From: Candidatus Hydrogenedentota bacterium
GTDB lineage: Bacteria > Hydrogenedentota > Hydrogenedentia > Hydrogenedentales > CAITNO01
DNA: 59,829 nt
Direction: 5' to 3'
NCBI GenBank assembly: GCA_012730045.1
Contig: JAAYBR010000104.1
Coordinates: 1-59,829, forward strand
The notes under the pieces are model-generated. The model did not search any database. It was not told the DNA's origin and was given only the letters and a program-made list of their open reading frames with translations. How positions within the stretch are numbered: the first letter of the stretch is position 1; every line of letters starts with the position of its first letter. Below are positions 1 through 59,829 of this stretch, piece after piece. A program made the translations under genes and the position numbers.

Positions 1-102
1 AGGGCAATCGCACTAAAATGTCCCTCGAGAAACGCCTGCGAGCGGCATGGACGTCCCTTGGTTATGTGATTCTGTCTTTGTTGTCCCAACGGGACATCCG
101 CC

Positions 103-399
103 TATAGCCCAGGCCAGGCCGCCGCCCAAAGGGCCAGGCCTGCCCTGGGTTGCGCGCCCCAAAACACTTCTTGCCCCAAAGGGGCATCCGAAATTTGCGC
201 GCCGGGAAGAAGACAAGGCAGGCGGGACGCCTGCGGTACGGAACCGCCCCGCAGGTCTTCTTCGTACCGCAGGCGTCCCGCCTGCCTTGTCTTTGGGCAC
301 TCGCCGTAATTTCGGCTGCCCCGTTGGGGCATGATTCTTTCTGTCCGGGCAACCCAGGGCAGGCCTGGCCCTTCGGGCGGCGGCCTGGCCTGGGCTATA
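103..399. repeat. 297-bp nested imperfect palindrome
   Basis: Outer arms at 103-153 and 349-399 are reverse complements over 51 bp with one mismatch. Middle segments (about 170-200 and 310-335) also pair partly. Inner arms at 212-240 and 263-291 are perfect 29-bp complements around a 22-bp spacer. Each inner arm is a copy of a dispersed 29-bp repeat also found near 10.06 and 27.1 kb. Reading frames exist on both strands but look like repeat translation, so positions 1-498 are treated as non-coding. No transposase is present. Confidence 0.85.
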
Positions 400-498
400 T
401 TCGGAAACGCTTTCAGCGTTGAAGGGGTTGGGCGGCGGGAAATTACCAGACTCCATCCAGAAAGTACCCACGGATTTTTGTGCGATTGCCCTGCAGAT

Positions 499-527
499 TT
501 GATGTTTTGAATGCGGAAGACTATCAT
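499..527 (+). promoter_or_regulatory. Putative sigma-70 promoter
   Basis: TTGATG at 499-504, a 17-bp spacer and TATCAT at 522-527. Transcription would begin near 534, about 65 nt before the ATG at 598. Confidence 0.5.
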
Positions 528-597
528 AATCCAAGCTAAACGCCCTTTCTGCGGACATCTGCGGGGAGCCGGGAAACGTGAAGGAAGGAGAGACAGC

Positions 598-1950
598 ATG
601 ACGCGAGCATCCTTGTTGACGGGTTTGTTGACGCTGGAAATGGCATGCCTTGGGCTGTCCCACGGGTGTGCAGGCGGAGACATGGGCGCATCCAAAAAGG
701 TGCTCGAAAAAGTCTCCCTGTCAAAATACGCGGCAGCCAACGGCAGCCTCGATTTTGACATTGTAGACGGGAAGTTGAAAGAGGGGCGCGCGGTTTACCT
801 CTTGAATTGGGACCTGGCCTATTGGGTGCAGGGGGAAACTGTGCATGCCGTGAATGACAGGGCGCGGGAATTGTCGCCGGACCTGCCCCCGGCGCCGGAC
901 GGCATCACCTATGAAGCCGTGTATGATGCGTCCTGCGATGGTGATCATGTCAGATTGGGGCAGCGGGCCGCGCAGATTTCCTTTGAAGGGGGGGAACTGT
1001 CGGAGAAGGAGGCCGGAGAACTGAAACATGCGCTGGAAGCGCGTCCGGATGACCTATGGGCGAGGACGATGCTGCTTGGCTACCACGCCAAAAAGAAATA
1101 TAACTCGGATGATGCCCGCAGGGAGTATGAGCGGCATGTGCTCTGGCTGGCAAGGAACGCGCCCGCCTCGCCCGTCATGGGATCACCCGTGGTGGAGCTT
1201 AACCCGGTGCTTAACCCCGAAGCCTACGCCGAGGCTGCGGCCCTGATGCGGGGGCATGTCGAAAACGAGCCGCGCAACCTGTTCCTGCTTGCCAACGCCG
1301 CCAACTTCTTCCTGATATGTGAAAATGAAGTTGCAGAGGAAATCCTGAAAAAATGCATCGCGATTGAGCCCGACAACCCGCGTTGGCACCAGGAATTGGG
1401 TTTTCTGTATTCCCTTTCCGTAGTGGCGGGTGAAGGTTCCGGTGTTGCCGACGATCCGGATGCGGAGAACGCGCGCAAGGCGCTCGCCTCTCTGGAGCAG
1501 GCGGCGGCCTTGACCACCGAGCCGGAAGAGAAGTCATCGCAGTTGACTGAACTTGCGGAAATGGCCTTTGCGGCTGGCGAGTTGGAAAAGGCGCGCGGGT
1601 ACTGCATGAAGCTGTTGGCGGGCGATGGCGGGCCGGGCGGTTGGAACCGGGGCAACCGGATACACACCGGCAACGCCGTGCTGGGGAGAATTGCCCTTGT
1701 TGAAGAGGCGGTGGAGAAGGCAAAGGGACACCTGATTTCGGCGGGAAAATGCGGCGGTTCCCCGCAACTGGACTCCTTCGGTCCCGACATGACACTGGCC
1801 AACGAGCTGCTGCAACGGGGCGAAACGGACGCGGTTGTTGAGTACCTTGAGCTTTGCGGCACCTTTTGGAACAAAGCGGCCACAGACAAATGGGTTGCCG
1901 CGATAAAGCGGGGCGAGAAACCGGTGCTTGACAGGTATAACCGGGAGTGA
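598..1950 (+). CDS. Secreted TPR-like protein of unknown function
   Basis: The start at 598 is chosen because AAGGAAGGAG lies just upstream; an in-frame ATG at 511 lacks such a site. The 450-residue product begins with a short hydrophobic segment ending in LSHGC, which could be a poor lipobox, so it is probably exported. Residues about 130-260 contain degenerate tetratricopeptide-like helical pairs (ALEARPDDLWARTML, AIEPDNPRWHQELGFLY), and further helices follow to the end. No catalytic motif is visible. It is monocistronic, with its own promoter at 499-527. The function is unknown; a scaffold role is only suggested by the repeats. Confidence 0.75.
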   Translation: MTRASLLTGLLTLEMACLGLSHGCAGGDMGASKKVLEKVSLSKYAAANGSLDFDIVDGKLKEGRAVYLLNWDLAYWVQGETVHAVNDRARELSPDLPPAPDGITYEAVYDASCDGDHVRLGQRAAQISFEGGELSEKEAGELKHALEARPDDLWARTMLLGYHAKKKYNSDDARREYERHVLWLARNAPASPVMGSPVVELNPVLNPEAYAEAAALMRGHVENEPRNLFLLANAANFFLICENEVAEEILKKCIAIEPDNPRWHQELGFLYSLSVVAGEGSGVADDPDAENARKALASLEQAAALTTEPEEKSSQLTELAEMAFAAGELEKARGYCMKLLAGDGGPGGWNRGNRIHTGNAVLGRIALVEEAVEKAKGHLISAGKCGGSPQLDSFGPDMTLANELLQRGETDAVVEYLELCGTFWNKAATDKWVAAIKRGEKPVLDRYNRE

Positions 1951-2160
1951 CGCGGGGCGTTTTCTCCTGTTTTCGGGCAAACATGATTTTTAGTGCATCC
2001 CGGCGGGGGTGCGGGATGATCGCAGGCGGTTGAGCGAAGCGACACCCACAGCCCCCTCCAGAGACAAACCGGCGGCATCGCCGCACTCAACCACCGGCTG
2101 GGGCATCGCACGGTTGAAGTGCCGTGTCCATAAGGGACTCGCCGGGGACGAACACCGAGC

Positions 2161-2232
2161 TGGCACGGGCTTCCAGCCCGTGTTTTGGGTCATGGATGCA
2201 GCCAAAGAAACACGGGCTGGAAGCCCGTGCCA
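2161..2232. repeat. Perfect inverted repeat, GGGCT-TCC-AGCCC family
   Basis: Arms 2161-2185 and 2208-2232 are perfect 25-bp reverse complements. Each arm is itself a hairpin, CACGGGCT / TCC / AGCCCGTG. A third copy with different flanks lies at 37279-37307. It occupies the 1951-2299 intergenic stretch, where nothing else was recognised apart from a weak 7-bp stem at 2274-2297 without a T tract. Confidence 0.85.
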
Positions 2233-2299
2233 CCTCACTGCGCGCTGCCGACGCCGTCCTTTCAGCACGGCATCCCGGCTCTGAAATGCGCCGGGAGAA

Positions 2300-3157
2300 T
2301 CAGAAGGGCTGCTTCAGCACCGCGTACTTGAGCCAGTTGACGAACTCGCACTCGCGCTGGTCGTCCTCGACAATGCTGTCGTCAATCTTGAGCTGCCAGC
2401 GGATGTGCTTCAGGGTGGGATCGTTGTGGACGGCCTCGAAGCTCTCCACGTACCGCATCATGTCCCCGTGGTCTTTGAACCAGCCCTGCTTGATGAGCCG
2501 CTCCTCGCGGGCGAGGATGAGGCGGGCCACCTCGTGCAGGTTGTACTCGGGGTGGTACTGCGTGGCCCAGAAAACGCCCTTCTTGAACTCGACAGCGGCG
2601 GCCTCCACCACGCTCCAGTCGTTCCCCGCGAGCAGCGTGGCCCCCTCGGGCAGCTCGACCACCTGGTCGTCGTGGCTGACGAAATGGGAGTAGACCACCG
2701 GCTTCCCGTCCATCATGGGGTGTTTGCGGCCCTGTTCGGTGAGCATGATCTTGGTGGCGATGCCCATCTCGCGGCCCCTGGGGTGGGGCTCCACGCGCCC
2801 GCCCGCGACGAAGCAGGCGAGCTGGATGGCCCAGCAGCTCCCAAACTGGGGGATGCCCGCCTCGTAGGCGCGCAGGCACAGATCCTTGTGCGCCTGCACG
2901 CGCGGGTCGTCGTTGTGGTAGATCGTCAGGTTGCAGCCGGGCCAGATGACCCCCGCATAGCCGGACAGCTCGGCGTCCGTCGGCGGCGTGGCGCCGGGGT
3001 CGCTGCTGAACCACACGTCGTACTCCGCGCCGGGCAGGCGGCGCTGAAGCAGGAGGCCGTAGAGCTCCCCGGCGAGGGTCATCCCCACCGAATCAAACTG
3101 CTGGCGGCTTTCAAGGCTGTACCCGTCGGGAATCAGGAAACGCAGTTTCTCAGACAT
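2300..3157 (-). CDS. Class I glutamine amidotransferase (GMP synthase-like)
   Basis: The 285-residue protein has the class I GATase triad: nucleophile Cys108 in FGSCWAIQ, and His202 and Glu204 in TQYHPEYN. The family releases ammonia from glutamine or has evolved into peptidase-like hydrolases. No synthetase domain is fused and no partner is adjacent, so the substrate is unknown. The gene follows the CE7 esterase with a 27-nt gap, so the two are probably co-transcribed. Residues after about 215 form a helical extension (residues around ERLIKQGWFKDHGD) beyond the minimal domain. ATG at 3157 is preceded by the purine-rich AGGAG of the intergenic gap. Confidence 0.85.
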   Translation of the reverse strand: MSEKLRFLIPDGYSLESRQQFDSVGMTLAGELYGLLLQRRLPGAEYDVWFSSDPGATPPTDAELSGYAGVIWPGCNLTIYHNDDPRVQAHKDLCLRAYEAGIPQFGSCWAIQLACFVAGGRVEPHPRGREMGIATKIMLTEQGRKHPMMDGKPVVYSHFVSHDDQVVELPEGATLLAGNDWSVVEAAAVEFKKGVFWATQYHPEYNLHEVARLILAREERLIKQGWFKDHGDMMRYVESFEAVHNDPTLKHIRWQLKIDDSIVEDDQRECEFVNWLKYAVLKQPF

Positions 3158-3184
3158 GAAAGAAGACTCCTTTGTTTTTGAAAA

Positions 3185-4147
3185 TCACAGTCCGGCCATG
3201 AACTGGAACGCCTGGTCCATGAATCCGGGGTAATGCTCGTGGGCGAAGTCGGGGAACAGCGCCATTTCCTTGGGCGCCGTGATCCTGTTGTACGCGGCGA
3301 ACTGCGAGGACGCCGGGCAGATCTCGTCCATCAGCCCGACGGCCATGAGCACCTCGCCGCGGATGCGCGGCGCGAGATGCTGGCAGTCCACATACCCCAG
3401 GCGGGTGAAGATTTCCGTCTCCCGCTCATGGCGCGGGTCAAACCGGCGGAACCAGTCGCGCAGCTCCTCGTAGGCATCCTTCGCGAGGTCCATCTCCCAG
3501 ACCCGGCGGTAGTCGCAGAGGAAGGGGCACATGGGCGCGAGGCGGCGGATGCGCGGCTCCAGCGCCGCGCACGCCAGGGTGAGCGCGCCGCCCTGCGACA
3601 TGCCCATCGCGCCCACGCGGCGCGCGTCCACCTCGGGAAGCGCCATGACCACCCGCGCCAGCTGCACGGTGTCCAGAAAGACGCTCCGGTAGAAAAGCCG
3701 CTCCGGGGCGTCGTCCAGCCCGCGGATGATGTGGCCGTGAAGCGTGTTCCCCAGCGCGCCGCCGGGGTCCTGCGACCGGCCGCCCTGCCCGCGCACGTCC
3801 AGCGCGGCCACGGAGAACCCGAGGGCGGCCAGGCCCAGCTTGTCCTGCCAGTCGCCGCTGCTGCCGCTGTACCCGTGGAACTGGAGCACGGCGGGGTGGG
3901 GCACCTCCTCCGAACGCCGGGGCCGCAGGTATTTTGCATAGACCCGCGCCCCGCCGACGCCGGTGAACCACAGGTCGAAACACTCCGCATAGGGGGTCTG
4001 GAATTCGGCGGGCAGAAACTCCGGCGCGGGGGGCGTGGCCTCCAGCTCCGCCAGCGCCGCCGCCCAGTAGGCGTCGAAATCTGCGGGCTTGGGGGTGATC
4101 CCCCGGTACACCCGCAGTTCCTCCAGGGGCATGTCTATCATGGGCAT
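3185..4147 (-). CDS. Acetyl xylan esterase, carbohydrate esterase family 7 type
   Basis: This 320-residue protein is a typical full-length CE7 (AXE1/cephalosporin-C deacetylase) alpha/beta hydrolase. The visible triad is Ser184 in GMSQGG, Asp274 in GLMDEICPASS and His303 in FAHEHYPG. The family motif RGQGG is at about 119-123. Members remove acetyl groups from xylo-oligosaccharides and related sugars. No signal peptide is seen, so it probably acts on imported oligosaccharides. It is the first gene of a two-gene unit with the downstream amidotransferase. It diverges from the ferredoxin gene at 4382. Confidence 0.88.
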   Translation of the reverse strand: MPMIDMPLEELRVYRGITPKPADFDAYWAAALAELEATPPAPEFLPAEFQTPYAECFDLWFTGVGGARVYAKYLRPRRSEEVPHPAVLQFHGYSGSSGDWQDKLGLAALGFSVAALDVRGQGGRSQDPGGALGNTLHGHIIRGLDDAPERLFYRSVFLDTVQLARVVMALPEVDARRVGAMGMSQGGALTLACAALEPRIRRLAPMCPFLCDYRRVWEMDLAKDAYEELRDWFRRFDPRHERETEIFTRLGYVDCQHLAPRIRGEVLMAVGLMDEICPASSQFAAYNRITAPKEMALFPDFAHEHYPGFMDQAFQFMAGL

Positions 4148-4180
4148 GGGGCGCGTCTCCCGCCGTGGAAAAGTCCCAAG

Positions 4181-4189
4181 ATCCTACCA
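4181..4189 (-). promoter_or_regulatory. Possible extended -10 promoter for the esterase unit
   Basis: On the minus strand this reads TGG followed by TAGGAT, an extended -10 pattern about 40 nt before the ATG at 4147. No good -35 is visible. Confidence 0.3.
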
Positions 4190-4227
4190 CACCGGGGCCG
4201 CGCCGCCAAAGCCGCGACGTTTTCCGG

Positions 4228-4257
4228 TTGACAGTGCCGCCCCGCCGGACGCACAAT
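4228..4257 (+). promoter_or_regulatory. Putative sigma-70 promoter
   Basis: TTGACA at 4228-4233 (perfect -35), 18-bp spacer, CACAAT at 4252-4257. It would serve the ferredoxin-type gene at 4382 with a leader of about 115 nt. Confidence 0.45.
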
Positions 4258-4381
4258 GAAGACGTCCTCCGGCGCGGCGCGTCGGGGGAGCCTGCCGGCA
4301 GGCACGGCTCCGCGCAGTCTGTGGCGTGTTGTTCCACTCGGGGGTGCGGCAAAGCGTCCCCTCCCCCGGAAAGGAGACCCC

Positions 4382-5665
4382 ATGGCGCACAGGACCCTTA
4401 CTTCGGCATACCAGCGGCTGACGGACCGGTTGAACCGGGCACCCCAGGGCGCGCCGCCCTCGGAACTCCTGCACGGCATCCTGAAGATGCTTTTCAGCGA
4501 GCGGGAGGCCGACCTGGTCTCCCTCCTCCCCATCAAGCCTTTCACCGCCAAGAAGGCGGCGCTGGTGTGGAAGATGGCGGAGGACGAGGCCGCGGGCGTG
4601 CTGGACGAACTGGCGCACCGGGCGATCCTGCTGGACTATGAGCGGCCGGACGGCGTCCACGCGTACATGCTCCCCCCGCCGATGGCGGGGTTCTTTGAGT
4701 TCTCCCTCATGCGGGTGCGCGACGACCTCGACCAGAAGGCCCTTTCCGACCTGTTCGAGCAGTACATCACGCGGGAGGACGACTTCATGCGCGAACTGGT
4801 CGGGCAGGGCGGCACGCAGATGGGGCGCGCCCTGGTGCAGGAGCCCGCGCTGCCGGAGGACGAGGCGCTCCACGTGCTGGACCACGAGCGGGCCACGGAG
4901 GTCATCCGGACGGCGACCCACATCGGCGTGGCCATGTGCTACTGCCGCCACAAGGCCATGCACCAGGGCCGGAAGTGTGACGCCCCCATGGACATCTGCA
5001 TGACCTTCAACACCCCGGCGGAGTCCCTCATCCGCCACGGCCACGTGCGCAAGATTGACCGCGCGGAATGCCTGGACCTGCTCCAGCGGGCCTACGAGCA
5101 CAACCTGGTGCAGTTCAGCGAGAACCAGCAGAGAGGTGTCAGCTTCATCTGCAACTGCTGCGGGTGCTGCTGCGAGGCCCTGACCGCCGCCCGCCGTTTC
5201 GCGCTGATGCGCCCCATCAACACGACCAATTACCTGCCGGAGGTGGACACGGAGGCCTGCACGGGCTGCGGCAAGTGCGCGGCCCTGTGCCCCGTGGAGG
5301 CCATGAGCGTCGTGTCGGCCAACGACCCGCGCGACCGTCGCCGCAAGAAGGCCCGGGTGGACGTGTCGGTGTGCCTCGGATGCGGGGTCTGCGTGCGGCC
5401 CTGCCCCAAGGACGCCATCAAGCTCAAACCGCGCGGGAAACGGGTCATCGTGCCGAAGAACGCCGTGCACCGCGCGGTGCTGATGGCGGTCGAGCGGGGA
5501 AAACTCCAGCACCTGCTGTTTGACAACCGGGCGTCCATGACGCACCAGGCCATGGCCGCGGTGCTCGGGGCGGTGCTGCGGCTGCCCCCGGTGAAGCGCG
5601 CCGCGGCGGCCAAGCTGCTGAACTCGCGCTACGTGGACGCCCTGCTCGCCCGCGCGCCGCAGTGA
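4382..5665 (+). CDS. 4Fe-4S ferredoxin-domain protein
   Basis: The start at 4382 follows AAAGGAG. The 427-residue protein has a helical N-terminal half resembling a winged-helix fold (about 30-100). A cysteine-rich middle follows, with CYCRH near 186, further Cys at 199 and 206, and a CNCCGCCCE run at about 257-265. Two 4Fe-4S ferredoxin motifs are CTGCGKCAALCP (about 293-304) and CLGCGVCVRPCP (about 331-342). It has the look of an iron-sulfur oxidoreductase module found beside anaerobic redox enzymes. No catalytic domain is recognised. It is cytosolic by lack of a signal or membrane segment, and apparently monocistronic. Electron transfer is inferred; the partner is unknown. Confidence 0.85.
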   Translation: MAHRTLTSAYQRLTDRLNRAPQGAPPSELLHGILKMLFSEREADLVSLLPIKPFTAKKAALVWKMAEDEAAGVLDELAHRAILLDYERPDGVHAYMLPPPMAGFFEFSLMRVRDDLDQKALSDLFEQYITREDDFMRELVGQGGTQMGRALVQEPALPEDEALHVLDHERATEVIRTATHIGVAMCYCRHKAMHQGRKCDAPMDICMTFNTPAESLIRHGHVRKIDRAECLDLLQRAYEHNLVQFSENQQRGVSFICNCCGCCCEALTAARRFALMRPINTTNYLPEVDTEACTGCGKCAALCPVEAMSVVSANDPRDRRRKKARVDVSVCLGCGVCVRPCPKDAIKLKPRGKRVIVPKNAVHRAVLMAVERGKLQHLLFDNRASMTHQAMAAVLGAVLRLPPVKRAAAAKLLNSRYVDALLARAPQ

Positions 5666-5669
5666 CCCC

Positions 5670-5840
5670 TCACAGCTTCTCCGCGATGGCGGCGACGTCG
5701 TCGAACCGGGCGCCGGCCAGCGCGGCGACGCTGTGCAGCCCGTGCCACTCGATGGTGCCCAGGGGGATGAACAGGGTCGGGCAGGCGTCCCGGGCCGCCT
5801 CGATCTCGGCGGGCATCATGTGTTCCAGCCGCACTTCCAT
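5670..5840 (-). pseudogene. Creatininase-family remnant with internal deletion
   Basis: A 56-codon open frame starts at ATG 5840 and ends 4 nt beyond the preceding plus-strand stop. It begins with the N-terminal signature of creatininase/amidohydrolase proteins (MPAEIEAARDACP, then FIPLGTIEWHGLH). It then jumps to a 21-residue helical tail ending in AAIAEKL. Family members are about 240-280 residues and carry further metal ligands that are absent here. The simplest reading is a large in-frame deletion joining the two ends of the gene. A functional miniature protein cannot be excluded. Confidence 0.6.
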
Positions 5841-5862
5841 GCCGTGCCTCCTCCGATGGGGC

Positions 5863-6189
5863 CTACCGCACGCCGCGCAGTTTCTTGAGCAGGGCGTAGG
5901 CCTCGTTCAGGGCACGCATGGCATCCTGGTCGCCGCCGAGGTCGGGATGGTGGACCTTGGCCTTCTTGCGGTAGGCGCGCTCGATCTCCTCCCAGGGGGC
6001 CGAGGGCGACACGCCCAGCAGGCGGTAGCACACCTCGGCGTCGCGGGGGTTCGGGGGGGCCTGGGGCGGGTCGGGGATGTGCTCCCCCCGCAGCTCGCGC
6101 AGGGCGCGCATGACCGTGGGCCAGAGCCCCGCCCAGCTCAGCACGATGATGATGATCGCGAGGAAAACCAGCTCTTGAAAACCGGGCAT
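5863..6189 (-). CDS. Membrane-anchored J-domain protein
   Basis: The 108-residue protein has one N-terminal membrane segment (about 5-24, FLAIIIIVLSWAGLWPTV). A C-terminal J domain spans about 51-105, with the essential HPD at 81-83 (KVHHPDLGG). J domains stimulate the ATPase of Hsp70 (DnaK); the anchor would recruit DnaK to the inner membrane face. It lies 39 nt downstream of the rhomboid gene on the same strand, so the two may be co-transcribed. No G/F or zinc-finger region is present, so it is not a full DnaJ. Confidence 0.88.
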   Translation of the reverse strand: MPGFQELVFLAIIIIVLSWAGLWPTVMRALRELRGEHIPDPPQAPPNPRDAEVCYRLLGVSPSAPWEEIERAYRKKAKVHHPDLGGDQDAMRALNEAYALLKKLRGVR

Positions 6190-6228
6190 GGCGCCTTCCT
6201 GTCCAGCCGTCTCGGACCAGGCCCGGGC

Positions 6229-6972
6229 CTAGTCCCTTGGGCGGAACTCAAATATGTTGTCGGGGTCGTCGTCGCCGCCCCCGGGGTTGCGTTTCTGCCA
6301 CCGCTCGCGGTTGCGCTGGCGCAGCCACTGCTGGTAACGGGGAATCAGCTGCATCATCACCCAGCCCATGCCCATCCCGCCGAGGTGCGTGGAAACGGAG
6401 GCATTGGTCTCACCGAAAGCCCACACCAGGTTGAGCGCGGCGATGATGGCCACCAGCGTCGCGGCGCTCATGGGCACGGGCAGGGGGAACAGCAGTATCT
6501 GCCGCGCGGGGTCGGCCACGGCAAAGGCCACCAGCACGCCGAGCACGGAACCGCTGGCCCCCACAATCACCGGATTCTGCCCGAACAGCCCGAGGGAAAA
6601 GAGCGACAGCAGCACGCCGACGGCGCCGCAGGCAACGTACAGCACGGTGAACTGGCGGCTTCCCAGCAGGCGCTCCACGTCCGGCCCGAAGAAGAACAGC
6701 CAGAGCATGTTCATGACGAGGTGCATGAGGCCGCCGTGGAGGAACTGGTAGGTCAGGGGCTGCCACAGGCTCCCGCGCATGAAGTCGCCGGGCACGAACC
6801 CGAACCATTCCACGGCGGTGACACCGGAGAGCGCCTCCAGCGGCGCAAGGAGGAGCTGGGCGGCAAAGACCGCGGCGTTGAGAAGGATGAGCCGCCGCAC
6901 CATGTAGGTGACGCCGTGCCCCCCGAAACCGTAGGGGGAATCGTCGGTGTATGTGTCCTGGTAGCCTCGCAT
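6229..6972 (-). CDS. Rhomboid-family intramembrane serine protease
   Basis: The 247-residue protein has six or so membrane segments. The rhomboid signatures are HGGLMHLVMNM in the region of segment 2, the nucleophile Ser140 in GASGS, and catalytic His196 in THLGGMGMG. The C-terminus is a charged cytoplasmic tail. The family cleaves membrane-protein substrates within or near the bilayer. AGGGAGC precedes the ATG at 6972. It sits between lepB and the J-domain gene, which makes a membrane-protein processing cluster. The substrate is not predictable. Confidence 0.92.
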   Translation of the reverse strand: MRGYQDTYTDDSPYGFGGHGVTYMVRRLILLNAAVFAAQLLLAPLEALSGVTAVEWFGFVPGDFMRGSLWQPLTYQFLHGGLMHLVMNMLWLFFFGPDVERLLGSRQFTVLYVACGAVGVLLSLFSLGLFGQNPVIVGASGSVLGVLVAFAVADPARQILLFPLPVPMSAATLVAIIAALNLVWAFGETNASVSTHLGGMGMGWVMMQLIPRYQQWLRQRNRERWQKRNPGGGDDDPDNIFEFRPRD

Positions 6973-7117
6973 GGGCGCTCCCTGCCGGCAGAATCGGGCC
7001 TATTGTACCCGAACCGGCGGCCCGCGCGCCGCCGCGCCGGGGGAGTGGGAGGTCTCGCGGGCAAGCGATGGGTTCGCTTCGCTGCCAATGAAGTAAGCTG
7101 GCGAGACCGCCCGCAAA

Positions 7118-7188
7118 GTAGACGCGCCATCTTGGCGCGTTCTTTGGCCAACGGAAACCCCAAGAACGCGGCAGGATGCCGCGTCTAC
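7118..7188. repeat. Inverted pair of 27-bp palindromic repeats with a swapped stem base pair
   Basis: Copy 1 (7118-7144, plus) and copy 2 (7162-7188, minus) share the flanks GTAGAC and GTTCTT around a hairpin. Copy 1 has GCGCCA-TCT-TGGCGC; copy 2 has GCGGCA-TCC-TGCCGC. The differences are one loop base and one stem pair changed on both sides (C-G against G-C). The preceding 7041-7112 holds a further weak dyad around GGTCTCGC and GCGAGACC. The element fills the lepB-rhomboid gap, which contains no gene. Confidence 0.8.
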
Positions 7189-7189
7189 A

Positions 7190-7780
7190 TCACTCCCCGG
7201 CCGTGTTGGTCAGGGGGTAGGACCGTATCCTGCCCATGCGGTCGTAGGGGTAGTACCGGAACACGACCCGGCCGATGACGCTTTCGCGGTCGGCGAAGTC
7301 GAAGCCCTCTTCTTTCCGGTCGGGGACGCTGTCGTCGCTGTGGTTCCGGTTGTCGCCGAGAAAGAGCATCTGCCCCTCGGGCACGCGGACCGGCGGGTCT
7401 ATGACGTAGCCCATGGGCTCGCGCAGGTAGGGCTCCGAGGCGTATTTGCCGTTCAGGAACAGCGCGCCGTCCGCCACCGACAACTCGTCGCCCGGAAGGC
7501 CCGCCACCCGCTTCACGAGGTACTCGCCGTTGTGGCGGAACACGACAATGTCTCCCCTGCGGAGGGTGTCCGCGCGCACCGTGACGATCATGTCGCCGGG
7601 CATGAGCGTGGTCTCCATGGAGGACGAGGGCACGAGGAAGAAACGGACGCCCAGGGGGCCGAAGGCGAACACCGCCAGCGCGGCGAGCAGGACCACGGCG
7701 GCCCAGCCCGCCTTCTTGCTGTGGAGCAGGGCGTGGAGCCTTCGGGGCGCGCGGACGGCGGTTTCGGGGGAGGCTTCCAT
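7190..7780 (-). CDS. lepB: Signal peptidase I
   Basis: The 196-residue protein has one N-terminal membrane anchor (about 27-48). Nucleophile Ser54 is in PSSSMETTL, general base Lys90 in LVKRVAGLPGDE, and the box FLGDNRNHSDDS lies near the C-terminus. It removes signal peptides from exported pre-proteins at the outer face of the inner membrane. The gene starts 6 nt after the stop of the TPR gene, so the two are translationally close and probably one transcript. The length is typical of a minimal S26A enzyme. Confidence 0.95.
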   Translation of the reverse strand: MEASPETAVRAPRRLHALLHSKKAGWAAVVLLAALAVFAFGPLGVRFFLVPSSSMETTLMPGDMIVTVRADTLRRGDIVVFRHNGEYLVKRVAGLPGDELSVADGALFLNGKYASEPYLREPMGYVIDPPVRVPEGQMLFLGDNRNHSDDSVPDRKEEGFDFADRESVIGRVVFRYYPYDRMGRIRSYPLTNTAGE

Positions 7781-7786
7781 GACGGC

Positions 7787-8794
7787 CTACTTCAACGACC
7801 GGGCGTCGGTGAGAAGGCCCTGGGCCAGACCGCTCTGGGGACGCAGGGCCACCGCCTCCAGAAAACAGCGCTCGGCCTCCCGGCCGTCCTGGGCGCGCAG
7901 CCAGACCCTCCCCTCGTTCATCCAGGTGTAGAAGACCTCGTCGTCGCTTCGGGCGGCGGTGCGCGCGGCGGTCCAGGCCTTGGCGGCCTTCTTCCAGTCG
8001 GGCTGGGTGTTCATCCGCTCGGCGGCGAAGAAGTTGAGGGCGTGGTCCCGGGCCAGTTCGAAGTCCTTTGGGGCAAGCGCTGCGGCCTTTCCGGACACGC
8101 GCATGGCCTCGGCGTAGGTCTCCGCGGCGGTCCATTGGCGCAGGGTCATGAGGTTGGGCCAGTGAACGAGATACATCTGCGCCATGTTGAACAGGTAGTC
8201 CGGGTTGTCGGGCTCCTGCGCCAGGGCGGCGTCCAGATGCTTCAGCCCCTCCGCGTACTGCCCGACGTGGAAGCAGTGGATGCCCAGGTTGTTGTGCGCG
8301 CGCCCATGCGCGGCGTCCGCCGCCACCGCCTTCAGCCAGAGCTCCACCGCCCGCTGCTGCTCGTCGAAGCGGTCATAGAGCAGTTCGCCGAGGTAGTTCT
8401 GGAGCGAGGGGTTGTCGGGATATCGGCGCAGGCCCAGCTCGTAGGCCTGGCGCGCCAGGGCGAGGTTCTTCCGCGCGTCCTCCACCAGCGCGGCCCCCTC
8501 GCCGGTGCCGCCCTCCCTTTGCAGCGCCGTGGCCCGGGCGAGCAGCAGGTCCGCCAGCCGCGTGTGCAGCCGGTCAAAGGTCCGCGCCTTCTCCACAAAC
8601 ACCGCCTCATCGTCCAGAAAGGCCTCCAGCCGGGCCGCCTCCGGATAGACCGGCAATGCGGCAAAGTCATCGGAGGACGCGCGCGCCGTCGGCGGCGGCG
8701 GGGACGGCGCATCCGCGGCGGGCTGCGCCGACGCCGACAGGGCCGCCAGCGCGGCCAGCGCCATCGCCGTCATGGGGAGGTTCATCAGGCGCAT
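7787..8794 (-). CDS. Exported tetratricopeptide-repeat protein
   Basis: The 335-residue product starts with a clear Sec signal peptide ending near ASAQPAADA. Several TPR units follow, such as ELGLRRYPDNPSLQNYL, KAVAADAAHGRAHNNLG and AALAQEPDNPDYLFNMA (about 120-220). A less regular helical region continues to the end. No enzyme motif is visible; TPR arrays usually mediate protein contacts. ATG 8794 follows AAAGGAAC; an alternative ATG is at 8785. It is directly upstream of lepB. Confidence 0.82.
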   Translation of the reverse strand: MRLMNLPMTAMALAALAALSASAQPAADAPSPPPPTARASSDDFAALPVYPEAARLEAFLDDEAVFVEKARTFDRLHTRLADLLLARATALQREGGTGEGAALVEDARKNLALARQAYELGLRRYPDNPSLQNYLGELLYDRFDEQQRAVELWLKAVAADAAHGRAHNNLGIHCFHVGQYAEGLKHLDAALAQEPDNPDYLFNMAQMYLVHWPNLMTLRQWTAAETYAEAMRVSGKAAALAPKDFELARDHALNFFAAERMNTQPDWKKAAKAWTAARTAARSDDEVFYTWMNEGRVWLRAQDGREAERCFLEAVALRPQSGLAQGLLTDARSLK

Positions 8795-8846
8795 GTTCCT
8801 TTGTTCCCTTCATTCACGGCGCGGAGAGGCACCCGCGCCGCTGAAG

Positions 8847-8855
8847 ATGATAACA
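8847..8855 (-). promoter_or_regulatory. Possible extended -10 promoter for TPR-lepB
   Basis: The minus strand reads TGT followed by TATCAT about 55 nt before the TPR start codon. No convincing -35 was found. Confidence 0.3.
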
Positions 8856-8950
8856 TGCGGGACGCCCGGTCTGTTTCGGGAACGGCAGGCAAGGCGGAGG
8901 GGCTAGAGCAACTTCAGGTTGAGATGGGGCGTTTTCACCCTTGAAATGCC

Positions 8951-9208
8951 CTAATACCCGGCAAAGACCACGCGGAGGATCCACAGGCCGAGGAGGACGA
9001 GCAGGGGCGACCAGTCGGGCACGCCGTGCGTGGGGGGGAACAGTTTCCGGCAGCCGCGCAGGAGGGGGTCCGTGAGGGGGGGCACGAAACGCAGATAGCC
9101 GCGGTGCAGGTCCACGGCGAGCGCGCGGGCGCTCCACCGCAGCAGCACGGCCATCATGCACAGCGTCAGGGCGCTGCCAATCGTGACTCTCAGGACGATG
9201 AGCGCCAT
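8951..9208 (-). CDS. YggT-family membrane protein
   Basis: The 85-residue protein has two membrane segments (about 2-24 and 66-84) around a loop with FVPPLTDPLLRGCRKLFPP. That pattern of Pro-rich loop and D-P-L/I is typical of the YggT family, though family members often carry two copies of the unit. The cellular role is poorly known; in other bacteria it is linked to osmotic tolerance, cell division or cofactor distribution. Its start overlaps the end of thpR by 19 nt, which indicates coupling. Confidence 0.75.
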   Translation of the reverse strand: MALIVLRVTIGSALTLCMMAVLLRWSARALAVDLHRGYLRFVPPLTDPLLRGCRKLFPPTHGVPDWSPLLVLLGLWILRVVFAGY

Positions 9209-10035
9209 TGCAGGGAAATCTCCTCCAGGCGCGTGTACACCGCGCCGCCGGGCTTCAGTTCGCTTTGGAATAATGCCACGGCGGGCGCGGGGAATGCATC
9301 CCCGAAGCGCGGCGCGGCGGCGGCCAACTCCGCGAAGGCCTCCAGCAGGGGGGCCAGCCCGCGCGGGGCGCGCACCCGGCCCAGGGTCAGGTGGGGATGA
9401 AACGGCTTCGGCTCGGGGGACAGGCCGATGGCCGCCGCGCAGGCCTCGGCGGCCCGCTGGACCGCCAAAAGGTCGCCCGACAGCGCCCTCACCCCCGCCC
9501 ACAGCACCGACGGGCGGCGCAGGCTGGGAAACGCGCCCAGCCCCTCCGCCACGAGTTCAAGCGGAGGCAATGCCCCTAATCGCCGGATAAGGCGAGGGAC
9601 GGGATCAGGTGCGCCATGTGAACGCGCCGGAGAATGCGTGATGTCGTGAAAGGGATGCTCCTCACCCACCGGGTGAAACTGTCCTGCCGGGCAAGAAGAG
9701 GGCGCGGCAAGCGGCGCCCCTACCTGCCCATGCCCCGGGCACACACGAAGACACCGGGAATCCTCTTGTAGGGGCGCCGCTTGCTGCGCCCTGGAGCGGA
9801 CGCATGGGCCGTCGCTTGTCCGGAGATCCGGGAATGCGGACACCAGCACCCGCAGGCGCGCCGCATACGCGGACGCCTGCTCAGGCGTCACCTCGCCGAG
9901 AAAGCGCAGGGTCAGGTGAAGATTCTCCGGCCGCACCCAGGACACCTGCCCGCCCAGGGGGCGCAGCGAGGCGATGCACTCCCCCAGCGCCGCCCGCGCG
10001 GCGGGGCCGGTCTCGAAGGCCGCGAAACAGCGCAT
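9190..10035 (-). CDS. thpR: RNA 2',3'-cyclic phosphodiesterase carrying an in-frame repeat insertion
   Basis: The family (LigT/ThpR, 2H phosphoesterase) has about 180-190 residues and two HxTx motifs. Both are here: His40-Leu-Thr42 in ENLHLTLRFLG and a second HLTL in FHPHLTLGRVR. The protein is 281 residues because about 85 extra codons lie between the segment ending LVSAF (about residue 69) and PPLELVAEGLGAF. That extra DNA (roughly 9567-9830) contains a 25-bp inverted repeat at 9699-9792 and reads as low-quality, Arg/Pro/His-rich sequence. The reading frame is intact across it, so the enzyme may still fold with a surface loop, or may be inactive. A dispersed palindromic repeat lies between it and nnrE. 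Confidence 0.85.
   Translation of the reverse strand: MRCFAAFETGPAARAALGECIASLRPLGGQVSWVRPENLHLTLRFLGEVTPEQASAYAARLRVLVSAFPDLRTSDGPCVRSRAQQAAPLQEDSRCLRVCPGHGQVGAPLAAPSSCPAGQFHPVGEEHPFHDITHSPARSHGAPDPVPRLIRRLGALPPLELVAEGLGAFPSLRRPSVLWAGVRALSGDLLAVQRAAEACAAAIGLSPEPKPFHPHLTLGRVRAPRGLAPLLEAFAELAAAAPRFGDAFPAPAVALFQSELKPGGAVYTRLEEISLQWRSSS
9699..9792. repeat. Inverted repeat inside thpR
   Basis: Arms 9699-9723 and 9768-9792 are 25-bp reverse complements with a single mismatch and a 44-bp spacer. They form the core of the extra DNA in thpR. The arm sequence (GCAAGCGGCGCCCCTAC at one end) has the look of a small non-autonomous or REP-like element. Confidence 0.85.
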
Positions 10036-10057
10036 CGTTCAGATCCTCCGCGTCAAA

Positions 10058-10086
10058 GACAAGGCCGGCGGGACGCCGGCGCTACG
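10058..10086 (+). repeat. Dispersed 29-bp palindromic repeat, single copy
   Basis: Flank GACAAGGC, core CGGCGGGACGCCG, flank GCGCTACG. The core is a perfect 5-bp stem with a GGA loop, extended by a C-G pair from the flanks. It lies in the gap between nnrE and thpR. It has the same architecture as the copies at 212, 263, 27063 and 27116 but a different stem. Confidence 0.8.
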
Positions 10087-10109
10087 GGGAAGAAACAAGT
10101 GCATGGGGA

Positions 10110-10793
10110 TCACCTGTCGTCATTCGGGATGAGCGTTCCCAGTCCCTCCAGGCAGGCTTCGGGGATGCCGATGTCCGCCACGATAATGCGCCCTGTGAAG
10201 GGGCGGGCGCTTTCCGCGAGCAGGCCGCGCTTGAGGCAGGCAAAGGTCACGGTGGTGTCGGCGCGCACGACGGCGCCGCCCGGTTCGCCCGTGTCGGCGT
10301 TGAGCCCCGAGGGGATGTCCACCGCCACGGTGGGAATCCCCTCCGGCCAGGCCTCTAGGACGGCGCGCGCCGCGCCCCTCACCCCGCCCGCGAAGCCGGT
10401 GCCGAGCAGGGCGTCCACCAGCACGCCGGACCCGCGCAGGGCGGCGGTCTCGCGGGCCGCCGCCTCCGGGTCGGACGCGGGGACCACGACGCCGCCGAGG
10501 CGTTCGTAGGCGCGCAGGAAAACCGCCGCGTCGCCCGTGACCGCCGCCGGGTCGCCGATGAGAACTGCACGCACGGCGCGGCCCGCGCACAGGGCGAGGC
10601 GGGCGACGACAAAGCCGTCCCCGCCGTTGTTGCCCTTCCCGCAGACGACGCCCACGGGCCCCGGCCACCGCGCGGCCTCGGCCCAGACGGCCGCGCCGGC
10701 GGTGTTCATCAGGACCGCGCCGGGAATCCCGACGTCCTCGATGCACCGCCGGTCGGCCTCGCGCATCTCCGCCGCCGTCAGCACACGCCGCAT
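10110..10793 (-). CDS. nnrE: NAD(P)H-hydrate epimerase (YjeF N-terminal domain)
   Basis: The 227-residue protein is a stand-alone YjeF_N domain. The start is MRRVLTAAEMREADRR, the loop GKGNNGGDG is at about 52-60, and DALLGTGF and VDIPSGLNADTG follow. The family interconverts R- and S-hydrates of damaged NAD(P)H so that the partner dehydratase (YjeF C-terminal domain) can repair them. The dehydratase is not fused and not in this window. It lies 10 nt after the DUF4139 gene. Confidence 0.9.
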   Translation of the reverse strand: MRRVLTAAEMREADRRCIEDVGIPGAVLMNTAGAAVWAEAARWPGPVGVVCGKGNNGGDGFVVARLALCAGRAVRAVLIGDPAAVTGDAAVFLRAYERLGGVVVPASDPEAAARETAALRGSGVLVDALLGTGFAGGVRGAARAVLEAWPEGIPTVAVDIPSGLNADTGEPGGAVVRADTTVTFACLKRGLLAESARPFTGRIIVADIGIPEACLEGLGTLIPNDDR

Positions 10794-10803
10794 GCCTCCT
10801 CCC

Positions 10804-12258
10804 CTACCACTGCACGCGGACGCGGTAGGTCAGCTCGACCGTGCCGTCCGCCGGAATGTCGAGGGAGAAGACCGCCGTGTGGGCGTCCTTCTTGACGAAG
10901 TCGTGGGACTTGGAAAGGATGGTCCAGGTGGCGGGCATGGGCTCCACGACGTCCACGGTCACCGGGGTGTCCTTGTGGTTGCGCACGGGGATGCGGAACT
11001 CGGCCTCGTGAATGGTCGGCCCGACGCCCCGGTAGTCGCTCTGGATGCGCTCGGCGACGATGTCGAAGGCCTTGCCCAGGCGCAGGCGCACCTGCTCGTC
11101 CTTGGCCGTGTGCCTGATGCGGTCCTCGCCGGAGAACTGGTACATGCCGCCGCTGTCCTGCTGGTAGACGCACATGACCCCCGCGGGCAGCGGGATGCCG
11201 AGCTGGTTCTTCTCGTCGTTCTGGAAAGTCAGAAACACGTCCACGTTCTGGTTCTTGATGGGCTCCATCTTGCTGGCGTAGAAGGCGATGTCGCCGCGGA
11301 ACTCGTAGATCTTCTTCACCGCCACGCCGTTTCCGGAGAGCAGGCTGACCTGCTTCGACTGGTTCTGCTTGACCGTTGTGCGGCGCTGGAGCGTGTAGAG
11401 GTGGTACTCGGCAAAGGACTCCTCGACCATCTGCGGGGCGCGGCCGCCGACCGCCGATTTCATCATCTCCATGGCGGGCGCGGGCATCATGTCCGCCTGC
11501 ACCACGTTCACCTCCCCCGCGACGAGTTTCAGCTGGGCGTTCTGGTAGGTGGTTCCGGACTGGTTGTTGAGGGTCACCCAGCCCTCAAGGTTCATTTGTG
11601 TCTCCTCACGGTTCATGGTGACCACGTAGTCCGCCTTCCACGACATGCCGGAGGTGAGGTAGGTCGCCTCGACCTCGTGGTCCCTGCCGCCGTTCTCCAG
11701 CATCCACACCAGTGTCGGCTTGGCGATCAGCTCGCCGGGCAGCTCGGGCAGCACCACCTGGCCCGGATGGCCGAGGAATATCTTCCCCTCCACCTCGTAG
11801 ATGGGGCCGTTGTTCACGCTGAGGAGCTTCGCCTTCTGCTCGAAGAAATTCAGGTCGTTGCTCTTGTTGACCAGCGTCACCTCGCGGCCCACGTACTTCT
11901 CCATGAGCTTTTCCGGGCTCATCAGGTCAAACTCGTAGTTCTGCTCCAGAATGTGCAGGTTGCCGCCGTCGTTCAGCGACACCAGGCTCACCGTCTCCGG
12001 CTGGATGGACGCGGCCACGTCCATGAAGCGCAGCGTCAGCGTGCCGGGGGCCAGGCTCAGTTTGCGCCGGTCGCGCACCAGCGCCCGGTCGTTGTTGTAC
12101 ACCGTCACCGCCACGTCCGTCTGGTCCGAAAGCGTTGTCTCCAGCGCCGCGACGGCGTCGGCGGGCGCGGGCGCGGGCGGCGCCGCCGGGGCGGGGTCCT
12201 GCGCGGCGGCAAACAGCGGAAGGCACATCACCGCAACCAGCATCCAAATCGGTTTCAT
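10804..12258 (-). CDS. Exported DUF4139-domain protein
   Basis: The start at 12258 is preceded by AGGAGGATGCCCCC and gives a clear signal peptide (MKPIWMLVAVMCLPLFAAAQ). The 484-residue protein matches the DUF4139 pattern: VTVYNNDRALVRDRRKL near the N-terminus, then FMDVAASIQPETVSL, WKADYVVTMN in the middle and a C-terminal immunoglobulin-like region with IPVRNHKDTPVTV. The family is widespread and uncharacterised, probably periplasmic or surface-exposed. A Pro/Ala linker follows the signal. It is the first gene after ribF, with a 162-nt gap that has short ACACGGA-type direct repeats. Confidence 0.82.
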   Translation of the reverse strand: MKPIWMLVAVMCLPLFAAAQDPAPAAPPAPAPADAVAALETTLSDQTDVAVTVYNNDRALVRDRRKLSLAPGTLTLRFMDVAASIQPETVSLVSLNDGGNLHILEQNYEFDLMSPEKLMEKYVGREVTLVNKSNDLNFFEQKAKLLSVNNGPIYEVEGKIFLGHPGQVVLPELPGELIAKPTLVWMLENGGRDHEVEATYLTSGMSWKADYVVTMNREETQMNLEGWVTLNNQSGTTYQNAQLKLVAGEVNVVQADMMPAPAMEMMKSAVGGRAPQMVEESFAEYHLYTLQRRTTVKQNQSKQVSLLSGNGVAVKKIYEFRGDIAFYASKMEPIKNQNVDVFLTFQNDEKNQLGIPLPAGVMCVYQQDSGGMYQFSGEDRIRHTAKDEQVRLRLGKAFDIVAERIQSDYRGVGPTIHEAEFRIPVRNHKDTPVTVDVVEPMPATWTILSKSHDFVKKDAHTAVFSLDIPADGTVELTYRVRVQW

Positions 12259-12420
12259 GGGGGCATCCTCCTGTGGTTGGTCGGCCCGTTCTCCCCTCAA
12301 GTGTACCCTCCACCGCGGAAGATTTCACCTGCGGGACACACGGTTGGACCCCGAAAGGCGGCGCGGGTTCGCGGGAAGGGTTCACCACGGAAGACACGGA
12401 GGACACGGGAAAGGGGCCGG

Positions 12421-13344
12421 TCAGGAGGAAAAATGGGCGCGGACGGTGTCCAGGTCGCGGCGGATGGCGGCTTTGAGGGCTTCGAGGGAGGAAAAGCGCT
12501 GCTCGGGGCGGAGGCGGCGGTGGAAGGTGATCTCTACGGTCCTGCCGATGAGGTCGCCGGTGAAGCCGAGGAGGTGGGTCTCGACGAGGGCGTCCTCGTT
12601 GCGCACGGTGGGGGCGATGCCGATGTTGACGGCCGAGGGCCAGACGCGGCCGTCCACCAGAGTCTCGGCGATGTAGACGCCGTGGGCGGGGACGGCGAGG
12701 TTGCCGGGGGCGAGGTTGGCGGTGGGAAAGCCGAGGGTGCGGCCGATGCCGCGCCCGGCGAGGACGGGCCCCTCGAGGGCGTAGGGCCGGCCCAGGCACC
12801 GGGCGGCGTCCTCCACGGCGCCCTGGAGGACGCGCTCTCGGATGAGGGTGCTGCTGACGCATTCGCCGTCGAGAACCAGCGCGTCCACCCGCGCGACTTC
12901 GAGGCCGAAGGCGCCGGCGTGCTCGAGGAGGTACTCGAAGGATCCTGCGGCGTCGCGGCCGAAACGGAAATCATGCCCGACCAGAAGCAGCCGCGCGCCG
13001 CACTGCCGGACCACCACGTCGCGGACGAAGGCCTCGCGGTCCATCGCGGCGGTCTCGCGCGTGAAGGGCAGGGTGAAGTGGGCGCCGACGCCCGCCGCGG
13101 CGAGCAGCCGGTTCTTCTGGGCGGCCGTGGTCAGGATGTTCGGCGCGCTGGCGGGGGCGAAAAGCTGGCGGGGGTGCGGGTCGAGGGTCATGACGGCGGG
13201 CACCAGCCCGCGGGTATCCGCCGCGCGGACGAGGGTCTCGAGCAGCCGGCGGTGGCCGAGGTGGACGCCGTCAAAACTGCCGACGGTCAGGGCCGTGGGC
13301 CGCGGATGCGCCGCGCAGGAGAGGATGTCGGCGACGGTGTCCAC
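12421..13344 (-). CDS. ribF: Bifunctional riboflavin kinase / FAD synthetase
   Basis: The 307-residue protein has an N-terminal nucleotidyltransferase domain with VGSFDGVHLGH (about 22-32), LDPHPRQLFAP and VGHDFRFGRDAAG. A CVSSTLIRERV segment follows, then the C-terminal riboflavin kinase domain with GRGIGRTLGFPTANL and GVYIAETLVDG. It makes FMN from riboflavin and then FAD, needed by the flavoproteins nearby such as HydB. The position after truB is the conserved bacterial arrangement; the gap is 11 nt. Confidence 0.95.
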   Translation of the reverse strand: MDTVADILSCAAHPRPTALTVGSFDGVHLGHRRLLETLVRAADTRGLVPAVMTLDPHPRQLFAPASAPNILTTAAQKNRLLAAAGVGAHFTLPFTRETAAMDREAFVRDVVVRQCGARLLLVGHDFRFGRDAAGSFEYLLEHAGAFGLEVARVDALVLDGECVSSTLIRERVLQGAVEDAARCLGRPYALEGPVLAGRGIGRTLGFPTANLAPGNLAVPAHGVYIAETLVDGRVWPSAVNIGIAPTVRNEDALVETHLLGFTGDLIGRTVEITFHRRLRPEQRFSSLEALKAAIRRDLDTVRAHFSS

Positions 13345-13355
13345 GAACCCTCCCC

Positions 13356-14252
13356 CTACTGTTCCGGCATGAAGACGCGGCGGGGCCGGACCAGCGCGCC
13401 GGTTTCCGTGGCGACGACCGTGCCCAGGGCCAGCAGGCGGCCGTCTTCGGACTTGATCTGGACGAGCCCGTCGGGGAAATCCTCCGGGGCGGGCCGGATC
13501 GAGGTGGCGATGGCGGCGCCGGTGAGGATCATGGCGGCGCGCGCGCGGTCCACGCGAACCACGGGCAGGTCGAGGGCGTCCTCCATGGGGATGAGGCGGC
13601 CGCGCACGGTGTCGGGGCCGTCGAGCGCGTCAAGGGCGACGGCGTCGGCGACGCTGAACGCGCCGACGCGGGTGCGCCGGAGGGACGCGAGGATGCCGCC
13701 GCAGCCGAGGGTCTGGCCCGCCTCGTGGCACAGGGCGCGGACATAGGTGCCGCTGCCGCAGCGCACGAGCAGGCCCGCCTCGGGCGGGGTCCAGGAGAGG
13801 ATGTCGAAGGCCTCCACATGCACGGGCCTGGGCTCGCGCTCGACGGTCTGGCCGCTGCGCGCCATCTTGTAGAGGCGCTTGCCGCCCACCTTGACGGCGC
13901 TCATCATGGGCGGCGTCTGGAGGATGTCGCCCGTGAGGGTGTCGCAGACGGCCTGGATGTCCGCCTGGGCCAGTTCCGGCACGGGATGCTCGGAGACCAC
14001 GGCCCCGTCCATGTCATAACTGTCGGTGACCACGCCGAGGCGCATGGTGCCCTCGTAGGTCTTGTCGAGGCCCGTGAGATGCTCCGAAAGCCGCGTGGCC
14101 GCGCCCAGGCACAGCACCAGCAGCCCCGTCGCGCCGGGGTCCAGGGTGCCCGTGTGGCCGATGCGCCGCTGCTGCGCGGCCCGGCGCACGCGGTCCACCA
14201 CATCATGCGAGGTCATGCCCGCGGGCTTGTCCACCAGCAGCACGCCGTTCAT
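13356..14252 (-). CDS. truB: tRNA pseudouridine(55) synthase
   Basis: The 298-residue protein carries the TruB catalytic motif GHTGTLDPGATG with Asp38, preceded by VDKPAGMTSHDVV. YKMARSGQTVEREPR and CGSGTYVRALCHEAG follow. A C-terminal PUA-like region ends with LALGTVVATETG. It modifies U55 in the T loop of tRNAs. Its ATG overlaps the stop of the rbfA-nrnA gene by 4 nt, which indicates translational coupling. Confidence 0.95.
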   Translation of the reverse strand: MNGVLLVDKPAGMTSHDVVDRVRRAAQQRRIGHTGTLDPGATGLLVLCLGAATRLSEHLTGLDKTYEGTMRLGVVTDSYDMDGAVVSEHPVPELAQADIQAVCDTLTGDILQTPPMMSAVKVGGKRLYKMARSGQTVEREPRPVHVEAFDILSWTPPEAGLLVRCGSGTYVRALCHEAGQTLGCGGILASLRRTRVGAFSVADAVALDALDGPDTVRGRLIPMEDALDLPVVRVDRARAAMILTGAAIATSIRPAPEDFPDGLVQIKSEDGRLLALGTVVATETGALVRPRRVFMPEQ

Positions 14253-15601
14253 GGCGCCTCCGTCCCGTTGTCGTCCATGGCGGCCGCCAGGGCGGCGGTC
14301 ACGGTCTTCCGCGCCTCCGCCAGCGGCATGTCCAGCGTGGCGCCCGCCGCCATGAAATGGCCGCCGCCGCCGTACTCCCGGAGGAAGCGGGCGCTGTCAA
14401 ACGAGGCGGCGGAGCGCAGGCTGGCCTTGCAGACGCCCGGCGCGCGCTCCGTGAAGAACGCGGCCACGCGGACCCCGTCCACCTGGCGGAGATAGTTGAT
14501 CAGGCCGTCGGTGTCCTCCGCCAGCGCGCCGGTCTCCTCGAAGTCGGCCTGCCCCACCCAGGAGACGGCGAGCTCGCCGCCGCGGAGGAACTCGGCCCGG
14601 TCGAGCACGCGGCGCAGAAGCTGGAATTTCCGGGCGGCCATGGTGTTGAAGATGCGCTCGTTCCACACGGCCAGGTCCACGCCCGCCGAGATGAGCCGCG
14701 CGGCCAGCTCGTGGCTTCCGGCGGTGGTGCTGGCGAAACGGTAGCCGCCGGTGTCGGTGGCCTGGGCGACGTAGAGGCAGGTGGCCGCGTCGGCGTCCCA
14801 GGGGATTTCGGCGGCGTCAAAGAGCGCGGCGACCAGCTCGCCCGCGGCGGCGCGGGAGGGGTCAATGATGCCGGCCCCGCCGGGGGGGCCCTCCTCGTCG
14901 TGGTGGTCAAGAACCAGCACGCGAACGGCGGGGGGAATCCAGTCCGCGATCTCGCCGATGCGGTCCAGCCGCGCGCAGTCCACCAGGACGACGCGGTCGA
15001 ACACGGGACGGTCGCTCTCGGCGTTCAGGATCGTCTTGGCGCCGGGCAGGGCGGCGTAGGCTGCGGGGACCGCGCCGTCAACGGCGCAGGAGACGCGCGT
15101 CTTGCCGAGGGCGCGCAGAAAGAGGCGCGCGGCGAGCAGGCTGCCCACGGCGTCGCCGTCCGGGTTGACATGGGTGACGACGAGGGGGGCCTCGGCGGTT
15201 TTCAGCTCCTCCACCATCTCGGCGAGGGTCATGCGGAGCATGGGGGTGTTCTGCTGCTCCACGTGGATGGTCTGGAAGACCTCCTCCAGCTGGTAGACCC
15301 GGTCCAGCGTGCTGTCCGGGAAGAACCGGATTTCGGGGGTGTGGTGCACGTGCAGGCACTTGCCCACCTCGCGCCGCACCCAGCCGGCGGAGTTCTGGAG
15401 CGCGATGAGGGAGGACTTGCGCTCCGCCTCGCCGCCGTAGAGGCTGACATAGACGTTGGCATGGCGCAGGTCGGGGGACATGCGCACCTCCATGACGGAG
15501 ACAAAGCCGATCCGCGGGTCCTTGAGCCCCTTGGTCAGGAGCCGCGCGATCTCCTCGCGTATGACCTCGGCCACGCGGGTGGCCCTGCTGTTCTCGCTCA
15601 T
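14249..15601 (-). CDS. Fusion of ribosome-binding factor A and DHH phosphoesterase (NrnA-like)
   Basis: Residues 1 to about 120 are a complete RbfA domain (ATRVAEVIREEIARLL, KDPRIGFVSVMEV, and the HHTPEIRFFPDSTLD region), a 30S maturation and cold-shock factor. Residues about 130-450 are a DHH/DHHA1 phosphoesterase of the NrnA type: THVNPDGDAVGS (144-155), VDCARLDRIG (Asp208), LDHHDEE (about 232-238) and C-terminal GGGGHFMAAG. NrnA degrades nanoRNA and pAp. In many bacteria rbfA and nrnA are adjacent separate genes; here no stop separates them. The frame is continuous, and the ATG overlaps the DUF503 stop by 4 nt. Confidence 0.92.
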   Translation of the reverse strand: MSENSRATRVAEVIREEIARLLTKGLKDPRIGFVSVMEVRMSPDLRHANVYVSLYGGEAERKSSLIALQNSAGWVRREVGKCLHVHHTPEIRFFPDSTLDRVYQLEEVFQTIHVEQQNTPMLRMTLAEMVEELKTAEAPLVVTHVNPDGDAVGSLLAARLFLRALGKTRVSCAVDGAVPAAYAALPGAKTILNAESDRPVFDRVVLVDCARLDRIGEIADWIPPAVRVLVLDHHDEEGPPGGAGIIDPSRAAAGELVAALFDAAEIPWDADAATCLYVAQATDTGGYRFASTTAGSHELAARLISAGVDLAVWNERIFNTMAARKFQLLRRVLDRAEFLRGGELAVSWVGQADFEETGALAEDTDGLINYLRQVDGVRVAAFFTERAPGVCKASLRSAASFDSARFLREYGGGGHFMAAGATLDMPLAEARKTVTAALAAAMDDNGTEAP

Positions 15602-15879
15602 AGCATCTCAATCCGGTAGTCCGCCAGCACCGCGCCGCGGTGCGTGGAGGCGTGGTTGACAATTTCATTCAGCTGCGTGTTGGCGAAGCGGCTGTCGCCG
15701 CTCACCACGCAGACGGCCAGGCGGAAACGCGTCCAGACGTCCTGGAACGCCACCTCGGCGACGGAGCAGTTGAAGCGGGCGCGCAGCCGGTCCTTCAGAC
15801 CCTTCACCACGGAGCGCTTCTCCTTCAGGGAACGCGCGCCGGGCACGAGAAAGTCCATCTCCAGCAGCCCGATGGTCAC
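15598..15879 (-). CDS. DUF503 (YlxP-like) protein
   Basis: The 93-residue protein has the family pattern MTIGLLEMDFLVPGARSLKEK..., a conserved KGLKDRLRARFNCSVAEV and SGDSRFANTQLNEIVN. It is an alpha/beta ferredoxin-like fold commonly encoded between infB and rbfA. Its function is not established; a ribosome-related role is inferred from this neighbourhood. It starts 9 nt after infB ends and overlaps the rbfA fusion by 4 nt. Confidence 0.9.
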   Translation of the reverse strand: MTIGLLEMDFLVPGARSLKEKRSVVKGLKDRLRARFNCSVAEVAFQDVWTRFRLAVCVVSGDSRFANTQLNEIVNHASTHRGAVLADYRIEML

Positions 15880-15888
15880 GGCCCCGGA

Positions 15889-18849
<2,961 letters not shown>

Positions 18850-18949
18850 CTACTCAAACCTCCACAACACCAACCCCGCACCTAACCGGGCGCGGCGGCG
18901 TGCGCGGCCTTGAACCGCATTGGGACAAAACGTGATCGGAAAAGCTGCG

Positions 18950-20101
18950 TCAGTTGCCGTCTGTTGTCGCGTTGCCGTCGGCGTCCTCCAGGGGTTCGTC
19001 CGAACCCTGTTCCCCCCCCGCTTCGTCCGCCTCCGGGGGCGCTTCCGCGGGCTCCGGCGGTTCCGGGGCCCTGCCCTCGCCGTCGCCGCGGATGTCAATG
19101 CTCCAGCCCATGAGCTTCGAGGCGAGGCGGGCGTTCTGCCCGCGCTTGCCGATGGCCAGGGAAAGCTGGTCCTGGGGCACGATCACCTGGACCGTCTTCG
19201 CCTCCTCGTCGAGCTGCATCTTGAGAATGTCGGCGGGGTTCAGCGCGTTCACGCAGAGCTGGACCGGATCCTCGCTCCAGCGGACAATGTCAATCTTCTC
19301 GCCGGAAAGCTCCTCGACCACGGCGCGCACGCGCGACCCCTTGAGGCCGACGCAGGCGCCCACGGGGTCCACATTGGGGTCGCGGGAGGCCACGGCCACC
19401 TTGGTGCGGTTGCCCGCCTCGCGGGCGAGCGCCCGGATCTCCACGGTGCCCTCGTATATTTCGGGGACCTCCAGCTCGAACAGGGACCGGACCAGGTCCG
19501 GCGCGGAGCGGGACAGCTTGACCGAGGTGCCCTTGGGGGTCTTCTCGACCCGCACCACGAGGGCGCGGATGCGGTCGCCCACCTTGTAGTTTTCGCGGGG
19601 GGACTGGTCGCCCGGCAGCAGCACCGCCTCGACCTGGCCGATGACCACGAAGATGCACCCGGAGCTGATGCGCTTCACGTTGCCCGTGATCATGTCGCCC
19701 TCGCGCTCCTTGTACTCCGCATAGATGCGGTCGCGCTCGGCGTCCTTCAGTTTCTGGATGATCACCTGCCGGGCCGTCTGCGCGGCGATGCGGCCGAAGT
19801 CCTTGGGCTGCGTGCGCACCTTGAGCCGGTTGCCCACCACCACGTCCGGGTTGAGCTTGCGGGCGTCCTCCAGCGAGATTTCCAGGGCCGGGTCGCGCAC
19901 TTCCGCGACCACCGTCTTGATCTCGAAGACCAGGAAGGACAGGGTGTTCTTCTCCACCTCGACCGTGATGTTCTCCGCCCGGTGGATGCCCTTGCGGGCC
20001 GCCATCTCGATGGCGCCGCGAATGGCTTCCAGGAGGGTCTCCCGGTCCACATTCTTCAGCTTCTCGATCTGCTCCAACGCGATTTTAAGGTCGTCTGCCA
20101 A
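18950..20101 (-). CDS. nusA: Transcription termination/antitermination factor NusA
   Basis: The 383-residue protein has an RNAP-binding N-terminal domain (about 1-120) and an S1 domain (GDMITGNVKRISSGC...). Two KH domains follow (VDPVGACVGLKGSRVRAV; LSLAIGKRGQNARLAS). It ends in an acidic Glu/Pro/Asp tail rather than helix-hairpin-helix repeats, so it is the short form seen in many non-proteobacteria. NusA binds RNA polymerase and modulates pausing, termination and antitermination. It lies 19 nt after rimP. A rimP-leader terminator upstream could be a site of its autogenous control. Confidence 0.95.
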   Translation of the reverse strand: MADDLKIALEQIEKLKNVDRETLLEAIRGAIEMAARKGIHRAENITVEVEKNTLSFLVFEIKTVVAEVRDPALEISLEDARKLNPDVVVGNRLKVRTQPKDFGRIAAQTARQVIIQKLKDAERDRIYAEYKEREGDMITGNVKRISSGCIFVVIGQVEAVLLPGDQSPRENYKVGDRIRALVVRVEKTPKGTSVKLSRSAPDLVRSLFELEVPEIYEGTVEIRALAREAGNRTKVAVASRDPNVDPVGACVGLKGSRVRAVVEELSGEKIDIVRWSEDPVQLCVNALNPADILKMQLDEEAKTVQVIVPQDQLSLAIGKRGQNARLASKLMGWSIDIRGDGEGRAPEPPEPAEAPPEADEAGGEQGSDEPLEDADGNATTDGN

Positions 20102-20120
20102 GGCTGTCCACCTTTCCGTA

Positions 20121-20582
20121 CTACCGGTTCAGTCTCGCCTTCTTCAGGTTCTCGCCGTGGATGGACACTGTCTGCCCGTCCACTTCAAGCACGATCATCC
20201 CGTCCTCGTGGCCGCGGATCACGCCGGTAAACCGGGTTCTCCCGCCCACGGGCGCGTGGGTCGTCAGCTTGACCTGCTCGCCCGTGTACTTCACAAAATG
20301 CTCCGGCTTGCGCACCGGCCGGTCCAGCCCCGGCGAGGACACCTCCAGGATGTACCCGCCCGGAACCACGTCCTCCGCGTCCAGCACGGGGCTCAGCACC
20401 CGCGAGGCCATCGCGCAGTCGTCCAGGCTGATCCGGCCCGGCGTCTTGTCCAGGTATATGCGGACAATCTGGCCCCGGCCGTGGGGAACGCACTCGATTT
20501 CCACGAGTTCGAACCCCAACTCAGCGAGTTCGGGCTCCACAATCCGCCAAAGCTGTCCGGTCACTTCTATCAAAAGGCACAC
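20121..20582 (-). CDS. rimP: Ribosome maturation factor RimP
   Basis: The conserved domain runs from TGQLWRIVEPELAELGFELV to GENLKKARLNR, about 150 residues as usual. Key segments are VRIYLDKTPGRISLDDC and YILEVSSPGLDRP. The start is a GTG at 20582, with GGAGG about 12 nt upstream; a second GTG is at 20564. The open frame extends further upstream but runs through the leader terminator, so that extension is unlikely to be coding. RimP is needed for 30S subunit assembly and heads the nusA-infB operon. Confidence 0.9.
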   Translation of the reverse strand: MCLLIEVTGQLWRIVEPELAELGFELVEIECVPHGRGQIVRIYLDKTPGRISLDDCAMASRVLSPVLDAEDVVPGGYILEVSSPGLDRPVRKPEHFVKYTGEQVKLTTHAPVGGRTRFTGVIRGHEDGMIVLEVDGQTVSIHGENLKKARLNR

Positions 20583-20645
20583 GCTCCGCGCGCCTCCAGC
20601 CAGCCCCCGCGGACGGCGGCGGCCGGAGACCTGGTCCCAATAAAA

Positions 20646-20667
20646 AAAGTGGGCGGCAACCCACTTT
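20646..20667 (-). terminator. Intrinsic terminator in the rimP leader (candidate attenuator)
   Basis: On the minus strand, AAAGTGGG (20667-20660), loop TTGCCG, CCCACTTT (20653-20646), then a run of further T residues to 20642. It lies downstream of a promoter at 20694-20723 and about 60 nt before the rimP GTG. An alternative hairpin, CCGCTTT (20677-20671) with AAAGTGG (20667-20661), would use the 5' arm of the terminator. The two structures are mutually exclusive, as expected for attenuation. It may also end pgeF transcripts. Confidence 0.75.
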
Positions 20668-20693
20668 GTCAAAGCGGCATACGTTAGCCTGCC

Positions 20694-20723
20694 ATGGTAC
20701 CACACACAGGGGGCAGGCCGCAA
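20694..20723 (-). promoter_or_regulatory. Putative promoter of the rimP-nusA-infB operon
   Basis: On the minus strand TTGCGG (20723-20718), an 18-bp spacer and TACCAT (20699-20694), preceded by TGG to make an extended -10. Transcription would start near 20686, upstream of the leader terminator. Confidence 0.45.
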
Positions 20724-20770
20724 ATCATGCCCGGATTCGGCTTTCGCAAGATGATGCTATTGGGGCATTT

Positions 20771-21481
20771 CTACCGCTCCGCCCCGTCCGGTTTTCTTCC
20801 AAGATGCAGCACGGCGAGGTTCCGTTCCCGGCTGTTATTCCTGCGAAAACTGTAAAACCGGTCTCCGCAGAGGGTGCATTCGCCGGAAACCGCGATGTGG
20901 GAGGGAGGCACCCCGGCGACGACCAGCTGCCGGGTGTTCAGCGCCCAGAGGTCAAGATGTCGGCCGCGGACCGGAAAGCCCCGGTCCCGGTATTCCGCCG
21001 CCATTTCGGGCGAAACCTCGTAGCAGCAGGGGCCCGCAGAGGGGCCAATCTGGGCACGCAGGTCTCCGGGCGAGACCCCGTAGGCTTCCTGGAGCGCCTG
21101 AACACCCGCGGGGCATATCCCGGCCACCGAGCCTTCCCGGCCCGCGTGCAGCAACGCGCCGCTCCAGGTCACGGGGTCGAAAAGCCAGACCGGCACGCAG
21201 TCCGCCACGCCCACGCAGAGGACCGCGTCCGGCGCGTTGGTCATCAGGCCGTCCGCCTCGCCCGCGAGCAGCTCCCCCGCGCCCGGGCCGGGGTCCACCC
21301 GGAGAATGCGGACACCGTGCACCTGGCTGGCGAAGAAGGCGGGGGCCGGAGGCGCCCCCCAACGGGCAAGGAAACGGGCGCGGGCGTCCGCGTCGCCGTG
21401 CCGGCCGCAGTCGCCATCGGCCACGCCGGACATCGCGGCGACCGCCGCCCCGGCGTCCTCGATCAGGGGAAACCGCTCCAT
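20771..21481 (-). CDS. pgeF: Purine nucleoside phosphorylase / laccase-domain protein (YfiH family)
   Basis: The 236-residue protein has the Cu-oxidase_4 / YfiH pattern. The three metal-site segments are SQVHG (His), VGVADCVPV (Cys) and LLHAGREG (His); GPSAGPCCYEV follows. The usual HAGWRG is HAGREG here. Characterised members act on purine nucleosides or on peptidoglycan editing. It starts 7 nt after hslU ends, at the end of the ctpA-to-pgeF run, and is followed by the leader terminator of rimP. Confidence 0.87.
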   Translation of the reverse strand: MERFPLIEDAGAAVAAMSGVADGDCGRHGDADARARFLARWGAPPAPAFFASQVHGVRILRVDPGPGAGELLAGEADGLMTNAPDAVLCVGVADCVPVWLFDPVTWSGALLHAGREGSVAGICPAGVQALQEAYGVSPGDLRAQIGPSAGPCCYEVSPEMAAEYRDRGFPVRGRHLDLWALNTRQLVVAGVPPSHIAVSGECTLCGDRFYSFRRNNSRERNLAVLHLGRKPDGAER

Positions 21482-21488
21482 GGGGCCC

Positions 21489-22883
21489 TCAGAGAATGTA
21501 GCGGGAGAGGTCCTGCTTGACCAGGGTTCCCGACAGGCGCTCGCGGACCATGTCTCCGGTCACCGTGACCGTGGCGCCCGCATGCTGCTGCGCGTCGAAG
21601 GAGAGGTCCTCCAGCAGGTATTCCATGATGGTGTGAAGCCGCCGCGCGCCGATGTTCTCCGACTCCTGGTTCACCTGGGCGCAGATTTCGGCCATGAGGT
21701 CAATGGCGGCGTCCTCGAACACCAGGGCCACCCCCTCCGTGGCAAGCATGGCCTCGTACTGGCGGATCAGGGAGTTGTGCGTCTCGCGGAGGATGCGCGC
21801 GAAGTCGGCCGCCGTGAGGCTGGACAGCTCCACGCGGATGGGGAAGCGCCCCTGCAGCTCGGGGATCAGGTCGGAGACCTTGGACACGTGGAACGCGCCC
21901 GCCGCGATGAACAGGACGTGGTCGGTGCGCACGGGGCCGTATTTCGTCATGACGGTGCTGCCCTCGACGATGGGCAGGATGTCGCGCTGCACGCCCTCGC
22001 GGGAGACGTCGGGCCCCTGGCCCGCGCCCTGGCCGCGCCCGGCGATCTTGTCTATCTCGTCCAGGAAGATGATCCCGGAGTTCTCCACGCGCTCGACGGC
22101 GCGGCGCGCCGCGAGGTCCATGTCCACCAGCTCCTGCAGCTCCTCCTGCACGAGGAGCTCGCGGGCCTCGGCCACGGTCACCCGGCGGGTGCGGGTCTTG
22201 GGCGGCGACATGCGGGCGAAGGCCTCCTGCATGTTCATGCCGAGCTCCTCCAGGCCGCTTCCGGCGAGTAACTGGGACATCTGGGGGCCGCCCTGCTCAC
22301 GGACGGACAGGTCCACCTCCTTGTCCTCCAGCCCGCCCGCGTCGAGTCTTTCGGCGACCATGAGGCGCACCTTCTCGTCGCTCTCGTCCTGGGCGAGGTT
22401 GCGGGCGGGGCCCTCGTCGCCGGAGGAGGGGTTGAGCGGGTGGAAAGCCTGCCCGCCTCGCCCCCTGCGGCCGGGATACAGCAGGTCAATGAGGCGTTTG
22501 CGGGCGTTCTCCCGCGCCTTTTCCCCGCACTCGGCCTGCATCTCCTCGCGGACCATCTTGACGCCCGTCTCCACCAGCTCGCGGATCATGGACTCGCAGT
22601 CGCGGCCCACATAGCCCACCTCGGTGAACTTGGAGGCCTCCACCTTGATGAACGGCGCGTCGTCGAGCTTGGAGAGCCGCCGGGCAATCTCGGTCTTGCC
22701 GACCCCCGTGGGGCCGATCATGAGGATGTTCTTCGGCGCCACCTCGTCGCGCAGGTCGTCCGGAAGCTGCTGGCGGCGCCAGCGGTTGCGCAGGGCGATG
22801 GCCACCTTTTTCTTGGCCTCGTCCTGGCCGATGATGTGGCGGTCGAGTTCCCGCACAATGTCCTTCGGGGTCAGGTTCTTCAT
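21489..22883 (-). CDS. hslU: ATP-dependent protease ATPase subunit HslU
   Basis: The start MKNLTPKDIVRELDRHIIGQ at 22883 matches the family start; an upstream extension overlaps rpiB and is rejected. The 464-residue AAA+ protein has Walker A GPTGVGKTE, pore motif GYVGRD, Walker B GIIFLDEIDKI and a sensor region ending in the C-terminal LSRYIL. That C-terminus resembles the tail that docks into HslV. HslU unfolds substrates for the HslV peptidase, but hslV is neither adjacent nor anywhere in this window. Its neighbours are rpiB (25 nt upstream) and pgeF. Confidence 0.95.
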   Translation of the reverse strand: MKNLTPKDIVRELDRHIIGQDEAKKKVAIALRNRWRRQQLPDDLRDEVAPKNILMIGPTGVGKTEIARRLSKLDDAPFIKVEASKFTEVGYVGRDCESMIRELVETGVKMVREEMQAECGEKARENARKRLIDLLYPGRRGRGGQAFHPLNPSSGDEGPARNLAQDESDEKVRLMVAERLDAGGLEDKEVDLSVREQGGPQMSQLLAGSGLEELGMNMQEAFARMSPPKTRTRRVTVAEARELLVQEELQELVDMDLAARRAVERVENSGIIFLDEIDKIAGRGQGAGQGPDVSREGVQRDILPIVEGSTVMTKYGPVRTDHVLFIAAGAFHVSKVSDLIPELQGRFPIRVELSSLTAADFARILRETHNSLIRQYEAMLATEGVALVFEDAAIDLMAEICAQVNQESENIGARRLHTIMEYLLEDLSFDAQQHAGATVTVTGDMVRERLSGTLVKQDLSRYIL

Positions 22884-22908
22884 GGGATTCGGTTCCAGGG
22901 GGCGGAGT

Positions 22909-23352
22909 TCACCCCAGTTTGTCCACCCGGCGGCGGTGCCGCTCCCCCTCGCTGAAGGGGGTGGCCAGCCACAGGTCCGCGAGGGCAAGGCACTGCTCCA
23001 GGGAGTGGGTGCGCCGGCCCAGGCACAGGATGTTGGCGTTGTTGTGTTCCCGGGAGAGCCGGGCCATTTCCTCCGTCGCGCATACGGCGGCGCGAATGCC
23101 GGGATACCGGTTGGCGGCGATGCTCATGCCGATGCCGGTGCCGCAGAGCAGGATGCCCAGGTCGGCCTCGCCGCAGAGCAGGGTGCGGCAGACGCGCTCG
23201 GCCATGTCGGGGTAGTCCACCGGGTCCGGGGTGCCGGGGCCGCAGTCCACCACCTCGTGCCCGAGGGCGTTCAGATGGGCGACGATCGCCGGCTTGTACA
23301 GCGGCTCGGGGCCCTCAAAGCCCGCGTGGTCGCTTGCCACCGCGATTCTCAT
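22909..23352 (-). CDS. rpiB: Ribose-5-phosphate isomerase B
   Basis: The 147-residue protein starts MRIAVASDHAGFEG. It has the active-site Cys in ILLCGTGIGMSIAANR and the conserved SREHNNANILCLG. RpiB interconverts ribose-5-phosphate and ribulose-5-phosphate in the pentose phosphate pathway. AAGGAGAACGGAC precedes the ATG at 23352; a longer open frame runs upstream into tsaC without homology. It is in the middle of the ctpA-pgeF run. Confidence 0.95.
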   Translation of the reverse strand: MRIAVASDHAGFEGPEPLYKPAIVAHLNALGHEVVDCGPGTPDPVDYPDMAERVCRTLLCGEADLGILLCGTGIGMSIAANRYPGIRAAVCATEEMARLSREHNNANILCLGRRTHSLEQCLALADLWLATPFSEGERHRRRVDKLG

Positions 23353-23383
23353 GTCCGTTCTCCTTGTGCGCGGGGCCGCGCGC

Positions 23384-23989
23384 CTAAAGGGCGCCGGCCT
23401 CCGCGAGCATCCGCCGCGTGATCCTGCCCTCGCGCAGGACCGCGCGCGTGTCCGGGTCAAACACCGTCGAGGGCGGTGACGGGGGAAGCGCCCCGCCGTC
23501 CAGCACGAGGGACACGCCTTCAAGACACGCCCCGCGCGCCGCCACGGCGGGCGGCTTTCCGATGAGGTTGGCCGAGGTGGAGGTCAGGCCGCCGCCCCAG
23601 TCGAGGCACAGGGCGCGGGCCGCCGGATGCGCGGTCTCGCGGACGCACACCTTGCCGCCGGGTCCGATCAACGCCTCATGCAGTCCCGGCGCGGGGGGGA
23701 AAAGCAGGGACAAGGGCCCGGGCCAGAATGCCCGCATGCACCGTTCCGCCGCTTCGGACACCGAGGCTGCCAGGGCCTTGAGGTGCGACCGGTTCGCCAC
23801 CACCACGAGCACGGGCCGCCCCTCTTCGCGGGCCTTCACCCGGAACAGGCTGTCCAGCGCGCCCGGGGAAAAGGGGTCCACCGCCAGCCCGTAAACAGTC
23901 TCCGTGGGATAGGCGACCACGCCGCCGTCCTGAAGCACCGCGACCGCCGTGTCCAGCCCCTCCCCGGCGGGCAGGATCAGGGGGTGCAT
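23384..23989 (-). CDS. tsaC: L-threonylcarbamoyladenylate synthase (YrdC/Sua5 domain)
   Basis: The 201-residue protein is a YrdC-like domain: GGVVAYPTETVYGLAVDPF near the N-terminus, KAREEGRPVLVVV, FWPGPLSLLF and STSANLIGKPP. It makes threonylcarbamoyl-AMP, the first step of the t6A modification of ANN-decoding tRNAs. Its length fits the short TsaC form without a C-terminal Sua5 domain. The ATG at 23989 overlaps the end of rdgB by 13 nt, so translation is probably coupled. Confidence 0.9.
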   Translation of the reverse strand: MHPLILPAGEGLDTAVAVLQDGGVVAYPTETVYGLAVDPFSPGALDSLFRVKAREEGRPVLVVVANRSHLKALAASVSEAAERCMRAFWPGPLSLLFPPAPGLHEALIGPGGKVCVRETAHPAARALCLDWGGGLTSTSANLIGKPPAVAARGACLEGVSLVLDGGALPPSPPSTVFDPDTRAVLREGRITRRMLAEAGAL

Positions 23990-24582
23990 GCCAGGCGCTC
24001 CAGATAGGCCCGCACCTTGCCCAGGGCCTCCCCGCGGTGGCTGATGGTGTGCTTCTCCGCCGGGTCCATCTCGCCGAAGGTGATGTCGTGCCCCTCGGGC
24101 ACGAAGACCACGTCGTAGCCAAAGCCGTTGCTGCCGAAGGCCTCCACGGAGATGTGGCCGTGGACCCGGCCCCACTCGATGTGGGGCGGGTGGCCGGGCC
24201 GAACCAGCGCCGCGCAGCAGGCGAAATGCGCCGTGCGGTCGGGCCAGGGCACCTCCTCCAGCGCGTCCAGCAGCTTCTCGTTGTTCCGGACGTCGTTGGC
24301 GTCCTCGCCCGCATAGCGCGCGGAGTACACGCCCGGCGCGCCGTCCAGCGCGTCCACCACCAGCCCCGAATCGTCGGCCAGGCAGGCCACGCCGAAAGCG
24401 GCGCTGTAATACTCCGCCTTCAACAGGGCGTTTTCCTCAAAGGTGGCGCCCGTCTCCTCCGGCTCGGGGACGGACGGGAAATCGCGCAGGCTCTTCACCT
24501 CCCACGGCAGGCCCTCGAGCAGGTGCGCGAGTTCCGCCGCCTTCTTGGGGTTTCCGGAGCCGATGAGCAGCGTTTCAGCCAT
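23977..24582 (-). CDS. rdgB: XTP/dITP diphosphatase (Ham1/RdgB)
   Basis: The 201-residue protein starts [18 protein letters not shown]. It has the family motifs [51 protein letters not shown] and ISHRGEAL. It hydrolyses non-canonical purine triphosphates such as ITP and XTP and keeps them out of nucleic acids. The ATG overlaps rph by 8 nt; the rph-rdgB order is common in bacteria. Confidence 0.95.
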
Positions 24583-25285
24583 TTGCCAGTGCCTCCCGCT
24601 GGGCCGCGAGCAGTTGCCGGATGCCGTCCTCCGCGAGGCCCAGCAGGGCGTCCAGGGCGGCCCGGTCAAAGGGGGCCCCCTCCGCCGTGCCCTGCACCTC
24701 GATGAAGCGGCCCCGGTCGTCCATCACCACGTTAATGTCCACCTCGGCCGCCGAGTCCTCCTCGTAGCAGAGGTCCAGCACGGGGCGCCCCGATACAATC
24801 CCGGCGCTGACGGCGGCGCAGGCCCCCCGCAGGGGCGACTCGGCCAGGTGGCCGGATTTCACAGACAGGGCGAAGGCGTCGGCCAGGGCCACCCAGGCCC
24901 CGGTGATGGCGGCGGTCCGCGTGCCGCCGTCGGCCTGGAGCACGTCGCAGTCCACGGTCACCATGCACTCGCCCAGGGCCTCAAGGTTGGTCACGGCGCG
25001 CAGGGACCGCCCGATGAGGCGGCTGATTTCCTTGGCGCGGCCGCCTGTTTGGCTGCTGCGGGGACTGCGGGTCTGGGTGGCGCCGGGAAGCATGCCGTAC
25101 TCCGCCGTGACCCAGCCTTTTCCCCCGCCCTTGAGCCAGGCGGGCAGCCGGTCCTCGAACATGGCCGTGCAGAGCACGCGGGTCCCGCCCGTGGAGATGA
25201 GCACGGAGCCGGGGGCGTACTTGGTGTGGCCCCGCTCGATGCGCACGGGGCGCGGGGCGTTGTCGGCGCGGCCGTCGGGTCTCAT
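24575..25285 (-). CDS. rph: Ribonuclease PH
   Basis: The 236-residue protein matches RNase PH over its whole length: [33 protein letters not shown], the RSLRAV of [17 protein letters not shown], and [17 protein letters not shown]. It is a phosphorolytic 3'-5' exoribonuclease that trims tRNA 3' ends. It begins 10 nt downstream of ctpA and overlaps rdgB. Confidence 0.95.
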
Positions 25286-25295
25286 GCGCGCGCCC

Positions 25296-26858
25296 TCACC
25301 ACACCGGCTCGGTGAAGTCGCCGTCCGGGGCCTCTTCGGGCGCCGTTTCAGGCGCCGCCTCGGGGGCGGCTTCCGGGGCCGCCCCGGGGGCGGGGGTCTC
25401 GGGGGTGCCGGACTCCGGTTCGGCGGTCTCCGCCGGCGCGGCGCCGCTGCCGTTGCGCTTCTCCGCCTCCTCGGCGGTCATCTGCGTGTCATGCACGTCG
25501 CGGTGGTGCTTCTTCACCGTCTCCTCCCACACCGCCCCCTCGTTCAGCAGGTCGAGGGCGCGCTGAAGCTGGAGGTCCTCCACCGTCTCCGCCGTCACGG
25601 GATAGTCCGTCATGCTGCCGTGGTTCTGCCTGTACTGGTTGTCCGGGGCGTTCTCAAAGGAGGTGAACATCTGCTTGGCGAGGGCCTCCTCCTGCTCCTG
25701 CGTCATCTCGGACTCCACGTCCGGCAGGATGCCCTGGTGGTCAATCGTCACGTCGGCCGGCGTGTAGTAGAGCGCCGTGGTCAGGCGCAGCGCCGTGGTT
25801 TCGGGCTTCATCAGCGGGATGATCGTCTGCACGCTGCCCTTGCCGAAAGTCTTCTCGCCCACCACCAGCGCACGCTCGTAGAACTGGAGCGCCCCCGTCA
25901 CAATCTCGGCGGCGCTCGCCGTCTGGCTGTTTGCCAGCACGATCACCGGCATGCCCTCGGGCAGCTCGGGCTTGCGCCCCGTCACCAGCCGCTGGTCGTC
26001 CTTGTTCGCCTTGCCGTCGGCCCCGGTGCGGCCGCGCGTGTAGGTCACCAGCGACCCCTTCGGCAGGAACAGCTCGCACACGTCCTTGGACGCCGACAGG
26101 AGCCCGCCCGGATTCCACCGCAGGTCGAGCACGAGGCCCTTCGCCCCGGCGTCTGTGAACTCCTTCAGGCGCTTGGCGAGGTCGGCCCCCGAGTTGTCCT
26201 TGAAGTCGCTGATGCGGACATAGGCGACGCCGCCCTTCAGCATCTGCGCCTCCTTGATGCTCTCCAGCGGCACCTTGTCCCGGCGCACCTTGAACTCCAG
26301 AATCTCCAGCGGGGAGTCGGCCGGGGCGTTCTCCGTCTTCCGGCCGATGGACAGCGTCACCGTTGTGCCCCGGCGGCCCTTGATCAGATTCGCCGCGCCG
26401 GCCGTGTCCATCCCCTTCGTGGACTGTCCGTCCACCGCGAGGATGCGGTCAAAGGCCTTGATGCCCGCCTGGGCCGCCGGCGAGTTGGGGAGCGGATGGA
26501 ACACGATGATCCCGCCGTCCTCCTCCTGCTTGATGGACACGCCGATCCCCTCAAACTCCCCCTTCGTGTCCTCCCGCATCGCCTCCAGGTCGGCCGCGGA
26601 GATAAAGGAGCTGTTCCGGTCCAGGGACCCCATCATGCCGATGAGCGCCCCCTCCACCACTTTCTCCACCTCCACATCGCGCACATACTCCCGGAGGATG
26701 GTGTCCATCACCACCCCCACGGGCTCCAGCTCCCGGTAGACATCCGTCTCGTCCGCCGCGTGCAGCCGCGCGACAAACCCGTTCGAGAGCAGCAGCGCCC
26801 CCGCCAGAAGAAAGCCAAACAGGCTGAAAAACTCGGCTTTGCTGTTACGCTTGGGCAT
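25296..26858 (-). CDS. ctpA: C-terminal processing peptidase, S41A family
   Basis: The start at 26858 follows AGGAAAGGTG and gives an N-terminal membrane segment or signal ([19 protein letters not shown]). The 520-residue product has a PDZ domain (about 100-180, [30 protein letters not shown]). The S41 catalytic domain has Ser near residue 311 in [10 protein letters not shown] and Lys near 335 in [12 protein letters not shown]. It degrades or processes periplasmic proteins by their C-termini. The tail after about 465 is a disordered Ala/Pro/Glu-rich extension. It heads the ctpA-rph-rdgB-tsaC-rpiB-hslU-pgeF run. A possible TACACT -10 is at 26987-26992 (minus strand). Confidence 0.92.
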
Positions 26859-27051
26859 GAAACACCTTTCCTGCCCGGCCCCCCGAAGGGGTCGGAAACA
26901 CACCACACCGCCCGCGGACGCCCGGAATCCGCCCGGGCGCGCCTCCCGCAAAACCGGCCCGCAAGGCCCCGCGCGGCGGCAAACGAAGTGTAGCAGATAC
27001 CCCCCGCCCGTTGCGAAACGGGGAAAAGGGAACCGCCGCCCCGTGAGTCGC

Positions 27052-27155
27052 CAAGACCCCAAGACAAGGCCGCCGGGACGGCGGCGGTACGGCAAAACCC
27101 GCGCATAACCGCCACCGTACCGCCAGCGTCACGCTGGCCTTGTCTTGGGGTCTTG
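27052..27155. repeat. Inverted pair of the 29-bp palindromic repeats
   Basis: Outer arms 27052-27092 and 27115-27155 match over 41 bp with five mismatches. All five fall inside the two hairpin cores. Copy 27063-27091 (plus) has core CGCCGGGACGGCG; copy 27116-27144 (minus) has core CAGCGTGACGCTG. Flanks GACAAGGC and GCGGTACG are identical in both. The rest of 26859-27231 holds no gene. Confidence 0.85.
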
Positions 27156-27231
27156 CAGAAACGCCGTCGTCCCGGCACGCCGTTCTTTGAAAGCCCGCTC
27201 ATCTTTGGCCGTCGCTGATACTCCGCCTCGC

Positions 27232-28023
27232 TCAGTCCCCGTGCCGGGCCTCCTCCCGCCACAGATCCGGAACACGCGCCTTGATGATCGGCCAGACTCC
27301 CCGCAAGAGCAGAGAAAAAAGCTTGACGCCAAGAAAAAGGCCCGCATGCACCAGTAGGATCATGTCGCCGGCGGCCCCCATGTCCGGGGAGAACCGGGCA
27401 ATGGCCCTAAACCCGGCCAGCAGCAGGCAAAGACTCAACATCCGCGCCCATGTTCCCGAGAATCTGCAGGCAAAAAGGGTGCCGGCATACAGCCAGACAA
27501 CCCCAAGCATGAGTCCGATAGACGCTCCCCCCTCCATTGAAGAGGACATGGCATGCTGCGCAACAGTTCCGAGCACCGTCAGATCAATCAGTGAAACGCT
27601 GTATTGAGGCAGCAGGCCGGTATTCAGGGGGATGGCATCCGCGCGAGCCGCCCTTTTCCAGACCAACCCGTGGAAACACGACAGCGCCACAAAAACAAGG
27701 GACAACCCCGCCATGAGAAATGCGATTGCCTCGTTAAACACCCTGAACTGATAGATGAAAAGGAGAACAAGTGGAACGAAGCCGGCGTAAACGATCCTTG
27801 GAAGCCAGTATCCGCCGGTAAAGGCGGCCAAGAGCATCAGGAATCCGCACGCAGTCCAGAAGATCACCGCAAACCCGCTGGCAAATGCGCGCGGATTGTC
27901 CATCGTGTGCGCGGTAAGGGCGAGGAAGTTTATGACAACGAAGAACAGGGACGCGGACATCCTGAATGGGTGCATTTCCGGTTGCGCATGGAAATGTCTC
28001 TCAATACGGTCCAAGTCTATCAT
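27232..28023 (-). CDS. Polytopic membrane protein of unknown function
   Basis: The start at 28023 (MIDLDRIERHFHAQPEMH) is preferred because the longer frame upstream is Arg/Cys-rich and has no hydrophobic pattern. The 263-residue protein has about seven hydrophobic segments with short polar loops, for example SASLFFVVINFLALTAH, GFAVIFWTACGFLMLLAAF and IVYAGFVPLVLLFIYQF. No recognisable motif or conserved charged site was seen, so no transport or enzyme role is proposed. Codon use is slightly less GC-rich than its neighbours, which may hint at a different history. It diverges from the GDSL gene. Confidence 0.7.
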   Translation of the reverse strand: MIDLDRIERHFHAQPEMHPFRMSASLFFVVINFLALTAHTMDNPRAFASGFAVIFWTACGFLMLLAAFTGGYWLPRIVYAGFVPLVLLFIYQFRVFNEAIAFLMAGLSLVFVALSCFHGLVWKRAARADAIPLNTGLLPQYSVSLIDLTVLGTVAQHAMSSSMEGGASIGLMLGVVWLYAGTLFACRFSGTWARMLSLCLLLAGFRAIARFSPDMGAAGDMILLVHAGLFLGVKLFSLLLRGVWPIIKARVPDLWREEARHGD

Positions 28024-28175
28024 TCCCACACCATCCTCCCGGGCACACCGGCCACCATCGGGCGGGCCGCAACACCTGACCGGAAGTCTATCACACTGCA
28101 ACCAGCCCGGCAGAGTGCGTCCCAGGAGACCTCCCAGTCGCAACAGATTTCGCGGCGGGGGCTTGTCGGGCCAGA

Positions 28176-28202
28176 CGGTCGGACCGGTCGGACCGGTCGG
28201 AC
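28176..28202 (+). repeat. Three tandem 9-bp repeats
   Basis: CGGTCGGAC occurs three times in a row and is followed by the inverted form GTCCGAC. It lies in the intergenic region between the divergent membrane protein and GDSL genes, about 90 nt before the GDSL start. A weak -10-like TACACT lies at 28258-28263. Confidence 0.8.
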
Positions 28203-28290
28203 CCGTCCGACTGCGCGGGAGGCCCGCGGCTTTCTGGAATTCGCCGGGGGAAGGTTGTACACTGGGGGCCCCAACCGAAAGGATCTTCCC

Positions 28291-29595
28291 ATGCGACGTT
28301 TTGCCATTCTGGGGCGTGTCTCGTCCCGCGCGGCGGTGTCCGCGCTTGTGTGCCTGGCGGTGTTTGCGGCGGTTTCAACGGCGTGGGCGCAGCCCGCGAC
28401 CGTGGTGCCGGTCCCCCGGAACGACCAGGGCTGGATGGACCGCCATGAGTCCATGAACGCCCGCGTGAAGCAGGGGAACGTGGACATGCTGTTCATCGGC
28501 GACTCGATCACGCACGGCTGGGAGGGCGGCGGCAAGGGGGTGTGGGAGAAGTGCTACGCCGACCGGAACGCCGTGAACCTGGGCATCGGCGGCGACCGCA
28601 CGGAGCATGTGCTGTGGCGCCTGCAGAACGGGAACATCGAGGGTGTCTCCCCGAAGGTGGCGATGGTGATGATCGGCACGAACAACCACCGGGACAATTC
28701 GGCGGAGGAGATCGCGCAGGGTGTGGAGGCCATCGTGACCCTGCTGCGCCAGCGCCTGCCGGAAATGCGCATCCTCCTGCTGGCCATCTTCCCGCGCGCC
28801 GACGTGGCGCCGGAGTTCCAGCAGAAGGTGAAGGACGCCTCGGCGCTGTTCTCGAAGCTGGACGCGGACCCGATGGTGGAGTATCTCGACATCAACGCGG
28901 TCTTCCTGGACCAGGACGGCAACCTGCCCAAGGAGGTCATGCCGGACCTGCTGCACCCGAATGAGAAGGGCTATGAACTGTGGGCGGAGGCCGTGGAGCC
29001 GTACCTGGCCCGCCTGGCGGCGCAGGCCGACGGCTGGACGCCGCTCTTCAACAACCGCGACCTCACCGGCTGGAAGCAGGTCGGCGGGGAGAACCAGACG
29101 TGGAAGGCCGAGAAGGGCCTGCTCGTCACCAGCGGCGAGGGCGGCGGCTGGCTGTCCACCACGAAGGAATACGGCGACTTCGAGCTGTCCGTGGAGTTCC
29201 GCGTGCCGGCGAACGGCAACAGCGGCGTCTTCATCCGCGCCCCGCACGACGGCAACCCCGCGTTTGAGGGGTCGGAAATCCAGGTGCTCGACGACTACGG
29301 CGACGAGTACAAGACCCTGAAGCCCTGGCAGTACTGCGGCAGCGTGTACAGCACCATCGCGCCGTCCACCCGCGCCACGAAGAAGGCGGGCGAGTGGCAG
29401 ACGATGGTGATCAGCGTGAAGGGCCAAAAGATCCAGGTCACGCTGAACGGCACGAAGATCGTGGACGGCGACCTGTCGGAGCACGCGGACAAACTGGCCG
29501 AGCACCCGGGCCTCAAGCGCACCAGCGGCTACATCGGCCTCCAGAACCACAGCACCCTCATGGAGTACCGCAACCTCCTCATCAAGGAGCAGTGA
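28291..29595 (+). CDS. Exported GDSL/SGNH esterase fused to DUF1080 domain
   Basis: The 434-residue protein has a signal peptide (cut after about VSTAWAQP). Residues about 45-245 form an SGNH hydrolase of the PAF-acetylhydrolase type: block I FIGDSITHGW, GGDRTEHVLW, block III GTNN and the catalytic Asp/His in DLLHPNEKGY. Residues about 250-434 form a DUF1080 / 3-keto-disaccharide hydrolase domain with a concanavalin-like fold (WTPLFNNRDLTGWKQ, NGNSGVFIRAP, GSEIQVLDDYG). It likely deacylates or binds glycans outside the cytoplasm. It ends in a convergent terminator shared with the gene at 29687. Confidence 0.88.
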   Translation: MRRFAILGRVSSRAAVSALVCLAVFAAVSTAWAQPATVVPVPRNDQGWMDRHESMNARVKQGNVDMLFIGDSITHGWEGGGKGVWEKCYADRNAVNLGIGGDRTEHVLWRLQNGNIEGVSPKVAMVMIGTNNHRDNSAEEIAQGVEAIVTLLRQRLPEMRILLLAIFPRADVAPEFQQKVKDASALFSKLDADPMVEYLDINAVFLDQDGNLPKEVMPDLLHPNEKGYELWAEAVEPYLARLAAQADGWTPLFNNRDLTGWKQVGGENQTWKAEKGLLVTSGEGGGWLSTTKEYGDFELSVEFRVPANGNSGVFIRAPHDGNPAFEGSEIQVLDDYGDEYKTLKPWQYCGSVYSTIAPSTRATKKAGEWQTMVISVKGQKIQVTLNGTKIVDGDLSEHADKLAEHPGLKRTSGYIGLQNHSTLMEYRNLLIKEQ

Positions 29596-29631
29596 TCCCC
29601 GGAGCGCCGCACGGTGCCCCCTGAAACACCG

Positions 29632-29665
29632 CCGCCCCGGCCCGCAGTGACGCGGACCGGGGCGG
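29632..29665. terminator. Convergent intrinsic terminator
   Basis: CCGCCCCGG (29632-29640) pairs with CCGGGGCGG (29657-29665). An inner CCGC/GCGG extension continues the stem and a short loop AGTGAC caps it. T-rich tracts follow on both strands (TTTCGTGT on plus, GGTGTTTC on minus). It separates the converging GDSL and sugar-isomerase-like genes. Confidence 0.65.
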
Positions 29666-29686
29666 TTTCGTGTGCGTCAGCCCGGA

Positions 29687-31234
29687 CTACGCCTCGAGGG
29701 CGTTGCCGGTGCCGAGGTTGAGCCAGCCAACCCCCAGCTTGCTCAGGGCATAGCCCGTCTCCTTCAGGTGGTCGCCGTAGGACAGCATCCAGTGGAAGCC
29801 GCGCATCTCGCGGGCGAGGAGGGCGCAGTCGCCCTCGATGCTCACGTCCACCTGCGCGCGGCAGATGTCCATGGCCGGGTTCTCCACGACCTGCCCGCGG
29901 AAGCCGATCCACCGCTGGTTGTTGAAGTCGGGGTCTATCACCGTGACCGTCTGGCCCAGGCACATCTCCACCTTGGGCGCCGCGCCGTAGTCGGACTCGA
30001 AGTGCGTCTGGATCACCGCCTTCTCCAGCGTCTTGCCGTCCATCCGGCGCGGCGCCGTGCAGTGGGCCAGCGTGATCACCCCGTGGTGCGGATAGGTCGG
30101 GTCCTGCAGGAACACCGGCGTGGACGCGACATGGTGCAGCAGCACGCCGGACGGGATCACCACGAAGTCGGACTCGCAGAAGGCGAGCTTGCCGGAGTCG
30201 TTCAGCAGGGTCAGGGACAGGCAGGCCGTCGTCTCGGACATGGGCATGATCACGCTCATGCAGTTGTTGATGGTGAACACATCGGTGTTGTGGTCGGCCA
30301 TCACGTCCTCGAACACCTCCGCCAGCAGGAACGCGCGGGACACATACCCCATGTCCGTCTCCAGTTTGACCTTGGGGTCGTCCACATAGGCCTTCGCGTC
30401 GTCCTCCGCCCGGCGCACCCGCGCGGGGTCGTTCCGCGCCGAGGCGATGCGCTTCGCCAGATCCTCGTAGGGATAGTTCACCAGGTTCATCTTCCACGTG
30501 GTGGAGCTGATGTCGGGCGCCTTCCGCCCGCCCTCGCCCCAGCCCGACGCCCCGCCCAGGCACACCACCGTGGAGCCGACGGTGTTCTTCAGGGCATAGC
30601 ACGCGCGCATCCGCCACAGAACATCCTCATAATCGTCCACCACCACGTCGGCGGGCATCAGACCCGGCTGGCCCAGCTCGTCCACCGTTTTGCGCAGCAG
30701 CCGCGGGCTGACGATTTCGTACCACAGGTAGACGGGGCCGGAACGGTGGCGTACGAACACGAGGTTGTTGCGCTTGTCGGAGAGGAGCGGCTCCAGCTCG
30801 CCCGACGCGCCGTAGATCAGCATCAGGTCGGCGTCGCCGTCGCGCAGCGCCGCCGCCTTGTCCCCGCCGCGCACCCATTCCAGCGGCCGGATCTCCAGCG
30901 GAAACTCCGCCTTCGCCTTCAGGCCCGCCAGTTCCCGGTTAATGCGCACCATCTCCGTCTGGACGTCGCCTTCGGTTTTAATGCCGCCCCAGGGACGCCA
31001 GCTGGTCGCCTCGCGCCGCTGGTAAATCTCCGCCACCAGCACCGGCTGCACCACCAGCGTCTTCTTCGCCACCGTGGGGCGCACGCGCGGCGTCACCGCC
31101 CCCCGCTCCCTTGCCGATGTGGCGCAGCCCGTCACGGCCGCCGCCCCCGCCGCGCCGCCCAGCGCGGCGAGAAACGACCGCCGCTTCATCCCCTCCAGCG
31201 AACAGCCGCAGCAACCCGAATGCCTGTGCTCCAT
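29687..31234 (-). CDS. Tat-exported lipoprotein resembling L-fucose/L-arabinose isomerases
   Basis: ATG 31234 follows AGGAGTGAG. A second start (residue 16) gives the twin-arginine lipoprotein signal KRRSFLAALGG...VTGC, with lipid-bearing Cys at 37. The 515-residue protein resembles sugar-isomerase fold proteins, with a central AFCESDFVVIPSG and a C-terminal CRAQVDVSIEGDC and RGFHWMLSYGD. Cytosolic isomerases have Glu, Asp and His metal ligands in comparable places; whether all are kept cannot be checked here. A surface-exposed isomerase-like protein is unusual, so a binding or non-isomerase role is possible. It has its own strong promoter at 31275-31303. Confidence 0.7.
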   Translation of the reverse strand: MEHRHSGCCGCSLEGMKRRSFLAALGGAAGAAAVTGCATSARERGAVTPRVRPTVAKKTLVVQPVLVAEIYQRREATSWRPWGGIKTEGDVQTEMVRINRELAGLKAKAEFPLEIRPLEWVRGGDKAAALRDGDADLMLIYGASGELEPLLSDKRNNLVFVRHRSGPVYLWYEIVSPRLLRKTVDELGQPGLMPADVVVDDYEDVLWRMRACYALKNTVGSTVVCLGGASGWGEGGRKAPDISSTTWKMNLVNYPYEDLAKRIASARNDPARVRRAEDDAKAYVDDPKVKLETDMGYVSRAFLLAEVFEDVMADHNTDVFTINNCMSVIMPMSETTACLSLTLLNDSGKLAFCESDFVVIPSGVLLHHVASTPVFLQDPTYPHHGVITLAHCTAPRRMDGKTLEKAVIQTHFESDYGAAPKVEMCLGQTVTVIDPDFNNQRWIGFRGQVVENPAMDICRAQVDVSIEGDCALLAREMRGFHWMLSYGDHLKETGYALSKLGVGWLNLGTGNALEA

Positions 31235-31274
31235 TGTCTCACTCCTGTGCTGTTGGCCCCGTCCGGCCGAAGCC

Positions 31275-31303
31275 ATTCTAACCAAGCCCCGGGCATCCGT
31301 CAA
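31275..31303 (-). promoter_or_regulatory. Strong sigma-70-type promoter for the Tat lipoprotein gene
   Basis: Minus strand TTGACG (31303-31298), 17-bp spacer, TAGAAT (31280-31275). Transcription would begin near 31268, giving a leader of about 35 nt. Confidence 0.7.
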
Positions 31304-31412
31304 TGGCAATCTTTTCCCTTGCGCCGGTGAGGCGCACACGACGCGCTCCGGGGGGCGCGTTTTCCGGATACCCGAAACGGGCCCGGAACCACTGAAAAGA
31401 CCGCCGCAGCCC

Positions 31413-31465
31413 TACCGACCGTTCGGTACGGGCAGAGCGGTTTTGTATACCGAACATTAGGTATA
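31413..31465 (+). promoter_or_regulatory. Two dyads upstream of the hydrogenase operon (candidate operators)
   Basis: TACCGA-CCGT-TCGGTA at 31413-31428 is a perfect 6-4-6 inverted repeat. TATACC-GAACATTA-GGTATA at 31446-31465 is a perfect 6-8-6 inverted repeat. Both contain TACCGA or ATACCGAA elements, so one dimeric regulator could bind both. They lie 100-150 bp upstream of a possible promoter and 220-270 bp before hydC. Confidence 0.5.
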
Positions 31466-31561
31466 GCTGTTCGCGTTGATGCTTATGGTGCTAATCGGCT
31501 GTTTTGTTTGCTTACTTTTTCTGGATTTTTTCATTTTTGCTTTTATTTTGCAAAGACTTGT

Positions 31562-31569
31562 GCTATCCT
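31562..31569 (+). promoter_or_regulatory. Possible extended -10 of the hydrogenase operon
   Basis: TGC plus TATCCT is an extended -10 pattern, with no good -35. The preceding 31470-31560 is strikingly A/T-rich (T tracts, TTTTTCATTTTTGC) in otherwise GC-rich DNA, like an UP element. The open frame from 31476 through this stretch is hydrophobic only because of the T-richness. Confidence 0.35.
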
Positions 31570-31685
31570 GTCCTGGGCTTCCGAAGTATTCTCTGCTTGC
31601 CGGGAAAGCCGCAGGAAGCCCGTCCTTTGTCGGCAGTGTAGAACCGCAACACGCAACCGCTCCTGACGGGGCATGGAGGTCTTGT

Positions 31686-32225
31686 ATGACAGAGGTACGA
31701 AAAGATGCATGTGTCTGCGCCGAGGCGGCCACGGAGGAGGAACTCCTGGCCCGTCTGGACACCGTGCTGGCGGACTACAAGGACACGCCCGGCGCGCTGA
31801 TCCCCGTCCTCCAGATCACCCAGAGCCTGTTCGGCTACCTGCCGGAGCCGGCGCTCAAGAAGATCGCCGAGAGCCTGGGCAAGTCCTTCAGTGAAGTGGC
31901 GGGCGTGGTCGGCTTTTATTCCTTCTTCACCACCCAGCCCCGCGGCAAGCACCTGGTGCGCGTGTGCCTTGGCACGGCGTGCTATGTGCGCGGGGGCAAG
32001 GACGTGCTGGACGCGCTCAAGGGCGCGCTGAAGGTGGATGTGGGCGGCACGACGGAGGACCGGGACTTCTCGCTGGACGTGGGGCGCTGCTTCGGCGCCT
32101 GCGGGCTCGCGCCGGTCGTTGTGGTGGACGACGATGTCCACCAGGGCGTGCGCCCGACCCAGATTTCGAAAATCCTCGACCAGTACCGCGAGAGCGGGGC
32201 GGACGGAAAAGGAGGCGTGTCATGA
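31686..32225 (+). CDS. hydC: [FeFe] hydrogenase subunit HydC (NuoE-like, [2Fe-2S])
   Basis: The start at 31686 follows GGAGG and gives a 179-residue protein of the thioredoxin-like NuoE family. The four cluster ligands are Cys94 and Cys99 (CLGTAC) and Cys135 and Cys139 (CFGAC). FGYLPEPALKKIAESLG and VGFYSFF match the N-terminal helical part. In trimeric bifurcating hydrogenases this subunit carries one [2Fe-2S] cluster and contacts the NuoF-like subunit. Its stop overlaps the next start (ATGA), so translation of HydB is coupled. Confidence 0.93.
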   Translation: MTEVRKDACVCAEAATEEELLARLDTVLADYKDTPGALIPVLQITQSLFGYLPEPALKKIAESLGKSFSEVAGVVGFYSFFTTQPRGKHLVRVCLGTACYVRGGKDVLDALKGALKVDVGGTTEDRDFSLDVGRCFGACGLAPVVVVDDDVHQGVRPTQISKILDQYRESGADGKGGVS

Positions 32226-35200
32226 CCACAAAGATCACCTCTGTCGCCGACCTCAACGCCGCGCGCGACGCGCGCCGGAAGGAGCTGGCGGCGTTCAGCG
32301 GCAAGACCCTCCTGCTGTGCGCGGGCGGCGGCTGCATCGCCTCCGGCGCGTTCAAGGTGGAGACGGCGCTGAAGGACGCCCTGGCGAAGGCGGGCATGAC
32401 GGACGTCCACGTCCGCATGGTGCACACGGGCTGCATGGGCCCGTGCGTCTCCGGCCCGCTCGTCCAGATTGACGACATTTTCTACGAGCACGTGGCCCCC
32501 GAGGACGCGGCGGACATCGTCGCGATGCACCTGCAGAAGGGCCAGCTGGTGGAGCGGCTCCTGCGCAAGGACGCCGAGGGGAAGCCGATCCCGCGCAGGG
32601 ACGACATCCCCTTCTTCGCGAAGCAGACGAAGCTGGCGCTGCACAACTGCGGGAAGATCGACCCGCAGCTCATTGAGGACTACATCGCGGCGGAGGGCTA
32701 CCAGGCCCTGGCGAAGGCGCTCGGCGCGCTGGGCGCCGACGGGGTCATCGAGGAGATGAAGGCCTCCGGCCTGCGCGGGCGCGGCGGCGCGGGTTTCCCG
32801 ACCTGGATGAAGTGGAGCTTCGCCCGCAAGTCCGAGGGCGACATGAAGTACGCCCTGTGCAACGCGGACGAGGGCGACCCGGGCGCGTTCATGGACCGCA
32901 GCATGCTCGAGGGCGACCCCCACAGCGTGATCGAGGGCATGGCCATCGCGGCGTGCGCCATCGGCGCGCCGCAGGGCTATGTCTACGTGCGCGCCGAGTA
33001 CCCGCTGGCGGTGGAGCGGCTGCGCATGGCCATCGGGCAGGCCCGCGAGACGGGGCTGCTGGGCGCGAACATCCTCGGCTCCGGGTTCTCCTTTGACCTG
33101 GAAATCCGCATGGGCTCCGGCGCCTTCGTCTGCGGCGAGGAGACCGCCCTCATCACCTCCATCGAGGGCAAGCGCGGCGAGCCGCGGCCCCGCCCGCCGT
33201 TCCCGGCGGTCAAGGGGCTGTGGGGCAAGCCCACCATCCTCAACAACGTCGAGACCTACGCCAACGTGCCGTCCATCATCCTTAATGGCGGCGCGTGGTA
33301 CGCGCAGCACGGCACCGAGAAGAGCAAGGGCACCAAGGTGTTCGCCCTGGCCGGCAACATTGTGAACGCCGGCCTGGTCGAGGTGCCGATCGGCATGCCC
33401 CTGGGCGACCTGGTCCACGACGTCGGCGGCGGCATCCCCGGCGGCAAGCAGTACAAGGCGGCGCAGCTCGGCGGCCCGTCCGGCGGCTGCATTCCCCGCG
33501 AGTACCTGAACACCCCCCTCGACTACGAGTCCCTGCAGGAGCTCGGCGCCATCATGGGCTCCGGCGGCATCGTGGTCATGGACGAGGACCACTGCATGGT
33601 GGACGTGGCCCGTTTCTTCCTGGAGTTCGTCCAGGAGGAGTCCTGCGGAAAGTGCGTCCCCTGCCGCGTGGGCACCAAGCGAATGCTCGAGATCGTCACG
33701 CGCATCTGCAACGGCGAGGGCGAGGAGGGCGACATCGAGAAGCTTGAGGAGCTCGGGAAACAGGTCCGCGACACGTCGCTGTGCGGCCTCGGCCAGACCG
33801 CGCCCAACCCGGTGCTCTCCACCATCCGCCACTTCCGCAACGAGTACGAGGAGCACATCCGCCAGAAAAAGTGCACGCCGGGCATCTGCCCGTCGCTGGT
33901 GGACTCCCCCTGCCGCAGCGCCTGCCCGGCCAACGTGGACATTCCGGGGTACCTGGCGCTTGTGAGCGAGGGCCGCATCGCCGAGGCGCTGCGCCTGCAC
34001 CGCGAGCGGAACCCGCTGGCCGCCGTGTGCGCCCGCGTGTGCTTCCACTCCTGCGAGACCAAGTGCCGCCACACGCTGGTGGACGGCGAGTCCGTGGCCA
34101 TCCGCGGGGTCAAGCGCTTCATGGCGGACCAGGAGGTCACCGTGCAGCTGCCCGACGTCCGCGAGAACCCCGAAAACGCGAAAAAGAAGATCGCGATCAT
34201 CGGGGCGGGCCCTGCCGGGCTCTCCTGCGGGTACTTCCTGGCGCGCATGGGCTACAAGCCGCAGATCTTCGAGGCCGAGGAGCGCCCGGGCGGCATGCTG
34301 GTGCAGGCCATCCCGGCCTACCGCCTGCCCCGCGAGATCCTCGCCCGCGAGGTCCGCATGATCGAGAACATGGGCGTCGAGATCCTGACCGGCAAAAAGC
34401 TCGGCCGGGACTTCACGCTGGAGGGCCTGAAGGAGCAGGGCTATGAGGCCGTGTTCCTCGGCGTGGGCGCGCCGCAGGGCTCCAAGATGGGCATCCCCGG
34501 AGAGGACGCGGACGGCGTCGTGGACGCCATGGAGTTCAACAAGACCTACAACATGCGCGGGTCCGTGCCCGTCGGGAAAAAGGTCATCATCGTCGGCGGC
34601 GGCAACTCCGCCGTGGACGCCGCCCGCACGGCCCTGCGCCTGGGTGCCGAGAGCGTCACCATCGTCTACCGCCGCAGCCGCGAGGACATGCCGGCCTACG
34701 ACGAGGAGATCGAGGAGGCGACGCACGAGGGCGTTGAGCTCATGATGCTCACCCTCCCCGAGGCCATCCTCACGGAGAACGGCAGGGTCTGCGGCGTGCG
34801 CTGCCGCCACATGTCGCTGGCGGGCTTCGACCGCAGCGGCCGCCGGCGCCCCGAGGCCGCCGGCGACTCCTTCGTCCTGCCGGCGGACCAGGTCATCTCG
34901 GCCATCGGCCAGGCGCTGGACCTGGACGCCCTCCTGGGCGGGGTCGCGGTGAAAAAGCAGAACAAGCAGTTCATCGAGGTGAACCCGGTCACGGGCCAGA
35001 CGAGCGCGGGCTGGATCTTCGGCGGCGGCGACGCCGTCACGGGTCCGGACTCCGTGGTCGGCGCGGTGTCCGCGGGCGAGCGGGCCGCCGTCGGCATTGA
35101 CCACATGCTCACGGGCGCAAACCACGCCTTCTGGCGCACGGACAAGCCGGTGCCGGTCGCCTTCGACCCCGAGGAGGCCCCCGCCGCCTTCGCCCGCGAA

Positions 35201-35329
35201 AAGATGCCCACCATCCCCGTGGAGCGTCGCAAGAACAGTTTCGAGGAAGTCGAGCACTGCTGGGAAGCGCCCGTGGCCACGCGCCAGGCGAAGCGCTGCC
35301 TCCGGTGTGAATTCGGCAAACGCGTTTGA
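32222..35329 (+). CDS. hydB: HydB: NuoF-like flavoprotein fused to a GltD-like FAD/NAD(P) oxidoreductase
   Basis: The 1035-residue protein has these domains in order. First a thioredoxin-like [2Fe-2S] domain (about 28-110; LLLCAGGGC, HTGCMGPC). Then the NuoF FMN/NAD(H) domain (GLRGRGGAGFPT at 183-194, NADEGDPGAFMDR, CGEETAL), an SLBB region, and the NuoF 4Fe-4S motif CGKCVPC (475-481) with Cys521. From about 555 a GltD/NfnB-type unit replaces the usual C-terminal ferredoxin: Cys-rich CRSACPANVDIPGY and CARVCFHSCETKC, FAD site GAGPAGLSCGY (about 661), second dinucleotide site VGGGNSAVD, and a C-terminal CLRCEF. It would link NADH and NADPH (or a second flavin) to the hydrogenase. Confidence 0.92.
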   Translation: MTTKITSVADLNAARDARRKELAAFSGKTLLLCAGGGCIASGAFKVETALKDALAKAGMTDVHVRMVHTGCMGPCVSGPLVQIDDIFYEHVAPEDAADIVAMHLQKGQLVERLLRKDAEGKPIPRRDDIPFFAKQTKLALHNCGKIDPQLIEDYIAAEGYQALAKALGALGADGVIEEMKASGLRGRGGAGFPTWMKWSFARKSEGDMKYALCNADEGDPGAFMDRSMLEGDPHSVIEGMAIAACAIGAPQGYVYVRAEYPLAVERLRMAIGQARETGLLGANILGSGFSFDLEIRMGSGAFVCGEETALITSIEGKRGEPRPRPPFPAVKGLWGKPTILNNVETYANVPSIILNGGAWYAQHGTEKSKGTKVFALAGNIVNAGLVEVPIGMPLGDLVHDVGGGIPGGKQYKAAQLGGPSGGCIPREYLNTPLDYESLQELGAIMGSGGIVVMDEDHCMVDVARFFLEFVQEESCGKCVPCRVGTKRMLEIVTRICNGEGEEGDIEKLEELGKQVRDTSLCGLGQTAPNPVLSTIRHFRNEYEEHIRQKKCTPGICPSLVDSPCRSACPANVDIPGYLALVSEGRIAEALRLHRERNPLAAVCARVCFHSCETKCRHTLVDGESVAIRGVKRFMADQEVTVQLPDVRENPENAKKKIAIIGAGPAGLSCGYFLARMGYKPQIFEAEERPGGMLVQAIPAYRLPREILAREVRMIENMGVEILTGKKLGRDFTLEGLKEQGYEAVFLGVGAPQGSKMGIPGEDADGVVDAMEFNKTYNMRGSVPVGKKVIIVGGGNSAVDAARTALRLGAESVTIVYRRSREDMPAYDEEIEEATHEGVELMMLTLPEAILTENGRVCGVRCRHMSLAGFDRSGRRRPEAAGDSFVLPADQVISAIGQALDLDALLGGVAVKKQNKQFIEVNPVTGQTSAGWIFGGGDAVTGPDSVVGAVSAGERAAVGIDHMLTGANHAFWRTDKPVPVAFDPEEAPAAFAREKMPTIPVERRKNSFEEVEHCWEAPVATRQAKRCLRCEFGKRV

Positions 35330-35346
35330 ACACCAAGGAGACAACC

Positions 35347-37140
35347 ATGAGCGAGACAACTGTGGCAACGGTGAATCTCACCATCAACGGCGCCGCCGTG
35401 CAGGCGGAGCAGGGGATGTCCATCCTCCAGGCGGCCCGCGCCGCCGGAATCCGCATCCCCGCGCTCTGCTATCTTGAGGGCATCCAGTGCATCGGCGCCT
35501 GCCGCGTCTGCCTGGTGGAGGTCGAGGGGGCCCGCGCCCTCGCGGCCGCCTGCTCCACCCCCGCCACCCCCAACATGGTCGTGCGCACCAACAGCCGCCG
35601 CGTCCGCGAGGCGCGCCGCACGGTCGTCGAACTGCTCCTCTCGGAGCACGCGGGCGACTGCACGACCTGCGACCGCAACGAGGACTGCGAACTCCAGAAG
35701 CTCGCCCACGAGCTGGGGATCCGCGAGAACCGGTACGTGGGCGAAACCGCCGCGCCGCGCATGGACCTGTCCACCCCCGCCCTGGTGCGCGACAACAGCA
35801 AGTGCATCAAGTGCCGGCGCTGCGTGAGCGTCTGCGGCGAGGTGCAGGGCGTGGGCGCGCTCTTCCCGCAGGGGCGCGGCTTCGACAGCGTGATCGGCCC
35901 CGCGTTCGCGCGCGAGCTGGCCTCGGTGCCCTGCGTCCAGTGCGGCCAGTGCGCCGCCGTCTGCCCCGTAGGCGCCATCACGGAGGCGCAGCACATCGAA
36001 AAGGTGTGGAACGCCATTGACGACCCGGACATGCATGTCGTCGTCCAGACGGCCCCGGCCATCCGCGCCGCCCTCGGCGAGTGCTTCGGCTACGAGCCCG
36101 GCACCCTGGTGACGGGCAAGATGGTCGCCGCCCTGCGCCGCCTCGGCTTCGACGGCGTCTTTGACACCAACTTCACGGCGGACCTCACGATCATGGAGGA
36201 GGGCACCGAGCTGCTCACCCGCCTGAAGAGGGCGCTGGTGGACGGCGAGCAGGTGCCCCTGCCCATGTTCACGAGCTGTTCCCCCGGCTGGATCAAGTTC
36301 GCCGAGTACTACCACCCCGACATCCTGCCGAACCTGAGCACGTGCAAGTCGCCCCAGCAGATGTTCGGCGCCATCGCGAAGACGTACTACGCGAAGAAGC
36401 TCGGCAAGAAACCCGAGGAGATCTTCTGCGCCTCCGTCATGCCCTGCACCGCCAAGAAGTTCGAGTGCTCCCGTCCCGAAATGACCGACAGCGGCGTGCA
36501 GGACGTGGACGCCGTCCTTACCACCCGCGAGCTGGGGCGCATGATCGAGGCGGCGGGCATTGACTTCAAGAACCTCCCCAACGAGGAGATGGACGCGCCC
36601 CTCGGCGTCTCCACCGGCGCGGCGGACATCTTCGCCAACACGGGCGGCGTGATGGAGGCCGCTCTCCGGACCGCCTACGAGCTTGTCACCGGGCGGCCCC
36701 TCCCCGCGGACAATCTCCATGTGGCGCCGATCATGGGGCTTGAGGGCATCAAGGAGGCCTCCCTCACGATCGAGGGCACCGTGGAGGCGTGGAGATTCCT
36801 GGAGGGGGTCACGGTGAAGGTGGCCGTGGCCCACGGGCTGGCCAACGCCGACAAGCTCATCAAGAGCATCAAGTCGGGCGAGCGCCAGTACCACTTCATC
36901 GAGGTGATGACCTGCCCCGGCGGCTGCATCGGCGGCGGCGGCCAGCCCCGCTTCTGCACCGACGACGTCCGCAAGGCCCGCATAGCAGCCATTTACCAGG
37001 AGGACGAGGGCCGGCCGCTGCGCAAGTCCCACGAGAACCCCGCCATCAAGCAGATCTACGAGGAGTTCCTTGGCCATCCGCTCGGCGAGGTGTCCCACCA
37101 CCTCCTGCACACGCGCTACACGCCCCGCGAGAAGGTGTGA
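35347..37140 (+). CDS. hydA: [FeFe] hydrogenase catalytic subunit HydA
   Basis: The 597-residue protein has a NuoG-like N-terminus: [2Fe-2S] ligands Cys41, 52, 55, 69 and a His-Cys3 cluster (His101, Cys105, 108, 114). Two 4Fe-4S motifs are CIKCRRCVSVC and CVQCGQCAAVC. The H-cluster signatures are TSCSPGW (309-315), MPCTAKKFE (365-373) and MTCPGGCIGGGGQ (521-533). It reduces protons or oxidises H2. With HydC and HydB it forms a group A3-like trimeric complex, a class known for coupling ferredoxin and NAD(H). AAGGAGACAACC precedes the ATG; the gene is 17 nt after hydB. Maturases (HydE, F, G) are not in the window. Confidence 0.96.
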   Translation: MSETTVATVNLTINGAAVQAEQGMSILQAARAAGIRIPALCYLEGIQCIGACRVCLVEVEGARALAAACSTPATPNMVVRTNSRRVREARRTVVELLLSEHAGDCTTCDRNEDCELQKLAHELGIRENRYVGETAAPRMDLSTPALVRDNSKCIKCRRCVSVCGEVQGVGALFPQGRGFDSVIGPAFARELASVPCVQCGQCAAVCPVGAITEAQHIEKVWNAIDDPDMHVVVQTAPAIRAALGECFGYEPGTLVTGKMVAALRRLGFDGVFDTNFTADLTIMEEGTELLTRLKRALVDGEQVPLPMFTSCSPGWIKFAEYYHPDILPNLSTCKSPQQMFGAIAKTYYAKKLGKKPEEIFCASVMPCTAKKFECSRPEMTDSGVQDVDAVLTTRELGRMIEAAGIDFKNLPNEEMDAPLGVSTGAADIFANTGGVMEAALRTAYELVTGRPLPADNLHVAPIMGLEGIKEASLTIEGTVEAWRFLEGVTVKVAVAHGLANADKLIKSIKSGERQYHFIEVMTCPGGCIGGGGQPRFCTDDVRKARIAAIYQEDEGRPLRKSHENPAIKQIYEEFLGHPLGEVSHHLLHTRYTPREKV

Positions 37141-37164
37141 CCTGACCCGCCCCCTGCATTTCGC

Positions 37165-37194
37165 GGGCGGGCGGCCCTTTCGGGCCGCCCGCCC
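37165..37194 (+). terminator. Intrinsic terminator of the hydrogenase operon
   Basis: A perfect 13-bp stem, GGGCGGGCGGCCC / GGGCCGCCCGCCC, with loop TTTC and then GTTCCTTT. It begins 24 nt after the hydA stop. Confidence 0.85.
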
Positions 37195-37278
37195 GTTCCT
37201 TTCGGGGCGTGCTCGGAAGGGGGATGCCCTGGAGCGAAATGCGGTTGTGATGCCATGGATGCCGGGACCGCCCAGGGA

Positions 37279-37307
37279 GGGGACACGGGCTGGAAGCCCG
37301 TGTCCCC
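37279..37307. repeat. Single copy of the GGGCT-hairpin repeat
   Basis: GGGGACACGGGCT / GGA / AGCCCGTGTCCCC is a perfect 13-bp stem with a GGA loop. It shares its inner core with the pair at 2161-2232 but has different outer bases. A short tandem of CATCGG/CATCGC units lies at 37381-37411. Nothing else was found in 37195-37436. Confidence 0.85.
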
Positions 37308-37436
37308 CCAGCATCCGGCTCCGGCATCCTCGTTCAGACAAAGAGCGGCGCGCCCCCGTGACGCCCCCCCCCGCCGCCCCCATCGGTGTTCATCGCCGTT
37401 CATCGGTGGTTCCCTCCCCGTTTCCTTAAACAGCAA

Positions 37437-37468
37437 CGGGCGGACGGCCCTTTCGGACCGTCCGCCCG
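37437..37468 (-). terminator. Intrinsic terminator for the coiled-coil membrane protein gene
   Basis: On the minus strand CGGGCGGACGG and CCGTCCGCCCG form the stem with a GTCCGAAAGG-type loop, followed by TTGCTGTTT. It begins 25 nt after the stop at 37493. Confidence 0.7.
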
Positions 37469-37492
37469 GATGTTCCAGACGGGCTCCCCGGC

Positions 37493-39283
37493 TTACAGGG
37501 AGTCGAAATTCCGCTGCCAGGGGGTGCCGTTCTCGGACGCCACCTGGCGCTCGGCGAGCATCTGCACCTTGTTCTGGTAGTCGGGAACGCGGTTGGCCAC
37601 GACGGTGGCCTCAATGGCCTTCTGGGCGTCCACGGGCAGCGCCTCGCGGAAGCCCCACTTGGGCGCGTCCACCGTGCCGAGGTTCTCATAGACACCGATG
37701 TTCTTGCCGTCCAGCGTGCGGTAGTACACGCCCCAGTTGCCCCGCAGCAGGCACTCGGCCCACTTCTGCGTGGTCACGCCCAGGCTGTCCGTCACGGGCA
37801 GGCGGGCGAAGAAGTACTCGTTCGACCGGGCGATCTCCATCTCGCGCATGTAGAAGGAGGCGTACTCCTCCTGCAGCGCCGGATCCACCCACTTCGCGGC
37901 CGCGGCCTTGTCGCGCAGCGACTGCACGGCGCCCAGGCGCATGGTGTAGTCGTACTTCTGCGGCATGAGGGGCATCGCCTCCTTCACCTGGATCAGGAGA
38001 CGGTCAATGTTGTGCACCAGGGCGTCCTTGGTCGCGATGCTGCGGGCGTTGGCCTCCTCCAGCTCGCCCACATAGCCCGTGAGCCGCTCCACTTCCGCCA
38101 CCAGGCCGCGCTGGCGGGCCTGGATGATCGCCGTCTCGTTGCGCAGGTCCTCGTAGACGGCCTGGGCGTTCGCGAACTCCTCGTTCTTGTCGGCGATCTG
38201 CTGCTCCACGGAGGAGAGCTGGCTCTGGCGCTCGGACAGCGTCCCGTTGGTGGACTCCACCTGGCCGTTCAGCTGCTCCAGCTGCTGGGACTTCTCGCTG
38301 ATGAGGCGCTCCAGTTCGATCCGGCGCTCCTCGGTGATCTCCACGCCGGACCCGTCCGCGGCCGGAATGGACTGCAGCGTGGCGATGCGGCTGTTCAAGC
38401 TGGCAATCTGCTGCTCCCGCTCCGCGATCTGGCCCTTGAGCGGGCTCTGCAGCGATGCGGGCAGGAAGGCCAGATAGTCGTCCAGGAACGGACGCGCAAG
38501 GATGCCGCCGAGGATGAAGATAATCCACGTGACAATCACGACCATCGGGCTGAGGCCGCCCTTCTTGGCCGTGATGCTCTTGCCGCTCCTTCCCACGGGG
38601 CCGCTGGGGCCGCTGGGGCCGGTCGAGGCCGCGCCGATGCCCGCGCCCACACCGCCGAAGCCCATGTCCATGCCGCCGCCGAAGCCCGTGTCGGGGCCGA
38701 AATCGGGGGCGGGAGTGCTGGCCCCGGGGGCCGCGCCCCCGAAGGCGTCCGGGGCGCCGATGGCGGGCGTCTCCACGCCGAAATCCGCCTCACCGAAGAC
38801 CGGAGTCTCCGGGGCCTGCGCCGGCGCGGGCGTCGGGGTGCCAAAGGAAAACGTGGAATCCGCCGGGCCGAAGGCGCTGTCAAAGATCGGCGTGTCGAGG
38901 CTGGTGTCGGGGCCGGGCCCAATGTCCGGGGTCTCGGGGGAGAAATCGCTGTCTGCGGCGAGATCCTGGAAGCCCGTTCCGCCACGCCCAAGGCCGAACG
39001 AGGACACCTGTCCCACATCATCGAATCCGGGGGGCGGCGGTTTGATGTTGCCGCCCGCGGGCATGGGCGTCTCGATGTTAATGTCGCCGACAGGCGGCAA
39101 GCCGCCCTGTGCGCCCGGATCGTGCGTCTCAAAATTCGCCAGCGGAGGAAGCTCGCTTTCGTCGAGTCCTCCACCCGAATCAAAGTCGCTCAGCGGCGGA
39201 AGATTGCCGGCGCCCATGTCGTCTGCCGGTCTCTTCTCGTTCTCTTCCGGGGGCTCCGCGCCAAAAAGGTTGTCATCGGCCAT
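37493..39283 (-). CDS. Single-pass membrane protein with low-complexity head and coiled coil
   Basis: The 596-residue protein is not recognised. Residues 1-235 are disordered and rich in Pro, Gly, Asp, Phe and Ala with repeated PPL-DF and TP-FG motifs. One membrane segment follows (about 243-265, PMVVIVTWIIFILGGILA). Residues about 285-430 are a long coiled coil (EREQQIASLNSRIATLQ, SEKSQQLEQLNGQV). The C-terminal 150 residues look globular (KYDYTMRLGAVQSLRDK, KWAECLLRGNWGVYYRT). By charge the head is likely cytoplasmic and the coiled coil outside. It has the best promoter in the window (39341-39369) and its own terminator, so it is probably abundant; an envelope-spanning role is inferred. Confidence 0.75.
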   Translation of the reverse strand: MADDNLFGAEPPEENEKRPADDMGAGNLPPLSDFDSGGGLDESELPPLANFETHDPGAQGGLPPVGDINIETPMPAGGNIKPPPPGFDDVGQVSSFGLGRGGTGFQDLAADSDFSPETPDIGPGPDTSLDTPIFDSAFGPADSTFSFGTPTPAPAQAPETPVFGEADFGVETPAIGAPDAFGGAAPGASTPAPDFGPDTGFGGGMDMGFGGVGAGIGAASTGPSGPSGPVGRSGKSITAKKGGLSPMVVIVTWIIFILGGILARPFLDDYLAFLPASLQSPLKGQIAEREQQIASLNSRIATLQSIPAADGSGVEITEERRIELERLISEKSQQLEQLNGQVESTNGTLSERQSQLSSVEQQIADKNEEFANAQAVYEDLRNETAIIQARQRGLVAEVERLTGYVGELEEANARSIATKDALVHNIDRLLIQVKEAMPLMPQKYDYTMRLGAVQSLRDKAAAAKWVDPALQEEYASFYMREMEIARSNEYFFARLPVTDSLGVTTQKWAECLLRGNWGVYYRTLDGKNIGVYENLGTVDAPKWGFREALPVDAQKAIEATVVANRVPDYQNKVQMLAERQVASENGTPWQRNFDSL

Positions 39284-39340
39284 CAGACCTACCTCCGTTC
39301 GCGTGTTTCTACCGTCTCAGTCCATTGGACCACGCTGTGC

Positions 39341-39369
39341 ATTCTAGCATGGACGGGCAAAAGTGTCAA
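39341..39369 (-). promoter_or_regulatory. Near-consensus sigma-70-type promoter
   Basis: Minus strand TTGACA (39369-39364), 17-bp spacer, TAGAAT (39346-39341). The start codon at 39283 is about 50 nt downstream of the expected transcription start. The sequence upstream of the -35 is A/T-rich (TTTTTTTGTAAAAAG). Confidence 0.8.
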
Positions 39370-39508
39370 GAATCTTTTTACAAAAAAATCGCCCGGGGGA
39401 AACGGGCATCCGAGGCCCCTGGAGACCCCAAATCCGCCGTTCTCCCGCGAGTTTCCGTACAAGCTCCGTCAGAATCTGCGATTTCCCCGAAAGCGGGCAC
39501 CCGTCATT

Positions 39509-39925
39509 TCAGGGCATGACCACTCCGATTGTCAAGAGTATATTTGCGTAAATCCGCTGTTCGCCCGTCACAATCTGGAGGCACGTGTCCGGACCGGAAG
39601 CCTCCTCGTAAAAGGTGAACCGGTCATAGGAGACCAGCGGCACCTCCTGGAGAAGACTGCGGAACTCGTGAAAGATGGCGGGTTCCGGGCCGTCCGCCGG
39701 CTCCATGACCGCCGCCTCCTCGACGGGAATCGCCGTGAGCACCACCTTGAGGACATCGGTGGCCGAAGGCATGCCCGGCGCCAGGTTCAGGTACACCAGG
39801 GCCGCATTGTCCCCCAGTTGCGTGCTGGCGGGATAGTTGCCGTCCGTGATGAGCACCCGGGAGCCGTGCCCGGCGGATGCCAGGGCCTCCAGAATCTCGG
39901 GATGGGTCAGTCGCTGTTTAAGCAT
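39509..39925 (-). CDS. RbsD/FucU-family protein (sugar mutarotase type)
   Basis: The 138-residue protein has the family start MLKQRLTHPEILEALASAGHGS with the catalytic-type His in GHGS, then LITDGNYPAS. The tail matches the YANILLTIGVV type. Members interconvert pyranose/furanose or alpha/beta anomers of ribose or fucose. No sugar transporter or kinase is adjacent, so the sugar is unknown. The ATG at 39925 follows AGAGAGGAAACC. Confidence 0.85.
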   Translation of the reverse strand: MLKQRLTHPEILEALASAGHGSRVLITDGNYPASTQLGDNAALVYLNLAPGMPSATDVLKVVLTAIPVEEAAVMEPADGPEPAIFHEFRSLLQEVPLVSYDRFTFYEEASGPDTCLQIVTGEQRIYANILLTIGVVMP

Positions 39926-39995
39926 GGTTTCCTCTCTTCTCCGTGCGGACTTCCGCCATCATAGACCAATGCGCCCGCGCATTCAACCAGGGGCG

Positions 39996-41669
39996 TCAGT
40001 ATTCCTCGGAAAACGGCGCCGCGCCGAAAAGCCGCTCGACCTCGGGCAGCAGGCCCGGCTCGCGGCTGGCCAGCTGCTGCAGGACGTTCATCGCGCCGCC
40101 CCAGTCCCCCAGGGCAAGACGGCAGCGTCCGAGCCCCAGGGCCGCATGCACCATGAGCTCCGCCGCCCCCTCCCGGCGGCCGAGCACCCGCTCGTACTCC
40201 GCGGCGGCCGCGGCGGGATCGTTCATCCGCTCCAGCACGCGTCCCAGGGAAAGGTGGATGTCCGCCACATCCGGGGCCCTGCCCGTGCGGAGGGCGGCCT
40301 CATAGTGCCGCCGCGCGCCCGCCGGATTCTTGAGCACGTCCTCATACGTCACGGCGAGATTATAATGCACCCGGGCCGACCCGGGGTTCTCGGCCAGCGT
40401 CGCGCGGAAGAGCCGTTCGTTGTCGTGCCAGTCGGCGTTGCGCGCCGCCGTCAGGGGAAGAAAGAGCAGCACCAACGCCAGGGCCGCCGCGGGCATGACC
40501 CGGCGGAACGCACCCCGCTCCCGGTGGATGCCCTCCATGAAGGCCCACCAGAACCCCGCCATGGGCACGTACATCCAGTGCTCCGCCAGCGGCGCGTTGA
40601 TCGGAAACACCCCCGAAATGGGCAGCCACGCGGCGATGAACCAAAGGATGCCCCCGGCGATCCGGAACCGGCCCGACCGGACGGCCAGCACCCCGGCGGC
40701 TACCAGGGCAAGGAACGCCGCCGCCCCGGGCAGCGCCAGCCATCCGGGATAGCCGTCCAGGGTCCACTCCATGTGCAGCCCCGTGGGCAGGAAGAGCAGG
40801 CGCAGATACAGGGCAAACGCCTGAAAAACGTCCACCAGGCGGTTTCCCAGCGGGGCCGCCTCCGTCGCCGCCGCGTCCGCCGGGGCGAAATTCAGGACTG
40901 TGGCCCGAAGGGCGATGTAGGTCCCCACCACGAGCACCGCCGCCGCCAGGGGGGCAAAATGCCCGGCCGCGCGCGGCGCCGCCTCCTCCGCAGACGCGCG
41001 TTTTGCCGCCCAGTCCACCCCCAGCACCACCGCCAGCAGCACGGGAAACACGAGGCTGGATTCCTTGCTCAGCAGGGCCCCCGCCAGGCACGCCATCCCC
41101 GCAGCCCCGGCGAGGGCGCGGCGCGCGCCGCCGCGCCCGGAAAGGCACAGCAGCAGCGCCGCAAACATGAGCGCGGCGGACATCATGTCCGCCCGGCCGC
41201 TGATGTAGGCCACGGCCTCCGTGTGCAGGGGATGCACCGCGAAGACCGCCGCAGCCCCGGCGGCGGCCGCGACAGGGGTGCCCAGCCGCAGGAGCAGCAA
41301 CAGGAGCAGCACGGCAGCCAGGGCGTGCCAGCCGATACTGTCGAGGTGAAACACCAGGGGGGGCACGTCCGGATAGCCTTTTCCCGACGCGGCCGTCGCC
41401 TCGGGGGAGGGCCCCCCGGAGAGCAGATAATCCGCCATGAACGAGACGGAGAGCAGGGGCCGGTAGAAGTTTCCCTGCCCCATGCCGAAGGCATGCTGGT
41501 CCTCAAGAAAGAGCTGGCCGATCTTGGAGGGGTCCTGAACGTGGCGGTGCAGGAGCACGGACGACACATCGTCCCACACCCACCCCCCGTCCAGGGTGTT
41601 CACATAGGCGGCCGCCGCAAGGACGGCCACCGCCGCCCCGGCCAACCAGACCCGCTGGCGTGTGTTCAT
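39996..41669 (-). CDS. Polytopic membrane protein with C-terminal TPRs (PMT/TMTC-like)
   Basis: The 557-residue protein has about ten membrane segments in residues 1-400. The first periplasmic loop carries WVWDDVSSVL and YRPLLSVSF, as in dolichyl-phosphate-mannose O-mannosyltransferase-like (TMTC/DUF1736) proteins. Residues about 420-557 contain TPR units (NPGSARVHYNLAVTYEDV, DVADIHLSLGRVLERM, GAAELMVHAALGLGRC). A glycosyltransferase or glycan-binding role is inferred from the family, with the acidic DD pair in loop 1 as the candidate site. The gene lies between the RbsD-type gene (70 nt downstream) and the lipoprotein gene. Confidence 0.8.
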   Translation of the reverse strand: MNTRQRVWLAGAAVAVLAAAAYVNTLDGGWVWDDVSSVLLHRHVQDPSKIGQLFLEDQHAFGMGQGNFYRPLLSVSFMADYLLSGGPSPEATAASGKGYPDVPPLVFHLDSIGWHALAAVLLLLLLLRLGTPVAAAAGAAAVFAVHPLHTEAVAYISGRADMMSAALMFAALLLCLSGRGGARRALAGAAGMACLAGALLSKESSLVFPVLLAVVLGVDWAAKRASAEEAAPRAAGHFAPLAAAVLVVGTYIALRATVLNFAPADAAATEAAPLGNRLVDVFQAFALYLRLLFLPTGLHMEWTLDGYPGWLALPGAAAFLALVAAGVLAVRSGRFRIAGGILWFIAAWLPISGVFPINAPLAEHWMYVPMAGFWWAFMEGIHRERGAFRRVMPAAALALVLLFLPLTAARNADWHDNERLFRATLAENPGSARVHYNLAVTYEDVLKNPAGARRHYEAALRTGRAPDVADIHLSLGRVLERMNDPAAAAAEYERVLGRREGAAELMVHAALGLGRCRLALGDWGGAMNVLQQLASREPGLLPEVERLFGAAPFSEEY

Positions 41670-41700
41670 CGGTCGCGCTTTGTCCGTCCCGGAGGGGGGG

Positions 41701-42405
41701 TCAACTCTGGCGCTTCCTGGGTCCGGGACACTCCCACAGGAAGTTGACGGGCTTGTACTCCAGCTCCACGGACTGCTGGTCGCCGATAATCCGGACCAGG
41801 CGCAGCAGGTCCTGGTCGTTCTCCTGGGAACCCACCTTCGCGGGCCGGTAGAACTCCTCGCCCTCGCGAATCTTGAAGGTCTCCTCCTGCTGGGTTTCGG
41901 GGTTGGTCACCGACAGGAACGAGTAGATTTCGCTGCCCGACTTCATGAACCCCGTCACCACCACGCTCGGCCGGGCCATCATCAGCTCGGCGTCGCGCTC
42001 GGCCTTGGCGTAGCGGTCGCTTTCGGGCTGGAGAATCTTGTACAGCTCGCAGCAGGCCTTCACCTTGACCCAGCGGTTGTCCTGCCGGAAACTGCGGATG
42101 CCGTCCTCAATGTCCCGCTGGATCATGCCCAGGGCGGCGCGGCCGTTGTCCGTCGCCGACATCTGCATCTTCATGCCGTTGAAACTGGCGACCAGAGCGG
42201 CTGCGGCATCGGACCCCATCCCCCCCTCGGCGAACAGCGCGCTCAGGTTTCCCTTCATGGTCGCGTGATGCTCCTCGGGGGTGGGTTCCGGCGGGGGCGG
42301 CGGCGTCTCCGGCGGCGGCGGCGGGGGCGGCTCGGGCGCGCAACCCGGCGCGGCCGCAAGAAGCAGAAGCATGCACGCCAGACCAACCAGAAGATGCTTT
42401 CCCAT
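41701..42405 (-). CDS. Lipoprotein of unknown function
   Basis: The start at 42405 gives a lipoprotein signal (MGKHLLVGLACMLLLLAAAPGC) with lipid-bearing Cys at 22. A Pro-rich linker (EPPPPPPPETPPPPPEP) follows. The 234-residue body starts with an amphipathic helical part and ends with a beta-rich region (VVVTGFMKSGSEIYSFLSV, FKIREGEEFYRPAKV). The linker suggests it spans some distance from the membrane. No family was recognised. A promoter with an extended -10 lies at 42447-42476. It is 31 nt upstream of the TMTC-like gene and probably co-transcribed with it. Confidence 0.8.
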   Translation of the reverse strand: MGKHLLVGLACMLLLLAAAPGCAPEPPPPPPPETPPPPPEPTPEEHHATMKGNLSALFAEGGMGSDAAAALVASFNGMKMQMSATDNGRAALGMIQRDIEDGIRSFRQDNRWVKVKACCELYKILQPESDRYAKAERDAELMMARPSVVVTGFMKSGSEIYSFLSVTNPETQQEETFKIREGEEFYRPAKVGSQENDQDLLRLVRIIGDQQSVELEYKPVNFLWECPGPRKRQS

Positions 42406-42446
42406 CGCAATATTCCTCTTGTTTTGACCGAATCTCCTCGGAGCCA

Positions 42447-42476
42447 ATGCTACCACAGCCTCCGGGGGGGATACAA
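42447..42476 (-). promoter_or_regulatory. Putative promoter of the lipoprotein/TMTC-like unit
   Basis: Minus strand TTGTAT (42476-42471), 18-bp spacer, TAGCAT (42452-42447), with TGG just before the -10 (extended -10). Confidence 0.5.
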
Positions 42477-42517
42477 TTCCAACCCCGAAAAACGGGTGCG
42501 GGCCCGGGGGGGGATTC

Positions 42518-42526
42518 TGGTATGAT
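42518..42526 (+). promoter_or_regulatory. Possible extended -10 of the PolX-like operon
   Basis: TGG followed by TATGAT, 76 nt before the TTG start at 42602; no clear -35. Confidence 0.4.
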
Positions 42527-42601
42527 GGGCCGGCGCGCCGCCGCGGGATCCCCCCGCGCGCGGCACCCGCCGGACAGGGCGCATGGGAACACCTACCTCC
42601 G

Positions 42602-44320
42602 TTGACTGATTTCAAGGAAAACGCGGGCATCGCCGCCGCTTTCACCCAAATGGGCAGGCTTCTGGAACTGTCCTCCGACGAGTCCGCCCGCGTGCGCGCC
42701 CTCCTGCGGACCGCGGACCTCCTGCTCGCCTGCCCAGAGTCCGTGGAGACCCTGGCCCGCGAGAACCGCCTGCGCGCGCTCACCGGCATCGGCGCCTCGG
42801 CCGAACGGATCATCCGCGAATGGCTGGAAAGCGGGCGCATCGAGCAGCTGGAGCGCCTGCGCCTGCGCGTGCCCGAAACCGTGCTGGACCTCCTCGATGT
42901 CGAGGTGCTCAACCCGGTCCAGGTGCGCACCCTTTCCGTGGAGCACGGCATCGCCTCGGCGGAGCAGCTCCGCGAGGCCTGCCTGGCGGGACGGGTCGCC
43001 GCCATGAACGGGTTTGGCACGGAGCTGGAGAACCGCATCCTGAACAGCCTTCAGTCGCTGGACGAGCGGCAGGGCCGCTACCGCATCAATCTGGCCTCCG
43101 CCGAGGCGGAGCGCATTCTCGGCCACCTGCGGGCTGCGGGGGAGGACGGGGAGAGTTCTGTCGCCGGACGCGTTCGCCGCTGCCGCGAGCTGGCCGAGAA
43201 GATCGTCCTGGTCGCCTCCTCGAAAAACCCCGGGGCGCTCGTGAGCGCCTTCCTCGCAACGCCGGGGGCCACCGAGGCCACCTACCGCCTCCACACCTCG
43301 GCGAGAATCCGCATGGAGTCCGGCATTCCGGCGGTGCTGCATGTGACCCCCCCGGAGCGTTTCGTCCCCTCCCTCGTCCACCACACGGGGTCCCGCGGAC
43401 ACCACACCATGCTCCGTTACCACGCCGAGAAGCGCGAACTGCGCCTGACGACCAGCCAGTTGCTGGATGCGTCCGGCACGCCGGTCCCCTGCCGGGACGA
43501 GGAGGCCCTTTACCGGACCCTGGGCCTCCCCTGGATCCCGCCCGAACTGCGGGAGAACACCGGCGAGTTTGAGCTGAAGAAGACGCCCCGGCTGGTGGCG
43601 CCCGGGGATGTGCGCGGCATCGTGCACTGCCACACCACCTGGTCCGACGGCCGCGACACCCTGCCGGACATGGCGCGCACGGCGCGCGAGCTGGGGTACC
43701 AGTACATTGCCGTCACGGACCACAGCCAGTCGGCGGACTACGCCAACGGCCTCGACCGCGCCCGCGTACTCAAACAGCACGCCGAGATAGACCGGCTCAA
43801 CGCGGCGCTTCCCCCGTTCCGCATCCTCAAGGGCATCGAGGCGGAAATCCGCGTCAACGGCACGCTGGACTATGACGACGACACCCTCGCCCTCTTCGAC
43901 GTGGTCATCGTGTCCGTCCACACGGAAACGGACATGAGCCGCCGCGAGGCGACGCGCCGCGTGATCCGCGCGATGGAGCAGCCCCATGCCATGATCCTCG
44001 CGCACCCCACCGGACGGGTGCTCCTCAACCGGCCCGGCTACCTGCTGGACCTGGACGCCGTGGCGGACGCCGCCGCCGCCAACCAGGTGGCCATTGAAAT
44101 CAACGCCAACCCGTCCCGGCTGGACCTCGACTGGCGGCACCTGCGCCGCGCCCGCGACCGGGGCGTGAAGTTTGTCATCGGCCCCGACGCGCACCAGACC
44201 GCGGGGCTCTGGAACATCCCCTTCGGCGTGGGCATCGCCAGAAAGGGATGGCTGGCGCCCGAGGACATCCTCAACTGCAAACCCGCCGGGGAGTTCCTGA
44301 AATGCCTCCGAAAAGGGTGA
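42602..44320 (+). CDS. PolX-like protein: degenerate polymerase domain with intact PHP exonuclease domain
   Basis: The start is a TTG at 42602; the nearest ATG (42583) is out of frame. The 572-residue protein follows the bacterial PolX layout: helix-hairpin-helix regions (LTGIGASAERII; MNGFGTELENRIL), a palm region (about 185-260) and a PHP domain (about 335-572). The usual palm motif GS-RR-KE-x-GDID is replaced by AGRVRRCRELAEKIVL (188-203). The third Asp in VDLRV is replaced by AVLHV, so all three catalytic aspartates appear lost. PHP ligands are complete: His342, His344, Asp349, His374, Glu413, His440, His468, Asp529, His531. It is probably a 3' exonuclease or phosphatase without polymerase activity. 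The end overlaps nth by 19 nt. Confidence 0.88.
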   Translation: MTDFKENAGIAAAFTQMGRLLELSSDESARVRALLRTADLLLACPESVETLARENRLRALTGIGASAERIIREWLESGRIEQLERLRLRVPETVLDLLDVEVLNPVQVRTLSVEHGIASAEQLREACLAGRVAAMNGFGTELENRILNSLQSLDERQGRYRINLASAEAERILGHLRAAGEDGESSVAGRVRRCRELAEKIVLVASSKNPGALVSAFLATPGATEATYRLHTSARIRMESGIPAVLHVTPPERFVPSLVHHTGSRGHHTMLRYHAEKRELRLTTSQLLDASGTPVPCRDEEALYRTLGLPWIPPELRENTGEFELKKTPRLVAPGDVRGIVHCHTTWSDGRDTLPDMARTARELGYQYIAVTDHSQSADYANGLDRARVLKQHAEIDRLNAALPPFRILKGIEAEIRVNGTLDYDDDTLALFDVVIVSVHTETDMSRREATRRVIRAMEQPHAMILAHPTGRVLLNRPGYLLDLDAVADAAAANQVAIEINANPSRLDLDWRHLRRARDRGVKFVIGPDAHQTAGLWNIPFGVGIARKGWLAPEDILNCKPAGEFLKCLRKG

Positions 44321-44985
44321 CCGCCGCCGAGCGCGGGCGCGCGGAGGAGATTTACCGCATCCTGGAGGAATGCTATCCCGACGTGCGCTGCACCCTGGAG
44401 TACCGCAGCCCCTTCCACCTGCTGGTCATGACCATCCTCGCCGCGCAGTGCACCGACGCGCGCGTGAACCTGGTCTGCCGCACCCTGTTTGACCGCTTCT
44501 CCACCCCCCGCGACTTCATGAACGCCCCCGCCGGGGAGCTGGAGCGGGAAATCCACTCCTGCGGTTTTTTTAACCAGAAGGCGAAATCCATCCGTCAGAC
44601 TTCCCGCATGCTGGAGGAGGAATACGGCGGAATGATGCCGGACACGATGGAGGCCCTCCTGCGCATGCCCGGCGTGGGGCGCAAGATCGCCAACGTGATC
44701 CTCGGCGAGTGCCACGGGAAACCCGCCGTCATCGTGGACACGCACTGCCAGCGTCTCGCCTTCCGCATGGGATTCACCAAACGGGAGGATCCGGCGGGTG
44801 TGGAGCGCGACCTCATGCGGCTCTGGCGGGAGGAGCACTGGACCCTTTTCTCGCACCGCCTGGTCTACCACGGGCGCGCCGTCTGCACCGCCCGCGCCCC
44901 CAAGTGCGCCGAATGCCGCATTAATCTTCTGTGCCCGAAGCGGGGGGTCGGAAAAACCGCCCCCGGAAAAACGAAGACACCATGA
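44302..44985 (+). CDS. nth: Endonuclease III
   Basis: The 227-residue protein has the helix-hairpin-helix LRMPGVGRKIANVIL with catalytic Lys128, Asp146 in VIVDTHCQR, and the C-terminal 4Fe-4S loop C-x6-C-x2-C-x5-C (CTARAPKCAECRINLLC). It is a bifunctional glycosylase/AP lyase for oxidised pyrimidines. It starts inside the PolX-like gene and its stop overlaps the next ATG (ATGA). The operon therefore pairs base-excision repair with a PHP nuclease. Confidence 0.95.
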   Translation: MPPKRVTAAERGRAEEIYRILEECYPDVRCTLEYRSPFHLLVMTILAAQCTDARVNLVCRTLFDRFSTPRDFMNAPAGELEREIHSCGFFNQKAKSIRQTSRMLEEEYGGMMPDTMEALLRMPGVGRKIANVILGECHGKPAVIVDTHCQRLAFRMGFTKREDPAGVERDLMRLWREEHWTLFSHRLVYHGRAVCTARAPKCAECRINLLCPKRGVGKTAPGKTKTP

Positions 44986-45998
44986 CTCCCGGCAAGGAAC
45001 CCGCGAAGAAGAAACCCGGACGGAAGGCTTCCCCGGCGAAACGGAAACCCGCCGACCCCCACCAGCCCGACCTTTTTGACGTGGCCGGGGAAACCCCTCC
45101 CGAAAAGCCGAAATGCACCCGGACGAAGAAGTCCCCCGCCACGCCCGCAGCGGAGAAGAGGCCCAAGGCCTCCCCCCGGCCCGCCCCGCCGGCGCAACCC
45201 GCGCCCATACCCCGAAGCACCCCCCGGGTCCCGGAGAGGAGAACGGAACGCGCCGATGAGCTTCCCCAGCCCGCCGCGCGGGTTCCCCATCTTTTTCTCG
45301 CCGTTGTGGCCTATGTCGCCGTCGTGCTGGTCTATGACACCTTTGTCACCCTGGGTGATGTGCGCACCATTAACTGGGCGGTGTTCGCCTGGCGGCCGGC
45401 GCATCTGGCGGCGCTGCTTCAACCCTTTCTGGGGCGCGGCCTGACCCAATGGCTCCACTCCCCCCTTCTGGAACAGTTCGACCTCTTCAAACTGACCGCC
45501 TGGGGCATCATCCCCTTCCTCCTGTGCCTGTGGCGGCTCGACACCGGCTGGTTCGGGCTGGACCGGTGGAAACGCTCCGACCGCGCCCTGCTCCTCGTGG
45601 CCTGCGTGCTGGCCGTCGCCGCCGTGGGGCTGGTGCGCCTGGTGCCCCAGCTCGCCGAAATCTACCCCGCCGCCCCGCGCGGCCTCGCGTTTTCAAAACG
45701 GCTCCTCCTCCTGGGGGGAGGGCTGCTGTGGGTCGTCTCGTGGATGCCCGCGTGGGAGTTCCTCCACCGTTACTTCCTCCTGCGCAGGGTTGCCGCCGAC
45801 TTCCCCAAGTACGGCTGGCTGGTCGTGCCCCTCAGCGAAACGCTCTACCACCTCCAGAAGCCGCCCCTGGAGGCGGCCGGCATGCTCGTCTTCTCCCTCA
45901 TCGCCACCTGGTGGACCCTCAAGCGGCGCAACCTGCTCCTCCCCCTGCTCGTCCATCTGGTCATTGAGGTCGCCCTTCAAGTCCTGCTCGTTGTCTGA
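44982..45998 (+). CDS. CPBP-type intramembrane protein with a Lys/Pro-rich N-terminus
   Basis: The 338-residue protein starts with about 100 disordered residues rich in Lys, Pro and Ala. Six or so membrane segments follow. The CAAX-protease/bacteriocin-processing (CPBP, Abi) motifs are recognisable: EFLHR (E-x3-R) in the segment WMPAWEFLHRYFLL, a His in LSETLYHL, and HLVIE (H-x3-E) near the end. The second Glu of the usual EE-x3-R is missing, so protease activity is uncertain. It is coupled to nth by a 4-nt overlap. It converges on the Rieske gene with only 6 nt between the stops. Confidence 0.75.
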   Translation: MTPGKEPAKKKPGRKASPAKRKPADPHQPDLFDVAGETPPEKPKCTRTKKSPATPAAEKRPKASPRPAPPAQPAPIPRSTPRVPERRTERADELPQPAARVPHLFLAVVAYVAVVLVYDTFVTLGDVRTINWAVFAWRPAHLAALLQPFLGRGLTQWLHSPLLEQFDLFKLTAWGIIPFLLCLWRLDTGWFGLDRWKRSDRALLLVACVLAVAAVGLVRLVPQLAEIYPAAPRGLAFSKRLLLLGGGLLWVVSWMPAWEFLHRYFLLRRVAADFPKYGWLVVPLSETLYHLQKPPLEAAGMLVFSLIATWWTLKRRNLLLPLLVHLVIEVALQVLLVV

Positions 45999-46004
45999 GG
46001 CCCC

Positions 46005-46361
46005 TCAGGGGACCCCGGGCCGGCCTGTCTCGGCGGAAACGCCCTCCGGTACCGGAAACAGCGAAACCAGCACGTTCTCCCCCTCGACCCGGCAATGGTA
46101 CGCCCGCAGCGGGCGCCCGTCGCCGCCGACGCAGGCCCCCGTCGCCAAATCGTAGCGCCACCCGTGGCGCGGGCAGACCACCACGCTCCCCTCGCGGCGG
46201 CCGCCGGACAAATCGGCCCCCTGGTGGCGGCAGCAGTTCTCCATCGCCCGCAGCACGCCCTCCCCATCCATGTACACCCGCACATGCCGCCCCACCACCC
46301 GCACCGAACGCGACACCCCCGGCGTGAACTCCGCTACCTTCGCCACACGCACAAACTCCAT
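46005..46361 (-). CDS. Rieske [2Fe-2S] ferredoxin
   Basis: The 118-residue protein is a single Rieske domain. The ligands are in CCRHQGADL (Cys-x-His) and CPRHGW (Cys-x2-His), spaced as in dioxygenase-type ferredoxins and NirD. There is no signal peptide, so it is cytosolic. It resembles small Rieske proteins that feed oxygenases or nitrite reductase, but no such partner is near. It diverges from the DUF1858 gene, with a palindromic promoter region between them. Confidence 0.88.
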   Translation of the reverse strand: MEFVRVAKVAEFTPGVSRSVRVVGRHVRVYMDGEGVLRAMENCCRHQGADLSGGRREGSVVVCPRHGWRYDLATGACVGGDGRPLRAYHCRVEGENVLVSLFPVPEGVSAETGRPGVP

Positions 46362-46389
46362 GACAGCCTCCTGGGGGGGGCGCGGCGGG

Positions 46390-46418
46390 TTGTGCCGCGC
46401 GGCACACACCGGTACAAT
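46390..46418 (+). promoter_or_regulatory. Promoter with an overlapping palindrome
   Basis: TTGTGC at 46390-46395, 17-bp spacer, TACAAT at 46413-46418. A perfect 16-bp palindrome, TGTGCCGC/GCGGCACA (46391-46406), covers the -35 and part of the spacer, where a repressor or redox regulator would bind. It serves the DUF1858 gene and may also affect the divergent Rieske gene. Confidence 0.6.
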
Positions 46419-46507
46419 GGCACCGTCGCCGGTGGACGGAATAACTCTACCACCCGGGCGCGTTCTTCTTCGCATCGGCGTCAGCCGGAAACCAAAGGAG
46501 CGGAAAC

Positions 46508-46756
46508 ATGTCGGACGCGGAAAACAGCGCGAAACACTTCAGGGCGGACATGGCGGTCGCGGAGGCCATGGCGGTGCATCCCCGCGTGGCCGAAGTCTTC
46601 GCCGCCTTCCACCTCGGCGGCTGCGCCCACTGCGGCATCAGCCACTACGAGACCATCGAGCAGGTCTGCGCCGCCTACGGCGTCGAGGTCGAAATGCTCC
46701 TCGAGGTCCTCGAGGGCATCATGGAAAAAGATCCCCTCCCCGAAGCCGGCCAGTAG
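46508..46756 (+). CDS. DUF1858 protein (small CxxC protein)
   Basis: The 82-residue protein has the DUF1858 pattern: FRADMAVAEAMAVHPRVAEVF, then GGCAHCGISHYETIEQ with a CxxC pair, and EVEMLLEVLEGIM. Small DUF1858 proteins are often near iron-sulfur or hybrid-cluster proteins and may bind a metal or undergo thiol exchange. AAAGGAGCGGAAAC precedes the ATG. It is transcribed from the palindrome-containing promoter at 46390. Confidence 0.88.
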   Translation: MSDAENSAKHFRADMAVAEAMAVHPRVAEVFAAFHLGGCAHCGISHYETIEQVCAAYGVEVEMLLEVLEGIMEKDPLPEAGQ

Positions 46757-46863
46757 GCCCGGCGCTTCCAGAGCCCAAATCAAATGATGGTTCCGGCTGG
46801 CCCGCCCCGCGCGGACCAGCCGTTTTCTCTCCCTAATCGCCGACGGCGTTCCGATAATGGTCG

Positions 46864-46995
46864 CCGCGTCGGCCGGGGCGTTGGCGGGCACGAGATGGCT
46901 TCGGTCGCTGCGCTCCTTCGCAATGACACGCTACCCCCCGTCATGGCGAACGAAGTGAAGCCATCTCGTTCCCGCCAACGCACCGGCCGGCGCGG
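46864..46995. repeat. Palindromic element with 39-bp arms
   Basis: Arms 46864-46902 and 46957-46995 are reverse complements with a few mismatches; the inner 23 bp differ by one. Between them lies a GCTGCGCTCCTTCGCAATGA segment, a motif also found inverted at 59711-59730. The region 46757-47023 holds no gene. Confidence 0.75.
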
Positions 46996-47023
46996 TGTTT
47001 TCCTGCACGAGTGCCCGCGTTTC

Positions 47024-47051
47024 TTGAGAAGCCGTTTCCGGCTGGTATATG
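47024..47051 (+). promoter_or_regulatory. Putative promoter of the Fic gene
   Basis: TTGAGA at 47024-47029, 16-bp spacer, TATATG at 47046-47051 with TGG before it (extended -10). The ATG at 47112 is about 55 nt from the expected start. Confidence 0.4.
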
Positions 47052-47111
47052 GTTTGACCATGCGGCGCTTTCCGGCGCCGGGGTGTCCCACGCAGGTCTG
47101 GATTGCGGCCC

Positions 47112-48128
47112 ATGAGCAAGAGTCCCTATCAGCCGCCCTACACACTCACCCCCGCCATGCTTCGCCTGGTGGCGGAGATCGGCGAGATGGTGGGCCGTTA
47201 CACGGCCCTGGCCGAACAGGCGCTGACACCAAAACTCCGGCGCGACAACCGCATCCGCACCATCCACGCCTCCCTGGCCATCGAGGCCAACACGCTCACC
47301 CTGGAGCAGGTCACCGCCGTGATTGCGGGCCGGCGGGTGCTGGGGCCGCCCCGCGAGGTGCAGGAGGTGAAAAACGCCTTTCAAGCCTATGAGGCCCTGG
47401 AGCAGTGGGCCCCCTTCCGGGAGGCGGACCTCCTCGCCGCCCACGGCATCCTGATGGCCGGTCTGGTGGACCGTCCCGGGGCCTATCGCCTGGGCAAGGT
47501 GGGGGTGTTCCGCGGGAAGACCCTGGTCCACATGGCCCCGCCCGCGGCCCGGGTTCCGGGGCTGGTGCGGAATCTCCTGGAGTGGATCGCCAGAACGGAG
47601 GAGCATCCGCTGGTGGTCGCCTGTCTCGCGCACTACGAGCTGGAGTTCATCCACCCCTTCGACGATGGCAACGGGCGCATGGGAAGGCTGTGGCACACCC
47701 TCCTCCTGCGCGGCTGGCGGCCCCTGCTTGCCTACTTGCCCGTTGAAACGGTGGTGCATGAATGCCAGGAGGACTACTACCGCGCCCTGGCCGAATCCGA
47801 CAGGGCCGGGGACGCCTCCCCGTTTATCATGTTCACGCTCGGGGCGCTTTCCCAGGCCCTGGCCAATGTGGCGACCGACCAAGTAACCGACCAAGTAACC
47901 GACCAAGTAGCGCGGCTGTTGCGGGTGTTCGGCGGGGGCGAGGTGAAGGCAGGTGACCTGATGGCGGCGCTGAAACTTTCCCACAGGGCGTCTTTCCGGA
48001 CCTCCTATCTGGATCCGGCACTGGCGGGGGGATGGATTGAACGGACAGACCCCGAGTCTCCCAGAAGCCCGGCGCAGGCTTACCGGCTGACGGAACGGGG
48101 GCAAAGATGGTTGCGCGACAATGAATAG
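47112..48128 (+). CDS. Fic-domain protein with winged-helix tail
   Basis: The 338-residue protein has the Fic core motif HPFDDGNGRMGR with catalytic His at about 181. An N-terminal helix with HASLAIEANTLT resembles the inhibitory (S/T)-x3-E-(G/N) motif with Ala in place of Gly. The fold covers about 50-250. A short stretch with three DQV units (ATDQVTDQVTDQVARLL) leads into a C-terminal winged-helix-like domain (about 275-338, GDLMAALKLSHRASFRTSYL). Fic proteins usually AMP-ylate target proteins; the winged helix suggests DNA or self-regulation. The end overlaps the next gene by 8 nt. Confidence 0.92.
   Translation: MSKSPYQPPYTLTPAMLRLVAEIGEMVGRYTALAEQALTPKLRRDNRIRTIHASLAIEANTLTLEQVTAVIAGRRVLGPPREVQEVKNAFQAYEALEQWAPFREADLLAAHGILMAGLVDRPGAYRLGKVGVFRGKTLVHMAPPAARVPGLVRNLLEWIARTEEHPLVVACLAHYELEFIHPFDDGNGRMGRLWHTLLLRGWRPLLAYLPVETVVHECQEDYYRALAESDRAGDASPFIMFTLGALSQALANVATDQVTDQVTDQVARLLRVFGGGEVKAGDLMAALKLSHRASFRTSYLDPALAGGWIERTDPESPRSPAQAYRLTERGQRWLRDNE
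47874..47909 (+). repeat. Three exact 12-bp tandem repeats in the Fic gene
   Basis: The unit ACCGACCAAGTA is repeated three times at 47874-47885, 47886-47897 and 47898-47909. Each unit encodes four residues (TDQV), so gain or loss of units keeps the frame and changes linker length. Confidence 0.9.
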
Positions 48129-51100
48129 AATCTCCTTTGTTCTTGCGGTTGCTCTCTTCCTGGCGGTTTCAGGTGCCGCATCCGCCGCCCCCCTGAACAT
48201 CGCCTTCCTGAGCGCCGAGAGCGCGGCGGAGAAAATCGGGCCGCATGAGCGGGGCGCGTGGGAGACGGCGCAGACGCTGGGGAACGCCACGCTGCTGCTG
48301 TTGCAGGAGTCGGGAGAGTTTCAGGACCCGCAGGGCGCGGTCCGGAAACTGGAGGAGTTCCAGGTGGTCTGGTACCACCAGGGGGACGCCATCGCTTACA
48401 ACGCCATGTACAGCGGCCCGGCGATCACCGCCCTCCGGTCCTATATTGGAAACGGCGGCGGCGCGCTGCTGTCGGGCGGCGCGCTGGCGCTCATTGACAA
48501 TCTCGGCGTGGAGAGCTACATCCGGTCGCAGCGGCGGAACATCGAGAACTACCGCGACCCTGCCGCGCTGGTGCCGGAGGAACCCGCCCACCCGGCCTTC
48601 GCCGGGCTGCCGCTGGAGGACGGGCGCATCTGGCTGAGCGCGGGCGGGTGCCGGGCCCTGGCGGACTTCTACTGGGGCGGCCCGGGTGCGGCGATGGTGC
48701 TGGGGAACACCCCGCGCGGCGTGGAGCGGCCGTTGGCGGAGTACACCGTGGGCAAGGGCCGCTTCATCGTCTTCGGATGGCGCTGGCCCGACTATGCGGA
48801 CATGGAAAACCCCCACCGCGAGAACCTGCTGCGCCTGACATCGAACCTGCTGGCCTATCTGGCCGCGCCGGACACCTGGGTGCCCTTCGCCATCCGCACC
48901 AAGTTCCCCGCGCGGCGGCACCCCGAAACGCCCGGTGTCACGGAGCAGCAATGGCGCGCCCTGCGCATGGCCGTCGAGGACCTGTCGAAGTCGTTCCCGG
49001 ACGCCTATCCCGGCGGCGCGGGGTTCCTGGAGCGGCTGGCGGTGCTGGAGGCGGAGCAGGGCGCCCTTTCCGCCGGGAGCGGGCCGGAGGCCCACGCGGG
49101 GATCGTGGAGCGGTTCGCGGCGCTCCAGCGCGAGGCGCTGCTGGCCAACCCGCTGCTGGACTTCGACCGCCTGCTGATGATCCGGCGCTCCGCCGAGAAC
49201 CCCGGCCTGCTCCACAACTCCTACGGCAACGACGACCTGCCCCCCGCGGCGTACCAGAACACCGTGGTCTCGCTGGACTACAAAACGCCGGGGGCCGCGC
49301 CGGAGACCCTGTACACGCCGCCCGCCGACGTGTATCTTGGCGACCTGGACCTGCACTGGGACGCCGAACGGATGCTCTTTTCCATGCCCGACGACACGGG
49401 CAAGTGGAACATCATGGAGCTGCGCCTCGCCGACGGCCAGTGCGCGCGGGTGTCCACCATCGAGGCCCCGGACATCCACAACTACGACGCGTGCTACCTG
49501 CCCGACGACCGCATCGTGTTCACCTCGACGGCCCCCATCATCGGCGTGCCCTGCCTCGGCGGGCGGTCCAAGGTGGCCAACCTCTACCTGCGCGGGCTTG
49601 ACGGCGGCATCCGCCGCCTGACGAACGACCAGGACCACAACTGGTGCCCGGCGGTGCTGAACGACGGGCGGGTGCTCTACCAGCGCTGGGAGTACGCCGA
49701 CATCGCCCACGCCTTCACGCGCCTGCTCTTCAGCATGAACCCCGACGGCAGCCGCCAGATGGAGTACTACGGCAGCAACTCCTTCTGGCCGACGGCCATG
49801 TTCTTCGCGCGGCCCGTGCCGGGCCACCCGACGAAGGTGGCCACCATCGTCGGCGGCCACCACGACGAGCCCCGCCAGGGGGAGCTGGTCATCCTCGACC
49901 CGACCCTCGGCCGCACGGAGACCAACGGCGTGGTCCAGCGGATTCCCGGCTTCGGCGAGAAGGTGGAGCCCGTGATCCTCGACGGGCTCATCTCCACGAG
50001 CTGGCCCCGCTTCCTGCATCCGTACCCCCTCAGCGAGAAATACTTCCTCGTGTCCTGCCGCCCCGCATGGGATGCCCTCTGGGGCGTGTACCTGGTGGAC
50101 GTCTTCGACAACTTCACGCTCCTGTACGAGGAGCCGGGCCGGGCGATGTTCGAGCCCGTCGCCCTGCGCCGGACGCCGCGTCCCCCGGTGATCCCCGACA
50201 TCGTGAAGCCCGAAAAGAAGACCTCGGAGGTCATGCTCGCCGATGTCTATGTCGGCCCCGGACTGGCCGGGGTGCCCCGGGGCTCCGTGAAATCCCTGCG
50301 GCTCATCAGCTACGACTTCACCTTCCACGGTCTCGGCGCGGAGCCGGACCGGGTGGGGCTGGACGGCCCCTGGGACGTGAAGAAGATCGTCGGCACGGTG
50401 CCCGTGGAGGACGACGGCTCGGCGTATTTCCGCATGCCCGCCATGACCCCCGTCGCCGTGCAGCCGCTGGATGCCGACGGCAAGGCGCTCGCCCTCATGA
50501 GGAGCTGGATGACCGGCGTTCCCGGTGAGACCCTGTCCTGTGTGGGCTGCCATGAGCGGCAAAACAACACGAGCGCGCCGGGGATGCAGCCGAAGGCCTT
50601 CCGGCGTCCGCCCTCCGACATCGCCCCGTGGCACGGCCCCCAGCGGGGCTTCTCCTTCGAGCGCGAGGTCCAGCCCGTGCTGGACGCATACTGCGTGGAC
50701 TGCCACGGCCCGGACACCGGCCCCTTCGACCTCACGGCCAAACCGGCGGAGCGGGTGCCCTCGGCGTTCCAGATGCACTTCTCGCCGTCCTACATGGAGC
50801 TGCGCCGCTGGGTGCACACGCCCACGCTGGAGAGCGACGCGCACCTGCTCCCCGCGCGGGCCTTCCACGCGGACACCAGCCGCCTCGTCCAGATTCTCCG
50901 CGACGGGCATTACGGCGTGAGCCTCTCCCCCGAGGCATGGGACCGCCTCGTCACCTGGATAGACCTCAACGCCCCCTTCCACGGCACGTGGAAGGAGGGG
51001 GTCGCGTCCATCCCGGAGAAGCATGACCTGGCGCTTAAGGGCGCGGCGCGGCGGCGTGAGCTGCACGCGCGGTATGCCGGGATGGACGAGGATCCCGAGG

Positions 51101-51999
51101 CGATCCATCCCGCGCCCGTGCTGGAGAAGCAGGCCGCCGCCCCGGCGGAGACGCCCGCTGAACTCGTCATGGGCGGGCCCGTGACCGCGCCAGCCGTACC
51201 CGCCGGAACCCCCGCAGTGGAGCGCGTGGACCTCGGCGACGGCATGGCGCTGGAGCTGGTGCGCGTGGCGCCGGGGGAGTGCGCCCTGGGAACGGACCAC
51301 GGCCTGCCCAACGAGGCGCCCGCGCGCCCGGTCCGCTTTGAACGGGGCTTCCTCATGGGGCGCTGCGAAATCACCAACGCGCAGTTCCGGCGCTTCGACC
51401 CCGCGCACGACAGCGGTCTGGAGACCGGCGAGGCCTACCAGTTCGGCGACGATGAGCGCGGTTTCACCCTGAACCGTCCGGAGCAGCCTGTGGTGCGCGT
51501 GTCCTGGGAACAGGCCGCCGCCTTCTGCGATTGGCTCTCGGCGCGCACGGGCCGCCGCTTCGCCCTGCCCACGGAGGAGCAGTGGGAGTACGCCTGCCGC
51601 GCGGGCACGACGACCCCGCTCTGGTACGGGACCAACGACAGCGACTTCAGCGCCTGCGAGAACCTCTCCGACGCCACGCACCACACGGTGTTCTACCCCC
51701 ATGTGCCCACGGCGCTCCCGCCGTGGCGCGCGTCCGAGACCCGCTTCGACGACCACTGGCGCGTGTCGGCCCCCGCCGGCACCTTCGCGGCGAACCCGTG
51801 GGGGCTCCACGACATGCACGGGAACGTCGCCGAATGGACCGCGTCAGACTATCCCGCCGGCGGCGGGACCACGCGCAAAGTCGTCCGGGGCGGCTCCTGG
51901 CTCGACCGCCCCAAGCGCGCCCGCGCCGCCTTCCGCAACCACTACGAAAAGACGCAGACCATCCACGACGTCGGCTTCCGTGTGGTGGCGGAGGAGTAG
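48121..51999 (+). CDS. Exported multidomain cytochrome c / SUMF1 protein (HzsA-like core)
   Basis: The 1292-residue protein starts with a signal peptide (cut near SGAASAAP). Residues about 25-255 look like a GATase1/ThuA-type alpha/beta domain. About 400-760 form a beta-propeller-like region resembling the hydrazine-synthase alpha subunit domain (DAERMLFSMPDD, NYDACYLPDDRIVFTST, LTNDQDHNWCPAVL). Two haem c motifs follow, CVGCH (about 807) and CVDCH (about 858), in a region ending HGTWKEG. Residues about 1041-1292 are a SUMF1 (formylglycine-generating-enzyme-type) domain with GNVAEWTASDYP and VRGGSWLDRP. Such proteins occur in planctomycete-like bacteria with no proven function. The ATG lies in the end of the Fic gene. 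Confidence 0.88.
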   Translation: MNRISFVLAVALFLAVSGAASAAPLNIAFLSAESAAEKIGPHERGAWETAQTLGNATLLLLQESGEFQDPQGAVRKLEEFQVVWYHQGDAIAYNAMYSGPAITALRSYIGNGGGALLSGGALALIDNLGVESYIRSQRRNIENYRDPAALVPEEPAHPAFAGLPLEDGRIWLSAGGCRALADFYWGGPGAAMVLGNTPRGVERPLAEYTVGKGRFIVFGWRWPDYADMENPHRENLLRLTSNLLAYLAAPDTWVPFAIRTKFPARRHPETPGVTEQQWRALRMAVEDLSKSFPDAYPGGAGFLERLAVLEAEQGALSAGSGPEAHAGIVERFAALQREALLANPLLDFDRLLMIRRSAENPGLLHNSYGNDDLPPAAYQNTVVSLDYKTPGAAPETLYTPPADVYLGDLDLHWDAERMLFSMPDDTGKWNIMELRLADGQCARVSTIEAPDIHNYDACYLPDDRIVFTSTAPIIGVPCLGGRSKVANLYLRGLDGGIRRLTNDQDHNWCPAVLNDGRVLYQRWEYADIAHAFTRLLFSMNPDGSRQMEYYGSNSFWPTAMFFARPVPGHPTKVATIVGGHHDEPRQGELVILDPTLGRTETNGVVQRIPGFGEKVEPVILDGLISTSWPRFLHPYPLSEKYFLVSCRPAWDALWGVYLVDVFDNFTLLYEEPGRAMFEPVALRRTPRPPVIPDIVKPEKKTSEVMLADVYVGPGLAGVPRGSVKSLRLISYDFTFHGLGAEPDRVGLDGPWDVKKIVGTVPVEDDGSAYFRMPAMTPVAVQPLDADGKALALMRSWMTGVPGETLSCVGCHERQNNTSAPGMQPKAFRRPPSDIAPWHGPQRGFSFEREVQPVLDAYCVDCHGPDTGPFDLTAKPAERVPSAFQMHFSPSYMELRRWVHTPTLESDAHLLPARAFHADTSRLVQILRDGHYGVSLSPEAWDRLVTWIDLNAPFHGTWKEGVASIPEKHDLALKGAARRRELHARYAGMDEDPEAIHPAPVLEKQAAAPAETPAELVMGGPVTAPAVPAGTPAVERVDLGDGMALELVRVAPGECALGTDHGLPNEAPARPVRFERGFLMGRCEITNAQFRRFDPAHDSGLETGEAYQFGDDERGFTLNRPEQPVVRVSWEQAAAFCDWLSARTGRRFALPTEEQWEYACRAGTTTPLWYGTNDSDFSACENLSDATHHTVFYPHVPTALPPWRASETRFDDHWRVSAPAGTFAANPWGLHDMHGNVAEWTASDYPAGGGTTRKVVRGGSWLDRPKRARAAFRNHYEKTQTIHDVGFRVVAEE

Positions 52000-52385
52000 G
52001 GAAGACCCAACGCAGGGCGCGGAGAGTCAGGTTGGAAAAGACGGCGGCAAGGGGGCTGCAAACTGGCCCCGCGCCGGCAAGCCCGCGCGAAGAAAGGCGG
52101 CAGCAAGCTACCGCACTCCAAGGCGCGCGAAGCGCGCGCGGGGATCGAAACCGGTGGTGAAGGGAAGTCTGGAGAGGGAGTCGGGGTTCACGCCGACCCA
52201 GGGCCTGCATCGTGCGGAGCACCTTGGACTGCGGCAGCTTGCTGCCGCCTTTCTTCCCGCAGGCTCGCCTGCGGGCCGCCACGGCGAAAGGAGGAAGAGA
52301 GCCCCCGTTTCCCAGGCGACACGTCCGGGTCTGCGTGCCTCGCTCCCTCTGCGTTCTCCGCGTCTCCGCGTTGAGTCTTCCCTAC
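51996..52385. repeat. Nested inverted repeats flanking the Gfo/Idh gene end
   Basis: GTAGGGAAGAC at 51996-52006 is repeated inverted at 52375-52385, at the stop codons of the two converging genes. Inside, arms 52093-52123 and 52222-52252 are 31-bp reverse complements with two mismatches. A further hairpin CGCAGGC/TC/GCCTGCG lies near 52260. The 52000-52381 stretch holds no gene; both converging genes end within the outer arms. Confidence 0.75.
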
Positions 52386-53764
52386 CCCTCCAGCGACCAG
52401 CCCCGGCGGTAGGGCGGATTCACGAGCCTCTCGGCCTCTTTGCAGTTGGTGACGCGCAGGGCCGCGCCGTCCCATTCGAGGCGGCGGTCCGGGAGGCGGA
52501 CGGCCACGACGCCCAGCAGCACCATCTCCGTGAGCGCGCCGCCGTACTCGAAATTTGACGATGCGGGCTCGCCGGTCTTGCAGGCGCGGATCCAGTCGCG
52601 CTCGTGGGCGCCGTCGGTCTGGGGGATGCGCGGAATGGTTTCGGGGGGCTGCGGGGCCTCCTTGGCAAAGGCCTCGGGCAGCAGATGGACGCCGCCCGCG
52701 CCGTGGGAGCCGTGGCGGATGAATCCCTTCTCGCCGATGAAGAGGGCCCCGTTGGTGCCAAAGTCGTAGTCGGCGGGCAGGCCGTCCGGGACGGGCGGCC
52801 TGAGGCGGCCGTCATACCAGGTCAGGGCGACGGGCGGCATCGTGCCCCGGGCGGGGAACTGGTGCCGCACGACGCACGCGCGGGGGTAGGTCTCCGCGCT
52901 GACCTCCGGCTCGTAGTGCGTCGTGGTGGCCTGCACGCTGGCGGGATGCCCGAGGTCGAGGGCCCAGAAGGCCGGGTCGAGGATGTGGCAGCCCATGTCG
53001 CCGAGGGGCCCGGTGCCGAAATCCACGAACCCGCGCCAGGACATGGGGTGGTAGACCGGGTGGTAGGGGCGCTTCTTCGCGGGCCCGAGCCACAGATCCC
53101 AGTCCAGCGAGTCCGGCACGGGCGGCTTCTCCTTCGGGCGCGCCATGATCGGGAAGTCCGACCACGGATCCCCGCCCACGGGGCGGTCGCTCCACGCGTG
53201 CACCTCGCGGATGGGGCCGATGACCCCGGCCTGCACCCATTCGCGGCAGCGGCGGATGGCGTCGGAGGAGTGCCCCTGGTTGCCCATCTGCGTCTGCACG
53301 CCCGCCTCGCGGGCGGCCAGGGTGAGGGCGCGCGTTTCGGCGACGCTGTGCGTGAGCGGCTTCTGGCAGTAAACGTGCTTTCCCCGGCGCACCGCCTCCA
53401 TGGCGATGACGGCGTGGGTGTGGTCCGGCGTGGCGATGACCACCGCGTCAATCTGGTCGCCCTCGGCGTCAAACATCTTCCGGTAGTCCGTGTGGCGGCG
53501 CGCCTTCGGGTAGGCGGCGAGGGTGCCGCCCGCGTATTTGAAGTCCACGTCGCACAGGGCGGCGATGTTCTCCGTCACGGCGCACGCGTCCACATTGCCG
53601 CGCCCCATGCCGCCCACGCCGATGCCCGCGATGTTCATTTTCTCGTTGGGCGACAGTTTTCGCGGCACCACGCGCGCGGCGTTCACGCGCGGCGCGGCGG
53701 CGGCCAGGGCGGTCGTGGTGGCGGCGGCCAGAAAGGCGCGGCGGGTCAGGTGGTGCGGGTCCAT
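52382..53764 (-). CDS. Tat-exported Gfo/Idh/MocA family oxidoreductase
   Basis: The 460-residue protein starts with a twin-arginine signal (TRRAFLAAATTTALAAAA). A Rossmann domain follows (NIAGIGVGGMGRGNVDA). The family's catalytic-type Lys is in YCQKPLTHSV, and the PDHTHAVIAMEA segment also fits. A C-terminal alpha/beta domain contains GDMGCHILDPAFWAL. Related exported proteins of planctomycete-like bacteria are thought to act on sugars or sugar-linked glycans with a tightly bound NAD(P); the substrate is unknown. A TATAGT -10 lies upstream at 53803-53808. Confidence 0.92.
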   Translation of the reverse strand: MDPHHLTRRAFLAAATTTALAAAAPRVNAARVVPRKLSPNEKMNIAGIGVGGMGRGNVDACAVTENIAALCDVDFKYAGGTLAAYPKARRHTDYRKMFDAEGDQIDAVVIATPDHTHAVIAMEAVRRGKHVYCQKPLTHSVAETRALTLAAREAGVQTQMGNQGHSSDAIRRCREWVQAGVIGPIREVHAWSDRPVGGDPWSDFPIMARPKEKPPVPDSLDWDLWLGPAKKRPYHPVYHPMSWRGFVDFGTGPLGDMGCHILDPAFWALDLGHPASVQATTTHYEPEVSAETYPRACVVRHQFPARGTMPPVALTWYDGRLRPPVPDGLPADYDFGTNGALFIGEKGFIRHGSHGAGGVHLLPEAFAKEAPQPPETIPRIPQTDGAHERDWIRACKTGEPASSNFEYGGALTEMVLLGVVAVRLPDRRLEWDGAALRVTNCKEAERLVNPPYRRGWSLEG

Positions 53765-53802
53765 TACCTTGTCTCCTGTTGCGGCGGCGTGCCGGGGCCC
53801 CC

Positions 53803-53832
53803 ACTATATTCCAGGCGGCGGCGCGGGTTCAC
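53803..53832 (-). promoter_or_regulatory. Putative promoter of the Gfo/Idh gene
   Basis: Minus strand TATAGT at 53808-53803 (good -10), with a weak GTGAAC at 53832-53827 about 18 bp upstream. Confidence 0.4.
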
Positions 53833-53841
53833 GCCCCGCGC

Positions 53842-53870
53842 TTGCATTCCGCCGCGCGCCCCCCTAGAGT
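53842..53870 (+). promoter_or_regulatory. Putative promoter of the sensor kinase gene
   Basis: TTGCAT at 53842-53847, 17-bp spacer, TAGAGT at 53865-53870. It diverges from the Gfo/Idh promoter. Confidence 0.5.
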
Positions 53871-53926
53871 AAGGGGGCGGCGGGCAGTCCGCCGCGGCGC
53901 CGAAAACCGTTCCGGAGACGCAGCGC

Positions 53927-56386
53927 ATGCCGTCAGGGAGTCTCGACCGCGTCCGGGGGAGGGGTCCAGGCCCTTTCTTTTCGCGCGCGCTTTTCCCCCT
54001 TCTGGCCGGGCTGTTCTGCGTGGCGGCCTGCGTGGCGGCGCCCGCGCGGGGGGAGCGGCTGGTGTTTGCGGGGGACGCCAATTACCCGCCCTTTGAGTTT
54101 CTGGAGGGGGGCGCGCCGTCGGGCTTCACGGTGGAGCTGCTCCGCGCGGTGGCCCGGGTGATGAACTTCGACCTGGAGATCCGGCTGCTGCCCTGGGGGG
54201 AGGCCCGGCATCTGCTGGAGACGGGGGAGGTGGACGGCCTGACGGGCTACGCCTACTCCCCGCAGCGGGAAGAGCTGGCGGATTTCAGTGTCCCCCACAG
54301 CCTGCTGATTCACGGCGTCTTCTTCCGGAAGGGAACCACCCTTTCGGGGCCCGAGGAGCTGCGCGGCCGCTCGGTGATCGTGCAGGAGGGGGAGATCATG
54401 CACGACTGGATTCTCGCGCGGGACGTGGCGAGGCGGGTGGTCACCGTGCCGGACCCGGAGGGCGCCCTGCGGCTGCTGGCCGCGGGGGAGTACGATGTCG
54501 CCCTGCTCAACCGGTACCAGGGGCTGTTCCTGTGCGAGCGGCTGGGCCTGTCCAACCTCGACGTGGCCCCGTTCACCCTGAGCGAGTCCTCCTTCTGCTT
54601 CGCCGTGAAGAAGGGGCGCGGGGACCTGGTGGGGCGGCTGAACGAGGGCCTGCGCATCCTGAAGGCGACGGGGGAGTACCGGGCCATCTACGAGAAATGG
54701 CTGGGCGTGCGCGACCGGGGTTTTCTGGACCGCCATCTCCCCAAGTTCCTCGCCGCGGCGGCGGTCGCCGCGCTTGTCCTGCTGGCCGCCTTTTTCTGGA
54801 TCGCCACCCTGCGGGTCCAGGTCGCGGCGCACACGGCGGAACTGGCGGCCAGCGAGCGCAAGCACCGGGCCCTTATCGAATCAGCGCCGGACGCCATGCT
54901 GATGCACGCGGAGGGCCGCGTGCTGTTCGCCAACGCGGCGGCGGCCCGGCTCTTTCACCGGGACGCGCCCGCAGCCCTGGAGGGGGTGCTGTTTTCCCGG
55001 CTGGTGCCGGGCGGGGAGGCGGCTGTGGCGGGGACGGAGCCGGCGCCGGCGTCGCTGGCGATTCCCGGACCCGACGGGGGGGAGGTCTTTGTGGAGGCAA
55101 CGGACATCGGGATGGACCCCTCGGCGACCCCCGCGCGCCTGTGCATTCTGCGCGACGTGACGGCCCGGCACCACGCGGAGCAGGCACTGGTCCGCCAGCA
55201 GGAGCTGCTGGCGGGGATTGCGGGAACGAGTCCGGTGGGAATTCTGGCGGCCGACGCGCCGGGCGTGGTGGTCTTCTCCAACGGGCGCGCGGCCGAGCTT
55301 CTCGGCATGGCGGCGGAGGAGCTGGCGGGCATGTTCCTGGACGAGGTGTCCCCGCTCCTGCGCCTGGAGGACGGCGCGGATTTTGCCGCCGCAGCCCGGG
55401 GGGTCATGGCGGGGGGGGCGCCGTTCATGAACCGCCGGTGCCGCCCCGCGGCCGGGGATGCGGGGGAGCGCATCCTTTCGCTCAACGGCGTGCCGCTGCG
55501 CCTGACCGGCGCGGAGGGGGCGGTGTTCACCCTGGAGGACATCACGGGGGTGGTGGCGGCGGAGGAGCGCAAGCGGCAGGTGGACGCGCGCATGCGCGAG
55601 GCGCGGCGGCTGGAGAGCCTTTCCCTTTTCGCCGGGGGGGTCGCCCACGACTTCAACAACCTGCTCATGGCCGTCATCGGCAACGTGGACCTCGCCCTCC
55701 TCGACGTGCCCCCGCACCACCCGGCCCACAAGTCGCTGATGGAGATCGGCGCGGCGGCGCGCAAGGCCGCCACCCTCTGCCGGCAGATGCTCACCTACGC
55801 GGGAAAGGGAAGCTTCGCCGCAGAGCCCATGGACCTGAACCTGGTGGCCCGCGAGGCCGCGCGGATGCTGGCGCCGGAGCTGCCGCCGGAAATCCGCCTG
55901 CGCTTCCGGATTTCCCCGGAGGCGGTGCCCGCGCGGGGTGATTCCGCCCAGCTGCGGCAGGCCGTGGTCAGCCTGCTCCTCAATGCCTCAGAGGCCCTGG
56001 CCGGGACGGGGGGGGTGGTCTCCGTGGGAACGGGCACCCTCGTGTTCCGGGGCGCGGGCGCGGCCGGCGTCTGGGCGGCCCCGCCGCGCCCCGGCGTCGC
56101 GTATGCGTGGGTGGAGGTGACCGACACGGGAAAAGGCATGGCTCCCGACTCGTTGGAGCACATCTTCGAGCCCTTCTTCTCCACCAAGTTCATGGGGCGC
56201 GGGCTTGGCCTTTCCGCCGTGCTGGGTATTGCCCGCGGCCATCAGGGCGCTGTGCGCGTGCACAGCGGGGAGGGGCTGGGAACCACCGTCCAGCTGCTGC
56301 TCCCGCTGCCGCCCGCCCAGCCCGGTCCCCCGGGCTTCCCCGCAGGGGGGGGTGTTTCGGTTGATTTGCCGCCGCCCCCCCACTAG
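53927..56386 (+). CDS. Sensor histidine kinase with periplasmic solute-binding domain
   Basis: The 819-residue protein has an N-terminal membrane/signal segment (about 18-42) and a bacterial solute-binding family 3 domain (about 44-262, GDANYPPFEF, EYRAIYEKWLG). A membrane segment (about 275-297), two PAS domains (about 310-415 and 425-540), HisKA with phospho-acceptor His574 in GGVAHDFNNLL, and HATPase_c (N686 in LLLNASEAL, DTGKGM, GRGLGLSAVLGI) follow. It would sense an amino acid or similar ligand outside and phosphorylate a response regulator not found here. No receiver domain is fused. The last codons hold the promoter of the next gene. Confidence 0.92.
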   Translation: MPSGSLDRVRGRGPGPFFSRALFPLLAGLFCVAACVAAPARGERLVFAGDANYPPFEFLEGGAPSGFTVELLRAVARVMNFDLEIRLLPWGEARHLLETGEVDGLTGYAYSPQREELADFSVPHSLLIHGVFFRKGTTLSGPEELRGRSVIVQEGEIMHDWILARDVARRVVTVPDPEGALRLLAAGEYDVALLNRYQGLFLCERLGLSNLDVAPFTLSESSFCFAVKKGRGDLVGRLNEGLRILKATGEYRAIYEKWLGVRDRGFLDRHLPKFLAAAAVAALVLLAAFFWIATLRVQVAAHTAELAASERKHRALIESAPDAMLMHAEGRVLFANAAAARLFHRDAPAALEGVLFSRLVPGGEAAVAGTEPAPASLAIPGPDGGEVFVEATDIGMDPSATPARLCILRDVTARHHAEQALVRQQELLAGIAGTSPVGILAADAPGVVVFSNGRAAELLGMAAEELAGMFLDEVSPLLRLEDGADFAAAARGVMAGGAPFMNRRCRPAAGDAGERILSLNGVPLRLTGAEGAVFTLEDITGVVAAEERKRQVDARMREARRLESLSLFAGGVAHDFNNLLMAVIGNVDLALLDVPPHHPAHKSLMEIGAAARKAATLCRQMLTYAGKGSFAAEPMDLNLVAREAARMLAPELPPEIRLRFRISPEAVPARGDSAQLRQAVVSLLLNASEALAGTGGVVSVGTGTLVFRGAGAAGVWAAPPRPGVAYAWVEVTDTGKGMAPDSLEHIFEPFFSTKFMGRGLGLSAVLGIARGHQGAVRVHSGEGLGTTVQLLLPLPPAQPGPPGFPAGGGVSVDLPPPPH

Positions 56387-56389
56387 AAT
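56361..56389 (+). promoter_or_regulatory. Promoter inside the end of the kinase gene
   Basis: TTGATT at 56361-56366, 17-bp spacer, TAGAAT at 56384-56389. The ATG at 56417 is about 20 nt after the expected start. Confidence 0.65.
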
Positions 56390-56416
56390 GGGGGCGGATT
56401 TCGAAAGGAGCACCCC

Positions 56417-57199
56417 ATGAAATTGCATGCCCTTTGCCTTCTTGCACTGGCCGCGCTGCTGTGCGCGCCCGCGGTGGTTCTGGCGCAGGATGCGCCCGCC
56501 AGGGAGTCGGACGCGCCCGCCAACGCGCCGGAGGCGAAGCCTGCGGACGCCGACGCCGCGGAACCCGCCGGAGATGCGGAGCCCGCCGGAGATGCGGAGC
56601 CCGCGGAGGACAGCCCCTCCAGCGAAACCCCGATTGAGGGGGATGTCATCACCCTGAAGAACGGCAAGCAGCTGCGCGGCGGCCGGGTGATCCGGGAGAC
56701 CCCGAGCAGCGTGGAGGTGGAGACCGTTCCGGGGCAGCCGCCCATGAAGATTCCCCGCAGGCTGGTGATGTCCGTCGAGCGCTCCGGGGCACCCGCCGCC
56801 GCGGCCGCGCCCAGCCCGGCCGGCACGTCGTCCAACGCATCGGACGTCATGCTCGGCGAGGAGCTTTCCGCGGACTTCCACCGGAAGATCACCACGGCGG
56901 TTCCGGAGACCCCGCTGGTGTACGAGGACCGTGACCTGATTGAAGTGCTTGAGGACCTGGCGCGGCGGATGGAGTGCGCCGTGGTTTTCGAGGGGCCGGT
57001 GAACGAGCTTCCGGTTCCCCGGCGCAAAATCACCGTCACCGTGCCCGCAGAGGCCACGCTGGCAGCCTTCTTCCGCAAGGAGTTCAAGGAGGCGGCCCCC
57101 GTTGTCGAGGTGTCCTACCAGTACGACAAGGTCAGCGTCTCCCTGGCCGAAGAGTCGGCCCCGAAGGAACCCCCGGAGGGGGCGAAGCCGGAAGGCTGA
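56417..57199 (+). CDS. Secreted protein of unknown function
   Basis: The 260-residue protein has a signal peptide (MKLHALCLLALAALLCAPAVVLAQ). A disordered Ala/Pro/Glu-rich segment with two exact GDAEPA-type units (18-bp DNA repeats) follows. Then come a small beta domain (about 75-120, VITLKNGKQLRGGRVI, typical of an SH3-like or LysM-adjacent fold) and a C-terminal domain (about 145-245) with DRDLIEVLEDLARRMECAVVF, like the secretin/TonB short N-terminal domain. No enzyme motif is present. AAAGGAGCACCCC precedes the ATG. It ends in a bidirectional terminator. Confidence 0.75.
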   Translation: MKLHALCLLALAALLCAPAVVLAQDAPARESDAPANAPEAKPADADAAEPAGDAEPAGDAEPAEDSPSSETPIEGDVITLKNGKQLRGGRVIRETPSSVEVETVPGQPPMKIPRRLVMSVERSGAPAAAAAPSPAGTSSNASDVMLGEELSADFHRKITTAVPETPLVYEDRDLIEVLEDLARRMECAVVFEGPVNELPVPRRKITVTVPAEATLAAFFRKEFKEAAPVVEVSYQYDKVSVSLAEESAPKEPPEGAKPEG

Positions 57200-57227
57200 G
57201 GAATCCGCTTTTCCGCCTGAAGAAAAG

Positions 57228-57261
57228 GGCGCCCGGAACGCGCACGCGCGTTCCGGGCGCC
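57228..57261. terminator. Bidirectional intrinsic terminator
   Basis: GGCGCCCGGAACGC (57228-57241) pairs perfectly with GCGTTCCGGGCGCC (57248-57261) around GCACGC. GTTCTTGTTC follows on plus and CTTTTCTT on minus. It serves both converging genes. Confidence 0.85.
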
Positions 57262-57284
57262 GTTCTTGTTCAGGCTTCCGGGGC

Positions 57285-57740
57285 TTAGAGCTCCTCGGTG
57301 TCCAGCGGCAGGCCGCCACCGCTGAGATCATCGTCCGCGATCTCCTCGTCCCCGTCGTCGGTCTCAAGGTCGTCCGCCACCTCGGCCACCTCCTCCTCGA
57401 AGTCGTCTGCCGTTTCCTCCAGCACCTCTTCGGCCTCTTCGACCTCCTCCGCCTCTTCCTCCTCCTCCACCTCGACGTCCTCGAAATCTTCGTCCTCGAG
57501 GGGCATGTCCACCATTGCCTCGTCCACGTCGAAGTCGTCGCCCATCGGGATCACGGGCGGGGTCTTCTTGCGCTTCACCTTCTTCAGTTTGGGCTTCTCC
57601 GGAGCCTCCATCGTGGTGGACTCCATGAGCACAAGGGACTCCGCCGCGCAGTCCGGGTTCGGGCAGCTGTGCGAGAGCTTCTCCGCGCCCCACTCCAGGA
57701 AACGACGGTGGCATTTCGGGCAATAGTACTTGATGGGCAC
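57285..57740 (-). CDS. Acidic zinc-ribbon protein of unknown function
   Basis: The likely start is a GTG at 57740, with AAAGGA 9 nt upstream, giving 151 residues that begin VPIKYYCPKC. A zinc ribbon is formed by CPKC and HSCPNPDC (about 7-33). A Lys-rich linker (PKLKKVKRKK) follows, then a very acidic Glu/Asp tail (about 85-140). It could bind nucleic acid or a basic protein, but no family was recognised. A perfect TATAAT promoter is upstream. Confidence 0.75.
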   Translation of the reverse strand: MPIKYYCPKCHRRFLEWGAEKLSHSCPNPDCAAESLVLMESTTMEAPEKPKLKKVKRKKTPPVIPMGDDFDVDEAMVDMPLEDEDFEDVEVEEEEEAEEVEEAEEVLEETADDFEEEVAEVADDLETDDGDEEIADDDLSGGGLPLDTEEL

Positions 57741-57800
57741 GGCAGGAAATCCTTTCTGCTGATTTTCATCCGCCCCGGTCTTGCTGGCCGGAGCGGGCGG

Positions 57801-57829
57801 ATTATAGCAGAACACACCACGCGGGTAAA
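57801..57829 (-). promoter_or_regulatory. Strong promoter of the zinc-ribbon gene
   Basis: Minus strand TTTACC (57829-57824), 17-bp spacer, TATAAT (57806-57801), with TGC before the -10 (extended). Confidence 0.75.
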
Positions 57830-57874
57830 CCCCGGGGGGCGCGGGTTTTTGGCAGGGGGGGCGCGGTTCCCGGC

Positions 57875-59440
57875 TCAGGCGCCGGCAAACCGCTCCAGGA
57901 GGCCCATGGGGCCGTCCGCAAAGAGCGCCGCGGCCATGGGTTTCAAGTCGGGCGACACGAGGGGCCGGAAGCCCATGCGGCCGAGGATGTCACGCTCCAG
58001 GTCCACGCCGGGGGCGATTTCCACCAGCATAAGGCCTTCGGGAACAAGTTCGAACACGCACCGCTCGGTGACGTAGAGGACGTTGTGCCCCTCCTCGCGG
58101 GCATAGCGGCCGCTGAAGGTGATCTGCTCGACCTTTTCGACAAACTTCGCCACCTTGCCGTCCTGCGCGATGCGCAGCCCGCCGTCCGCCACCTGCACGT
58201 CGGCGCCCACCGCCGTGAACTCGCCGCAGAAGATGACCTCCTTGGTCGCCTGGGTGATGTTGACGAAGCCGCCGGTCCCGATGATCTTCGGGCCGATCTT
58301 GCTCACGTTCACGTTGCCCTCGCGGTCCACCTGGGCCATGCCCACGCAGGTCAGGTTGAGCCCGCCGCCGTCGTAGAAGTCAAACATGGCCGCCTGCGAC
58401 ATGAAGGCCGACGGGTTCTTCGCCGGGCCGAAGTTCTTGCCGCCCTGCGGCAGCCCGCCGATGACGCCCACCTCGGTGTTCAGGACCATCGCGTCCAGCA
58501 CCCCCTCCTCATAGGCCACCTGCGCCACCCCCATGGGGATGCCCACGCCGAGGTTGACCTTGTGGCCGGGCCGCAGCTCGCAGGCCGCGCGGCGGCAGAG
58601 CACCTTCTCCCAGGTCATGGGCATGGGCGCGATCTCCTTCGAGAGGTCCACGCGCGCCTTCCCGGTGTAGCTGGGGTCGTGCTCCACGAACAGGGTGTGC
58701 GGGTGGGCCTGGCGCGACTGCGCCACGACCACATAGTCCACGAAGATGCCGGGGACGCGCACATCGTGCGGCCGGGCCGGGCCGTCCAGCAGCCTCTCCA
58801 CCTGCGCGATGACGATGCCGCCCTGCTGCTTGACCGCCATGGCCCCCTCGAGGTTCTCCATGCAGATCGCCTCGTCGTCCAGCGTGATGTTGCCGGAGGG
58901 GTCCGCCGCCGTGCCGCGGATCACGCCCACGTCCGCCTTCAGCGGCTTGTACAGCAGCATCTCCCGCCCGTCAATCTCCAGCAGCTCCACAATGTCCTCG
59001 CAGTCGCGGGTCCGCTCGTTCAGCCGCCCGCCGTCCTGGCGCGGGTCCACGAAGGTGCCCAGTCCCACGCGGGTGAGCAGGCCGGGGCGGCCCGCCGCCA
59101 TCTCGCGGTAGAGCTGGCACATGACCCCCTGCGGGATGTTGTAGGCCTCCACCTGGTTCGTGGCGATGAGTTTCACCACCTCGTAGTTCAACCCCACATG
59201 CCCCGCGATCACCCGCTTCATCAGGCCGGGATAGCCGAGGTGGTTCATCCCCCTCCGCTCGGGGCTGAAGGGGCCCAGACCCGCCGCCCAGACGAAAGTC
59301 AGGTCGCGCGGGGAGCCGGTCGCCTCGTAGACACGGTTGAACGCCGGATACACCTCCTCCGACGGCATCGGCACCACCAGCACGCTCGCCCCGTCCTTGA
59401 TCTGCGCAACGGCCTCGTCCGCTGTGACCACTCTTGCCAT
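57875..59440 (-). CDS. Family I acyl-CoA:carboxylate CoA-transferase
   Basis: The start at 59440 follows AGGAGAACCGTC. The 521-residue protein joins alpha- and beta-type CoA_trans domains in one chain, as in propionate CoA-transferase and YdiF. The catalytic Glu is in LNTEVGVIGG (about residue 321, E-x-G-x-x-G). GVGIPMGVAQ and GGFVNITQATKEV are also typical. It moves CoA between short acyl groups, in fermentation or in use of organic acids. No acyl-CoA dehydrogenase is adjacent. Confidence 0.92.
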   Translation of the reverse strand: MARVVTADEAVAQIKDGASVLVVPMPSEEVYPAFNRVYEATGSPRDLTFVWAAGLGPFSPERRGMNHLGYPGLMKRVIAGHVGLNYEVVKLIATNQVEAYNIPQGVMCQLYREMAAGRPGLLTRVGLGTFVDPRQDGGRLNERTRDCEDIVELLEIDGREMLLYKPLKADVGVIRGTAADPSGNITLDDEAICMENLEGAMAVKQQGGIVIAQVERLLDGPARPHDVRVPGIFVDYVVVAQSRQAHPHTLFVEHDPSYTGKARVDLSKEIAPMPMTWEKVLCRRAACELRPGHKVNLGVGIPMGVAQVAYEEGVLDAMVLNTEVGVIGGLPQGGKNFGPAKNPSAFMSQAAMFDFYDGGGLNLTCVGMAQVDREGNVNVSKIGPKIIGTGGFVNITQATKEVIFCGEFTAVGADVQVADGGLRIAQDGKVAKFVEKVEQITFSGRYAREEGHNVLYVTERCVFELVPEGLMLVEIAPGVDLERDILGRMGFRPLVSPDLKPMAAALFADGPMGLLERFAGA

Positions 59441-59510
59441 GACGGTTCTCCTCTTGGGTGGGGAATCAGGCAGAATGCGCCGCATTCGCGCGCAGTCCGG
59501 TTTTTCGCAT

Positions 59511-59539
59511 ATTATCCCGTTTTCGAAGGGGGAATGCAA
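59511..59539 (-). promoter_or_regulatory. Putative promoter of the CoA-transferase
   Basis: Minus strand TTGCAT (59539-59534), 17-bp spacer, GATAAT (59516-59511). Confidence 0.55.
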
Positions 59540-59551
59540 CCCCGGACGCGG

Positions 59552-59583
59552 TCAGCGGCGCGTGATGTGCGCGTGGGCCGCCA
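59552..59583 (-). pseudogene. Fragment of a gene 3' end (first copy)
   Basis: On the minus strand this encodes AAHAHITRR followed by TGA. A very similar tail, AAHAHLTRR plus TGA, lies at 59798-59829. Upstream in frame about 13 more codons are open before a stop, so this is only a remnant. The two copies differ at four of 32 bases, mostly silent. Confidence 0.45.
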
Positions 59584-59659
59584 GCGCGCGGTCCCGGGCG
59601 GCGGCGTGAAAAGTGTCCGTTCACCCATCAGATGCGGAGGACCTGGGGCGTTCCGACAA

Positions 59660-59753
59660 GAGATTGCCGCGTCGGCCGGGGCGGCCTCCTCGCAATGACC
59701 GTGAAAACGCACGTCATTGCGAAGGAGCGAAGCGACTGAAGCAACCTCGTTCT
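59660..59753. repeat. Imperfect palindrome with ATTGCGA-type repeat
   Basis: CTCCTCGCAATGAC (59686-59699) faces GTCATTGCGAAGGAG (59713-59727), with weaker pairing outside. GCGTCGGCCGGGGCG at 59670-59684 is shared with the palindrome at 46864. Nothing else was recognised in 59584-59797. Confidence 0.6.
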
Positions 59754-59797
59754 CGCCCCGGCTTCGGTTCTCATGACGTCTTATCCGCTCAGAGCAT

Positions 59798-59829
59798 TCA
59801 GCGGCGTGTGAGGTGCGCATGCGCCGCCA
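59798..59829 (-). other. Possible 3' end of a gene running out of the window
   Basis: The minus strand ends AAHAHLTRR then TGA (stop at 59798-59800). It is too short to identify. It matches the remnant at 59552-59583. Confidence 0.35.

Follow-up and report, generated by a model that had tools for sequence, protein, structure and literature searches.

An apparently tolerated, probably recent in-frame insertion of a REP-bearing, MITE-like element in thpR of a Hydrogenedentota bacterium

Introduction

The repeat described here resembles several kinds of short bacterial repeats. In the available portion of Di Nocera et al. (2013; PMC3733652), GTAG REPs are characterized by a stem of 5-13 and a loop of 2-20, and they occur as tail-to-tail dimers with spacers of 20-100 bp and in clusters. 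According to the same portion of that article, they are mostly intergenic, with few in-frame intragenic copies, and the larger REP clusters encode 43-82 aa. Rickettsia palindromic elements (RPE-1 and others), found in frame within unrelated protein genes, measure ~150 bp, and of the 44 RPE copies of Rickettsia conorii nearly half are intragenic, as given in the accessible parts of PMC10969869 and PMC3733652. Bacterial MITEs with in-frame intragenic copies include BOX, ERIC and QMITE1, and truncated MITE copies resemble REPs (review PMC10969869). In-frame intragenic GTAG REPs, RPEs and MITEs are already known, and the case reported below adds an example from Hydrogenedentota, a lineage for which no literature on REPs or MITEs was found.

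The window analyzed is a stretch of 59,829 nt (contig JAAYBR010000104.1, forward strand) from the metagenome-assembled genome GCA_012730045.1 of a Candidatus Hydrogenedentota bacterium. An initial annotation, made from the letters of this window, had placed a palindromic element at positions 9567-9835, in frame inside thpR, and had proposed either a domesticated protein segment or a very recent insertion left open by chance.

Results

The thpR gene and its product

The thpR-like gene (9190-10035, minus strand), a member of the RNA 2',3'-cyclic phosphodiesterase/LigT family, matches Pfam LigT_PEase (E 1.1e-25) and is adjoined by a YjeF_N gene at 10110-10793. Its open reading frame encodes 281 aa including the insert and contains no internal stop, as originally annotated. 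The product has the features of ThpR/LigT 2H phosphoesterases, namely two HxTx motifs and a LigT fold. Both motifs are indeed kept: the first, HLTL, occupies residues 40-43 (9907-9918, minus strand), and the second, HLTL within HPHLTL (residues 213-218), occupies residues 215-218 (9382-9393, minus strand), with H40, T42, H215 and T217 invariant in an alignment of 52 sequences. The extra stretch lies between residues ~67 and ~155. In the AlphaFold model built with the 52 sequences (pTM 0.73), it is positioned between helix 2 and the following strand and has a pLDDT of about 40, with residues 69-140 below 50, versus about 95 for the core (blocks mostly 94-98). With TM-scores of 0.74-0.87 on the target, the best PDB matches of this model retrieved by Foldseek are ThpR/LigT structures, including the 2'-5' RNA ligase-like proteins of Pyrococcus and Thermus, drCPDase and E. 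coli LigT.

Comparison of the conserved parts of thpR with those of a same-genus genome (G001) gave a dN of 0.048 and a dS of 0.169; the resulting ratio of 0.28 cannot exclude a recent loss of function, since it averages over the time before the insertion. For the neighboring YjeF_N gene the ratio was 0.23. Taken with the retained motifs and the predicted core fold, the lack of a decay sign in dN/dS indicates that the enzyme core is intact. At the C-terminus (9190-9211), an indel of 4 nt close to the stop codon makes the tail slightly longer than in G001 (SLQWRSSS versus PLGG).

Filled and empty sites

Positions 9567-9836 of the window (270 nt) are represented by 6 nt at the corresponding locus of G001 (L010), which makes a net addition of 264 nt, equal to 88 codons. 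The annotated borders were thus correct within a few bases, but the count of ~85 codons was not. The G001 locus is collinear with positions 9108-10799 of the window at high identity, both flanks of the insert included (coding flanks ~92% identical), and its ThpR consists of 189 aa. The insert is likewise absent at the thpR locus of 29 out of 29 relatives with fetched loci and from 51 wider ThpR homologues of 173-190 aa, belonging to many phyla. Among the relatives and homologues examined, neither a second genome carrying the insert at this site nor a long linker lacking the repeat was found. The thpR locus is therefore the site of an insertion polymorphism.

The borders carry a candidate 8-nt target-site duplication, with the left copy GGCAATGC at 9566-9573 and the right copy GGGAATGC, 7/8 identical, at 9830-9837; their spacing equals the exact insertion length, and the empty site in G001 reads GGCTAACC. 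The duplication is tentative, because it is one mismatch off and because a second full-length copy, on contig C16, fits just a run of C as its sole candidate. In G001 the C16 site is empty as well, with a net difference of 263 nt, which implies that the ~260-bp unit is, or was, mobile in its entirety. The near flanks of the copy on contig C2 have no clear counterpart in G001, so that this copy gives neither a filled nor an empty site for comparison. The copy on contig C48 is older, as the element appears common to G001 on one side. The proposal of a very recent insertion that stays open thus finds support in the same-genus empty site and in the near-perfect direct repeat at the borders.

Structure of the inserted element

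The insert belongs to a family of ~260-bp repeats bounded by terminal inverted repeats (TIRs) and bearing REPs, and the full-length element occupies positions 9573-9833 in frame, within the 9567-9836 gap relative to the empty site. The left imperfect TIR, CCCTAATCGCCGGATAAGGCGAGGG (9574-9598, plus strand), has the same end in the copies on contigs C16, C63 and C139, and the right imperfect TIR lies at 9809-9832 on the minus strand (reverse complement CCCGGATCTCCGGACAAGCGACGG). The imperfect inverted ends of the C16 copy are CCCTGATCGCCGGATAAG and CCCGGATTGCCGGATAAG. These TIRs are ~20 bp long and score beyond chance: in three copies, 2, 1 and 0 of 1000 shuffled sequences, respectively, did as well.

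The central part of the element is a pair of GTAG-tagged palindromes. REP arm 1 (9700-9723) is read on the minus strand and REP arm 2, GTAGGGGCGCCGCTTGCTGCGCCC (9768-9791), on the plus strand, so that the two form a tail-to-tail dimer with GTAG inside and a 44-nt spacer. As inverted arms, they extend over 25 nt each (9699-9723 and 9768-9792), are 96% complementary and have 44 nt between them, in agreement with the 25-bp inverted repeats first annotated; the palindrome stood, but the whole element proved larger than that annotation implied, being a TIR-bounded repeat that carries the REP pair. Each arm has the structure GTAG-GGGCGC-CGCTTGCT-GCGCCC, with an unpaired GTAG, a stem of 6 and a loop of 8. 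In the thpR mRNA, the REP pair is predicted to form a hairpin of -69 kcal/mol over 102 nt (z = -6.4). A structured RNA from Rfam was considered as the identity of the insert, and no match was obtained.

Distribution of the repeat family

The insert matched 122 places on many contigs of its own genome (BLAST), and the REP arm occurred 159 times at no more than 2 mismatches, versus 0 occurrences of a reversed control pattern. Together with the z-score of the hairpin, these counts show that the element is no product of chance. Even the full-length copy closest to the thpR insert shares only 85% identity with it. Full-length copies are few: C16, C63 and C2, along with some that carry duplications inside or have lost part of one end. 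Most copies consist of the central arm pair alone, with or without the right end. In 40 fetched places other than thpR, 35 of 56 adjacent arm pairs were tail-to-tail, with GTAG inside, and none was head-to-head; the spacers were mostly 43-45 nt. Six arms in the same orientation, with a period of 59-60 bp, are found on contig C109 (6902-7223), unlike the usual tail-to-tail pairs. Arm arrays also lie at the ends of contigs C26, C39, C89, C116 and C137, and the family therefore probably breaks the draft assembly, making the copy number an underestimate.

Outside this genome, G001 was the sole holder of the long element among 60 relatives, two others (G006 and G038) giving weak, arm-sized matches, and the search for plasmid-borne relatives of the element found none. 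The exact 24-nt arm is present in 14 stretches of IMG/VR viral-contig records (L195-L208), which could represent true viruses, but also prophages or pieces of host DNA.

A second, different GTAG-type REP, CCCCGTAGCGCCGGCGTCCCGCCGGCCTTG, is located at about 10056-10087 (minus strand) and recurs at 81 places in the genome. It lies in a 69-nt stretch (10032-10100) just upstream of the thpR start codon. This stretch and the thpR insert are both missing in G001, which makes two separate repeat insertions at this one gene since the split.

Coding context of the copies

The coding context was assessed in 41 places, which are the best-matching ones rather than all 159 arms. Only at thpR was the coding signal of one side taken up in the same frame on the other, GC by codon position being 74/57/90 before the insert and 76/57/87 after it. 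About 1/6 of the frames of a typical full-length copy are stop-free, and with so few stops many long open reading frames span copies elsewhere. These other candidate intragenic copies were rejected, as Pfam domains were matched on one side only and coding periodicity broke down on one side or both. Among the 41 places, thpR is the one clear exception in an otherwise intergenic family.

Candidate transposases

Five genes of the genome match Pfam Y1_Tnp. Mobilization of the REP by its own RAYT was considered and rejected, as none of the five is flanked by a thpR-type REP in the ~1.5 kb on either side, as far as the contigs extend, an absence that in a draft genome is not proof. An autonomous insertion sequence sharing these TIRs was also sought, and a pattern search of the draft genome detected no TIR pair at an IS-like distance. 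A single, degenerate TIR-like sequence occurs ~0.4 kb downstream of the Y1_Tnp gene on contig C41 (L079, about 1486-1932). The open reading frames on either side of that gene contain similar peptides (LHPSG and STPEGW), an arrangement suggesting that the gene has its own flanking inverted repeats, unrelated to the thpR element.

Discussion

The arms of the thpR element correspond to GTAG REPs as described in the available portion of Di Nocera et al. (2013; PMC3733652), down to the tail-to-tail dimers and the occasional copy within a gene: an unpaired GTAG stands beside a stem-loop, the copies are numerous, dispersed and mainly intergenic, and dimers have opposite orientation and short spacers. 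Unlike the REPs in that portion of the article, the thpR dimer is contained in a ~260-bp unit with its own TIRs, and the host belongs to Hydrogenedentota, a phylum absent from those named there. It further differs from RAYT-mobilized REPs in that no RAYT gene flanked by such a REP was found. The likeness to RPEs, drawn from their description in the accessible parts of PMC10969869 and PMC3733652, concerns a palindromic repeat in frame within a protein gene, adding tens of residues; the differences are in size, RPEs being ~150 bp, and in frequency, with one of 41 examined places intragenic here versus nearly half of 44 in Rickettsia conorii. As with MITEs (PMC10969869), the element is short, TIR-bounded, mostly intergenic and once fused in frame with a host gene, and its mobility is seen from two empty sites in G001 (thpR and C16). 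Unlike MITEs, its internal part is a REP dimer, its parental insertion sequence was not found in the draft genome, and its target-site duplication is tentative. The whole unit, being short and having TIRs and empty sites, is MITE-like in structure.

We consider it very probable that a non-autonomous, REP-bearing MITE-like element recently inserted in frame into thpR, where it is apparently tolerated. This reading competes with the domestication proposed by the initial annotation, in which selection maintains the ~88 inserted residues as a loop or linker with a function in ThpR. The frame open through 88 codons, the intact catalytic motifs and the location in a permissive loop all agree with domestication. 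However, comparison of the thpR copy with seven full-length or nearly full-length copies revealed no third-position excess (e.g., 13/24/15 versus C16), so that nothing indicates selection on the inserted peptide; such between-copy differences mostly record divergence from before the insertion, and the pattern is the one expected of non-coding drift. Moreover, the insert is modeled as disordered, it occurs in no examined homologue, and about one frame in six of a full-length copy is stop-free anyway. Domestication is accordingly very unlikely. Slightly less likely still is a selected REP-dimer loop, in which the coding-strand hairpin or the disordered loop would regulate ThpR expression or RNA binding; if true, this would be a protein innovation from one transposition step.

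A somewhat better, though still improbable, alternative is a pseudogene in the making, with thpR inactivated or silenced through misfolding or the strong mRNA hairpin. The stability of that hairpin within the coding sequence and the second REP-type repeat just upstream of the start codon, missing in G001, speak for it. ThpR is, to our knowledge, non-essential in known laboratory bacteria, which also counts toward such decay. Against it, thpR has neither a stop nor a frameshift, its conserved residues are retained, its dN/dS is similar to that of its neighbor, and its core is predicted to fold normally. Misplacement of a repeat copy within thpR during metagenome assembly is the least credible explanation and can be considered highly improbable. 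Members of this repeat family are often found where contigs end, and hence do confuse the assembler, but the flanks of the insert are two halves of one gene in correct order and frame, the inserted copy is distinct from its nearest full-length relative, and a chimeric join would need to preserve both the length modulo 3 and the frame.

Under the preferred reading of a tolerated insertion, a transposase acting in trans on the TIRs would have moved the ~260-bp unit into thpR after the species split from the sampled sister species. The orientation, phase and length of the arriving element would have kept the thpR frame, and it appears to have landed at a place in ThpR that tolerates extension. 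As a rough estimate, the chance of an open insertion would be ~1/6 of the orientation and phase choices multiplied by 1/3 of the lengths. In an expressed gene, survival would then be limited to frame-keeping insertions within a tolerant loop. ThpR is probably still made, with a normal fold and, according to the model, a disordered loop of about 70-88 residues, and we infer that both its production and its activity persist with the insert, although the hairpin in the mRNA could reduce expression.

The thpR insertion changes no general picture. It provides a clean filled/empty pair for a REP-bearing MITE-like element in frame within a well-understood enzyme, and the ends and copy number of the repeat family are now defined in a lineage for which we found no earlier description. 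The case lends support to the idea that such insertions persist if they hit surface loops, and ThpR with and without the loop offers a simple test case for activity.
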